Assembly (NCBI GenBank): GCA_028280565.1
Contig: JANQLQ010000042.1
Coordinates: 1-45,433 of the forward strand
Reading direction: 5' to 3'
DNA from: Fulvivirga sp.
GTDB lineage: Bacteria; Bacteroidota; Bacteroidia; Cytophagales; Cyclobacteriaceae
Length of the DNA stretch: 45,433 bases
Each line of letters opens with the position of its first letter. Position 1 is the first letter of the stretch. The notes beneath the pieces were generated by a model. It saw only the letters and a program-made list of their open reading frames with translations. It ran no database searches and was not told where the DNA came from. Positions 1 through 45,433 of the stretch are shown piece by piece. The translations under genes and the position numbers were made by a program.

Positions 1-137
1 CCACCTAAACCCAGGGTTTCATCACCAAATGAACCGCCATCAAGTTCAAACGCTCTTGCTATCGACATTTTTTCGCCAGATGAATAATCCGGGTTAAGCC
101 AACTACTATGGCGCCTGCCGAGCGACTTATAAGTCAT
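1..137 (-). CDS. Partial hypothetical protein (N-terminal 45 residues)
   Basis: An open frame starts at the ATG at 137-135 and runs off the left edge of the window without a stop. It begins MTYKSLGRRHSSWLNPDY and continues to a glycine-rich stretch (DGGSFGDETLGLGG). The start codon overlaps the stop codon of the upstream monooxygenase gene in an ATGA arrangement, which suggests translational coupling and a shared operon. No signal peptide or membrane segment is visible in the part present. I do not recognise the family from these 45 residues. The coupling is the main reason to believe the frame is real. The rest of the gene lies outside the window. Confidence 0.55.
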   Translation of the reverse strand, partial: MTYKSLGRRHSSWLNPDYSSGEKMSIARAFELDGGSFGDETLGLG

Positions 138-469
138 TCCACCCTTTGGAAGACCACATCACTTTTTTGATAGTGTTTCATCTCTTGGATATCATTGTAA
201 TAAGCTCGAATACAGGCTAAAAACTTGGGGAAATCCTCGCTTTTTCGAAAACCTTTCAGGTGATCCTCAGTGGAGGTCCATTCGATACGTAATATAAAGT
301 TCGACGGTTCCTCCTCTCCTTGTGAAAGTTCATAGCCAAGACAATAGCGGGACGCCTGCAGGTATTCCACCGCCTCTTGGTAGTCTTCAACAAACCTATC
401 GTGACGGCCAGCGTCAATTGTATACCGTATGTATTCTATGCTTGTAGTGGATCGGTCATTAGTATTCAT
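134..469 (-). CDS. Antibiotic biosynthesis monooxygenase (ABM) domain protein
   Basis: A small protein of about 111 residues with the look of the ABM ferredoxin-like fold: a first strand (SIEYIRYTI), a helix rich in acidic residues (FVEDYQEAVEYLQ), the RYCLGYEL strand, the ILRIEWTS strand and the C-terminal helix. Members oxidise quinols or small aromatics without cofactor, or act as dimeric stress proteins. The substrate here cannot be told. The frame stays open upstream to a TTG at 631. I chose the ATG at 469 because homology-like sequence begins just after it. The ATG at 562 would add a segment with a short hydrophobic stretch (MIVLSALAITL). The gene is divergent from an HxlR regulator, a common pairing for small oxidoreductases, and overlaps the next gene by ATGA. 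Confidence 0.75.
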   Translation of the reverse strand: MNTNDRSTTSIEYIRYTIDAGRHDRFVEDYQEAVEYLQASRYCLGYELSQGEEEPSNFILRIEWTSTEDHLKGFRKSEDFPKFLACIRAYYNDIQEMKHYQKSDVVFQRVE

Positions 470-715
470 GGTTCTTTCTTTGAGTGTGATAGCCAGTGCG
501 GACAATACGATCATTGACTTACCGATAAGATGCATCGTTTTTAGTTTTGATTTATTGACCATCCCTCCTATCTTCCGGTTCGTAGCGGTATCAATAATGG
601 ATGATTTACTTCTAAAATAGTCCCTTCTCAAACCAAATAGAAGGGGGGATCATAAAGTAGGGAACTAACCCAAAGGTCTGTTTTACTGGCTACCAAGGGC
701 TTAACCAAGCGAAAA

Positions 716-1090
716 ATGTTTAAAAAAGGGGAAAGTATTTTGATCAGCTTCGAAAACAGGACCTACTACTGCCCGGTAGAGTTAGCCATGAACATCATTG
801 GCGGGAAATGGAGAGCTGTCATTTTGTGGTATTTGTCAAAGGGTACGCTTCGTTTTCACGAGATAAAAAAGGAGATCTCGACGATATCAGAGCGAGTGCT
901 TTCGAAAGAACCCAGGGCATTGGAAAAGTACAACCTTATCGAGCGCAAGATCTACCCCGAGGTACCCCCGAAGGTAGAGTATACGCTTACTGATCTCGGC
1001 AGATCGCTAACACCACTACTAGACCAGGTCAGTAATTTTGGCGAGTCATTTTCAAAAAGGTTTGGCGCTTTGAAGAAAACAGGAAAATAA
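716..1090 (+). CDS. HxlR-family winged-helix transcriptional regulator
   Basis: A 124-residue regulator with the full HxlR signature: the conserved cysteine and first helix (YYCPVELAMNIIGGKW, about residues 20-35), the WYLSKGTLRFHEIKKEI helix-turn segment, the recognition helix (ISERVLSKEPRALEKYNLI) and the wing (PPKVEYTLTDLGRSL). HxlR proteins are dimeric DNA-binding regulators, and some sense aldehydes, quinones or disulfide stress through the N-terminal cysteine. It is divergent from the ABM monooxygenase, so control of that operon through the roughly 245-bp intergenic region is the obvious inference. One recognition-helix position is unusual: most relatives read SKELREL where this one reads SKEPRAL. 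No operator is obvious by eye. Confidence 0.9.
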   Translation: MFKKGESILISFENRTYYCPVELAMNIIGGKWRAVILWYLSKGTLRFHEIKKEISTISERVLSKEPRALEKYNLIERKIYPEVPPKVEYTLTDLGRSLTPLLDQVSNFGESFSKRFGALKKTGK

Positions 1091-1432
1091 TATGATTAAT
1101 GGAGTTAAGTGTCATACCTTGGTGTAACCCTAGGAAAGGATCATTTCCTCGAAACATTTTAAACCTGGACTCGATTAAAAAATAAACGTCATTCCGTGGA
1201 TGTGGGAGGACTAATGGCGAGAGCCGGGATTTGCTGTGCCGTAGAACGGAAGCTACTCCCCAGTTTACAGGCTGTGAAAAGTATGCTAAACCTCATTTTA
1301 AGATTAGGCTACAATGATTTTAAATCCAACGGAGGTCGGTTATCCTCTTCATGATTTGGGGGTTATATGCGATTACCAGCGGTTCATACCTGGAGTGCAG
1401 CCTACCGCCAGGGGGCTATAACTTACCCATTG
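1091..1432. other. Intergenic region with a probable decayed piece of the 320-bp repeat
   Basis: No gene is supported here. Around 1133-1195 the sequence resembles the 3' part of the dispersed repeat found in full at 16956, 32616 and 39622. It shows the same order of short blocks: GGATC, a variant of CATTACC, CGAAACAT with a T/A-rich run, then AAAT-AAACGT. Similarity is clear only over about 60 bases, so this reads as a degenerate remnant. A plus-strand open frame at 1367-1627 is mostly antisense to the ankyrin gene and was not called. Confidence 0.35.
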
Positions 1433-2815
1433 CTACCTGCTTTTTTCTTTTATTTCATTGATAATCTCGGTGCTAACCCAGTATATGTCTTGATTGCTTG
1501 TGTAGAACAGGTATTTTCCATCTTTGGTCACAAAAGGGCAGTATTCATAATGGCGTGTATTTATTTCTTTGCCCATATTGACCGACGTAGTCCATGTTCC
1601 ATCAGCCTTCTTAAAACTTATGTATAGATCCCCTCGGCCAAAACCATTTTCACGTGTGGAACAAAAAATAAGGTAGGATTCATCCGGGGAAACAAAAACG
1701 TCAGCTTCATAATGCTCCGTGTTCACGGCTTCGCCAAGTACCACGGGCTTTTGAAATCCCTCGTCGATAAACTTGGAGTAGTAGATGTCATAGCTGGTAC
1801 TTTCACCTTCCAAAGGGGCATGCCCATTGGATGAAAAATACATCGTTCCGTCCTGTGTAAATGAAATGTAATATTCATTTCCGTCCGTGTTAATATTCAC
1901 CCCGGCATTAACCGGTTCTGACCATCCATTTTCAACTCTATTAACATACCAAATATCAATGTCTTTTGGCTCGCCTAGCCCATCCAAAGCCCTATTAGAA
2001 ATAAAATACAATCGATCCTCGTTAGGTGATAGAAAAGGGTCGTTGTAGCCATACCGTTCATGGGATAGGATAATCACAGGCTTACTCCATTGATTCTCTA
2101 TCATCCGGGAATACCGGATTTCATTTTTACCATTTACATCTACGCCATAATAAAATTCCGTACCCTTCGAGTTAAAGACAGAACCAAATTCCTGTTCTTC
2201 CGTTGAAATAAAGTTAGGCGCGAACATTACAGGAGTCGTGCCTGGTCCTTGCCCCATGTATTTTCCTTCCATTTTAACGGTACGAACAAGACTTTGATCG
2301 GCTCCCTGCGACAAAAGGAACCCGGAAACATCTTTTGCTCCAAGTCTTTGTGAAATCGCTAAGGCAGTACTTCCCCTATTGTTGGTACCATTTATATCGA
2401 CCCCCATTTTAACCAATCTTTCAGTTAAAAAAATATCCCTGTTTAATACAGCCTGCTCCAGTAGAGATACACCGTATAGATCTATCCAATCGTTATTAGG
2501 CTGTAAATTGACCAGCAAGTCAAAGTATTGGTTACTATACTGAACTGCTACGTGCATTGGCGTCTTCTGCTGGTTATCTTCTCCATTTATGTTTATTCCT
2601 CTCCCGACTAGGTAATTAAATATTTCCTCTCTCTTACATGCAACTGCCCAATGCATCAACGATCTTCCACGATTATCTTTTACATCAATAGGAGTATTGA
2701 TAAGCATAGAATCCAACCTGGCCAAATTCCCTTGACAAGCTGTCCTATGAATATCCTGTGCCATCACGCTTAGGTTAAGCACCGGGAGAAGTATGAAAAA
2801 TAATGCTCTTTTCAT
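1433..2815 (-). CDS. Exported ankyrin-repeat and PD40 (WD40-like) beta-propeller protein
   Basis: A 460-residue protein with a signal peptide (MKRALFFILLPVLNLSVMAQ, cleavage likely after residue 19). Ankyrin repeats fill about residues 22-175, with the usual markers DNRGRSLMHWAVACKREEI, QKTPMHVAV and NNRGSTALAIS. A PD40/TolB-like propeller fills about residues 205-450, with repeated blades such as DPFLSPNEDRLYFISNR, FTQDGTMYFSSNG, VFVSPDESYLIFCSTREN and FVTKDGKYLFYTSN. Both parts are protein- or ligand-binding scaffolds, and no catalytic residue is visible. The combination on one exported chain suggests a periplasmic or surface scaffold. It is the last gene of a minus-strand accessory block. 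A motif shared with the next spacer upstream lies about 46 bases before the start. Confidence 0.8.
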   Translation of the reverse strand: MKRALFFILLPVLNLSVMAQDIHRTACQGNLARLDSMLINTPIDVKDNRGRSLMHWAVACKREEIFNYLVGRGININGEDNQQKTPMHVAVQYSNQYFDLLVNLQPNNDWIDLYGVSLLEQAVLNRDIFLTERLVKMGVDINGTNNRGSTALAISQRLGAKDVSGFLLSQGADQSLVRTVKMEGKYMGQGPGTTPVMFAPNFISTEEQEFGSVFNSKGTEFYYGVDVNGKNEIRYSRMIENQWSKPVIILSHERYGYNDPFLSPNEDRLYFISNRALDGLGEPKDIDIWYVNRVENGWSEPVNAGVNINTDGNEYYISFTQDGTMYFSSNGHAPLEGESTSYDIYYSKFIDEGFQKPVVLGEAVNTEHYEADVFVSPDESYLIFCSTRENGFGRGDLYISFKKADGTWTTSVNMGKEINTRHYEYCPFVTKDGKYLFYTSNQDIYWVSTEIINEIKEKSR

Positions 2816-2823
2816 TTTTATTT

Positions 2824-2991
2824 CTAATTGCTGGCTACGGTCCCGGGCATGAGTAGTACTAGACTTCTACCCAAAACAGCCGCTCCATAGATTATACTGT
2901 GAAATATGATGATTACCCCGATTCCTGTCCAGTAGTCTTTATGTCCGTGAAACCAATGTGTCTTAGTATCCCGTTGTGTCATGTTGGTCAT
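2824..2991 (-). CDS. Small possible membrane protein (55 aa)
   Basis: A short frame from the ATG at 2991 to a TAG at 2826-2824 that sits just upstream of the ankyrin/PD40 gene on the same strand. It encodes a polar N-terminus (MTNMTQRDTKTHWFHGHKDY) followed by a hydrophobic stretch that could span the membrane (about residues 23-49, IGVIIIFHSIIYGAAVLG then SLVLLM). Its last 15 or so codons run through the spacer motif shared with the next intergenic region, so at least the 3' end may be fortuitous. No family is recognised. It could be a real small membrane protein or a gene remnant. Confidence 0.3.
   Translation of the reverse strand: MTNMTQRDTKTHWFHGHKDYWTGIGVIIIFHSIIYGAAVLGRSLVLLMPGTVASN
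2827..2873. repeat. Spacer motif A of the accessory block
   Basis: Between the ankyrin gene start and the next gene lies a motif that ends in AGACTTCTACCCA (2861-2873). The same 13 bases occur at 3621-3633, and the flanking sequence aligns loosely (GAGTAG here, GAATAGCAAG there). The distance to the downstream gene start is also similar, about 46 and 50 bases. It may be a shared regulatory or recombination sequence. Confidence 0.4.
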
Positions 2992-3013
2992 ATTAGAGCG
3001 TATCGGGGGTTTT

Positions 3014-3571
3014 TTATTTTTCTTGAAAAATTATTTGATCCTGGTCATTAATTGCTGGCTTGAACCAATTGTAATAGCCAAAAACTTTTTTACGGACTAA
3101 AGAAGTTAGGCCAATTGCTATAATCATTATAAACGTATAAGACCATGAGAAAATAACTATTGCTTCATAATCTATATCATCTTTAGGTATATTGGCAAGC
3201 TCTCTTAAGTTATTAAATATTCCTATTGTAAGCCAAATTATTGAAGGCAATAATACATCGCCATTAAACCTCCAAAGTTGAACCAAAAGGTAGGTTGTGA
3301 TTGCAAAGGAGGCCAATACCTTAATGTCGAAATTGACGAATAGATCAAATAAACTTAGTAGTTCAACCATGAACACAAATATCCAGGTCCAGCAAACTAC
3401 CTTGTGAATAATTCGCTGACCTTTACTCGTATCATGAGCAGGCCTAGACGCTAGTATTCTCCTCAGTTCCTTGTCATCCGCCACTGGGCTAAACTCTTCG
3501 TAAATTTCGGTTTTACTTTTTCCCTTTTTAAGATTCTCAAGAATCTCACGTTTTAGAATCTTTTCACTCAT
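3014..3571 (-). CDS. Hypothetical four-helix integral membrane protein
   Basis: A 185-residue protein with a charged cytoplasmic N-terminus (MSEKILKREILENLKKGKSK, residues 1-60) followed by about four transmembrane helices: KVVCWTWIFVFMVELLSLF (about 57-76), VLASFAITTYLLVQLW, VLLPSIIWLTIGIF and FIMIIAIGLTSLV. The N-terminal part, with KSKTEIYEEFSPVADDKELRRILAS, looks like a small helical domain seen on other Bacteroidota membrane proteins. I do not recognise a named family. No catalytic motif is visible. It lies in a row of unrelated minus-strand genes separated by spacers of 150-250 bases, so it is probably transcribed on its own. Confidence 0.65.
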   Translation of the reverse strand: MSEKILKREILENLKKGKSKTEIYEEFSPVADDKELRRILASRPAHDTSKGQRIIHKVVCWTWIFVFMVELLSLFDLFVNFDIKVLASFAITTYLLVQLWRFNGDVLLPSIIWLTIGIFNNLRELANIPKDDIDYEAIVIFSWSYTFIMIIAIGLTSLVRKKVFGYYNWFKPAINDQDQIIFQEK

Positions 3572-3633
3572 TTGTCAGCTATGGGAATTACATCTAAAGA
3601 TCACGTGTATGAATAGCAAGAGACTTCTACCCA
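3571..3633. repeat. Spacer motif B of the accessory block
   Basis: Directly upstream of the 185-residue membrane protein gene. It starts TTTGTCAGCT (3571-3580) and ends GAATAGCAAGAGAC followed by TTCTACCCA (3611-3633). The 3' half matches motif A. The outer ends (TTGTCAGC and GAATAGCA...GAC) also match motif C at 4311-4344, which lacks the middle section. Conserved ends with a variable middle resemble a hairpin-type recombination site or a processed repeat, but no function is proven. Confidence 0.4.
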
Positions 3634-3729
3634 CGACCTTTCAAGCTTAGCGATAATCTTTGATTCGTTTTATAATTTCGTTTTTGCCGTATTTCCACTT
3701 TTACTTATACATAGCATTAACAGTGGTAT

Positions 3730-4107
3730 CTATTTTCTTGGCTTTCTTTTAGACTCATAGGGCGTTGTCTCATCTAATAATATTGCTTCGTGGAAAACCT
3801 CTTTAATGGTGTCTACAGGAATTTCCTTTAGGGTAGAGAATTCAATACTTCTCAGTTGTTTTCTTACACTACTTTTTAAAATTCCTTGATTATTTGATAA
3901 TTCATTTCCTCTCATAAAGGCTAGTTCTATTTTTTCGTTTTTTAGAGGTTTTAAGTAGCAAATCCAACTCTTGTTGTAGTAGCATGGATTTTTAAAAGTA
4001 ATTTTACCTGTTAGCGCATACTCTTTGGTCAGCATGTGATGAAAAAAGAGCATGATCTCTCTTTGGGGATTATCAAACTGGTATATTAGGTTTTCGACTT
4101 CAGTCAT
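3730..4107 (-). CDS. DUF1801 (YdhG-like) domain protein
   Basis: A 125-residue protein whose central part has the DUF1801 pattern: a helix with hydrophobic pairs (FDNPQREIMLFFHHMLTKEY), then KITFKNPCYYNKSWICYLKPLKNEKIELAFMRGNELSN, and near the end KQLRSIEFSTLKEI. The family is a small alpha/beta fold of unknown biochemical role. Related proteins are sometimes linked to iron or stress but no reaction is established. No signal peptide is visible and a cytosolic location is expected. The gene is separated by more than 150 bases from its neighbours on both sides, so no operon is indicated. Confidence 0.75.
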   Translation of the reverse strand: MTEVENLIYQFDNPQREIMLFFHHMLTKEYALTGKITFKNPCYYNKSWICYLKPLKNEKIELAFMRGNELSNNQGILKSSVRKQLRSIEFSTLKEIPVDTIKEVFHEAILLDETTPYESKRKPRK

Positions 4108-4310
4108 AGTTCTTGTATTCCATTACTGCTAACATTTGGATAAAGTGCAGCTCCATTTTATTTTGAGCGTATTCTTTATACTAACCTAAGGTTTTTGAAA
4201 ATTTTTAGATTACCGGTGATCACATAAATATAAATTACCTGGGCCAATGCTCGCTACTCATCGGGAAGATCCAACGAGTTTGACCTTGACTTTTCTAGCC
4301 GCATGACTTT

Positions 4311-4344
4311 GTTGTCAGCCGCAAGGGAAACAGGAATAGCAGAC
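4311..4344. repeat. Spacer motif C of the accessory block
   Basis: Just after the stop of the 206-residue membrane protein gene. It begins GTTGTCAGCC (4311-4320) and ends GGAATAGCAGAC (4333-4344). These ends match the ends of motif B, but the middle is about 20 bases shorter. Read by eye, and similarity is partial. Confidence 0.3.
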
Positions 4345-4348
4345 GTAT

Positions 4349-4969
4349 TTAATTTCTAAGAGTTTCTTTAAAGAATTTCAATATTACGAAGTAGACCAGT
4401 GGCATTAGCAATAGCTGAAACCCAATGGATGTAATGACAGGGATCAGGATGATTTGCCATGATGATTCAATAATATTTAATAAAGACAAGATTAGAGCAA
4501 TAGTTGAGCCTCCTATTCCCAAAATCAAAAAACTCTTCATGTAAAAAAATGGAAAAGTTGTAAAAGTTGAATCGTCAAAGACTTTGCAAATCATTACTGG
4601 GGCTAAGAAACTCCTAGAGGTTTCGATTCTAACTTCAAAGTAGAATTCGTTCATTCGTCTTACCTGGAGTTCATTGCCGTTCGTGAGTCTATACTTTTTG
4701 GTGGTCTTTTTGGGGATACCTTTAAGTCTTTTTATAATATCCTGTGTTTCAATAGCCAATTCAATACTTTTACTCCGTTGGTATTCTTTTTGATCATGAG
4801 CTTCTTTTTCAACAGCTGAAATTACAGGAGAGTCAGAGTTACGATTCTTTAGGATAATTGAAGCCGCTTGTCGTGCCTCAAAGACATAAGCGCCAGGGTC
4901 TTGAGCGATTCGTTCAAGCTCAACGTTTGTTTTTGACTGAAATTTTTCCAAAAATCGATTACCAGGCAT
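4349..4969 (-). CDS. Hypothetical membrane protein with two C-terminal helices
   Basis: A 206-residue protein. The first 35 residues (FLEKFQSKTNVELERIAQDP, then AYVFEARQAASIILKNR) form a helical repeat typical of Bacteroidota membrane proteins of unknown function. A soluble middle section includes KKYRLTNGNELQVRRMNEFYFEVRI. Two hydrophobic segments follow near the C-terminus (SFLILGIGGSTIALILSLL and WQIILIPVITSIGFQLLLM). I start at the ATG at 4969 rather than the TTG three codons upstream, because the ATG is the ordinary choice. No catalytic motif is visible and I cannot name the family. The gene overlaps in another frame with a remnant frame that starts at 5181. Confidence 0.6.
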   Translation of the reverse strand: MPGNRFLEKFQSKTNVELERIAQDPGAYVFEARQAASIILKNRNSDSPVISAVEKEAHDQKEYQRSKSIELAIETQDIIKRLKGIPKKTTKKYRLTNGNELQVRRMNEFYFEVRIETSRSFLAPVMICKVFDDSTFTTFPFFYMKSFLILGIGGSTIALILSLLNIIESSWQIILIPVITSIGFQLLLMPLVYFVILKFFKETLRN

Positions 4970-4978
4970 CTGTTGCAA

Positions 4979-5181
4979 ATGTGTGCTAACATTGGATTAC
5001 AATTTGATTTCTCAATGTACTGGTTCATTTTTTGTTCCCTAAATTCTGAATAGCTTGGAATTACAACTGCTATTTTCTCAAAATCAAAAGTTTTAGGCAT
5101 GTAGTCGTTTAAACATTCTTGGGAAGAACAGAAATTGCTTATCAAGTTCACAAGTATTATTGAACAGAATTTAGTGCTCAT
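4979..5181 (-). pseudogene. Remnant of a small exported protein gene
   Basis: A frame opens at the ATG at 5181 with a signal-peptide-like start (MSTKFCSIILVNLISNFCSS) and about 45 more residues with several cysteines. It then runs on for some 130 bases inside the next gene in a different frame. The overlapping tail (FWKNFSQKQTLSLNESL and on) looks like shadow sequence. The simplest reading is that the 3' part of the original gene was lost when the neighbouring gene was joined here. A GCTAACATT motif marks the join at about 4984-4992 and recurs at about 4128-4136, after another boundary. A genuine 110-residue overlapping gene is possible but less likely. Confidence 0.4.
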
Positions 5182-5298
5182 CTCTTATTGCTAATGTAAA
5201 TGGGTAAAATTAGTTGCTTGGTCTTTCGTGCGTAAGGCTTTACTGGTGTTAAGTTAAGTGTAATTGGGCGGTTAGCTATTTTTTCCAATCCCGTTTTT

Positions 5299-5379
5299 AA
5301 AGTCGACAGTGCGCAATAGGCAATCAGAAACCCTCTATGTTTTTGCCTACTGCTCTTTGCCTATTGCCGACTGATCAAG
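5299..5379 (+). repeat. 80-bp dispersed repeat, copy 1
   Basis: This stretch begins AAAGTCGACAGT and ends TTGCCGACTGATCAAG. It aligns from end to end with 39963-40040 with small gaps, at roughly three quarters or more identity by eye. In the other copy the ends AAGTCGGC and GCCGACTT are inverted repeats, so the transcript could fold into a long hairpin. Both copies are on the plus strand and intergenic. Confidence 0.65.
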
Positions 5380-5430
5380 ATGCATTGAGTTGGGCTTCAC
5401 TAAACTCGCCCTAAGCAGGCGAGTTCGTGC

Positions 5431-6162
5431 CTATTCTCCATGATACATGTTATGAAACATCTCAGCTAATTTTGACGGATCTTCTTTCCAAGCATTGAAC
5501 ATGCCGAGTCCTATTTCTTCAGGAATTATATCTAGCTCTCCATGTTCAACCCTTTCCAAAATCGTTTCAGCAACACTGTAAGGTGAAGGCATATCCCAAT
5601 CAATACCTTTATTCATATCCGTATCAATGGCTCCCGGGTTTACCGCGTGAACCATAATATCTTTTTTGGCTAATTCAATTCTCGCAGAATAAGTGGCTGA
5701 AAGCAGTGCCGATTTAGAAGCAGAATAACCCGCAATTGAAGGCAATGGGGAATACGCGACAATAGAAGTAATATTAATCATTTTGGAAGGTGCATTTTTC
5801 GCTAGAATGGCACTAAACTCTCTCATCATACTTACAGTACCAAAGTAGTTCACATTCATATCCGTTTTAATGCTATTCCATCCTCCTTCCAAAATAGTGC
5901 CTGTAGATAACACCCCCGCATTATTGACCAGGACTTGAGTATCACTAGCCTGTGAGGCAATTTTAATAACCTGTCTTTGATCGGTTATGTCTAGCTCAAG
6001 AGGGAGTACTCTTTCGTCCATAAAGTTTGGGATTTTTCCTAGGTCCCTTGCAGTAGCATATATCTTTTTCACCCCTTTTTTCAATGATGCTTGTACCAGT
6101 GCTTTACCAATTCCCCTATTAGCGCCTGTAATTAGAATTACCTTGTCCTTTAATTGTGTCAT
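5431..6162 (-). CDS. Short-chain dehydrogenase/reductase (SDR)
   Basis: A 243-residue classical SDR. The Rossmann dinucleotide motif TGANRGIG is at residues 12-19, NNAG at 80-83, the catalytic serine in ITS at about 133, and YSASK with Y146 and K150. The NPGAIDTDM segment after the active site is standard. It should be a cytosolic NAD(P)H-dependent oxidoreductase. The arginine in the ARD motif after the second strand suggests NADP(H). The substrate cannot be inferred from the sequence. The gene stands alone between the 80-bp repeat and a decayed serine hydrolase, so the neighbours say nothing about its pathway. A plus-strand frame at 5987-6178 is antisense shadow. Confidence 0.93.
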   Translation of the reverse strand: MTQLKDKVILITGANRGIGKALVQASLKKGVKKIYATARDLGKIPNFMDERVLPLELDITDQRQVIKIASQASDTQVLVNNAGVLSTGTILEGGWNSIKTDMNVNYFGTVSMMREFSAILAKNAPSKMINITSIVAYSPLPSIAGYSASKSALLSATYSARIELAKKDIMVHAVNPGAIDTDMNKGIDWDMPSPYSVAETILERVEHGELDIIPEEIGLGMFNAWKEDPSKLAEMFHNMYHGE

Positions 6163-6319
6163 TTTCTATCTATTCTAAATTTATGGTGCAATAGATAAAG
6201 GGCAAACAGGGTAAATAAAACCCGGTTCTTGCGGCATCCTGATTTGGCAAGTTGCCTACTAATCACAGGGAGTTGATGTTCTTCCATGTCAATATTGTAA
6301 GTTCCGTAAAATGTAATGA

Positions 6320-6657
6320 TCAAATCCCTCGAAGTGGATATGTAAAGACCTTGCCCCGCATGTCCCCCTTTATAAAAATGCCATCATCGTAGATCTCGTC
6401 CCATTGATAGCCAACATGTTTCATTTCGTCTGAATACCATGACTTCTCTACGAGATTTTTATTCACATCCAGGATTTTAGACAAGTGGTCATCAGAGATT
6501 ATAGGATTGGAGTTCTTTCTCACGCTGGGAGTAAAAGCAAGACCAAACCTGGTAAGATCTCGAAGTGTGGATGACATGCTGAAATAGGTAGCAGCCATCC
6601 CATTGGCCTTCACTACCAACAGGCCATTGTATTCGGATCCAATCTTTCTCCATATCC
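6320..6657 (-). pseudogene. C-terminal fragment of a beta-lactamase-fold serine hydrolase
   Basis: Reading the minus strand from about 6657 gives IWRKIGSEYNGLLVVKANG and then ATYFSMSSTLRDLTRFG. This is the part of class C beta-lactamase-like hydrolases (6-aminohexanoate-dimer hydrolase type) that follows the active-site region. The fragment continues to a stop at 6320 with about 110 residues in frame. The part with the SxxK and YxN catalytic motifs is absent. Upstream in this frame a TAA stop occurs within eight codons of the first recognisable residue, and the sequence turns into REP-like repeat. The gene was probably cut when the RAYT/REP region arrived or expanded. The missing N-terminus is not found on the far side of that region. 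Confidence 0.75.
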
Positions 6658-6761
6658 GCGCACTGGTCTTAGGTTAAGCGCAGCGGTCCTAAGCCCAAAA
6701 TCACCAAGAGCATTCGCTCGGCGAAGTATTATGCCCGACTTTCTATTTTCACCAAACCTCC

Positions 6762-6916
6762 AAGAACAGTCGCTCGGCTCCCAAGCCGAGTGACCACTAT
6801 CAATAGGCCTCCGGCCGATGCTAAGATCGATCACTAAGCTCAAGCAATTGTGTAGAGGTCGGCCAGAGGCCTCAACGATAGCCGTCACTCGCGAAACGCA
6901 AGCGACTGTTTCTTTT
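6762..6916 (+). repeat. REP-like repeat, left copy flanking the RAYT gene
   Basis: It begins AAGAACAGTCGCTCGGCTC and ends GCAAGCGACTGTTTC, so its ends are inverted copies of each other (ACAGTCGCT and AGCGACTGT). It also holds smaller palindromes such as CTCGGCT..AGCCGAG and GGCC..GGCC. The same layout, in the same orientation, is present at 7627-7790 on the other side of the transposase gene. A further degenerate copy of the start (AAGAGCATTCGCTCGG) lies just upstream at about 6704. Confidence 0.75.
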
Positions 6917-7043
6917 TTTAAAACGCCAAGCGACTTTCCTTTAATTTTTTTTCAAAGCCACACCAAACCACTCATAAAACGCTTTGTTGATCCTCCTATT
7001 TTCTATTCCCAATTTCACCCTATTAACCAACATTACCCGTACA

Positions 7044-7574
7044 ATGTCCGAATTAAGGAAGGCCAACACCGATTACCCTTACTTTCTAACCCTAACCACC
7101 GTGGGTTGGATTGACATTTTTACTCGCTCACGGTACTGTGACATGATCATAAAAAACTTGCGTTATTGCATTGAAAACAAGGGGCTGCTTGTATACGCCT
7201 ATGTGATCATGCCTAGCCACCTCCACTTGGTAGCACGCCATGATGGAGCTAAGTTAAACCAGGTAATCCGGGATTTTAAGAGCTTTACGGCCAAAGAAAT
7301 CTTAAAGTCTATAGAATCCGAAACAGGGGAAAGCCGAAGGGAGTGGCTTATTCATATGTTCCAATACTTTGCGAGATACCAAAAGCAAAACGCTAAATAT
7401 ATGTTTTGGCAGAAGACCAATCACCCTATAGAATTAAGTTATCCTGCGATCATAGACGAAAAGATCGAATATGTGCATAATAACCCCGTAGAAGCGGGGC
7501 ATGTAGGTGATCCTTCTTTTTGGGTTTATAGCAGTGCGGGTGATGACTTGTTGATACCTATTGAACCGGTTTAA
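7044..7574 (+). CDS. REP-associated tyrosine transposase (RAYT, Y1_Tnp/TnpA_REP family)
   Basis: A 176-residue single-strand DNA transposase of the HUH superfamily. Family markers are the N-terminal YPYFLTLTTVGWIDIFTR, the metal-binding HUH motif in YVIMPSHLHLVAR (H59 and H61, counted from the ATG at 7044), DFKSFTAKEI, and the C-terminal EYVHNNPVEAGHV with YSSAGDD. The frame is open 20 codons upstream, but the conserved domain begins just after the ATG at 7044, so I start there. RAYTs are domesticated relatives of IS200/IS605 enzymes and nick REP hairpins in vitro. Two direct copies of a REP-like element flank this gene, which fits the usual RAYT layout. The protein looks intact and may be active. 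Confidence 0.92.
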   Translation: MSELRKANTDYPYFLTLTTVGWIDIFTRSRYCDMIIKNLRYCIENKGLLVYAYVIMPSHLHLVARHDGAKLNQVIRDFKSFTAKEILKSIESETGESRREWLIHMFQYFARYQKQNAKYMFWQKTNHPIELSYPAIIDEKIEYVHNNPVEAGHVGDPSFWVYSSAGDDLLIPIEPV

Positions 7575-7626
7575 GTAGTGGTTGAAAGGTAATGGGTCTG
7601 GGTGGTCCATGTTTTACATACAACCC

Positions 7627-7790
7627 AAGAACAGTCGCTTAAGAACAGTCGCTTGGCTCCGGCCGAGTGACCTCTATTCCTCGGCCTCTGGCCGGAGTAA
7701 GATCGATAACTGGTCTCGTCGTGTTTGTTCGAAAGTCGGGTGGAAGAACTCAACGATAGTCTTCACCCGCGAAACGCAAGCGACTGTCTT
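7627..7790 (+). repeat. REP-like repeat, right copy flanking the RAYT gene
   Basis: Matches the left copy at 6762-6916 in order and orientation: AAGAACAGTCGCTTGGCTC, a GGCCGAGTGACC block, the TAAGATCGAT block, CAACGATAG, and CGCGAAACGCAAGCGACTGT at the end. The first 14 bases (AAGAACAGTCGCTT, 7627-7640) are immediately repeated at 7641, so this copy carries a short tandem duplication at its left end. Confidence 0.75.
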
Positions 7791-7863
7791 TAGTATCGTG
7801 TTTTGCTGAGTGGATTAATTTCTTAGATTTGCCCCTTGGTTCCCATCGTTAACTTACCATGTT

Positions 7864-9585
7864 ATGCAGCAATTGAATGATATATTGTCACTGGTCGACA
7901 GTTACATTGGAAGCTCCTTTTGGTTTCCATATCTCCTTATTGGCACAGGGCTTTTCTTTACAATATATCTCAAATTTCCGCAGATACGCTACTTTCGATT
8001 TGCTACAAAAGTAGTCAGGGGTAGGTTCGATAGATCGGATGATGTAGGGGACACTTCTCACTTCCAAGCGCTGACCACGGCACTTTCGGGTACAGTAGGC
8101 ACCGGGAATATAGCGGGTGTGGCCCTGGCCGTACACATAGGCGGGCCGGCAGCGCTATTTTGGATGTTAGTGACCGCGGCTGTGGGGATGACCACGAAGT
8201 TCGTAGAAGTCACCCTTTCGCATAAATACAGGGAAAAAGCTGAAGACGGGACCATGGCAGGTGGGCCTATGTACTTTATGAAAAATAAACTGAATATGGG
8301 ATGGCTTGCCGCCATATTCGCCGTGGCTACGGTACTTTCTTCTTTCGGCACCGGGAGTTTACCACAGGTCAACAGCATAGCCAATACTATGTTTTCCACC
8401 TTTGGGATCAACAAGGCGTTGACAGGCCTTTTACTGGCCCTTTTGCTTGCTTTTGTTATAATAGGTGGGATAAAAAGGATCGCCACGGTTACCGAAAGAT
8501 TAGTACCTACCATGGCCGTTATTTATTTCATCGGGGCATTTGCCGTGATTTTCGCTAACATAGAGAACTTAGCCCCTTCGTTCATTGCCATATTTGCCGA
8601 CCTTTTTACAGGAAGCGCAGCGGCAGGTGGATTTTTGGGTTCGTCCATAGCTTTTGCTTTTAATAAAGGGGTAGGCCGCGGACTATATTCAAACGAAGCC
8701 GGCCAGGGTTCCGCTCCTATTGCCCATGCTTCTGCCCGGGCGCATGAACCTGTCTCCGAGGGAATGGTAGCTATCCTTGAGCCTTTCATTGATACAATCG
8801 TCATCTGTACCATCACAGGTTTGGTCTTGCTCTCCTCCGGGGTATGGAATGAAAAACATCAAAATGAATTTCAACTGGCTGACTTGCAGATCCTAGAAGG
8901 AGCATACACTGATGCCAATGATAACGGAAAGGAAGAATTGTACAATCATATTGCCGGTATAAAACCCCTGCCTTTGTTTTCAGGCACGCTGGAGGTAAGC
9001 GAAGGGAAAATCTCCAATGATGTTTCTTTTATTCACGCCAGGTCACTGGCGGAGGATGTGATGGTATTTAAAGGAGATAACTACTACACAGGGCAGGTCA
9101 TTGTAGAAAATGGTGATGCTAACATTGGGGAAGCGCAAGCCTCTTTCCTGAACCAGTTGCTAGGCAGGAACGATAGCCAGTTGACCTTCCAAGGGATTTC
9201 ATTAGTCCACAGTGCACCACTGACGAATATTGCTTTTACCCGGAGCTTTTTTGGTGAACCGGGAAAGTACATCGTTACCATCGGCCTTTTGCTATTTGCC
9301 TTCAGTACCGCAATCTCCTGGTCCTACTATGGCGATAGGGCCATGACCTATCTTTTCGGAAGCAAATCAGTCACTTACTATCGCGTAGTGTACGTAGTAG
9401 CCTTCTTTTTCGCCGCCTTCACAGACACCACGATCATCTGGACACTGTCCGGCATCACCATCGCCCTAATGACCATCCCCAACCTTTTCGGGATATTAAT
9501 GCTACACAAAGATGTAAAAAGTACGATCGAAAAATACTGGATAGACTTTAAAAACGAATGGCCCGGCGAAAAAACCCCCGAGTGA
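7864..9585 (+). CDS. AGCS-family sodium:alanine/glycine symporter with an inserted soluble domain
   Basis: A 573-residue polytopic inner-membrane protein. AGCS hallmarks are clear: [15 protein letters not shown] (about 73-87), [11 protein letters not shown] (129-139), PTMAVIYF, and [19 protein letters not shown] (269-287). It should import alanine or glycine with sodium. Most relatives are about 450 residues long. Here a hydrophilic stretch of about 120 residues (roughly 335-455, from [13 protein letters not shown] to LVHSAPL) lies between two late membrane segments, after which the usual [32 protein letters not shown] resumes. The reading frame is continuous, so this is an in-frame domain and not damage. 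The start at 7864 is preceded by an out-of-frame ATG at 7859, and no clear Shine-Dalgarno sequence is visible. Confidence 0.93.
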
Positions 9586-9593
9586 TATAGTAT

Positions 9594-9693
9594 GGAAGTC
9601 GTGAGTAATGAGTATTGAGTAATTCCACTCCAAAGACTTCACGACTTTAGCACTTCAACACTTCACAACTTCAACACCTTAGCACTTAACACA
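9594..9693. repeat. Low-complexity intergenic repeat between convergent genes
   Basis: The spacer between two convergent genes is built from short variants of ACTTC/CACTT on the plus strand (CACTTCAACACTTCACAACTTC). It is preceded by GTGAGTAATGAGTATTGAGT. AAGTCGTGA (9596-9604) and TCACGACTT (9639-9647) form a perfect 9-bp inverted repeat, so a hairpin is possible. A related GTCTTGGGTCTTGAGT run occurs at 32430. It may act as a bidirectional end of transcription. Confidence 0.5.
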
Positions 9694-11088
9694 TCACCTA
9701 AACCTCACCTTCACCCTCACCTTATCCCGAACCGCCACCCCATCTTCATAAGCAGGCTTCCATCCAGGGCCTTCCGTTACTAATCGTAGCGCCTCCTGTG
9801 AGTAAGTAGATCCCGGGCTTTTTTCAACATTAAAATTAGCAAGGCTACCATCCGGTAAAACATCGAATTTTACAATCACCCTTGCTTTCAAAGAGTCCGG
9901 CGGCATGCGAATATTGTCTTGTAGGTATTTCTTGTAGGCTGACCTGCCAATTTCCGGTTGCGCAGGCGTAATTACCCTCGGCTCACCCGTACTGTACCCT
10001 AGCGCTTGGCGCCTTTCTTCCACTCCCGTTCCCGTGACCACCACTTCAGAGAGCTGGCTCACATCAGGGCTCATCTCCACATCCAGGATAGCCTGGTCTG
10101 CCACCGACACCTCCTCCTGCCTGAAACCGACGTAAGAAAAAACAAGTACATTCTCCTCTATATTAGGGACATCCAGGCTATAATTTCCTTCAAAGTCTGT
10201 AATAGTTCCTTGTAGGGTATTCTTAAGTGTTACATTGACCCCGGGGATGCCCTCTCCTTCGCCCTCTGCAGTGACCTGCCCTGTGATCAATTTAGAAGAA
10301 GAAAAAGAGCTCACCCCCCTTATCCGTATAGATTTCGATACGGCGTTAGCGTTAGCCTTATCCTCGTCTCCATGGGTTCTTTTTGATGTCGTCTCTTTTT
10401 TACGGACTTCGACAGTTTCGGGGATAACTTCGCTTGTCGCAGGTGCCGCTACAGGCGCTTCGTTTTCCAAGGACTGAATTTCGGACACATTGGAAGGTGG
10501 GCTAAATTCATCTTGCCCAACTTCTGCGAGCATGTCATCACTTTCGCTGACCTCTTCCATAGCGGTATCCAGGGTCTCCCCGGTAGGTGGCGGTTGTGTG
10601 GGTAAGTTTGAAGAGCTTTTTGAGTCGGCGAGAGATTCTTGTTCTCCCTCGTGTAAGGCGATCAGCGAGTCCTGTGTCAAATTCACCGTTTCATTGGCCT
10701 CTTTCTTCGCTGATAGAGTTTCATCGGCCGGGGCCGGGGTTTCTGCCTCATTCCCAGCAGTTTGTTTTGGTGATGGGTCAAAATTCCAGTTCAACACCAG
10801 TACCAAGCTTAACGCCAGTAATGATACCGAAGCAGCTATCTTGAACCAGGCCGGGAATGTCCTTTTTTCAGCATGGATCCGCTTTTCTAATTTTTGATTC
10901 AGCCTGGCCAGGTCCTGCTCCAAGTCTGCCCCCAGGTTTTCAAACCCCTCCATGGCTTCCTCTTCAAAGCTCGATTCCAACATTAATCGCTCTACCGCAT
11001 GCATGTCCTCGTTAGAGAGCTCCCCACGCAGGTATTTGTTGACCAACTCGGGGGTTAGATGCTCGATATGGTTTCCTGTAGAACTCAT
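9694..11088 (-). CDS. Chimeric transmembrane anti-sigma factor with CPD and TonB C-terminal domains
   Basis: A 464-residue membrane protein. Residues 1-75 are acidic and helical (LTPELVNKYLRGELSNEDMHAV), as in cytoplasmic anti-sigma domains. A single transmembrane helix spans about 81-100 (WFKIAASVSLLALSLVLVLN). Then comes a Pro/Ser/Glu-rich linker (about 101-260) and a carboxypeptidase-regulatory-like domain (about 267-340, GIPGVNVTLKNTLQGTITDF). A SusC-like linker follows (LSEVVVTGTGVEERRQALGY, about 346-365), and a TonB C-terminal domain ends the chain (about 385-464, with VIVKFDVLPDGSL and ALRLVTEGPGWKPA). It should hold the sigma factor at the inner membrane and sense or transduce an envelope signal. 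Its start overlaps the sigma gene stop by ATGA. Confidence 0.85.
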   Translation of the reverse strand: MSSTGNHIEHLTPELVNKYLRGELSNEDMHAVERLMLESSFEEEAMEGFENLGADLEQDLARLNQKLEKRIHAEKRTFPAWFKIAASVSLLALSLVLVLNWNFDPSPKQTAGNEAETPAPADETLSAKKEANETVNLTQDSLIALHEGEQESLADSKSSSNLPTQPPPTGETLDTAMEEVSESDDMLAEVGQDEFSPPSNVSEIQSLENEAPVAAPATSEVIPETVEVRKKETTSKRTHGDEDKANANAVSKSIRIRGVSSFSSSKLITGQVTAEGEGEGIPGVNVTLKNTLQGTITDFEGNYSLDVPNIEENVLVFSYVGFRQEEVSVADQAILDVEMSPDVSQLSEVVVTGTGVEERRQALGYSTGEPRVITPAQPEIGRSAYKKYLQDNIRMPPDSLKARVIVKFDVLPDGSLANFNVEKSPGSTYSQEALRLVTEGPGWKPAYEDGVAVRDKVRVKVRFR

Positions 11089-11660
11089 CTATTCTTTTCC
11101 ATACAGATCTTAAGGTTACGTTTGCCGTTCTGGACATTACTTTTAACCTTCTTGAGCTCGAAGGTGGTCACCTCTACGATCTCCTTATACGATCTTTTCT
11201 CAAGGTAAAACAATTGGATACAGGTTTTCTGTTCATTTTGCAACTGCTCGATGCACCACTCTAATTTACTCAAATCTTCTTCCAAAACGGGGGAGTCATT
11301 ATCATGATGCATCAAAAGCACATTTTCCACAGCCACATCGTCGATATTCTTAACCTGCGATCTCATTTTGTTTTTTCTACTGCGCAGCTCCATCAAGCAG
11401 TGGTTCTTGCTGACCACGTACAGCCAGCTTTTAAAGTTCTTCACCTCGTGGGTTTTCAGGCTTTCGGTGATCTTCTCGAAGATCTGCATGACCGCATCTT
11501 GACTGTCATCGCGGTTTCGCAGGTACTTAAGGCAAAGCCCGTAGACAAGATGCATGTAATCCCGGTATAATTTCCCTGCCAGTTCTAAGTCGCCGGTCTG
11601 CTTATAACGATCGATAAGCTTTAGTTCTTCCTCGATTTCTTTTTGCGGCCGGGAACTCAT
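11085..11660 (-). CDS. ECF RNA polymerase sigma factor
   Basis: A 191-residue sigma-70 family protein with region 2 (LYRDYMHLVYGLCLKYLRNRDDSQDAVMQIFEKI) and region 4 (IEQLQNEQKTCIQLFYLEKRSYKEIVEVTTFELKKVKSNVQNGKRNL). The region 2 recognition part includes NFKSWLYVVSKNHCL, as in the Bacteroidota ECF groups. It directs RNA polymerase to a small regulon when released by its anti-sigma factor, which is encoded immediately downstream with a 4-base ATGA overlap. It is divergent, by about 90 bp, from the CPD-vWA gene, which is a natural candidate target. The start codon is the ATG at 11660, and the upstream leader is A/T-rich without a strong ribosome site. Confidence 0.92.
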   Translation of the reverse strand: MSSRPQKEIEEELKLIDRYKQTGDLELAGKLYRDYMHLVYGLCLKYLRNRDDSQDAVMQIFEKITESLKTHEVKNFKSWLYVVSKNHCLMELRSRKNKMRSQVKNIDDVAVENVLLMHHDNDSPVLEEDLSKLEWCIEQLQNEQKTCIQLFYLEKRSYKEIVEVTTFELKKVKSNVQNGKRNLKICMEKNR

Positions 11661-11750
11661 TGCTCGAAACTAAAAAATTTTTTCCAACGGTTTATGGAAT
11701 TCTTACTGGCCTTGCATCCCATAGGTGAGTTTCATTAAAATTTATGGATC

Positions 11751-13604
11751 ATGAAAAGAATAGGGATTTTGATACTTCTTGTAACTATGCTGACCTCGTG
11801 GACAGGGCAAGAAGAAAGAATAATAACAGGAAAAATCACCTCCGCGGAAGACGGGACCGCCCTGCCCGGGGTAAATGTACTATTGAAAGGGACTGCCATA
11901 GGCGCCGTTGCCGATATTAATGGCGAGTACCGTTTAACCATACCGGCCAAAGGAGGCACTTTGATTTTCAGCTACATTGGTTTTGTAACCCAGGAAATAA
12001 AAATAGGCCATGAAGCTGTGATCAATGTAACCATGCAAGCCGACTATGCCCAGCTAAATGAAATTGTAGTGACAGGGCAAGGCAGGAGGAGCCGCTACAG
12101 GAAACCGAAACGGGCTGACCAGGAAGCCGAGCAATCTTCCATACATACCAGGGGACATTATCCTTTGCCTGCGCCTCCCACACAACCTAATACTGAAGAT
12201 TATGCTCGTGTAGAAGAAAACGGCTTTCGTAACCCCTTACAAGATCCCCTTTCCACGTTTTCCATCGATGTAGATGCCGCTTCGTACAGCAATGTACGGC
12301 GATTTCTAAACCAAGGGCAGCTACCCCAAAAAGATGCGGTACGCATCGAAGAAATGGTAAACTACTTTAGCTATGACTATCCAGCCCCTCGTGGCAAGGC
12401 TCCCTTTTCAATCACCACTGAAATCGCCGTGTCCCCTTGGAGTGAAAAGCACAAGCTGGTACATATTGGCTTACAAGGTAAAGAAATACCTATGGACAAT
12501 CTCCCCCCTTCTAACTTGGTATTTCTCATCGATGTATCGGGCTCTATGAGTGCGCAGAATAAATTACCCTTGCTAAAGTCTGCGTTTCGATTATTAGTGG
12601 ATAAGCTAAGACCCCAAGATAATGTAGCCATAGTGGTATATGCAGGAGCTGCCGGGGAGGTACTACCAGCTACCAGCGGCGCAGAAAAAGATAAGATCTT
12701 CGATGCCTTGGATCAACTCAATGCCGGTGGTTCCACGGCAGGGGGTGCTGGAATTCAATTAGCCTATAAAATTGCCAGGCAGAATTTCAAAAAAGGAGGC
12801 AATAACCGTGTCATCTTAGCTACCGACGGCGATTTCAATGTGGGAGCTTCCAGCAATGAAGCCATGGAAGACCTCATCGAAGAAAAAAGAGAAGACGGCG
12901 TTTTCCTGACCGTATTAGGTTTTGGTATGGGAAACTACAAGGATTCTAAAATGGAGATCTTGGCCGACAAAGGTAACGGAAATTATGCTTATATAGATAA
13001 CATCTTGGAAGCTCAAAAGGTATTGGTCACTGAATTTGGGGGCACGTTATTTACCATTGCCAAAGATGTAAAAATACAAGTGGAGTTCAACCCCGCCAAA
13101 GTTAAAGCTTACCGGCTGATCGGGTATGAAAACCGCTTGCTAAATGCCGAAGATTTCAACAATGATAAGAAGGATGCCGGGGAATTAGGAGCAGGACATA
13201 CGGTAACGGCGCTGTATGAAGTGATCCCCACTGGCGTGAAAAGTGCATTTGTAGTAGATGACCTTAAATACCAACGAACAGAAATTTCTCCCGAAGCCTA
13301 TGCTTCTGATGAACTCATGACGGTAAAACTCCGCTACAAAGCTCCCGATGGGGACAAGAGCCAGCTAATCGTGCAAGGGCTCAAGGATGAGAATATATCC
13401 ATGGAGAAGACTTCTGATAACTTCCGGTGGTCGGCGGCAGTAGCCGCATTCGGCATGCAACTGACCGGTTCCGACTACAGGGGCGAAATGGCCTATACGG
13501 AAATCCTGTCTTTAGCCCGGTCCGCGCGGGGCAACGACCAAGAAGGCTACCGGGCAGAGTTTATACGCTTGATCCGGTCCAGCCAGTTATTGGCAAGACG
13601 TTAA
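11751..13604 (+). CDS. Exported CPD and von Willebrand factor A domain protein (YfbK-like)
   Basis: A 617-residue protein. A signal peptide (about residues 1-19, MKRIGILILLVTMLTSWTG) is followed by a CPD domain (about 24-98, ALPGVNVLLKGTAIGAVADI). A SusC-like linker comes next (LNEIVVTGQGRRSRYRK, about 102-118), then the YfbK-type N-terminal region (FRNPLQDPLSTFSIDVDAASYSN, about 159-181). A vWA domain (about 255-430) has an intact MIDAS motif DVSGSMS (261-267) and the later ATDGDFNVG. A DUF3520 C-terminal domain ends with AYTEILSLARSARG. The vWA fold binds protein ligands through a divalent metal. No enzyme function is visible. Its CPD and linker closely resemble those of the divergent anti-sigma factor, which suggests that the two act together in envelope sensing. 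Confidence 0.9.
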   Translation: MKRIGILILLVTMLTSWTGQEERIITGKITSAEDGTALPGVNVLLKGTAIGAVADINGEYRLTIPAKGGTLIFSYIGFVTQEIKIGHEAVINVTMQADYAQLNEIVVTGQGRRSRYRKPKRADQEAEQSSIHTRGHYPLPAPPTQPNTEDYARVEENGFRNPLQDPLSTFSIDVDAASYSNVRRFLNQGQLPQKDAVRIEEMVNYFSYDYPAPRGKAPFSITTEIAVSPWSEKHKLVHIGLQGKEIPMDNLPPSNLVFLIDVSGSMSAQNKLPLLKSAFRLLVDKLRPQDNVAIVVYAGAAGEVLPATSGAEKDKIFDALDQLNAGGSTAGGAGIQLAYKIARQNFKKGGNNRVILATDGDFNVGASSNEAMEDLIEEKREDGVFLTVLGFGMGNYKDSKMEILADKGNGNYAYIDNILEAQKVLVTEFGGTLFTIAKDVKIQVEFNPAKVKAYRLIGYENRLLNAEDFNNDKKDAGELGAGHTVTALYEVIPTGVKSAFVVDDLKYQRTEISPEAYASDELMTVKLRYKAPDGDKSQLIVQGLKDENISMEKTSDNFRWSAAVAAFGMQLTGSDYRGEMAYTEILSLARSARGNDQEGYRAEFIRLIRSSQLLARR

Positions 13605-13670
13605 CTATCTAACCTACTAGTTACTAAGGACTGTATGTAAAGGAACATGCTCATAGGAAAAACATAGTAC

Positions 13671-13703
13671 GCTTCTAATAAACCATCGAATTTATTAAGT
13701 TTG
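13671..13703 (+). promoter_or_regulatory. Candidate promoter of the glycosylation operon
   Basis: TAAGTTTG at 13696-13703 fits the Bacteroidota -7 element TAnnTTTG exactly. The -33 region about 21 bases upstream (CTTC) matches TTTG only weakly. Transcription would start near 13710 and leave a leader of about 17 bases before the ATG at 13727. Confidence 0.3.
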
Positions 13704-13726
13704 GTGGTTTATATTTTTTAGAGTTA

Positions 13727-14680
13727 ATGAGTTCCACACAAATATCAATTGTTGTCCCTGTTTATAATGAAGAAGACTCATTCCCCCATTTAATCAAAAG
13801 ATTAAAGGCATTGATGGATGAATCTCTCCCTACATTAGAAGTAGTATTAGTTGATGACGGAAGTATTGACAGGACCGCAGAATTGATGCAAGAGATTTCT
13901 TATTCTGATCATCGATTTCAAAGTGTCTTCCTTGCCAAAAACTATGGGCATCAAATTGCCCTTAGCGCTGGGCTAAGTGTATGCCAAGGGATAGAAGGAG
14001 TAATGGTGATTGATGGTGATCTGCAAGACCCACCTGAATTATTAAATAGGTTTTATGATGAATTGAAAAAAGGCAACGAAATCGTCTACGGAGTGAGGAA
14101 AATCAGGGATGATGAAGGATGGTTAAAAAAGAAAACATCTCATTGGTTTTACCGAATGCTCAACAGGTTAAGCAGTACCACGATCCCTTATGACTCGGGT
14201 GACTTTTGTATGATCAGCCGTAGAGCTGTAAATATTTTAAATACCATGCCAGAAAAAAAGAGATTCATACGTGGCATGAGAGCTTGGATCGGCTTAAAAC
14301 AGAAGGGGGTCCCTTATGACAGGGATACGAGGGTAGCTGGAGAAACCAAATACTCGTTCAGAAAAATGATCCGGTTAGCACTGGACGCCGTTTTTGGTTT
14401 TAGCGAGCTGCCCATCAAGTTTATGCTTAGGTTAGGATTGTTGGCTATCATCATAGCACTGGCATACTTTGGGTATACCCTTTTTCGAAAGATTTTTTTC
14501 GGTGACGTTATGTCTGGTTTCACCGGAATATTATTTTCAATTATTTTATTTTCAGGTGTACAGCTCATTTCAATAGGCATACTCGGGGAATACATCGTAC
14601 GAATATTTTTTCAAGTCAGTGACCGGCCACTCTTTATTATCAAAGAGCGAATAGAACATCAACAACATATCTATGGATAA
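13727..14680 (+). CDS. Membrane-anchored glycosyltransferase family 2 (polyprenyl-phosphate sugar synthase type)
   Basis: A 317-residue protein with an N-terminal GT2 domain and two C-terminal transmembrane helices (about 233-255 and 265-290). Catalytic markers are SIVVPVYNEED (7-17), LVDDGSIDRT (41-50, nucleotide-binding aspartates), DGDLQDPPELL (96-106, metal-binding) and the later KRFIRGMRAW. The layout matches GtrB/ArnC/DPM1-type enzymes that transfer a sugar from a nucleotide donor to undecaprenyl phosphate at the inner membrane. It is the first gene of three that overlap head to tail. The product, a lipid-linked sugar, would feed the GT-C-like enzyme encoded third. The sugar identity cannot be read from the sequence. 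Confidence 0.9.
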   Translation: MSSTQISIVVPVYNEEDSFPHLIKRLKALMDESLPTLEVVLVDDGSIDRTAELMQEISYSDHRFQSVFLAKNYGHQIALSAGLSVCQGIEGVMVIDGDLQDPPELLNRFYDELKKGNEIVYGVRKIRDDEGWLKKKTSHWFYRMLNRLSSTTIPYDSGDFCMISRRAVNILNTMPEKKRFIRGMRAWIGLKQKGVPYDRDTRVAGETKYSFRKMIRLALDAVFGFSELPIKFMLRLGLLAIIIALAYFGYTLFRKIFFGDVMSGFTGILFSIILFSGVQLISIGILGEYIVRIFFQVSDRPLFIIKERIEHQQHIYG

Positions 14681-15419
14681 AACCTATTACCACGAGTACT
14701 ACAAGCTAGAAAGAGAACATTGGTGGTTTGTGGTTAGGGGGCGGATCCTACTAGAACATATCCTTCCCTACACAAAAGCCCCCGACTTATCCATACTTAA
14801 CGTAGGCGCTGCAACAGGCAGGACATCCGAATTATTAAGTGATCTTGGAGAAGTAACTTCCATTGAATATGATGATGATTGCAGGAATTTTGCAAATGCA
14901 TTAACTGGCTTGGAAATAAAAAAAGGCACTATCCTAGATCTAGAATTCGAGGATAATTCCTTCCACCTCTCCTGTGCGTTCGATGTGATAGAGCATGTTG
15001 AGAATGACAAAAAAGCGGTAGCCGAATTAGTGAGGGTGACCAAAACGAATGGGCTTATCTTTATCACAGTTCCGGCCTTCCAGTTTTTATGGAGTGAACA
15101 TGACATTGTTAATCATCATTTTAGGCGATATACATGGTCAAAACTTAAGCAAATACTCCCTTCAGAAGAAATATCATTGGTACACAAAACCTACTTTAAC
15201 TCTCTTCTATTCTTCCCCATTGCTATTTTTCGGGTCTTGTCAAGACTGGTACCTGCACGCTTTTATCGAAAGGGCTCGGGGGCTGATAACACGCTCGTTG
15301 CGAATGATAGCTTTGTTAACAAATTGATGTTCAGAGTATTTGAAACAGAAAGAAAACTCCTTAGAAAAGTAAAATTCCCATTTGGAGTTTCATTGATGGT
15401 AATTTTAAGAAAGAAATGA
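14673..15419 (+). CDS. Class I SAM-dependent methyltransferase
   Basis: A 248-residue methyltransferase. The SAM-binding motif I is LNVGAATGRTSELL (about 42-55), with the acidic residue of motif II in VTSIEYDDD (about 61-69), SCAFDVIEHVEND (motif IV) and NGLIFITVPAFQFLWSEHD. The C-terminal half has hydrophobic stretches (SLLFFPIAIFRVL) that may lie along the membrane. It overlaps the upstream glycosyltransferase by 8 bases and the next gene by 4 (ATGA), so the three are co-translated. In this setting it probably modifies a lipid-linked sugar or a glycan end, though methylation of another small substrate cannot be excluded. Confidence 0.85.
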   Translation: MDKTYYHEYYKLEREHWWFVVRGRILLEHILPYTKAPDLSILNVGAATGRTSELLSDLGEVTSIEYDDDCRNFANALTGLEIKKGTILDLEFEDNSFHLSCAFDVIEHVENDKKAVAELVRVTKTNGLIFITVPAFQFLWSEHDIVNHHFRRYTWSKLKQILPSEEISLVHKTYFNSLLFFPIAIFRVLSRLVPARFYRKGSGADNTLVANDSFVNKLMFRVFETERKLLRKVKFPFGVSLMVILRKK

Positions 15420-16897
15420 CTCGTATCCTCGTAATATTTGATGGGCTGACCTCACTAAAGCTTTTAAGGTATGTTCTCGTCGCAATGGGTATCATACATA
15501 TCTATTTATTAATCAATCGCTACATACAATCAGACGAAAACTGGTTTGGGGAGCAGGCCTACTGGCTTCTGCATGAAGGCAAGGTCAAGCTAAAAAGTCT
15601 ACCCTATATACTGGATTGGGAAAACGAGTTTCTCGTTTATCATAAACTTTTTGTTTGGATTGGCTATTTGATAATCATAGTTGTAGGCTGGAACGTATAC
15701 TATTTCAAAACATTCGTTTTAATAACTTTCCTTTCAGGACTTTTTATCATCTCAAAATACTTGAGGTATCATAACCAGGAGGTACTCCTTTTTACTTTTA
15801 TGATAACCCTAATGGTACCAATGCTATTTTTAAGAAGCTTTGAGTTCAGGCCTGAAGTGCCCATAATGACCTTAGGTTTTGGTTCTTTTTATGCGTTATC
15901 CTGCTATAAAAATCGTGGAAATTATATCTACATAGTCCTGGCTGCAATATTAGCGGCTTCGTGTTTTCTTTTGCATTTAAACGGTGTCATTTACTGCCTT
16001 TCAGCTGTGGTTGTGTTAGTCTATTATAAAAAATGGAGGGCGTGTTTATTGTTTTCTATTGTTGCTGTACCGATTACGGCAATTTATTTTGCTCCACTCG
16101 TTATGTATGATCAGTTAAATCAATGGGTCTTCAACTTAAAACATTGGCCTTCACATGACTTTGAAGAAGGAACTAACGCAGGGGTCCTCACCTTCCTATT
16201 CTCCCTTTTAAACAGGCTTGCCTCTGAACATCAGCGTTTCTTCTGGGGTGATCAAGTAATTGGGATCAGCGCACTTTTTATGATCATTTTATTGATCAAG
16301 CTAAAGTTTTTATGGAACAATTATAAGTTCTTAACACTCTATACCTTTTTGAATATCCTATTTTTAGGACTGTTGGGTAGCCATAAAGCTGCCCAATATC
16401 TTGTCTTTCACGTACCTTATATGGCCATTCTAATAAGTTTAGCCATCTTTTCGCTCAAAAAAGAAAACAAGCCATGGTTAAAAATGTTGGTTTTAGCAGC
16501 GATTTTCACTCATTGTTTGATGTATATCAAAACTGCGCATGAAACCTTCAAGAGAAACCAACCACATGGTAAAATCCATAATGAATTAGCAACACACCTT
16601 GAAAAGGGAAGCAGTGTCATAAGCCACTGGGAATTTATTTTCAATGAAATCGATAATTTTGAGATTTACTCTTACAAATCTTACGAATACTTACAAGAAA
16701 CTAAAGAGGTGCCATTCACTCAAGAAGAAGTACTAATAGACCTCAAAAAAAGGCAAGTCGATTATGTTATTATTGATAGTAAAATGAAAGTATCAAGTGA
16801 CCTTCCTTGGTTTAAAAATTGGGAAATTAATGAGAATCCTTACTATTATAAATTTAAAGAGCTGCATGGCTATTTAATTTTAAAACGAAAATATTAA
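15416..16897 (+). CDS. Polytopic GT-C-like glycosyltransferase (ArnT/PMT-like)
   Basis: A 493-residue protein with about ten transmembrane helices and a soluble C-terminal part (about 400-493). The first periplasmic loop carries SDENWFGEQAYWLLHEGK (about 39-56), the acidic motif position expected for GT-C enzymes that use a lipid-phosphate sugar donor. FRPEVPIMTLGFGSFYAL is another family-like segment. It should move a sugar from polyprenyl phosphate to an acceptor on the outer side of the inner membrane. This fits with the GT2 gene upstream that would make the donor. The start is the ATG that overlaps the methyltransferase stop. Family assignment rests on topology and the acidic loop motif only, and overall similarity to named families is not certain. 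Confidence 0.75.
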   Translation: MTRILVIFDGLTSLKLLRYVLVAMGIIHIYLLINRYIQSDENWFGEQAYWLLHEGKVKLKSLPYILDWENEFLVYHKLFVWIGYLIIIVVGWNVYYFKTFVLITFLSGLFIISKYLRYHNQEVLLFTFMITLMVPMLFLRSFEFRPEVPIMTLGFGSFYALSCYKNRGNYIYIVLAAILAASCFLLHLNGVIYCLSAVVVLVYYKKWRACLLFSIVAVPITAIYFAPLVMYDQLNQWVFNLKHWPSHDFEEGTNAGVLTFLFSLLNRLASEHQRFFWGDQVIGISALFMIILLIKLKFLWNNYKFLTLYTFLNILFLGLLGSHKAAQYLVFHVPYMAILISLAIFSLKKENKPWLKMLVLAAIFTHCLMYIKTAHETFKRNQPHGKIHNELATHLEKGSSVISHWEFIFNEIDNFEIYSYKSYEYLQETKEVPFTQEEVLIDLKKRQVDYVIIDSKMKVSSDLPWFKNWEINENPYYYKFKELHGYLILKRKY

Positions 16898-16955
16898 CTC
16901 AATCAAGCTGTTGACCCTTCATAACAAGTACGCTTTTGCAAAGCATACCTTATTT

Positions 16956-17275
16956 TAGATATCATTGAAAATTCAAGTGGTGTATGTAGGGGAGACATCC
17001 AGGAACAGCGTGGCCCTTTGATGCCTGTGGGCAAGCGGCCTGTAGGGGCTGGCCAGTGTGTTTTGCGTGAAAAATGGGCTTGGTTCTTGGTAGTCCTTTT
17101 CTTTTGTTTCATTTTCTTTTGTGCCCAAAAGGAAATGAAAACTGGACTTGGAACCCCGAAATCCCGCTTAAACTGCTCATTGTGAGGATCGCATTATCCG
17201 AAACATTTTTAAAATATAACCTAGCTGTCCAAAATTAAACGTTTTTCTACCAAGTATAATTTTCAAGGACACCCT
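16956..17275 (+). repeat. 320-bp dispersed repeat, copy 1
   Basis: Aligns along its whole length with 32616-32960 and 39622-39942. Landmarks in order are GAAAATTCAAGTGG, ACATCCAGGAACAGCG, GGCAAGCGGCCTGTAGGGG, the T-rich TTTTCTTTTGTTTC, then GAAAATGAAAACTGGACTT, AAATCCCGCTTAAACTG, CCGAAACAT, AATTAAACGT and TTTTCAAGGACACCC. In this copy the central palindrome is imperfect (TTTTCTTTTGTG..AAAAGGAAATG). It is the most diverged of the three full copies. No intact reading frame is shared by all copies. Confidence 0.85.
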
Positions 17276-17510
17276 TTTTACCCGGCATTTGTAATGCCAT
17301 TCTCACTAGGGGGAATTTTCAATATTAAGGACAATATGAAATCAGAAAAGAACATACGTTATGAAAGTTCCTCACCCCTTGCATAGGTATAAAAATAACC
17401 TCCGTGGCTCTCAGCGTTCTCCGCGGTTAAACAATTGACATCTTCCTAAACCAGGCATAGGCTTCATTTATTGCCCTAGCATAACGATAGTGATCAACGA
17501 ACAACCATGA
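17276..17510. other. Intergenic tail with a short common repeat
   Basis: After repeat copy 1, no gene is seen. At about 17398-17431 the text CCTCCGTGGCTCTCAGCG followed by TTCTCCGCGGTTAAA resembles a short repeat found between genes in many bacterial genomes (forms of CTCCGTG..CTCCGTGGTTAAA). Its function is unknown. Confidence 0.4.
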
Positions 17511-18230
17511 TCATTTCCACCCCACCCAACCTTTCAATCTCCGTCTAAATCGGGCCAGCTTCCGGTCAAAGCGATCATGTTGTATAGCATATTTATACCA
17601 TAACTTATTTTGCATTTCCCCAAAATGCTGTTCTATGCCGGGAGCGCTCTTTTTTAAATAAGCATATTCATAGGCCCGCTCAAAAGGAGACCGCGAGGTT
17701 TTAGGGTTGGCATCTATGATATAAAGATCATTACCGGTACGAATAAAATTCCGGATCTGGGGATCGCCATGCATGATGTGAGCCGCGTGCAGTTTGGCCA
17801 AAAGCTGTACTACGCTGGCATAGGTGGCAGGTTTATCCAGGCAAGACTCCCCTTCAAGGTATTCATACAATAGCCACGAATCTACTACCATCCCCCATCG
17901 CCGGTACTCACAAGCGACTAAGGGCCGAGTAGTTTTAAATCCCTTAGCCAGCAACAGCTCCATTCCCGCGGCATTTTTGAAGGCCTCTCCTTGCCTAAAA
18001 AGCGTCAAAAACCGGATCCACCACCTGGTATTTTTTTCCGTAGGGATCTTATAGACCACGTCACGCCCTTGAACTTCAACACGCTTAACGATACTCCTCG
18101 GGTGATCTTTCAGCGTGGAAACAACGTGATAATCCTTATTTTCGATCAAGTCCACTAACCCCCGTGCCTGTGTTGGATCAAGATCGCCGGGAAAAAGTAC
18201 ACGCCTATTTTTACTTTTTATGGTTTGCAA
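17511..18230 (-). CDS. Lipopolysaccharide kinase-like protein (RfaY/InaA type)
   Basis: A 239-residue protein kinase-like fold used by LPS core heptose or Kdo kinases. The N-terminal lobe has a possible ATP lysine in VVYKIP (K61). The catalytic loop is HGDPQIRNFI (H154, D156, N161), and the metal-binding aspartate is in YIIDANPK (D173). It would add phosphate to the LPS core at the inner membrane, using ATP. Its position next to a glycosylation operon, but in the opposite orientation, is consistent with a role in surface glycan or LPS maturation. RIO-like protein kinase activity is an alternative that the sequence alone does not exclude. The C-terminus is strongly basic. Confidence 0.8.
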   Translation of the reverse strand: MQTIKSKNRRVLFPGDLDPTQARGLVDLIENKDYHVVSTLKDHPRSIVKRVEVQGRDVVYKIPTEKNTRWWIRFLTLFRQGEAFKNAAGMELLLAKGFKTTRPLVACEYRRWGMVVDSWLLYEYLEGESCLDKPATYASVVQLLAKLHAAHIMHGDPQIRNFIRTGNDLYIIDANPKTSRSPFERAYEYAYLKKSAPGIEQHFGEMQNKLWYKYAIQHDRFDRKLARFRRRLKGWVGWK

Positions 18231-18291
18231 GAGACAAAGAAAACAAAATTTAAACCTTTTCGTATTAGGAAGGGTCCTTTAGCCTAGAAAG

Positions 18292-18309
18292 ATGTCACTT
18301 TTATGACAT
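18292..18309. promoter_or_regulatory. Perfect inverted repeat between divergent genes
   Basis: ATGTCA and TGACAT separated by six bases (CTTTTA) lie about 60 bases upstream of the LPS kinase start and over 200 bases upstream of the sigma factor gene. The size and symmetry fit a binding site for a dimeric regulator. A 6-bp arm can arise by chance. Confidence 0.3.
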
Positions 18310-18524
18310 GAGGCATCCTTTTACACGTTTAAACTCGTATTTAGTTATATCGAATTAGAAGGACACCGTATAACGAATGTATCAACCTGTAAAACAAAGA
18401 GGCTTGGTTTTGTTATAAGGTGTATAGGGACCTAGTCGCTATGTAAAATAGCGTTTGAAGGATGATGAGCTAATATTGATAAAGTAAGATTAATTTCGAT
18501 TCATAATTACTATTTTTGAGCCCG

Positions 18525-19106
18525 ATGTCTGATAAATCTCGTAAAGGCTATACCAAAAAGGAGAAGGATACGATTTTTGAAAGTGAGTTTCTACCTCATA
18601 TTGATTCAATGTATAATTTTGCTTACCGGTTAACTTTTGACGAAGATGACTCCAAAGACCTAGTACAAGACACCTATCTAAAGGCATATCGTTTCATCGA
18701 ATCTTTTGAGCAAGGAACTAATGCTAAAGCATGGTTGTTTCGAATACTAAAAAATAGTTTTATCAACGACTTTAGAAAGAAGAGCAAGGAACCTTCTAAA
18801 GTTGATTACCAGGAAGTAGAAACGTTCTACAATTCGGATGAAATAGATAAAACGATAACGACCGACTTAAGGGTGGAAACGGTGCAAGAGATGATCGGAG
18901 ACGAGATATCAAATGCACTTAATTCTTTGGATGTCGATTTTAGGACTGTGATTATTCTTTGTGACCTGGAGGGTTTTAAGTACGATGAAATGGCCAAGAT
19001 CCTGGATATACCGATTGGTACAGTAAGATCCAGGCTGCATAGGGCTAGGAACCTGCTTAAAGAGAGACTTTCCAGTTACGCGAAAAAAATGGGTTACAAA
19101 AATTAG
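18525..19106 (+). CDS. ECF RNA polymerase sigma factor (SigR/RpoE-like)
   Basis: A 193-residue sigma factor. Region 2 covers about residues 20-85 (SMYNFAYRLTFDEDDSKDLV, KAYRFIESFEQGTNAKAWLF, ILKNSFINDFRKKSK). Region 4 covers about 130-185 (ALNSLDVDFRTVIILCDLEG, FKYDEMAKILDIPIGTVRSR, LHRARNLLKERL). A TTG three codons upstream is also open, and the ATG at 18525 is chosen as the ordinary start. The next gene encodes a small zinc-binding anti-sigma protein, so this is an oxidative or envelope stress type pair. The promoter was not identified. TATTTTTG at 18511-18518 resembles a -7 element but is too close to the start to be convincing. Confidence 0.93.
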   Translation: MSDKSRKGYTKKEKDTIFESEFLPHIDSMYNFAYRLTFDEDDSKDLVQDTYLKAYRFIESFEQGTNAKAWLFRILKNSFINDFRKKSKEPSKVDYQEVETFYNSDEIDKTITTDLRVETVQEMIGDEISNALNSLDVDFRTVIILCDLEGFKYDEMAKILDIPIGTVRSRLHRARNLLKERLSSYAKKMGYKN

Positions 19107-19114
19107 ATTTTTTT

Positions 19115-19408
19115 ATGGGATCAACCTCTACAAGCACATTTGATGATCAAGGTCCATCAAAGGACAACTCTAGCTTTAGTGCCGATTGCCTTGAACTTCT
19201 CAATTTAGTGTTAGATGAAGAGGCCTCGGAAGGACAGCGTAAATTTTTCTTCGAACATTTAAAAGGCTGCATGCCATGCCATGAACAATTTAATATTGAC
19301 ATGGCCATAAAAAAAATGATCAAGGAAAGGTGCGGTAAAAATGTGCCAGAAGGCCTTATGGAAACCATCCGCGCAAAAGTGTTGCAAAGCGCCGACCAGC
19401 ATGAGTAA
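19115..19408 (+). CDS. Zinc-binding anti-sigma factor (ZAS/RsrA-like)
   Basis: A 97-residue soluble protein with the anti-sigma zinc motif [11 protein letters not shown] (HxxxCxxC, about residues 49-56), a preceding helix rich in acidic residues ([20 protein letters not shown]) and no membrane segment. In RsrA-type proteins, oxidation of the zinc cysteines releases the sigma factor. The same could apply here, but this is inference from the motif. It begins eight bases after the stop of the sigma gene and overlaps the start of gmk by 8 bases (ATGAGTAA). Co-transcription with a guanylate kinase is therefore expected. Confidence 0.85.
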
Positions 19409-19976
19409 TGGAAAGGCGATCATTTTCTCTGCTCCCTCGGGGTCAGGGAAGACTACCATTGTAAAACACTTGCTAGACATTAACCCCAAACTGGGGTTTT
19501 CGATCTCCGCCTGCACACGTGACAAACGAGGACGGAACGAGAAAAACGGCAAAGACTATTTTTTTCTTACCCCCCAAGACTTCAAGAAAAAAATTGACGA
19601 GGACGAATTCATCGAATGGGAAGAGGTATATGCGGGCAATTTCTACGGCACCTTGAAATCCGAGATCGAACGAATATGGTCGGAAGGACGTCATGTGATC
19701 TTTGATGTAGACGTCAAGGGAGGCCTGAACTTAAAAAAATATTTCGGTGATAAGGCGTTGGCCGTCTTTGTAAAAGTACCTTCATTAGACGTGCTTAAAT
19801 CTCGCTTGACGGATAGGAACACCGAGTCCGAAGATAGCCTGTCACGACGGGTATTCAAGGCCCGTTTTGAAATGGGCTTCGAGGATCAGTTTGATGTAAC
19901 CCTCGTGAACGAAGACCTCGACGAGTCACTAGCCAAGGCGGAAAAGCTAGTAGACACCTTCATAGACCAAGAATAA
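19401..19976 (+). CDS. gmk: Guanylate kinase
   Basis: A 191-residue enzyme that phosphorylates GMP to GDP with ATP, an essential step of guanine nucleotide synthesis in the cytosol. The P-loop is APSGSGKTT (11-19), followed by the GMP-binding signature [24 protein letters not shown] and [16 protein letters not shown], and [17 protein letters not shown]. The open frame extends upstream, but the domain starts right after the ATG at 19401, which overlaps the anti-sigma stop. The length is close to that of other bacterial guanylate kinases. In Bacteroidota, gmk and nadD are often neighbours, as here. Confidence 0.97.
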
Positions 19977-20160
19977 CCGATATATCCCTTCTTTGTAAAA
20001 TCCCGTTTATAGGCTAATGAAAGTGATTGGAGCTTAGTTTTCTTCAATACATTCATTAGAAGGATGTTTTTTAATAATTTTGATGTTTTGGCTGCATATG
20101 AAAGCAAGAGAAGGTAGCTTGACAGGATACATTTTTTAATATACCCGGATATTTTTTGGC

Positions 20161-20730
20161 ATGAAAATAGGTTTGTTCTTTGGTTCTTTCAATCCCATTC
20201 ACACGGGTCATTTGATCATTGCCAATATTATGGTAGAAACCACAGATTTAGAACAGGTATGGTTTATCGTATCTCCCCAAAACCCCTTCAAAAAAAATAA
20301 CTCACTGCTCCACGAATTCGACCGCCTCGATATGGTGAACGCTGCCATCCACGATAACTATAACTTGCGATCTTCCGATATAGAATTCAATATGCCACGG
20401 CCAAGCTATACCATAGACACACTCACCTATCTATCCGAAAAGCACCCGGGCAAGGAATTCCGGCTGATCATAGGACAAGATAACCTCAAGAATTTCCCAA
20501 AATGGAAAAATGCAACTTTGATACTCGAACAATACCCGCTTTATGTATATCCCAGGCCCCACGCGCAACCTTCTGATCTCATTTCGCATCCTAATGTAAG
20601 GCAAGTCGAAGCACCCCTCATTGACATTTCGGCTACCTTTATTAGGAAATGTATAGAAAAGGGCCAGTCTATCAAATACTTAGTACACGATAGCGTTGAA
20701 GAAATGATCCGGACTAAAAAATTCTATTAA
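20161..20730 (+). CDS. nadD: Nicotinate-nucleotide adenylyltransferase
   Basis: A 189-residue nucleotidyltransferase that joins nicotinate mononucleotide and ATP in NAD synthesis. It has the N-terminal GSFNPIHTGHLIIAN (8-22, with the HxGH motif), SYTIDTLTYL, LIIGQDNLKNFPKWK and the C-terminal ISATFIRKCIEKG (a variant of the ISSTxIR motif). It follows gmk after about 180 bases. In Bacteroidota the two are often linked with a stress-induced gene named YicC, which is not present here. A DUF5686 gene starts 16 bases downstream, so the two are probably co-transcribed. Confidence 0.96.
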   Translation: MKIGLFFGSFNPIHTGHLIIANIMVETTDLEQVWFIVSPQNPFKKNNSLLHEFDRLDMVNAAIHDNYNLRSSDIEFNMPRPSYTIDTLTYLSEKHPGKEFRLIIGQDNLKNFPKWKNATLILEQYPLYVYPRPHAQPSDLISHPNVRQVEAPLIDISATFIRKCIEKGQSIKYLVHDSVEEMIRTKKFY

Positions 20731-20746
20731 CTGTTTAGATAGCAAA

Positions 20747-23359
20747 ATGACCAAGCCTTTACTCCTCGCATTCATTTTAGGGTTAACTTGTTCCACCTAT
20801 GTCTTTAGCGCCGGGGTACGAGGGACTGTTTCGGGAGACGACGGGCAAAAGCTAGCCTTTGCCACCATTTATATAAAAGAACTAGGCACGGGTTCCACCT
20901 CTAATTCAGAAGGATACTACGAAGTAATGCTCAAGCCGGGCACATATACCCTTACTTTTCAATACATAGGATATGGCTCGCTTACAAAAATTGTGGACAT
21001 CACGGATCAATGGATCGACCTGGACGTTGTTTTGGTCACCCAGGTAGTGATGTTAAAAGACATAGAAGTCAGGGCCGGCAAAGAAGACCCGGCTTACACG
21101 ATTATGCGTAAGGCTATCGCTAAAAGCAAATTCCATGTTAACCAAGTGGACCGTTATACCGCCAAGGTATACATTAAAGGCACAGGCCAGTTGAAGGATT
21201 CTCCTTTTTTCCTAAGGAAAACGCTGGAAAAAGAGGGGATAGACGAAGACAGGGTATTCATTTCCGAGTCGGTAAGCGAAGTGGAATACAAAAGACCCAA
21301 CACGTATAATGAAAAAGTGATATCCATCCGTAGCAGCGGTGAGGATGAGAACGGGAGCCCCAACGGCTATATCTACGGGTCTTTTTACGAACCGGAGTTG
21401 GCCAATTCCGTGTCTCCATTATCACCAAAAGCATTTTCATATTACCGGTTTGTGTATGAAGGCACTTACCGTGATCGGGGGTATGAAATCAGTAAGATCC
21501 GGGTCATCCCTCGTTCACGTGGCGATAATGTGTTCAAAGGTATGTTAGAGATCGTAGAAGATTACTGGAGCATCTATAGCCTAGACTTCCAGACCACAAG
21601 GTTAGGGATCAATTTTGACATAAAGCAGATCTACGAGCCGGTGGCTGAAAATGTATGGATGCCGGTAACACACGATTTCAACATAGACGGGAAAGTGCTA
21701 GGTTTCGATTTCGAAGCCAAATACCTAGCCACGGTCAGTGATTACCGGGTAGAGGTAAATCCCGAGCTGAGCAATGAATTCGAGGTGATCGATGAAAAGG
21801 TGGAAAAGGAATTGGCCCAAAAGCTGGAAGGACAAGCCAAAAGCGAAGAGGTCAGTGAATTACAGGAAATACTGTCTTCCGGGAAAGAAGTGACCCGGAA
21901 ACAGCTTCGTAAAGTCATACGGGAATATGAAAAGGCCGAATTAAAAGAGTCAGAAGCCCCGGAAGTAATAGAGAACAGGTCCTTCACCGTAGATTCATTG
22001 GCCCACAATAGTGACTCTGCTTACTGGGCCGGTGTGAGGTCCATTCCACTTACCAAAGCCGAGGTCAAAGGGTACGCCACGACGGATAGCCTTTCAAGAG
22101 TGGCACGTTTGGAAGAGGAAGGCGATACATTAAAAACCAAAAAGGACCGGGGCACCTTCCTGCTGGACTTGCTTTTTGGCAATACCTACAAGCTGGCAGA
22201 CCGTACCCATCTCAGGCTGCACCAGCTCATGCCTAATTTTAATACGGTAGAAGGGTTCAACGCGACCACAAGGCTATCCTTTACCAAAACAATGCGCAAC
22301 AAAAACCGGGATTGGCTGCGATTAGGTACCACGGCGCGTTACGCCTTCCTAAGAGAACGGTTCAACGGGACATTTGAAGCACGGTACGATATAGGCAGGC
22401 CTTCAAACCGCTCGATCTTCCGTTTCGAGGGAGGGCGTTACATAAGCCAATTTAATGCCGATGAGCCTATTCACCCCATCGTAAACACACTGATGACCTT
22501 GTTGCTAGAACGCAACTATATGAAGATCTATGAAAAAGATTACGCTACGATCGGGTACGAAAAGGAGTTTAGCGGGAAGTTAAAACTGAACGTATCTTCG
22601 GAAGTGGCCCGGCGGCGAGAGCTCTTCAATAATTCCGACTATCGTTTGGTCGACCGCTCCGGTGATGGTTTTGAACCTAATGCCCCGGTGAATGAAGAAT
22701 TGGGATCCACCTCTTTCCCTACCCACAATGCTTTCACCGTGAATGCATCACTAGATTATGCGCCCTGGCAAAAATTCAGGACCAGGAACGGCGAGCGATA
22801 CAAGATCAAAAGCTCTTCTCCCCTATTCCGGGTCCTGTACCGCAAAGGGATTGATGATACCTTTAACAGCGCTGTAGATTTCGACCTGCTAGAGCTAGGT
22901 TACCGGCATACGTTCAAGATCGGGATACGAGGTATCGTGGACTTATCTGCAAAGGCGGGTCGTTTTTTGAATAATGACCAGCTCTTTTTCATGGATTACA
23001 AACACTTCCTGGGTAATCTCACTCCTTTTTCCACCGTAGACCCAGTGGGAAGCTTTAGGCTGTTGGATTATTACCGTTTCAGCACACAAAAGGAGTATTT
23101 CACTGGCAGCGCTCATTATCAATTCCGGAAGTTTTTGATCACCCAAATGCCCTTAGTACGCCTGTCCGGGGTAAGAGAGAGTTTTTTTGCAAACTACTTG
23201 GCTACCGACCTGCCACTAAACTATGTAGAGCTTGGGTATGGGATAAACTATATTTTCAGGGTATTCCGTATCGAAGCTGTCACCTCTTTTGAAGACGGTA
23301 AGTACCGGGATTTCGGGGTTCGCATCGGGATAGCTACCAACCTGGAAAACATTTTTTAA
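20747..23359 (+). CDS. CPD and DUF5686 outer-membrane protein
   Basis: An 870-residue exported protein with a signal peptide (MTKPLLLAFILGLTCSTYVF, cleavage near SA). A carboxypeptidase-regulatory-like domain lies at about 25-105 (KLAFATIYIKELGTGSTSNS and the following YEVMLKPGTYTLTFQYIGYG). The large DUF5686 region fills the rest. It includes AYTIMRKAIAKSKFHVNQVD, a middle acidic, coiled-coil-prone stretch (about 350-405), and a C-terminal half rich in alternating residues ending in YRDFGVRIGIATNLENIF, as expected for a beta-barrel. DUF5686 proteins are common outer-membrane proteins of Bacteroidota with unknown function. It follows nadD closely. No SusC or SusD partner is near it. Confidence 0.85.
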   Translation: MTKPLLLAFILGLTCSTYVFSAGVRGTVSGDDGQKLAFATIYIKELGTGSTSNSEGYYEVMLKPGTYTLTFQYIGYGSLTKIVDITDQWIDLDVVLVTQVVMLKDIEVRAGKEDPAYTIMRKAIAKSKFHVNQVDRYTAKVYIKGTGQLKDSPFFLRKTLEKEGIDEDRVFISESVSEVEYKRPNTYNEKVISIRSSGEDENGSPNGYIYGSFYEPELANSVSPLSPKAFSYYRFVYEGTYRDRGYEISKIRVIPRSRGDNVFKGMLEIVEDYWSIYSLDFQTTRLGINFDIKQIYEPVAENVWMPVTHDFNIDGKVLGFDFEAKYLATVSDYRVEVNPELSNEFEVIDEKVEKELAQKLEGQAKSEEVSELQEILSSGKEVTRKQLRKVIREYEKAELKESEAPEVIENRSFTVDSLAHNSDSAYWAGVRSIPLTKAEVKGYATTDSLSRVARLEEEGDTLKTKKDRGTFLLDLLFGNTYKLADRTHLRLHQLMPNFNTVEGFNATTRLSFTKTMRNKNRDWLRLGTTARYAFLRERFNGTFEARYDIGRPSNRSIFRFEGGRYISQFNADEPIHPIVNTLMTLLLERNYMKIYEKDYATIGYEKEFSGKLKLNVSSEVARRRELFNNSDYRLVDRSGDGFEPNAPVNEELGSTSFPTHNAFTVNASLDYAPWQKFRTRNGERYKIKSSSPLFRVLYRKGIDDTFNSAVDFDLLELGYRHTFKIGIRGIVDLSAKAGRFLNNDQLFFMDYKHFLGNLTPFSTVDPVGSFRLLDYYRFSTQKEYFTGSAHYQFRKFLITQMPLVRLSGVRESFFANYLATDLPLNYVELGYGINYIFRVFRIEAVTSFEDGKYRDFGVRIGIATNLENIF

Positions 23360-23744
23360 TCCCCTCATTTTTCACTATACCTGCTACAGCCCTACTTCTT
23401 TTCACTGAAGGTTAAAGATCGGCGGTAGAGCCGTAATAAATCTTTTCTTTATACTCTTTTTACAGTGCTCAAGACCTGTGGGATCTCCTGCATTAGGTAG
23501 ACTTACCGACCTAGGCTTAAGCTTAATTCCACATGAAAATTTACAATTTTTAGCGGATTGAAAATGGGCAATCATCCAAGTAGGTTTATATTACAAGATT
23601 TGAAAGAGATACAATAAAAGAAAATTACTTTAAGTCATTATAGACTAGCTGCTGATAACGAAAGCATTGTTTGTCAAAAAAGAATGCAAGGCATCAATGA
23701 ACGTTTAACACGGCAAAGATAATTTAGGTGGGTTGGTTTTTGGC

Positions 23745-23786
23745 AAAGGCCGGGCTTCATGGTCCGGCCTTTGTTTTGTTTTTGGG
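23745..23786 (+). terminator. Rho-independent terminator
   Basis: AAAGGCCGG (23745-23753) pairs perfectly with CCGGCCTTT (23764-23772) around a 10-base loop. It is followed by TGTTTTGTTTTTGG, a T-rich tail on the plus strand. It is the only good terminator between the DUF5686 gene and the porin gene. Confidence 0.75.
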
Positions 23787-23940
23787 AACAGCACTGCCCT
23801 AACAAGCAAATCTTTACGCTCCACAAGCATCCGAAGCACCGTGATAGTCGCTTTTCCCCCGGCCAAACCTCGCCTCTACGTAAACTTACCGACTTTCTAT
23901 TAGGTCAATTTACACAAATAAAATTACAAATTTAGGCCTA

Positions 23941-23971
23941 TTGATACAGGTTTATCATCATGATAGCTTTG
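23941..23971 (+). promoter_or_regulatory. Promoter of the porin-yfiR operon (Bacteroidota type)
   Basis: TAGCTTTG at 23964-23971 matches the -7 element TAnnTTTG. TTG at 23941-23943 sits about 20 bases upstream in the -33 position. Transcription would begin near 23978, some 20 bases before the ATG at 23999. A GAGGGA sequence at 23991-23996 could serve as a ribosome site. Confidence 0.5.
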
Positions 23972-23998
23972 TATCGTAACTTTTTAAACTGAGGGAAG

Positions 23999-25123
23999 AT
24001 GAGTATGAAAGTATGGGTGGCGACTGCAGGCTGGATGCTAGTGACGGTTGCGGTATTTGCACAGGAGGCAAACGAATTCGATGTAACGATTGAAGAAGAA
24101 CAAAATAAAATTATTGACCGAGGAGGCAAAGGGGCTTATGGTTCGGTGCTTTCCAAATTGGCAAACTTCGTAAGCCTAAATGGATTTGCCGACAATGAGC
24201 TTCATGTGACAGAAGATGAAGTTTCATTTGATCAACACGAGGTAAACCTTTTCGTATCTGCTGAATTTTCGTCCCAACTCACAAGTGAATTTAATATCGA
24301 CTTCAAAGAATCTGGTGAAGAAATTGAAGTGGAGTACGCTTTTTTAGATTATGAATTCAACAGGTCTTTAATCATACGAGGGGGTAAGTTCTTGCTGCCA
24401 ACCTCTGATTTTAATGAATACTCATGGCTACCCTATGTTAACAGGATGGTCGAGGCACCGCTCTCAATAGTAGCTTCCCCAAATGAATGGTCATCTGTGG
24501 GCCTGCAGTTAAGGGGTAAATTAGGTGCTGAAAATGCAAAAGTCACTCCTTTCTATGCCGCCTACATTGTGAACGGGCTGGGCCAGCCTACGGAAATCGA
24601 AGATGAGGAAGATGAGATATTTTCGGTGCTCAACGGGCTATCTGAGGCGGGAGAAGGAGAGGATAACAATAAATTCAAAGATTTCGGTGCCCAATTTGGC
24701 GTAGAGTTTGGCGATGGTTTTTCACTATCCACATACTATCACTACAGCAGGTACGACTCTTCCGCTGACCTGGCCGCAGGGATCTACGGAGTTTCTGCCG
24801 GCTTCGATAATGGTAAACTGCATGTGAGCGGGGAATACCATAATAGCTCTTATGATAAGCGCGAAGAAGATGCTCCTTCTGTAATAGAAGAAGGTGAGGT
24901 TTCAGGTTATTTTTTACTAGGAGCTTACAAAATCAACGATCGATGGGAACCTGGCCTTAGGTTAGACGGGGCCACCATCGAGGGGGAAGATATAACACGT
25001 TATACGTTAGGACTGAACTATTATTTTGGAACCACTCGGCTTCTTAAGTTTAATGTAGGCCAGTGGAGTCATGAAGACGAAGAGGAAGCTTTCATGGAAT
25101 TGGGACTTGTTTTCTCATTCTAA
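23999..25123 (+). CDS. Porin-like outer-membrane beta-barrel protein
   Basis: A 374-residue protein with a signal peptide (MSMKVWVATAGWMLVTVAVF, cleavage after FA at about residue 21). The rest alternates polar and hydrophobic residues in strand-length runs and ends in phenylalanine (LGLVFSF), the usual end of an outer-membrane barrel. The segments FVSAEFSSQLTSEFNIDF and IRGGKFLLPTSDFNEYSWLP resemble phosphate-selective porin O/P-like and related Bacteroidota porins. An acidic loop (EIEDEEDEIFSVLNGLSEAG) may face outward. The substrate is unknown. It is 11 bases from the YfiR-like gene downstream, so the two form an operon. A second ATG two codons in is also usable. Confidence 0.75.
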   Translation: MSMKVWVATAGWMLVTVAVFAQEANEFDVTIEEEQNKIIDRGGKGAYGSVLSKLANFVSLNGFADNELHVTEDEVSFDQHEVNLFVSAEFSSQLTSEFNIDFKESGEEIEVEYAFLDYEFNRSLIIRGGKFLLPTSDFNEYSWLPYVNRMVEAPLSIVASPNEWSSVGLQLRGKLGAENAKVTPFYAAYIVNGLGQPTEIEDEEDEIFSVLNGLSEAGEGEDNNKFKDFGAQFGVEFGDGFSLSTYYHYSRYDSSADLAAGIYGVSAGFDNGKLHVSGEYHNSSYDKREEDAPSVIEEGEVSGYFLLGAYKINDRWEPGLRLDGATIEGEDITRYTLGLNYYFGTTRLLKFNVGQWSHEDEEEAFMELGLVFSF

Positions 25124-25134
25124 ATACCAATCTC

Positions 25135-25641
25135 ATGAAAGCAAAAAAATTTATAATCCTGTTATTACTTTTCTACTTTGTCATAGCAGGAATCAGTAAT
25201 CTTCTCCAAGCACAGGATATTTCCAAGTACCAAGCCCTATTTATGAGCAAATTCATAGATTACGTACAATGGCCGGACGGCAAGGAAAACTTGGTAGTAG
25301 GAATAGTTGGTAATTCCCGGGTGCTTATTGAGCTGCAAAAAACGGTAGGACAAAAGAATAAAGCCACGGTAAAAAAGATATCCAGTGCGGCAGATGCAGC
25401 CACCTGCGATATGATATTTTTACCTACTGATCAGAACAAGCTTTTTTCTACGATCCTGTCCGGTACGGAAGGTAAAAGTGTATTGATCATAACAGAAGGA
25501 GAAGAATTAGCAAAAAAAGGTTCCGTGATCTCCTTTTACGTGGATCAAGGCAAACTAAAATTTTATATCAATAAGTCAGCCGCCTCATCGAGAGGGTTGC
25601 AGATCAGCAGATCACTTATGAGCCTGGCGAAGATCATATGA
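25135..25641 (+). CDS. YfiR/DUF4154 family periplasmic protein
   Basis: A 168-residue exported protein with a hydrophobic N-terminal signal (FIILLLLFYFVIAGI, about residues 6-20, processed near LQAQ). The DUF4154 pattern follows: a strand and helix start (ISKYQALFMSKFIDYVQWPD), VVGIVGNSRVLIELQ, CDMIFLPTDQ, SVLIITEGEELAKKGSVISF and the C-terminal KFYINKSAASSRGLQISRSLMSLAKI. In Pseudomonas, YfiR is the periplasmic repressor of the diguanylate cyclase YfiN. In Bacteroidota, related proteins often sit beside histidine kinases. Neither partner is in this window, and its only operon partner here is a porin-like protein. Confidence 0.88.
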   Translation: MKAKKFIILLLLFYFVIAGISNLLQAQDISKYQALFMSKFIDYVQWPDGKENLVVGIVGNSRVLIELQKTVGQKNKATVKKISSAADAATCDMIFLPTDQNKLFSTILSGTEGKSVLIITEGEELAKKGSVISFYVDQGKLKFYINKSAASSRGLQISRSLMSLAKII

Positions 25642-25696
25642 TCCTTTTGGAAGTGATTAAGGTAAAACGATAATATCCTGTCCATTTTTCCTAGAC

Positions 25697-25722
25697 AAAT
25701 GGCGGCCCTAGGGCCGCCATTT
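25697..25722. terminator. Bidirectional terminator between convergent operons
   Basis: A perfect 26-bp palindrome with arms AAATGGCGGCCCT and AGGGCCGCCATTT lies between yfiR (plus strand) and aceA (minus strand). TTTTCTTC follows on the plus strand and A-rich sequence lies on the far left, so it can end transcription from both sides. Confidence 0.85.
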
Positions 25723-25752
25723 TCTTCATTCAAAAAAGAAAAAACTAATCGT

Positions 25753-27033
25753 TTATCTTACAAATTGTGCCTCTTCGGTACTACCACTCATAGCCGTGGT
25801 GGAAGATGTGCCTTGCTGCACAATGTTCTGTACCGTATCAAAATATTGGGTACCTACAAACGCTTGGTGTTTTACAGCTTTAAAGCCATCTTCTTGCAGC
25901 GCAAACTCTCTTTCCTGTAATTCACTGTAACCGGCCATTCCCCTATGCTTGTAGGCTTTAGACAGTTCAAACATAGAAGTATTCAGGGCGTGGAAACCCG
26001 CTAAGGTTATGAATTGGAATTTATAACCGAACTCGGCCAGCTTTTCCCTGAAGGTCTCCATCTCTTTTACAGAAAGTTTCGCCGCCCAGTTAAAGGAAGG
26101 AGAGCAGTTGTATGCTAACATTTGCTCGGGGTATTTTTCCCGGATAGCATCCGCAAACTCTTTGGCCAGTCCTAAGTCAGGATTGGAAGTTTCCATCCAT
26201 AATAAGTCGGCATAAGGTGCATAGCTTAACCCGCGATCTATGCCTTGCTCCAGTCCGTTTCTTACATGGAAAAACCCTTCTGAAGTTCTCTCTCCTGTCA
26301 AAAATTTATGATCCCTTGGGTCAATGTCAGACGTGATCAAATTAGCGGCCTCGGCATCCGTACGAGCTACGAGGAGCGTGGGCACATCCATGACATCCGC
26401 AGCCAGCCGGGCGGCGATCAATTTGTTGATCGCTTCCTGTGTAGGCACCAAAACTTTACCTCCCAAATGACCACATTTTTTGGCAGAAGATAGCTGATCC
26501 TCAAAATGGACCCCGGCAGCACCTGATTCTATCATCGCTTTCATGAGCTCAAAGGCATTCAAATTCCCCCCAAACCCAGCTTCTGCATCAGCTACGATAG
26601 GCACCATCCAGTCGATATCGGTGTCACCCGTAACACTTTGTATTTGATCCCTGCGCATCAAAGCGTTATTGATCTTTTTCACTACACTGGGTACGGAATC
26701 AGCAGGATACAGGGATTGGTCAGGATACATCTGCCCGGCCAGGTTAGCATCCGCCGCTACCTGCCATCCACTGAGGTAGATAGCTTCTAACCCGGCGGTT
26801 ACCTCTTGTACGGCCTGGTTGCCGGTAAGCGCGCCTAAGCCTGCCACAAAATCCTGCGAGTTCAGTCGCTTCCATAGTTTTTCCGCCCCAAGTTTCGCAA
26901 GGGTATGCTCTATAATTACAGACCCTCTTAGTTTTACTACAGCCTCAGGAATGTAGGTCCTTTTCACATTTTTCCAACGCGGATTGGTCATCCAGTCGTT
27001 GTACATTCTTTCAATTTGATCTCCCCTGGTCAT
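25753..27033 (-). CDS. aceA: Isocitrate lyase
   Basis: A 426-residue enzyme that splits isocitrate to glyoxylate and succinate, the first step of the glyoxylate shunt. It lets the cell grow on acetate or fatty acids without losing carbon as CO2. The active-site signature KKCGHLGGK is at residues 185-193, with the catalytic cysteine at 187. [33 protein letters not shown] and YNCSPSFNW are other conserved parts. The length is typical of the short, bacterial form. It is the second gene of the operon and starts five bases after the malate synthase stop. The 3' end faces a strong palindromic terminator. Confidence 0.97.
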
Positions 27034-27038
27034 AACGT

Positions 27039-28652
27039 TTAATTGATTAGGTTGTAAGTTCTTATTGTTAAAAATTCTTCGAAAGTATCGGCAAGCACCA
27101 GCTCATCGAATAGTTCAATGGCCTTTTTGAATTCACCATTTTTGTAGTACTCTTTTCCTACGTATTGCTTGATCTTTTCTATTTCTTCATTCCTTAGCTC
27201 GTAATAAAGCTCTTTGTCCACTTGGCGTCCGTCCTCCAGCTTAGCGCCGTTTTTGATCCATTGCCATACTTGGGTCCTGGAGATCTCTGCCGTGGCGGCA
27301 TCTTCCATCAGGTGATAAAGAGCTGCTGCGCCATTTCCCTTAAGCCAGCTTTCCAGGTACAAAATACCTACATTAATGTTTGTTCTCAGCCCTTGCTCGG
27401 TAATGGTCCCTTCCGGCACCTCCAGCAGTTGCTCCGGGGTAACATGCACATCACATCTTTTAATGTGGACCTGGTTATTCGTAGGCATGTACTGGTTAAA
27501 TGCCTCTTCCGCCACCTTTACCAATCCCGGGTGGGCCACCCAAGTGCCATCATGCCCCATTCGTACCTCACGCACCTTGTCTGACATTACTTTTTCCAGT
27601 GCGATCTCGTTGGCTTCAGGGTCCGATTTGATCGGGATCTGCGCTGCCATACCTCCCATAGCATGCGCTCCCCGCTTATGACACGCCTTGATAACAGCAA
27701 GGGCATAGGATCGCATAAAAGGCACCTCCATGGTCACTTGCGCCCTATCCGGTAGGATGAACCCTTCGCGGTTACGAAACTTCTTTATAAACGAAAAGAT
27801 ATAATCCCATCGGCCGCAGTTAAGCCCGGCGCTGTGCTCTTTCAGTTCAAAGAGGATCTCGTCCAGCTCAAACGTAGCCAATATCGTCTCGATCAATACC
27901 GTGGCCTTAATGGAGCCTTGCGGTATACCCAGGTAGGCTTGGGCAAATTCGAATACTTTATTCCAAAGGCGAGCCTCTTTATGACTTTCTATTTTAGGAA
28001 GGTAGAAATAAGGCCCGCTTCCTTTATCTAAAAGTTTTTGTGCATTGTGAAAGAAATACAATCCAAAATCCACAAGACTTCCGCTCATAGGCTCGCTGTC
28101 TACCCTTAAATGCTTTTCTTCCAGGTGCCATCCGCGAGGTCTTACAAATAATACAGCCGTGGTAGGGTTGAGTTTGTACTCCTTCCCAGTTTTCGGGTGC
28201 TTATACGATATGGTGCCTTCAATGGCATCGCGTAGATTGATCTGTCCCTGGATAGTATTGTCCCAATTCGGGGTATTGCTGTCTTCAAAATCTGCCATGA
28301 ACACCCTTGCGCCGGAGTTCAGCGCATTGATGATCATCTTGCGCTCCACCGGCCCGGTGATCTCCACACGTCTATCCAAAAGATCATGCGGCACCGGGGC
28401 CACTCTCCAATCACTTTCGCGGATGGCCTTGGTTTTTTCCAAAAACCCTGGCATCTGCCCACCGTCCAGCTCGTTTTGCCGGATCTCCCGGGCTTTTAAC
28501 AGGCGCTTCCTCTCCCCGTTAAAATTCCTGTGCAACGTTTCTAAAAAAGCGAGTGCCCCGGGTGTGAGTATTTCCTTGTAAGCCCCTGGCATCGCACCCT
28601 GTATCCCGACAGTTGCGGATGTTTCGTTGATCTTGCTAGTTATCTCCATCAT
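27039..28652 (-). CDS. aceB: Malate synthase A
   Basis: A 537-residue enzyme that condenses glyoxylate with acetyl-CoA to malate, the second shunt step. Signature parts are [82 protein letters not shown] and [14 protein letters not shown], which place it in the A class. The reading frame is open 18 codons upstream. I start at the ATG at 28652 because the family N-terminus begins here, and the upstream part would run into the promoter and palindromes. It is the first gene of the aceB-aceA operon. The start region lies about 25 bases after the proposed transcription start. Confidence 0.96.
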
Positions 28653-28683
28653 TTTTGACAAGCGTTTAAAAGGTAATGTTCTG

Positions 28684-28715
28684 CCAAGATAGAAAATTTT
28701 CTTCAATAGCGAAAA
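28684..28715 (-). promoter_or_regulatory. Proposed aceBA promoter
   Basis: On the minus strand TATCTTGG (28691-28684) resembles the -7 element TAnnTTTG with one mismatch. TTTT (28715-28712) sits 20 bases upstream in the -33 position. The same TATCTTGG with a better -33 precedes the SpoIIE gene. The proposed promoter lies inside the palindrome cluster at 28691-28737. Confidence 0.4.
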
Positions 28716-28737
28716 TTCGCTAAAAGAAAATTTTCTT
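28691..28737. promoter_or_regulatory. Cluster of three palindromes upstream of aceB (putative operators)
   Basis: Three palindromes lie in a row: AGAAAATTTTCT (28691-28702), TAGCGAA-AA-TTCGCTA (28707-28722) and AAGAAAATTTTCTT (28724-28737). Their centres are 18 and 16 bases apart. The outer two are near-identical and the middle one is different. The first two overlap the proposed aceB promoter, so binding there would block transcription. The divergent RamB/ScfR-like regulator is the natural candidate to bind, which is inference. Confidence 0.7.
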
Positions 28738-28743
28738 AAAAAA

Positions 28744-28775
28744 TTGAAATAGCACCATTTTATATGCTATTTTTG
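28744..28775 (+). promoter_or_regulatory. Promoter of the RamB/ScfR-like regulator with an internal inverted repeat
   Basis: TATTTTTG (28768-28775) matches the -7 element TAnnTTTG, and TTG at 28744-28746 lies about 21 bases upstream in the -33 position. The inverted repeat AAATAGCA (28747-28754) and TGCTATTT (28765-28772) fills the space between and overlaps the -7 box, so a bound protein would block polymerase. Autoregulation is the likely purpose. Confidence 0.55.
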
Positions 28776-28906
28776 TTGTTATTATTCCCCGGACAGGTAG
28801 TGGTTAAACTACATTTAAGTGATTACTGGCCAGGCAATAGCCCGAGCCACGATAACCACATTTCATGAAATGCCGGGAGTAACCAAAAAAATTTCATAAA
28901 TTTCAC
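28776..28906 (+). other. Possible structured leader of the regulator gene
   Basis: Between the promoter and the start codon lie several pairing segments: GTAGT and ACTAC around a six-base loop (about 28796-28811), TGGTTA (28801-28806) with TAACCA (28853-28858), and the perfect palindrome CATTTCATGAAATG (28859-28872). The first two stems share bases, so they would be alternatives. No known riboswitch is recognised. Confidence 0.3.
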
Positions 28907-30472
28907 ATGGAATATGCACATTTAACCCCGTTGGAAATCGATAGCCCAAAATCACCGAGAATGGAAAGTAAGCGGACGGATATGGTAAACGGTAATTTTT
29001 CCCTCAAACACATTTTAGGGCTCAAAGTGCGTGACCTTAGGGTGGATAAGGATCTTTCTTTCCAGGACTTGGCCGAAAAAACCGGGTTGTCGATCTCTTA
29101 TTTGAGCGAGATCGAAAAAGGCAAAAAGTATCCCAAAGGGGACAAGATACTTTCCTTGGCCGAGGCCCTGGGCGTGAGCTACGATTACTTGGTCTCTTTG
29201 AAAGTGTCCAAAAAGCTGGAGCCGATCATTAACTTGTTGCAATCGGACTTTTTCAAGGAATTCCCGCTGGAAACCTTCGGTTTGGATCCACAAAAGATCA
29301 TCGAGTTACTGTCGCAAGCGCCTGAAAAGATCAACGCCTTCATTACGTCCATCATTAACATGGCCCGCAACTACGAGATGCGCGGGGAGCATTTCTACTT
29401 TGCCGCGTTACGATCGTACCAGGAGCTTCATGACAACTATTTCCCTGGGTTAGAGAACGCCGTGAATGAGTTCAGGAAAGAGCATGGCGCCTTGCTAGAG
29501 GTACCGGTGACCGTAAATGCGCTCAAAGATATATTACGTAACAAATATAATATCCAGTTAGACCGCGGGCAGCTTAGCAAGCAGGAAGCACTACGCGACT
29601 TACGATCCTATTTCCACGAAAAAGAACAAAAGCTCCTGTTCAACGCCGGGTTAACCCGTGCCCAGGAATGTTTTCTCCTAGGCAGGGAGATCGCCTTCCA
29701 GCACCTGGGCATCAAGAACAGGCCCATGGAAACCCCTCCCCAGCGGGCCTATCAATTCGAAACGATATTGAACAATTACAAGGCTTCATACTTTTCGGCC
29801 GCCTTAATGATGCCCGAAGATGAAGTCATTAAAGATATTCGTAAGGTCGCCCTGGCCAAAAAGTGGAATAAGAACATGATGGTCTCGTTCATCGATAAAT
29901 ACCGGGCCACCCCGGAAATGCTGATGCAGCGCCTGACCAATATCTTACCGAAGCGCTTTGGCATGAAAAACCTTTTTTTCCTGCGTTTTGTAGGCACGGA
30001 TAATTTTTCCTTTTACGATCTTACGAAGGAATTGCACCTGGCCCGTATTCATAACCCGCATGGGAATGGCCTGAATGAGCACTACTGCCGCCGGTGGCTC
30101 GCCATTCGGATGATCAAGCAATTGCGAAGCACCTCGAAGATCAATCGCACCAACCAAATACTGGCTGGCGCCCAGATCTCAAAATACTTTGGCACGGACG
30201 ATGATTATCTATGTTTGTCCATGGCATTCCCTAATGTCTCTAATCCCATAGAAAGTATCAGTGTTACCATTGGCTTTTATATTGACGACGCTCTACGGCA
30301 GCGCATCAGGTTCATCGATGACCCTTCTATCAAATCACGAATTGTGAACACTACCTGCGAACGCTGCGCCTGGACAGACTGCGAAGACCGCATCGCCCCG
30401 CCGATCCAGGTGGAACGGGAAAAAAGCCGGCAAGAGATCTTACAAGCTATGGAGGTCATTGACCCAAGTTAG
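28907..30472 (+). CDS. RamB/ScfR-type regulator (XRE HTH plus IrrE-like domain) beside the glyoxylate operon
   Basis: A 521-residue protein. The N-terminal helix-turn-helix (about 36-92) reads LGLKVRDLRVDKDLSFQDLA, EKTGLSISYLSEIEKGKKYP, LAEALGVSYDYL. A long central region (about 150-400) resembles the ImmA/IrrE-like part of short-chain fatty acid regulators. It lacks a clear HExxH: the equivalent region reads LLGREIAFQHLG. The C-terminus has CERCAWTDCEDRIAPP (C484, C487, C492), the cysteine cluster of the DUF2083/ScfR group. RamB of Corynebacterium and related proteins control aceA, aceB and propionate genes. It is divergent from aceB across 254 bp with palindromes, so direct control of the shunt is the strong inference. 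Confidence 0.85.
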   Translation: MEYAHLTPLEIDSPKSPRMESKRTDMVNGNFSLKHILGLKVRDLRVDKDLSFQDLAEKTGLSISYLSEIEKGKKYPKGDKILSLAEALGVSYDYLVSLKVSKKLEPIINLLQSDFFKEFPLETFGLDPQKIIELLSQAPEKINAFITSIINMARNYEMRGEHFYFAALRSYQELHDNYFPGLENAVNEFRKEHGALLEVPVTVNALKDILRNKYNIQLDRGQLSKQEALRDLRSYFHEKEQKLLFNAGLTRAQECFLLGREIAFQHLGIKNRPMETPPQRAYQFETILNNYKASYFSAALMMPEDEVIKDIRKVALAKKWNKNMMVSFIDKYRATPEMLMQRLTNILPKRFGMKNLFFLRFVGTDNFSFYDLTKELHLARIHNPHGNGLNEHYCRRWLAIRMIKQLRSTSKINRTNQILAGAQISKYFGTDDDYLCLSMAFPNVSNPIESISVTIGFYIDDALRQRIRFIDDPSIKSRIVNTTCERCAWTDCEDRIAPPIQVEREKSRQEILQAMEVIDPS

Positions 30473-30565
30473 TGAAGAAGCAGTTAAGTCACTGGTTGTT
30501 AAACTATTAAACCATAAAGCATGGTAGTGTCTCGATAATCTCGCAACTTAAATAACCAACCACCA

Positions 30566-30597
30566 TTTGCGGGTAAGGTAAATCTTAAATATCTTGG
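30566..30597 (+). promoter_or_regulatory. Promoter of the TPR-SpoIIE gene
   Basis: TTTG at 30566-30569 and TATCTTGG at 30590-30597, with 20 bases between them, fit the -33/-7 pattern with one mismatch. Transcription would start near 30604, about 20 bases before the ATG at 30623. Confidence 0.5.
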
Positions 30598-30622
30598 TCA
30601 CCGCCCTAGTTTTAATCTTGGT

Positions 30623-32422
30623 ATGGACCTTTTTTTTCGACCCGCTGGCATTTGTTTTTTTGTTTCACTTATCGGCTTTTCAATTGTTGGTTTCGGTCAA
30701 CAACGTAGCGTTGGTAACCTTGAGCCACTGCTGGAAGAGGCGATCCAAGAGGGAAATGACGGGAAAGCCGCCTTTTATCACTATGAATTAGCTAAACTAC
30801 AATTAGCCGGGGGCCAGCCTGGTCAAGCTTCTGAGCACTTATCACAAAGTCTTAAACTGGCGCGGAAGGTGGACGACAAGCCCCTCTCCTATTTAGTGTA
30901 TCAGCTCACGGGGGAGATCCTTAAAGAAGAAGAAAGCTACAACAGGGCATTAAACAATTACCAGCGTGCATTGAAAATAGCCCGTGATATGGGTAAACAA
31001 GAATTTGTACAGCAAGCCTTGATGGATGTAGCCATGGTATACCGGCTATCCGGGCGCAACAAGAGGGCGATAGAACCACTGGAGGAAGCTTTATCCCTAG
31101 CGATCCAGGATAAAGATATCATCTTACAATTGGAATGCTACCAGCAGCTTGGGGAGATCTACCGGGAGGATGGGAACGAATCTAAATACCGCGAATTCCA
31201 AACCTTATACACAAACATATTGGAGGACCAGCAAAATGAACTGATCAGCGAGCAGCAGCGCACTGAACTGGAACAGCAATTAGAGCAAGCCGGGGAAGAG
31301 CAGAAAAATGTAAGTACCCTCTTGCAGCGGCAATCCAGGCAACTGCGACAGGCGGAAGATTCCTTGCTGGCCACTCGTTATTCACTGGACGAAACGGCTA
31401 AGTCACTTGAGCTGGCGGAAGAGGTGGCCGAAAACCAACAACTCCAAATTGATTTGCTTAATAAAGACAAAGAGCTGGCAGAAAGTCGTATTAAAGAACA
31501 AAACGCTCGCCTGGAAAACGAAGCGCTGATACGAAACTCCATCATCATCGGTACTTTACTGGCCGGCGCTTTGGTCTTTGTGATCGTACTAGGCTACCGC
31601 CGGAAGATAGAAGCCAACAAAGAAATCGCCCGCCAGAACAAAAGCATCCAGGGTAGCATCAACTACGCCAAAAGAATACAAGAGGCCATGTTGCATAAGA
31701 GCGATCTCCAGCAACACCTGCTGGCCGATTCCTTTGTGCTGTTCAAACCCCGGGACCTTGTGAGTGGTGATTTTTATTGGATATCGGAGATCAAGGGATG
31801 GTACGATCCCGACGTGGTGATAGCAGCGGTCGACTGTACGGGGCATGGCATACCGGGAGCTTTTATGTCGATGATCGGTATGAATACCTTAAACGCTATC
31901 ATTAGCCGCGGTGTAGCGGAATCGGACCAAATATTGGGTGAGCTTGACCATGAGATCCGGACGGCCCTCCAGCAGGAAAAAACCGGTAACCAAGACGGTA
32001 TGGACGTAGTTCTATGCATTTACAGGAAAGAAAGAGGCATCCTGGAGTTTTCCGGGGCCAAGAATTCGCTGCTTTACGTTCAAAATAACGAGATCCACAA
32101 GCTAAAAGGGGACCGGCGCGCAATCGGGGGAAAGAGTTATCGTAAGCAGCAAAACGGCTTCAAAAAGCACACGATCAGCATTGACCAACCTACCACGATT
32201 TACCTGTTTTCCGATGGCTACCAAGACCAGTTTGGCGGGGAAAACAACACTAAGTTCATGTCGTCAAAGTTCAACGATCTCCTGCTAGAAATACATCAAA
32301 AGCCCATGGAAGAGCAAAAAGAGATCTTAGACCGAACGATCCAGGCATGGATGGGGGATCACAAGCAAACGGATGACATCTTGGTCATGGGCGTGAGATT
32401 GGATGCGGAGGCGGGTGATTAG
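30623..32422 (+). CDS. Membrane-anchored TPR and SpoIIE-type PP2C phosphatase
   Basis: A 599-residue signalling protein. An N-terminal signal-like segment (about 8-24) is followed by TPR repeats (about 35-195; ASEHLSQSLKLARKVDD, NRALNNYQRALKIARDMG, KRAIEPLEEALSLAIQ), a long Gln/Glu-rich coiled coil (about 200-303), one transmembrane helix (about 306-325) and a cytoplasmic SpoIIE/PP2C phosphatase domain (about 345-595). Metal-binding motifs are PRDLVSGDFYW (376-386), VDCTGHGIPGAFMS (403-416), LFSDGYQDQFGG and KQTDDILVMGV. It should remove phosphate from a serine, as in anti-anti-sigma switches, upon signals reaching the TPR domain. No STAS or anti-sigma kinase gene is adjacent. Confidence 0.9.
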   Translation: MDLFFRPAGICFFVSLIGFSIVGFGQQRSVGNLEPLLEEAIQEGNDGKAAFYHYELAKLQLAGGQPGQASEHLSQSLKLARKVDDKPLSYLVYQLTGEILKEEESYNRALNNYQRALKIARDMGKQEFVQQALMDVAMVYRLSGRNKRAIEPLEEALSLAIQDKDIILQLECYQQLGEIYREDGNESKYREFQTLYTNILEDQQNELISEQQRTELEQQLEQAGEEQKNVSTLLQRQSRQLRQAEDSLLATRYSLDETAKSLELAEEVAENQQLQIDLLNKDKELAESRIKEQNARLENEALIRNSIIIGTLLAGALVFVIVLGYRRKIEANKEIARQNKSIQGSINYAKRIQEAMLHKSDLQQHLLADSFVLFKPRDLVSGDFYWISEIKGWYDPDVVIAAVDCTGHGIPGAFMSMIGMNTLNAIISRGVAESDQILGELDHEIRTALQQEKTGNQDGMDVVLCIYRKERGILEFSGAKNSLLYVQNNEIHKLKGDRRAIGGKSYRKQQNGFKKHTISIDQPTTIYLFSDGYQDQFGGENNTKFMSSKFNDLLLEIHQKPMEEQKEILDRTIQAWMGDHKQTDDILVMGVRLDAEAGD

Positions 32423-32537
32423 TTTTTTAGTCTTGGGTCTTGAGTAGGGAGTCTTGAGTTGTAACGGTCTCGGGAGTTTGCCGATTTTGGTTTAACATTG
32501 TTCCGGGAAGAATTTTATAGGATCATGGGGCACTAAC

Positions 32538-32603
32538 GAGAACGCCCGGATTACAAATCCTATTGCCTCGATAAGTACGCATTACGCTACACTAAATGCG
32601 CAC
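32538..32603 (+). repeat. 66-bp inverted element, forward copy
   Basis: It begins GAGAACGCCCGGATTACAAA and ends CTAAATGCGCAC. The reverse complement of 33951-34016 matches it over all 66 bases with five differences counted by eye. Within it GGATT-ACA-AATCC can form a small hairpin. Confidence 0.85.
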
Positions 32604-32615
32604 TAGCTGAAAACT

Positions 32616-32960
32616 TAGAGCATCATAGAAAATTCAAGTGGCGTATGGAGGGCAGACCTCCAGGAACAGCGCGGCACATTGGAGGCCCGTGGGTAAGCGG
32701 CCTATAGGGGCTGGGCAGTGCGTTTCGAGGGGAAAATGGGCTTTGTTCCTGGCGCCCTTTTCTTTTGTTTCGTTTTCTTTCCCCGAAGGGATGCCTATGG
32801 CATGGGCGCGCAAAAGAAAATGAAAACTGGACTTAGAACCACAAAATCCCGCTTAAACTGCGCATTTCGAGGCTCCCATTACCCGAAACACTTTAAAATG
32901 CAGCCCAATTTACCAAAACTAAACGTTCTCCTATCAAAGCTAATTCTCAAGGACACCCAA
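32616..32960 (+). repeat. 320-bp dispersed repeat, copy 2
   Basis: Aligns with copies 1 and 3. It differs by about 26 extra bases (CCCCGAAGGGATGCCTATGG and on) placed exactly at the loop of the central TTTTCTTT/AAAAGAAAA palindrome. A change limited to the palindrome tip fits slippage or copying of a hairpin. Sequence flanking all three copies shows TTAG just before the start. Confidence 0.85.
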
Positions 32961-33202
32961 AAAAGTGTGTAATCCTGCCCCCCGTTCGCAAGCTTGTAAT
33001 TGCTCTCGCCTTTTTGACACCTGTCGACCCTGGTTGCTTGTGTTGATCCATGTCTTCCCTGTATCACTAAATCCTCAAGACTTTTTGAATCCAAGCTACT
33101 TTTTATCAAAATCGCCAACCCTACTGACATAGGGCTGTCACACCTTCATTTTACTTTTATCCTATAATCAAAATGTATCATTTACTAAAAAAGAGAAACC
33201 GG

Positions 33203-33838
33203 ATGAAACACGAATGGAGAAAACAGGAAAAAGGCATTTACATGCCAAAAACTATGCCTGGAATCGTAAATATCCCGGCATATAAATTCATTACCATTGA
33301 AGGAGCAGGCAATCCCAATAGTGATCACTTTGCTGAATATGTATCAGTGCTATACCCTATCTCTTACGCTGTCAAAATGATCCCTAAAAAGCAAAACGCA
33401 AAACCTGCGGGATATTATGATTACACGGTATACCCTCTTGAAGGGGTATGGGATATCAATGAAGAAGCCAAAAAGACTTTTGACGGCACGATAAATAAAG
33501 ATGATCTTATCTTTAAACTGATGATCCGGCAGCCCAGCTTCCTGGACGACACGCTTTTTAATGAAATGCTCGAAGTAACGAAAGCTAAAAAACCTCATAC
33601 GCTTTTGGACAAAATAAAATTTGAAACCTTCACAGAAGGAAAATGTGTGCAAATGTTACACATAGGTCCTTATGATAACGAGCCCGAAAGCTTTAAAATC
33701 ATGGAGGATTTTACCCAAAACGAAAACCTCTTAAGAGCATCGAAAGTACACAGGGAAATCTATTTGTCAGATTTTAGAAAAGTAGCCCCAGCAAAACTAA
33801 AAACCGTTTTAAGGTTCCAAGTAACAAGTAATGAATGA
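33203..33838 (+). CDS. GyrI-like small-molecule-binding domain protein
   Basis: A 211-residue cytosolic protein of the GyrI-like family. It starts MKHEWRKQEKGIYMPKTMPG, typical for the group, and has VNIPAYKFITIEGAGNPNSD, VLYPISYAVKM, DYTVYPLEGVWD, FKLMIRQPSFLDD, VQMLHIGPYDNEPES and the C-terminal REIYLSDFRKVAPAKLKTVLRF. The family binds small ligands or acts as a hydrolase or scaffold in drug response. The ligand here is unknown. A longer frame starts at 33173, but homologues begin at the ATG at 33203. The gene, with repeat copy 2, lies between the two halves of the 66-bp inverted element. Confidence 0.88.
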   Translation: MKHEWRKQEKGIYMPKTMPGIVNIPAYKFITIEGAGNPNSDHFAEYVSVLYPISYAVKMIPKKQNAKPAGYYDYTVYPLEGVWDINEEAKKTFDGTINKDDLIFKLMIRQPSFLDDTLFNEMLEVTKAKKPHTLLDKIKFETFTEGKCVQMLHIGPYDNEPESFKIMEDFTQNENLLRASKVHREIYLSDFRKVAPAKLKTVLRFQVTSNE

Positions 33839-34315
33839 TATTAAAATACAGTTTGCCTGGGCCGTGCGTAAGTAAGCCTTAAGCTTAATAGCGAAACAAA
33901 CCCTTATTAGGTCCAATTCTTCGCGACGCTTACCGCTTTGTGATTCCCTCGTGCGCATCTAGCGCAGCGTAGTGCATACTTATCGAGGCAATAGGATTTG
34001 TAATCCGGGCGTTCTCATTTTCGACCAATGACCTGGTTAACCCTACCCGTAGAGTCCGCATAAAAAGTAGGAAACACCAGGTCCCTTCCCTTGGCAATAA
34101 ATTAAATGACCCGTAGTTATTTAACGTGATGTTCAGCCTCAAAATATTGAGAAAGACGTTAAAAAATAAAAACTTTAGTACCAATAATAAATACATGCAC
34201 ATACACAAGCAGTGCTCAATTTCAAAGTAAGTACGTTTAAACAAAATATTTTAATCACAGGGTAGATAACACCAATACCCACCATCAGAATCCAATTAAA
34301 AGATAAAATCAAGAA
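33839..34315. other. Intergenic region with the reverse 66-bp element
   Basis: Apart from the inverted 66-bp element at 33951-34016 nothing clear is seen. The part from about 34100 to the next start is A/T-rich and should contain the promoter of the serine hydrolase gene. No convincing TAnnTTTG was found. Confidence 0.5.
33951..34016 (-). repeat. 66-bp inverted element, reverse copy
   Basis: Read on the minus strand it starts GAGAACGCCCGGATTACAAA, as the forward copy at 32538-32603 does, with 61 of 66 positions equal by eye count. The pair is in inverted orientation and encloses about 1.3 kb. Confidence 0.85.
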
Positions 34316-35977
34316 ATGAATAATAAACTGCTTCTCTTATTTTTATCCCTACAACTTGCCTTCTATGCTAACGGGCAGATCAAAAAAGCCAAAGTGATTG
34401 ATAACATCTTTTCAAAATGGAACGCTGGCAACACCCCGGGCGCTGCATTAGGCGTTATGAAAGAGGGTGAGTTGATCTATGCCAAAGGCTATGGCATGGC
34501 AAATTTGGAATACGATATCCCAAATTCCGCAAATTCGGTCTTCCGGATCGGCTCCACATCAAAACAATTTACGGCAGCATGTATTATTCATTTGGAAGAG
34601 CAAGGCAAACTAGCCTTGGACAATACATTGCAGGAATATTTCCCAGATTTCCCAACGTATGCAAAGGATATTACAATACGGCATCTTTTGCACCATACCA
34701 GCGGGATTCGGGATTACTTAACCCTTGCTTATCTAAAAGGTTACACGGATAACCACTATTACCAGGACAGCGATATCATGCAATGGCTGGTGAACCAGCA
34801 AGGTCTGAACTTCAACCCCGGCGATGCGTATTCCTACAGCAATTCCGGGTATTGGCTGCTTGGCCAGGTCGTTCAGAAAGTTTCAGGGATGAACATGGCG
34901 GAATATGCCGAAAAAGAAATCTTTCAGCCCTTGGGGATGTTGAATACTCACTTTCATAATGATCACACGCAAATCGTTAAAAACAGGGCTTCGGGTTATG
35001 CGCCAAGTGAAGACGGGTCATTTAAAATTAGCATGACCACTTTAGATATGATCGGTGATGGTGGCATTTTCACTACCATCAACGATATAAAAAAATGGGA
35101 TGATGCTTTCTACACGTCCGATCACTTTAGTCAGCAATTTTGGGATAAGATGACGAAGACGGGCACTTTAAATAACGGTGAGCCCATTGATTATGCCGCA
35201 GGTTTAGTGATTGGAACCTACAAAGGACTGAAAACCATCAGTCATGGCGGTGCGTTTGCTGGGTTTCGCGCAGATCTGATTCGTTTCCCCGAACAACGGG
35301 TGACCATCGCTATTTTTGCAAACCGGGGAGATGCTAACCCGACCGCTATGGGATACCAGGTGGCAGACATCGTACTAAAAGACAAGCTGAAAAGTGAAGA
35401 AAAAGTTGACCCACCTGCCGAGCCCGCGGGTGATGATACACCGTCGGAAGCGTTCGAGATGAGCCAGTTGGTGGGTAAATATGAGGTCCAGCCGGGCATT
35501 GCCGTTTCCTTCTCCATTAAGGATGACGCTCTCCATGCATTCCAAGGATGGAACGGCGCAGAGTATCCTATCGAAAGGGTCTCGGGCAATACTTTTCAAA
35601 TTCCCGCCGACCCAAGCATTAAGTTTACTTTTTCAAATTTATACGAGGGTTTTACACAGCTCCTCGCCGTAGACCAAGGCGGGAAAAAGTCAACCCACAA
35701 ACGAATGGAAGAACCAGGCGCCAGCAGCGTGAGCTTGCAGGACTTTGCCGGGGATTATTACAGCCAAGAGCTTGATGCCGTTTATCGTTTTTTCGTGGAA
35801 GGCGACAAGTTAAAACTAATCATTAGGAATCATGATCCTGTAGATTTGGACGACTTAAAAGAAGACCATTTCACCTACCGGGTCAATGTATTTAGGTTTA
35901 AAAGAAGCAATGGTACGGTCTCGGGCTTTGAATTGGATGCGGGTGGATTGAAAAATTTAGGATTTAGTAAAAAGTAA
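34316..35977 (+). CDS. Exported beta-lactamase-fold serine hydrolase
   Basis: A 553-residue protein with a signal peptide (MNNKLLLLFLSLQLAFYANG, then Q). The class C/penicillin-binding fold has its active-site serine in GSTSKQFT (S80, K83), the YSN motif in YSYSNSGYW (Y174-N176) and the third motif HGG in TISHGGAFAGF (about 309-311). The remaining roughly 190 residues form a C-terminal beta-rich region like the DUF3471-type domain of esterases and D-aminopeptidases. It probably cleaves an ester, amide or peptide substrate in the periplasm. Resistance to beta-lactams cannot be inferred, because most such proteins in Bacteroidota are esterases or peptidases. Confidence 0.9.
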   Translation: MNNKLLLLFLSLQLAFYANGQIKKAKVIDNIFSKWNAGNTPGAALGVMKEGELIYAKGYGMANLEYDIPNSANSVFRIGSTSKQFTAACIIHLEEQGKLALDNTLQEYFPDFPTYAKDITIRHLLHHTSGIRDYLTLAYLKGYTDNHYYQDSDIMQWLVNQQGLNFNPGDAYSYSNSGYWLLGQVVQKVSGMNMAEYAEKEIFQPLGMLNTHFHNDHTQIVKNRASGYAPSEDGSFKISMTTLDMIGDGGIFTTINDIKKWDDAFYTSDHFSQQFWDKMTKTGTLNNGEPIDYAAGLVIGTYKGLKTISHGGAFAGFRADLIRFPEQRVTIAIFANRGDANPTAMGYQVADIVLKDKLKSEEKVDPPAEPAGDDTPSEAFEMSQLVGKYEVQPGIAVSFSIKDDALHAFQGWNGAEYPIERVSGNTFQIPADPSIKFTFSNLYEGFTQLLAVDQGGKKSTHKRMEEPGASSVSLQDFAGDYYSQELDAVYRFFVEGDKLKLIIRNHDPVDLDDLKEDHFTYRVNVFRFKRSNGTVSGFELDAGGLKNLGFSKK

Positions 35978-36415
35978 TTTATTACTAAGTTCGTATCCGG
36001 GATTCTTATGAATGCATGACATCTTTCGTTTTGTCACCTGTTTTGATTTTTTTTTCATGAACGTGAGTTTGATATCATTATAGGGCTAGATTAAATAGTA
36101 AAGAAGGCCTCTTTGTGATTCTTTGAGCTTTCCAGTCAATACTACCTTGGATAACTCAAAAAGATAAATGATCATCGAGTTTAGGTCATGAAATATATTT
36201 TTCTTATTCCTAGATCACCTTTCCATGGAACAGGTTGTACTTTTCCTTTTATCCTGGATTATGTATTAATGTTTCTTATGCCAAGATAGAGTCAAAAATG
36301 CGACCTGTCGGAATTCTTTACTCCATTGGAAACACGACTCAAGATCAGTTGGAAACCATTATAGTCTAGCAAAGAGACCATAAACGAGAAAATAAAGAGA
36401 ACCAGGATAAAAGAT
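35978..36415. other. 438-bp gene-free region
   Basis: No gene or recognised repeat. A short open frame from 36188 (33 codons) has no visible support. No hairpin terminator was found after the serine hydrolase. Confidence 0.4.
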
Positions 36416-37180
36416 TTGGAAATTGACTATCTATTAACGGGAGAAAATAATCCAAGCACGATTTTGTTTATTCACGGTTTAGGCGCCAATCTCTCTCAAT
36501 TCGAACGACAGCACGAATATTTTAGTAATAAATTCAGAGTTTTATCCATCAATTTAAGAGGTCACGGTAATTCCGTCTTACCAGGTGAATCCAAGAGTGC
36601 TGCATTTGAATTATCGGCAATGGGCAGTGACATAATTGAGCTGTTAGATGACCTGGATATTGATAGAGTCCATTTCGTCGGAAACTCAATGGGTGGAAAT
36701 GTGGGGTACGAAATTCTGAAATCTAAACCCCAGGTCTTAAGATCATTGATAACCTTTGGGACAACCGGGCAATTGAGCACTTCAAGGTTTGCTTTGGGAA
36801 TAATTAAATTCACCTATAAACTATTGAGCGTGCAGTCTATCTCAAACCTATCGAAAGCAGCAGGCCAGGTAAAAGAATCAAGAGAAAAGATCAGGGAAAT
36901 GATGTCCGGAGTAAATAAATCAACATTACTAGCTATTCTTCCAAATTTGGCAAACTTCGATTACTTGGAGAGTATCAAAGCTTCATCAATACCTTGTATG
37001 ATCATAAAAGGGGAAAAGGATAAGAACATAAACAAAGCGATTAAAAATACAATTATCGAGTTTGAGAATCGGGGCAATTTTAAATTATTTGAAATGAGCG
37101 GCGCAGGACATTTTGCGAATCTTGATGATCCAGGTCTATTTAATGAGGCTTTGGAGGATTTTATCGTGGATATCAATTAA
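36416..37180 (+). CDS. Alpha/beta-fold hydrolase
   Basis: A 254-residue hydrolase of the alpha/beta fold. The oxyanion HG lies in LFIHGLGANLSQF (20-21), the nucleophile elbow is VGNSMGGN (S91), the acid is likely D197 in GEKDKNIN, and the histidine is in GAGHFANLDDP (about 233). The start is a TTG at 36416, preceded by an AGGATAA stretch. No ATG exists in this frame before the conserved core, and the TTG gives the usual N-terminus MEIDYLLTGENNPSTILFIH. The substrate class (ester, epoxide, lactone or haloalkane) cannot be told. It stands alone between a serine hydrolase and an acetyltransferase. Confidence 0.88.
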   Translation: MEIDYLLTGENNPSTILFIHGLGANLSQFERQHEYFSNKFRVLSINLRGHGNSVLPGESKSAAFELSAMGSDIIELLDDLDIDRVHFVGNSMGGNVGYEILKSKPQVLRSLITFGTTGQLSTSRFALGIIKFTYKLLSVQSISNLSKAAGQVKESREKIREMMSGVNKSTLLAILPNLANFDYLESIKASSIPCMIIKGEKDKNINKAIKNTIIEFENRGNFKLFEMSGAGHFANLDDPGLFNEALEDFIVDIN

Positions 37181-37328
37181 TGATTACTACCGATAGTCAC
37201 CAGTATAGTGCATATTTGGGATGCCCCCACTGGATGCTCTTTCAATTTTTGCGAGTCCAATTTCTGCTTCAATCATGGGAGCTTTCTCTAATTACAAACT
37301 GCATTTGATCAAAATGAAAGAATTAAAT

Positions 37329-37829
37329 ATGATCCAACTCAGACCTGCCACCATAAACGACTTGGACCTCCTCCTGTATTGGGATACAAAACAACACGTC
37401 ATTGACTGCGACCCCGACGATGAATGGAATTGGGAAGCAGAATTGAGGAAAGATCCCGCCTGGAGAGAACAATTAGTGGCCGAATTGGACGGGGAGCCCA
37501 TAGGATTTATCCAAATTATTGATCCGTACAAAGAGGAAACACAGTATTGGGGGGAGGTTGGTCAAGATAAGAGGGCCATAGACATTTGGATCGGGGAAGA
37601 AGCTAATCTTAACAAGGGATACGGAACCATCATGATGAATTTAGCCATTGGTCGATGCTTTAGTGACCCTAGTGTAAACTCAATCCTCATTGACCCCTTA
37701 AAGACCAATACAAAAGCACATAGATTTTACAAAAGATTGGGATTTGAGTTTGTTGAAGAGAGAGTATTTGACGATACGGTTTGTTATGTCTACGAATTGA
37801 AAAAAGAGAAAACGCATAACCAAATGTAG
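37329..37829 (+). CDS. GNAT acetyltransferase similar to AAC(6') enzymes
   Basis: A 166-residue GNAT-fold acetyltransferase. It has the N-terminal IQLRPATINDLDLLLYWD, the conserved GEPIGFIQIIDPYKEETQYW, the acetyl-CoA-binding IWIGEEANLNKGYGTIMMN and the C-terminal IDPLKTNTKAHRFYKRLGF. The WGEV..DKRAIDIWIGE block resembles aminoglycoside 6'-acetyltransferases and IucB/RhbD-type enzymes. It may acetylate an amine on an antibiotic or metabolite, but chromosomal relatives often have other substrates, so resistance is not claimed. The open frame begins at 37221, but the family start is the ATG at 37329. The ATG at 37314 is an alternative. Confidence 0.85.
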   Translation: MIQLRPATINDLDLLLYWDTKQHVIDCDPDDEWNWEAELRKDPAWREQLVAELDGEPIGFIQIIDPYKEETQYWGEVGQDKRAIDIWIGEEANLNKGYGTIMMNLAIGRCFSDPSVNSILIDPLKTNTKAHRFYKRLGFEFVEERVFDDTVCYVYELKKEKTHNQM

Positions 37830-37850
37830 TGTGGGAAGACCATTTAAAAC

Positions 37851-38540
37851 TCAAGAACGATCCATGGGTATCCCTTCTATTGATCGATTCAGAAATTCCC
37901 GAAAAGGACGGGCCGCTTCATAGGTTTCTATGATCACCTGCTTAAAGTCAGTGTTGATCACTTGCTTTTGAGTAAGATCCCTCTTGACCACAAAATTTTT
38001 GTGCTTGAGGTATTCGATCATAGGATGATCAGCCGTGTACCCTTTCGGGGGATTTTTAAGTTTTTTATCGTCCATAAAGCTATCGAAGACAGCCTTAAAT
38101 TTTTCATCGTTTACAATATCTTGAAACTCTTCTGCCGAGTAATCAATTTCTTCCCGGATACTCCCCAAGACTTCCTTTTCGGGCCTGTGCAGCCCAGTGG
38201 CGAGGAAGCTTTCCCGTAGCCCTAGTGTGAAGAAAAAATCAGCAGTTTTTGGGTTCACATCCAGCAGCGCAGCGAAGTGATCTTTATAAATGGGCTTATC
38301 CGGGTGAAACATCCGGTTGTTATTGATCCGCATAATGGAATCCCTAACCGAGGTATGCTGATAGTTGGTGTCAATCTCTACCAGCGCATCGTTAACCTCC
38401 TGCAGGAAAGCGATAAACTCTTCGCGTACCTGTTGGTAGTAGTCACGATGGGCGTCCATCCACTCTTTGTTATTGTTCCCCTCCGTATTAAGGTCCCTTA
38501 AAAAGTTATACAGTTTCCTAAAATTCATAACGATCCGCAT
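37851..38540 (-). CDS. TIGR02453/DUF2461 family protein
   Basis: A 229-residue protein with the family layout: LYNFLRDLNTEGNNNKEWMD, DSIMRINNNRMFHPDKPIYK, HFAALLDVNPKTADFFFTLG, ATGLHRPEKEVLGSIREEID, and LKNPPKGYTADHPMIEYLKH. The family is common in bacteria and has no established function. No signal peptide or membrane segment is visible. The start is taken as the ATG at 38540, which directly abuts the stop of the upstream gene (TGAATG). A second in-frame ATG four codons on is possible. Co-translation with the upstream DUF5655 gene is expected. Confidence 0.9.
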   Translation of the reverse strand: MRIVMNFRKLYNFLRDLNTEGNNNKEWMDAHRDYYQQVREEFIAFLQEVNDALVEIDTNYQHTSVRDSIMRINNNRMFHPDKPIYKDHFAALLDVNPKTADFFFTLGLRESFLATGLHRPEKEVLGSIREEIDYSAEEFQDIVNDEKFKAVFDSFMDDKKLKNPPKGYTADHPMIEYLKHKNFVVKRDLTQKQVINTDFKQVIIETYEAARPFREFLNRSIEGIPMDRS

Positions 38541-38945
38541 TCATGTTATCGAGTATTCAAATCCTTTTCTAAGTAGCTCATACACTCCCGGGGTGACTTC
38601 CTCCTCGTAAGATAGCCTTACGTGGTGAGCCCATTTGTTCGCATATTTCCGGTAGGTTTTGACCAGGTTGGAATCGACCTGGTCCGGGTAGTAAAACTTT
38701 ACATCAAGCTCCTTTGACATGGGCTTAACGATCAGCCACGCTTTTTTACTAGTAAACACTACCGATCTTTTGCATGCAGCCATTTCGTTGGGTTGCCATT
38801 GAAGGACTTGTGTCATTATTTTATCGAAGGTGAGCACCAGTGCATCTGGTTTGTCTATAAAAAGCTCCCCCACATCTTTTTTTATGCAAAAGTGCGACTG
38901 CTTATTCCTTTCGAATTTTCGCTCACATTTCGGGCATGTCCACAT
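38541..38945 (-). CDS. DUF5655 domain protein with N-terminal zinc ribbon
   Basis: A 134-residue protein. The N-terminus has a compact metal site, WTCPKCERKFERNKQSHFC (C4, C7, H18, C20), of the CCHC type. The rest matches DUF5655 (VLQWQPNEMAACKRSVVFTS, KAWLIVKPMSKELDVKFYYP and ANKWAHHVRLSYEEEVTP). Function is unknown. DUF5655 is often found near DUF1801-type or transport proteins. It lies directly upstream of the TIGR02453 gene and the two coding regions touch. A cytosolic location is expected. Confidence 0.85.
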   Translation of the reverse strand: MWTCPKCERKFERNKQSHFCIKKDVGELFIDKPDALVLTFDKIMTQVLQWQPNEMAACKRSVVFTSKKAWLIVKPMSKELDVKFYYPDQVDSNLVKTYRKYANKWAHHVRLSYEEEVTPGVYELLRKGFEYSIT

Positions 38946-39201
38946 TTTTAAATAGATATTTAATGACCTTTATACACTTTTGGCAATGGCTTAACAACAA
39001 AAATGACTAACGGTCATTTCTAGCAAAGGAACATCGTACGGCCTGAAATGTTTCTTGATCTTAAAAATTTGACACTATAAACCTATTGCAGGACAAGACA
39101 GGTAGCACCATGAAGGCAATTGTATCTATGCGTTTTTGAAACCCGTAAAAACTAAGCTCGCGAGAATACAGTTATAGTGTTAAAAACAACGCCTCCAAGA
39201 C

Positions 39202-39582
39202 ATGAGTTTATCTGTTTTAACCACGTATGACAGCACTATAAATGCTAACCTACTCCGGGCCAAACTCGAGCATGAAGGAATCCCCTGCTTTTTGAACAAT
39301 GAACATTTTACCAATCTTATGCCCCATTACTTCAACATCCTAGGAAGTGGGGTACAGATCTTGGTACCCACCGACCAGCTTGAACAGGCCAAAGAAATTG
39401 CCAAACTGGACGATGGTCGCATGACATGTCCAAACTGTGGAGCAACCAACATAAAAAATGACCTAGAATCCCCTAAAAACAAACTGAAATTAATATTGAT
39501 CGCACTACTGATCGCCGTTCCAATAGGAAACCTGCTCAATCGCTACAGGTGCTTGGAATGTGGTCAAAAGTTTAAAAAATAA
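39202..39582 (+). CDS. DUF2007 protein with zinc ribbon and membrane helix
   Basis: A 126-residue protein. The N-terminal DUF2007 domain, known for small signal-transduction-like proteins, is seen in LTTYDSTINANLLRAKLEHE, GIPCFLNNEHFTNLMPHYFN and GSGVQILVPTDQLEQAKEI. A zinc ribbon is formed by MTCPNCGATN (CPNC, about 75-78) and YRCLECGQKFKK near the end. A hydrophobic segment LILIALLIAVPIGNLL (about 95-110) separates its halves, so the protein is probably anchored in the inner membrane. It has no operon partner, and repeat copy 3 follows about 40 bases after its stop. Confidence 0.85.
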   Translation: MSLSVLTTYDSTINANLLRAKLEHEGIPCFLNNEHFTNLMPHYFNILGSGVQILVPTDQLEQAKEIAKLDDGRMTCPNCGATNIKNDLESPKNKLKLILIALLIAVPIGNLLNRYRCLECGQKFKK

Positions 39583-39621
39583 CCATTAACACTTGCATCC
39601 CACTTCTCCCTTAATGTAAAG

Positions 39622-39942
39622 TTAGTGTCATTAAAAATTCAAGTGGCGCATGGAGGGGGGACATCCAGGAACAGCGCGGCACATTTGAAGCCTGCGGGCA
39701 AGCGGCCTGTAGAGGCTGGACCGTGCGTTTTGCGCGGAAAATGGGCTTTGTTGCTGGCGCCCTTTTCTTTTGTTTCGTTTTCTTTTGGCGCGCAAAAGAA
39801 AATGAAAACTGGACTTAGAACGACAAAATCCCGCCTATTCTGCTCATTTCAAGGCTGGCATTACCCGAAACATCCTAAAAATATAGCTCAACTTGCCAAA
39901 ATTAAACGTCCCACTATCAAAGGTAATTTTCAAGAACATCCT
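39622..39942 (+). repeat. 320-bp dispersed repeat, copy 3
   Basis: The best-preserved copy. The central palindrome is perfect: TTTTCTTTT (39778-39786), GGCGCGC, AAAAGAAAA (39794-39802). The order of landmarks matches copies 1 and 2. The open frame at 39625-40056 is the translation of this repeat and its neighbour, and is not treated as a gene. Confidence 0.87.
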
Positions 39943-39962
39943 ATTTTTTCGGCCCTTTCCTC

Positions 39963-40040
39963 AAAGTCGGCTGTCAGCAATAAACAATCGGCAACCCCCT
40001 ATTTTGCCCACTGCCCTTTGCCAATTGCCGACTTGTCGAG
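39963..40040 (+). repeat. 80-bp dispersed repeat, copy 2
   Basis: It aligns end to end with 5299-5379 in the same orientation. The outer arms AAGTCGGC (39964-39971) and GCCGACTT are inverted repeats, as are CAATCGGCAA and TTGCCAATTG in part, so the transcript could fold into one long hairpin. It directly follows the 320-bp repeat copy 3. Confidence 0.7.
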
Positions 40041-40446
40041 AACTCCTCAACGGTAAGTATAACTCATCATTTACATCGCTACATGACATTTGAGGCTTGA
40101 TTAGACGCTAGAGTCGCCCTACAAAAGTTTTCAATTTAACACTCTACCCTAACTATGTAAGACATCCCCCATTATCGAGTTGATATTTTATAAAAAAATG
40201 ATGATATTATACCAATATCAACACCTGGGACACCCCTTTCGCCTGATCGCGAAAGCCATGCTGGGCATTTTACAAGCCATGTTGAGAGATGAAGGTAAAA
40301 AACATAATGTTTTACAGGTTTCCCTATTTCGATTCTTCTTAGACCATAACCATTGAATACGGGTACAATTATGCGCTCTTGATGGACAAGCATAACTGGT
40401 ATTCGTATCTTACCGATTAACAAACCAAATCTAAACCAACCTAATT
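40041..40446. other. Leader region upstream of susC
   Basis: The spacer before susC holds a possible small reading frame (40198-40356), called separately, and a hairpin TTTCGC-CTGATC-GCGAAA at 40227-40244. No clear -7/-33 pair was found. A minus-strand frame at 40172-40423 is likely chance. Confidence 0.4.
40198..40356 (+). CDS. Possible 52-residue leader peptide or small protein
   Basis: The frame begins with two consecutive ATG codons and ends with TGA 90 bases before susC. It reads MMILYQYQHLGHPFRLIAKA and continues with a helical, Lys- and His-rich sequence to the C-terminus FFLDHNH. Its position before susC would allow a role as leader peptide. No ribosome site is obvious and no family is known. 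Chance is a real possibility. Confidence 0.25.
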   Translation: MMILYQYQHLGHPFRLIAKAMLGILQAMLRDEGKKHNVLQVSLFRFFLDHNH

Positions 40447-43400
40447 ATGAACAATTCTTTACTACGTGCATCTTTTGTACGTATAAGAATGCTTTTTTGT
40501 ATGAGCATTTTTATGGGTACACTTACTCCTGCGGTTCTCGCAGGCGGAGAAAGTGGCTACGATGTTAACACCACTTTGCTGGAAACGGAAGTGACCGGCA
40601 CGATCACCTCTGATGAAGGCGAACAACTTCCCGGGGTGAATGTATTAGTAAAAGGCACGAACATCGGCACGGTCACCGATATTAACGGCTTCTATCGTTT
40701 AAATGTACCAAGCGAGAGCTCGGTGTTGGTATTCTCGTTTATTGGCTACCAAACCCAAGAGATCACGGTAGGTACACGCACGGTGATCGACGTTACCATG
40801 GCTACCGACGTACAAGCGTTGGAAGAGGTCGTAGTGGTAGGCTATGGTACCGTCAGGAAAAGTGACCTGACCGGTTCTGTGGCTACGGTCAAGGCCGACG
40901 CTATCAAGGAATTTCCCATCACCTCGATCGACCAGGCCTTACAATCCCGCGTGGCAGGTGTTAACGTGACCCAGACCTCCTCGGCACCGGGCGGAGGCCT
41001 TTCCGTACGCATACGTGGGGCGAATTCTATCAATAGTGGCAGCGAGCCTCTTTACGTGATCGATGGATTCCCCGTGTACCCGGACAACGATGCTTCCGGT
41101 ACCGGCGGCAATCGAACCTCGGGCAACGCACTGGCCACACTCAACCCTAACGATATCGAGTCGATCGAGATCCTTAAAGATGCCTCTGCTACGTCCATTT
41201 ACGGATCACGAGGTTCCAACGGGGTGGTCCTGATCACTACCAAAAGAGGGAAATCCGGGCAGACCAAAATTGAATACGACGGCTCGTATTCGATCCAAAG
41301 AATATCAAACTCGATCGACCGGCTCAATGCCCGTGAATATGCTCAATACCGCAATATAATCGCCGATAGCAAAGGGGAGACCCGGCCCTTTTCAGAGGAA
41401 GAGGTGAACGCCCTGGGGGAAGGTACCGACTGGATGGACGAGGTTTTACAAACAGGGTCTATCAGCAACCACCAATTGACCATCTCGGGCGGTACTGAAA
41501 ATGCCCGTTTTGCGGTGATCGGTAATTACCACGAAAATGAAGGGATTGTCATAGGCAGTGAGTTTGAAAGGTATGGCATACGACTTAACCTGGACAATGA
41601 CCTGCTGGATGACTTTATCACCATTAGTTCAAGTTTATCCTACAACCGGAGCACAGCACAAAGCCAAATTACGGACCGCCAAACCCCGGGGGACGGGGGG
41701 ATCGTCATCACAGCGCTCGGGCTGGACCCTACTGTGCCTGTACGAGATGCGAATGGTAACTTTAACTTGGTATCCTACGACGGTCGCTTCGACATCAACC
41801 CGGTGCAGGAAGCTAGGAACATACAGGATACAGACTTCACTAACCGGTTTTTGGGGAATACAGGCGTTACCTTTAACCTTACGAAAGACCTCAAATTCAA
41901 AACCAGCCTCGGCGCGGATCTTTTAAATACCGACAGGGTCACATTCTATAGCACCAACACCTTTTTGGGGCGGCAACGAAACGGCGACCTTCAAAATTTT
42001 TCCCGGTATTCTACCAACTTGCTCAATGAGAACGTGCTCTCTTACAGCAAGCAAATTTCACCGGATCATTTCATCGACGTAGTGGCAGGTTATACCTACC
42101 AGCATATCGTGAACCGGTTTACGAGCGTATCTACCCGCGATGTGGCAGGGACCTCCGTAGACAATGTGCGTTTACAAGACGGCACCAGTCCGCAGATCCC
42201 CTCTTCGGGTAGGGCGGAGTCAGTGCTAAAATCGTTCCTTACACGGGTCAATTATAAATTCAAAGATCGCTACCTACTCACCTTCACCCTCCGGCGGGAC
42301 GGCGCCTCTGTATTTTCCGAAGATAATAAGTGGTCCAACTTCCCCTCGGTAGCCCTGGGGTGGCGGATCATTGACGAACCGTTCTTGCAAGACACCAAGT
42401 TATTCTCCAATCTAAAGCTAAGGACAAGCTATGGCGTAACGGGCAACTCGAACGTTCCCGCCTTCAGCTCTTTCCCTGCACAGGCCACCAATAACTATGT
42501 TTTTGGTGAAAATTCAGAGCTCGTAACCGGCAAATCCGAAGACCGGCTGGGCAACGAAGAGCTAAAATGGGAATCTACCAAAATGTGGAACATCGGCCTG
42601 GACGTTGGTTTCCTGGATGACCGGCTAGGGTTGACCTTAGACTATTTCAGGACTACCACGGACGACTTGCTGCTCAATATAGCCCTTCCGCCAAGCTTGG
42701 GATTTGAGTCGGTACTGAAAAACAGTGGCTCACTGGAAAACAATGGGCTGGAAGTAGGGTTGAACTACATCGTCATCGATAACGGCGATTTCCGGTGGGA
42801 CATCGCCGGTAATATATCCTTCTTAGAAAACGAGATCACCAGCTTGGGGGACAGCGGCCCCTTCTTCGCGCCTATGCTCAATACACACCTGGGCGTTAAT
42901 GGCAGTTGGGTAGAACCCGGGCAGTCGATCGGTGTATGGAGGGGCTACAAATTTATTGGCCTGTTCCAAGACCAAACAGAAATCGATAACAACGCCTCCC
43001 TCCCTGGTGACAAACCTGGCTCCCCAAGGTATTTGGATTCCGATGACGATGGAGACTTGGATTCAGACGATTGGGTCATATTGGGCAACCCCAACCCGGA
43101 CGTAATGTGGGGATTCAATACCTCTTTGAAGTACAAAAGATTTGATGTCGCCATTTTCTTGAGAGGTGTACATGGCAACGAGGTGAGGAATCTTCAAGCC
43201 TCGGAGCTCGCCGATGGCACCCAGATCATCAACCAAGTGGGAGATATGCTGTCCGACTCCTGGACCCCGGATAATCCTGGCGCCAGCCGGCCCATCATTG
43301 ACGGAACCCGTGATTTTGCCGGTTTTTTCAGGGATTCGGATTATTTCGTAGAGGACGGGTCGTTCATTAGGGTACAAAACATAGCCATAGGATATACCTT

Positions 43401-43590
43401 ACCCGAGATCAGGCATGTTTCCCGAATGCGCGTGTACGTCAGCGCCCAAAACCCTTGGGTATTCACCGATTACACGGGCTTTGATCCCGAAGTAAATAAC
43501 CAAGGACAAAATAATTTGAACCGGGCTGATGATTACGACGCCTACCCCCGGTCCCGGATCTTCACGTTCGGGGTGAATATAGGCCTTTAA
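40447..43590 (+). CDS. SusC/RagA-type TonB-dependent outer-membrane transporter
   Basis: A 1047-residue outer-membrane transporter. A signal peptide (about residues 1-32) is followed by a CPD domain (about 47-120, QLPGVNVLVKGTNIGTVTDI) and the TonB-linked linker LEEVVVVGYGTVRKSDLTGS (about 125-144). A plug domain (about 150-275) has AGVNVTQTSSAPGGGLSVRI, RGANSINSGSEPLYVIDGFP and YGSRGSNGVVLITTKRGKSG. A 22-strand-type barrel ends in FTFGVNIGL. With SusD on top it imports large nutrients, most often glycan or peptide fragments, driven by TonB and the proton motive force. The susD gene begins 28 bases downstream. No glycoside hydrolase or SusR/anti-sigma gene is adjacent in the window, so the substrate is open. 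Confidence 0.96.
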   Translation: MNNSLLRASFVRIRMLFCMSIFMGTLTPAVLAGGESGYDVNTTLLETEVTGTITSDEGEQLPGVNVLVKGTNIGTVTDINGFYRLNVPSESSVLVFSFIGYQTQEITVGTRTVIDVTMATDVQALEEVVVVGYGTVRKSDLTGSVATVKADAIKEFPITSIDQALQSRVAGVNVTQTSSAPGGGLSVRIRGANSINSGSEPLYVIDGFPVYPDNDASGTGGNRTSGNALATLNPNDIESIEILKDASATSIYGSRGSNGVVLITTKRGKSGQTKIEYDGSYSIQRISNSIDRLNAREYAQYRNIIADSKGETRPFSEEEVNALGEGTDWMDEVLQTGSISNHQLTISGGTENARFAVIGNYHENEGIVIGSEFERYGIRLNLDNDLLDDFITISSSLSYNRSTAQSQITDRQTPGDGGIVITALGLDPTVPVRDANGNFNLVSYDGRFDINPVQEARNIQDTDFTNRFLGNTGVTFNLTKDLKFKTSLGADLLNTDRVTFYSTNTFLGRQRNGDLQNFSRYSTNLLNENVLSYSKQISPDHFIDVVAGYTYQHIVNRFTSVSTRDVAGTSVDNVRLQDGTSPQIPSSGRAESVLKSFLTRVNYKFKDRYLLTFTLRRDGASVFSEDNKWSNFPSVALGWRIIDEPFLQDTKLFSNLKLRTSYGVTGNSNVPAFSSFPAQATNNYVFGENSELVTGKSEDRLGNEELKWESTKMWNIGLDVGFLDDRLGLTLDYFRTTTDDLLLNIALPPSLGFESVLKNSGSLENNGLEVGLNYIVIDNGDFRWDIAGNISFLENEITSLGDSGPFFAPMLNTHLGVNGSWVEPGQSIGVWRGYKFIGLFQDQTEIDNNASLPGDKPGSPRYLDSDDDGDLDSDDWVILGNPNPDVMWGFNTSLKYKRFDVAIFLRGVHGNEVRNLQASELADGTQIINQVGDMLSDSWTPDNPGASRPIIDGTRDFAGFFRDSDYFVEDGSFIRVQNIAIGYTLPEIRHVSRMRVYVSAQNPWVFTDYTGFDPEVNNQGQNNLNRADDYDAYPRSRIFTFGVNIGL

Positions 43591-43618
43591 ACCAATGATG
43601 GATAAAAATATAAATACG

Positions 43619-45205
43619 ATGAAAAAGATAAAATTGATGATCTTATTGTTGAGTACGGTCTTTTTCCTTCTCAACGCCTGCCAAGACCTAGAGGAAGACC
43701 CTGATTTTACGACCGCGGAGAACTTTTTCACCAACCCCGAGCAGTTGGAAATAGGAGTAAATGGAGTTTACGATGTACTCGGTTATGCCAATCAATGGTT
43801 CAACCACTTCTACAATCGTTATGTATTCGAATGCCTGGTCGGATACCAAGTAGGCTGGGAAAAAGGACCCCTGAATTTTCAAAATGGTATCGTAGATCCC
43901 AGTGACATCTACATTGACGCCTATTGGAAGCTATCTTATGACGCCATAAACAGCGCCAATTCTGTGATAGAAGCGGCTGACCGGCTCCTCGAAGAAGGTT
44001 CTACGGACGATGACCGGGTGAGGCGAGTACAAGCTGAGGCCAAATTCCTGAGGTCCTTTTTCTATTTCAATTTGATCCGGTATTTTGATGATGTTCCCTT
44101 TACTGACCAACGGGTGACCAATGACCAAGTACGTCCCTCCAACGAAAATGGAAAGGCTAACGTGATCGCCATGATGAATACCGACCTCAATGCCATTGCA
44201 GAAATATTGCCACCGTCTTACAGCGGCGGTGATGTAGGGAGAGCCACGAGGTGGGCAGCCCTCACGCTGCTTATGAAAGGCCAGTTGCTGGATGAAGATT
44301 GGCAAGGAGCATTGGCAACAGCGCAAAATATTATCGATAATAGCGGCATTACGTTGTTTGATGATTTCAGCCATAATTTCGAGTTGGCTTTTGAAAACAT
44401 GGGAGAACGGATATTTGAAGCCCAAGTATCGTCTACCGTGGCCGCCAGTGAAACCAATAACCATCATGCGCACTTTGTGCCGGCGGATATGCCGACGGAC
44501 CAGGGAGGCGTAGGATGGCACTGGCTGTATGGCACGAAAGAGTTCCGCATGCAATACGACGAAGCAGACCAGCGTATACCGGGTACGTTCCTAGAGTCCT
44601 ACCCTACTAAAACGCTAGGAAGAAAGAGCGATGGCTCATGGCCCTTAGTCAGCTGGAGCCCTGATGCAGAATTCACCCTTACTACCGGGCTTGTGGGGAT
44701 CATCCCGGGTAAATCCGCCGATGACTACACGGAAGATGAGTTGATCTTCGGCAGGCCCCACAACCGGAAATGGTTTGAATTCGGGCCAACAGAATCTTGG
44801 GAAGATGAAGAAAAGAACATCGTGTACCTGCGCTATGCAGACGTACTGCTCGGACATTCCGAAGCAGCCAATGAAAGCGGGATGGGTGATCCCTACTTCG
44901 GTATCAATGCGATACGGGACCGGGCCGATTTACCTCAATTGGCAGGATTGTCACAATCCGACCTTCGGGACGCTATCGTCAATGAGCGGGTACTCGAGTT
45001 TGCCTTTGAACAGGAAACTTACCCTGAGCTAAAAAGAAAAAGTACATTCGGTGGCAACCCGGATTACCTAGGCGACTACATACAGCGCTTTATTGACACC
45101 TACGGTTTACAACGGGAACTCAGGGCACGGGATTATGTGTTGCCCATCCCATTAGCCGAGTTACTGAATAACCCCAATGTGGAACAACATGAGGTTTGGA
45201 AATGA
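43619..45205 (+). CDS. SusD/RagB-type outer-membrane substrate-binding lipoprotein
   Basis: A 528-residue lipoprotein starting at the ATG at 43619, with a signal peptide and lipobox (KIKLMILLLSTVFFLLNACQ, cysteine after LNA). SusD motifs are visible: FTTAENFFTNPEQLEIGVNG, IDAYWKLSYDAINSANSVIE, AEAKFLRSFFYFNLIRYFDD, GRATRWAALTLLMKGQLLDE, then NIVYLRYADVLLGHSEAANE and the C-terminal RARDYVLPIPLAELLNNPNV. The TPR-like helices form the substrate-binding lid of the SusC transporter. The open frame starts at 43595, but the lipoprotein signal begins at the later ATG. The ligand cannot be inferred from the sequence. Confidence 0.95.
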   Translation: MKKIKLMILLLSTVFFLLNACQDLEEDPDFTTAENFFTNPEQLEIGVNGVYDVLGYANQWFNHFYNRYVFECLVGYQVGWEKGPLNFQNGIVDPSDIYIDAYWKLSYDAINSANSVIEAADRLLEEGSTDDDRVRRVQAEAKFLRSFFYFNLIRYFDDVPFTDQRVTNDQVRPSNENGKANVIAMMNTDLNAIAEILPPSYSGGDVGRATRWAALTLLMKGQLLDEDWQGALATAQNIIDNSGITLFDDFSHNFELAFENMGERIFEAQVSSTVAASETNNHHAHFVPADMPTDQGGVGWHWLYGTKEFRMQYDEADQRIPGTFLESYPTKTLGRKSDGSWPLVSWSPDAEFTLTTGLVGIIPGKSADDYTEDELIFGRPHNRKWFEFGPTESWEDEEKNIVYLRYADVLLGHSEAANESGMGDPYFGINAIRDRADLPQLAGLSQSDLRDAIVNERVLEFAFEQETYPELKRKSTFGGNPDYLGDYIQRFIDTYGLQRELRARDYVLPIPLAELLNNPNVEQHEVWK

Positions 45206-45433
45206 CCGTTTGGGGAGAAGAAAAAAGTCGTCATGGCGAGTGGTGCCGTTTTCGCGAAAATGCTTGGAATTGGAATGACAAAACGGGAAAAATAATCGTC
45301 ACAGTGAGTGGTACCATTTTCTCGAAAATGCATGGAGTTGGGATGACAAAATAAAAAACGGATCGTCTTGGCGAGGCTGGCGGTGAGGGTGCTGGGGCTA
45401 CGAAGCCATCCCCACAACAGGTGAGTCAGCTAC
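45206..45433. repeat. Tandem REP-like repeats downstream of susD
   Basis: Three related units start at TCGTC near 45228, 45297 and 45363, about 69 and 66 bases apart. The first two share the order TCGTCA..GCGAG or GTGAG, TGGTRCC, TTTTC.CGAAAATGC, then GGA.TTGG.ATGACAAAA. The third reads TCGTCTTGGCGAGGCTGGCG and continues as CTACGAAGCCATCCCCACAAC. This last form is close to the GTCATTGCGAGG..GAAGCAATC repeat common in bacterial genomes. TTTTCGCGAAAA at 45249-45260 is a perfect palindrome. The right edge of the window may cut the array. Confidence 0.75.

Follow-up and report, generated by a model that had tools for sequence, protein, structure and literature searches.

The window analysed here, a stretch of 45,433 nucleotides from Fulvivirga sp., carries the genes of the glyoxylate shunt beside a divergent regulator gene. 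The minus strand holds aceB for malate synthase A (27039..28652; TIGR01344, 808 bits against a cut-off of 594.5) and behind it, after a gap of 5 bp, aceA for isocitrate lyase (25753..27033, minus strand; NF011645, 743 bits, cut-off 562); the two genes presumably form one operon. The start of aceB lies near 28652, not at the TTG at 28706. The divergent gene on the plus strand (28982..30472) encodes a regulator of the ScfR/PrpR type, with an XRE helix-turn-helix, an IrrE-like region and a C-terminal four-cysteine signature. Its open reading frame runs from 28907 to 30472 and, since alignments with homologues begin only at about residue 26 of this frame, that residue, at 28982, is probably the start.

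Three short palindromes lie in the aceB upstream region. P1 (AGAAAATTTTCT, 28691-28702, centre 28696.5) falls within an aceB-side flank (28690..28703) and P3 (AGAAAATTTTCT, 28725-28736, centre 28730.5) within a regulator-side flank (28724..28738), while the core operator between them, P2 (TAGCGAAAATTCGCTA, 28707..28722), contains the palindrome AGCGAA-AA-TTCGCT (28708-28721, centre 28714.5). The sequences and coordinates of this trio, with centres 18 and 16 bases apart, are as the original prediction described them. On the statistics of the window by itself, the three palindromes are no more than mildly unusual: three such elements (arms ≥6, gap ≤2) occur in 92 bp where dinucleotide shuffles at 24% G+C give 0.55 (P = 0.038), and the 327-bp intergenic stretch holds four (P = 0.005, dinucleotide shuffles). 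The 14-mer of P3 has one copy in the 9.05-Mb genome, and its reversed control has two. The central palindrome is significant because it is conserved across relatives, and not on account of the window statistics.

In an unselected test, a sample of 295 genomes of the class was searched for the regulator (E ≤1e-30, found in 50), aceB (E ≤1e-100, found in 52) and both (42). All 42 genomes with both genes carry AGCGAAnnTTCGCT upstream of aceB with at most one mismatch in its 12 core letters (36 exact, 6 with one mismatch), whereas none of the 10 genomes with aceB but no regulator does, the best site in these having at least 3 mismatches; the same holds for G019 and G055 in the sample of relatives. 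When the upstream regions of the 42 were letter-shuffled, 0/840 reached 0-1 mismatch and 9 reached two. Because eight of the 10 regulator-negative genomes share one family (3 families in all, against 17 for the core-positive genomes), lineage is a partial confounder of this comparison. Within the genus, the exact 14-mer of the core is found once per genome, always at the aceB promoter, in 12/12 genomes with both genes, and is absent from the 3 genomes that have neither. The core is still present at aceB where aceB and the regulator lie on separate contigs (G016, G038, G049, G099; with one mismatch in G057). A second aceB in the window's own genome (G000:C54:42901-44481; malate synthase A, 62% identical) has no operator, its best match to the 16-mer having 5 mismatches. 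A second malate synthase A also occurs in G010, and a similar copy in G013 carries an internal stop codon.

Counted by locus, 86 distinct regulators have aceB beside them; the core lies upstream with at most one mismatch in 83 of these cases and is missing in 3. Altogether 179 aceB upstream regions were taken, several per genome in places, and the 169 with a core at ≤2 mismatches were reduced to 69 loci by thinning at 75% identity; the invariance of the core among these is thus partly the result of selection. The ten regions lacking such a core comprise L015 and L066, both from G021, whose aceB is a distant homologue; L054 (G023), in which the site stands before aceA rather than aceB; L058, L064, L067 and L068, from genomes without a full-length regulator (G019, G055, G039 and G032); L069, the second aceB of G010; and L239 and L274. 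Three of them, L015, L239 and L274, have both regulator and aceB but no core at ≤2 mismatches, which counts against our main reading. In G021 a second regulator copy (G021:C1:474641-476081) reads as two adjacent pieces, perhaps through a frameshift, beside a core site and the distant aceB homologue. Since the operator tracks the regulator, the sequence comparison supports the earlier proposal that the shunt is under the control of the divergent regulator. Control of aceBA by its neighbour through the central palindrome appears well supported on this basis, and we consider it very likely that the core is the binding site through which the regulator controls aceBA.

The core also bears on how the regulator gene might itself be controlled. 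The original prediction assigned self-control to a different site, the inverted repeat AAATAGCA/TGCTATTT (28747-28754 and 28765-28772). This repeat is broken in the closest relative (L002, regulator 90% identical) and could not be found in the remaining 5 aligned loci. The intergenic stretch holds two perfect 8+8 repeats with a loop of ≤20 where 0.29 are expected, at least one arises in 19% of shuffles, and the coordinates of one of the two are those of the P1/P3 pair. We therefore reject a separate autoregulatory site at 28747..28772 and regard the repeat as a chance feature. Among 45 distinct regulators without aceB in the locus, the core lies upstream of the regulator gene with at most one mismatch in 23 (at 2 mismatches in 4, absent in 18), and the proposal of self-control through a different site is not supported.

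A different reading of the conserved palindrome is that it forms an RNA or DNA hairpin, a terminator or attenuator, and is not a protein site. The minus strand does fold (-24.4 kcal/mol, z -5.0), but the element lies upstream of the predicted aceB transcription start, and a symmetric operator would yield such pairing anyway. The core, moreover, is preserved to the letter. In eight relatives z ranges from -1.3 to -5.9, with a long outer stem in L008, one built from the outer half-sites in L019, and a short stem or none elsewhere, so that the hairpin is not generally conserved. The one Rfam match on 28500-29100 scores 26.2 against a cut-off of 45 and is taken as chance. An RNA element was accordingly rejected, and the hairpin reading is extremely improbable.

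We next consider the flanks. The expectation that relatives would show the same palindromes upstream of aceB was borne out for P2 but not for its neighbours: among the 12 same-genus loci a perfect palindrome at P1 is found in the window only (1/12) and at P3 in the window and L002 only (2/12). What is conserved in the flanks is a single outer half-site on each side. On the aceB side, AGCGAA with ≤1 mismatch stands at -17/-18 in 46 of the 69 loci (shuffles: mean 0.76, maximum 4), and on the regulator side TTCGCT stands at +17/+18 in 27 (mean 1.02, maximum 4); 21 loci have both and 52 at least one. The remaining 17/69 have more than one mismatch on both sides, which counts against an operator of four half-sites. 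In 14/69 loci a third half-site, TTCGCT, occurs at +34/+35, and half-sites can thus repeat further in tandem, with a period of 17 bp (L123, L127 and others). The outer half-sites of the window are degenerate (AGAAAA at 28691-28696, TTCTTA at 28733-28738; neither within one mismatch), and outer binding may therefore be weak here, while L006 of the same genus retains TAGCGAAATT. Since the outer half-site is conserved in relatives and degenerate in the window, we read P1 and P3 as probable weakened outer half-sites that are palindromic by happenstance in the window.

The original prediction raised the possibility of cooperative binding, and three dimers might occupy the three palindromes as equal sites in the manner of the lambda operators. 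Both flanks of the window are indeed perfect palindromes with regular spacing, and C.Esp1396I, an XRE relative of the helix-turn-helix domain, is reported to bind DNA as a tetramer (3clc). However, the inner arms that flanking palindromes require are found with ≤1 mismatch in only 0 and 2 of the 69 loci, which is background (shuffles 0.60 and 0.75), and perfect flanks are scarce even within the genus. When ≤2 mismatches are allowed, the inner arms occur in 13 and 11 of the loci where shuffles give 4.3 and 4.7, so a faint inner arm is possible. As a general architecture, flank palindromes acting as independent full operators are rejected, and binding by three dimers is unlikely. An operator of four half-sites, with the core at its centre, is the arrangement that we consider probable.

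In relatives the position of the operator relative to the aceB promoter is nearly fixed. The -7 box consensus in Bacteroidota is TAnnTTTG. In the window a candidate aceB box, TATCTTGG (28684..28691, minus strand), is one letter off this consensus, and a candidate box for the regulator gene, TATTTTTG, lies at 28768..28775 on the plus strand. Across the 69 loci a TAnnTTTG box occurs in the expected stretch on the aceB side in 49 (shuffles 1.5). In 27 loci this box starts 29 nt from the centre of the operator, and 48 of the 50 boxes found start at 24-29 nt, a distance that would place the -33 position at the edge of the core and the aceB-side half-site inside the spacer; CAA (TTG on the aceB strand) stands at the -33 position in 30/69 loci. 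On the regulator side, among 63 loci with a mapped start and uncorrected for relatedness, boxes cluster at 32-33 nt (17 loci) and 53-54 nt (11 loci) from the operator centre, two classes that differ by about 21 bp or about two helical turns. The remaining regulator-side boxes show no such clustering, and some loci lack an exact box altogether; the window belongs to the class with the longer distance. In 9/12 same-genus loci (L003, L004, L006-L012) only about 3-6 nt separate the end of the regulator box from the start codon, so that the transcript in those nine may be leaderless; the gap in the window is, unlike theirs, 206 nt.

The regulator has an N-terminal XRE helix-turn-helix (HTH_3, 49 bits, cut-off 23), and the rest of the protein (IrrE-like, GAF-like and C-terminal regions) has a PrpR-like fold in the predicted model, with Mycobacterium tuberculosis PrpR (6CYJ, 6CYY, 6CZ6, 6D2S) as the best fold match. 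It also shares the ligand pattern of that protein: the C-X2-C-X4-C signature (TCERCAWTDC in the window) together with Cys369 of the GAF-like domain, corresponding to the C-X2-C-X4-C motif and Cys363 of PrpR. Both elements are present in 122 of 132 distinct relatives. In the model the cysteine loop is of low confidence (pLDDT under 60), and a spatial meeting of the four cysteines is putative. The window protein scores 12.2 bits to the Pfam family ScfRs (PF09856, cut-off 24 bits); in set A1, 9/17 members match at E ≤1, and of 8 members scanned singly L027 reaches 29.8 bits, with no other among the matches listed at E ≤0.01. Solved structures were also searched, with the single sequence and with a profile, and the matches listed, nearly all of them helix-turn-helix domains, included no PrpR; the PrpR relationship is drawn from the fold and the cysteines and not from that search. 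Fold and cysteine signature support placing the regulator, as modelled, with the PrpR/RamB (ScfR) proteins. In the earlier label of RamB/ScfR-like, the name RamB is too specific, as the NCBIfam RamB equivalog NF038139 is matched at 45 bits against a cut-off of 700. By eye, the RamB box AA/GAACTTTGCAAA is not visible in 28656-28982, where the conserved element is AGCGAAnnTTCGCT. By analogy the regulator may work like RamB without being classed as a RamB equivalog, and it is predicted to bind CoA or acyl-CoA and a [4Fe4S] cluster.

A close parallel is RamB of Paracoccus denitrificans, a class 2 member of the ScfR family, for which a regulator gene divergent from aceB, control of the glyoxylate operon, repeated boxes at aceB and membership of a family that binds [4Fe4S] and CoA esters are reported (PMC10370305). 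Its site is described as a pair of almost identical boxes, both of them needed, on either side of an 18-bp spacer (PMC10370305), whereas the window, compared by layout, has one core made of an inverted repeat, with outer half-sites at a distance of 17-18 bp. This RamB is reported to form a tetramer in the absence of ligand and to become increasingly dimeric as CoA esters bind, its operon being activated on acetate and repressed on succinate (PMC10370305). M. tuberculosis PrpR, 14-16% identical to the window protein, is likewise divergent from its targets (prpDC and icl1) and regulates acyl-CoA assimilation, but its reported site is a pair of 8-bp palindromes (TTTGCAAA type) separated by one nucleotide, with 25 bp protected (PMC6765138, PMC3420887). 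RamB of Corynebacterium glutamicum also acts in acetate metabolism, and its sites (AA/GAACTTTGCAAA) are reported at many central-carbon genes, in contrast to the one exact core per genome in the window's genus (PMC4448153).

The computed features are the conservation of the core and the way it follows the regulator, the outer half-sites, the promoter spacing, the fold and the cysteines. Taken together, they point to one operator, common to the divergent aceBA and regulator promoters and probably bound by the regulator. PrpR forms a CoA-bound tetramer. As a tetramer has four helix-turn-helix heads, an operator of four half-sites would fit it: the core palindrome would take two heads, and the outer half-sites, about 17 bp further out, the other two. 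With four heads bound, the complex would lie over the -33 region and the spacer between -33 and -7, and aceBA and the regulator gene would be held down. An acyl-CoA signal, sensed as in PrpR in a CoA pocket beside the [4Fe4S] cluster, might then loosen the tetramer to a core-bound dimer, and this form would free, or even stimulate, RNA polymerase. We give this reading as a whole a probability of roughly 0.65; the ligand-driven switch between tetramer and dimer, drawn by analogy, is a serious possibility but short of an even chance.

A plain repressor that blocks polymerase and is released by acyl-CoA, with no activation and no change of oligomer, would also explain a core over the likely -33 region and a half-site in the spacer, and M. 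tuberculosis RamB is reported to repress icl1 and its own gene (PMC3420887). Against this, the closest studied class-2 RamB is reported also to activate (PMC10370305), and the near-fixed operator-box distances, with two regulator-side classes about 21 bp apart, suit polymerase contact as well. We consider simple repression somewhat unlikely, and keep to the tetramer/dimer operator as the preferred reading.

Sites elsewhere in the genomes bear on whether some DNA-binding protein other than the neighbour uses the operator. By hand count, an exact copy of the core 14-mer occurs anywhere in the genome in 44/50 regulator-positive and 38/245 regulator-negative genomes (compared by Fisher test), and G017 has the core at aceB with no regulator found in its incomplete genome, an observation that counts against the main reading. 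Both the copies in regulator-negative genomes and the case of G017 would suit another protein. Regulator and site nevertheless co-occur tightly, and the placement of the copies differs. The lists compared were hand-picked from printed sites, not exhaustive and restricted to A/T-centred sites. The 16 extra sites taken from regulator-positive genomes include 13 that precede an open reading frame of at least 100 aa by ≤350 bp and 4 that lie inside one (two do both), whereas 13 of 17 in regulator-negative genomes lie inside one. Use by another protein is accordingly very improbable.

In the window's own genome, matches with ≤2 mismatches occur at 8 places against 35 for a reversed control, so weak core matches there do not exceed chance; of the 7 places other than the operator itself, five are inside open reading frames. 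One site with 1 mismatch (L033, G000:C13:39765-39780), within chance expectation, precedes an AraC-type regulator gene by 72 bp, and one with 2 mismatches (L039) precedes a MerR/TipAS-type gene by 197 bp. In other regulator-positive genomes, extra cores precede aconitase (two sites in G058; G141, its gene assigned by eye from the N-terminus), ATP-type PEP carboxykinase (G058, G243), isocitrate dehydrogenase (G146), and acyl-CoA and 3-hydroxyacyl-CoA dehydrogenases (G198). The aconitase gene of G058 (L206:1961-2002, on G058:C23) is preceded by two complete core palindromes 28 bp apart. In the Hymenobacteraceae loci L254, L261, L263 and L284 the regulator is divergent from ATP-type PEP carboxykinase and not from aceB, with the same core between (the enzyme in the last three identified by eye from N-termini). 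As the positives also include unlikely targets, such as dihydroxy-acid dehydratase in G344, and several genes without identification, part of the extra sites may be chance.

Extended to the family, these observations might mean that an ScfR branch spread over many Bacteroidota families reads a symmetric four-half-site operator (AGCGAA, 17-18 bp, AGCGAAwwTTCGCT, 17 bp, TTCGCT, with a third half-site at +34 in some loci) by a ligand-controlled tetramer/dimer switch, at regulator-promoter distances about two helical turns apart. What the switch gates would differ with lineage: aceBA, aconitase and isocitrate dehydrogenase at the isocitrate branch point, PEP carboxykinase in gluconeogenesis, and beta-oxidation. 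In the window's genus it would have been reduced to a single site. This wider proposal is tentative, and more likely to fail in some part than to hold throughout.

Our searches of open-access papers found no described regulator of the glyoxylate shunt in Bacteroidota and no earlier description of this regulator-operator system; nothing relevant was among the matches listed for Bacteroidetes in combination with ScfR or with glyoxylate regulation, nor among those for Fulvivirga, Hymenobacter or the letters of the motif. The locus thus provides a concrete candidate regulator-operator pair for the use of acetate and fatty acids in Bacteroidota, and because the operator points to further candidate targets, the regulon is directly testable. 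The four-half-site layout would also offer a simple route to test how a CoA-driven change in subunit number may be converted into promoter output in the PrpR/RamB family.
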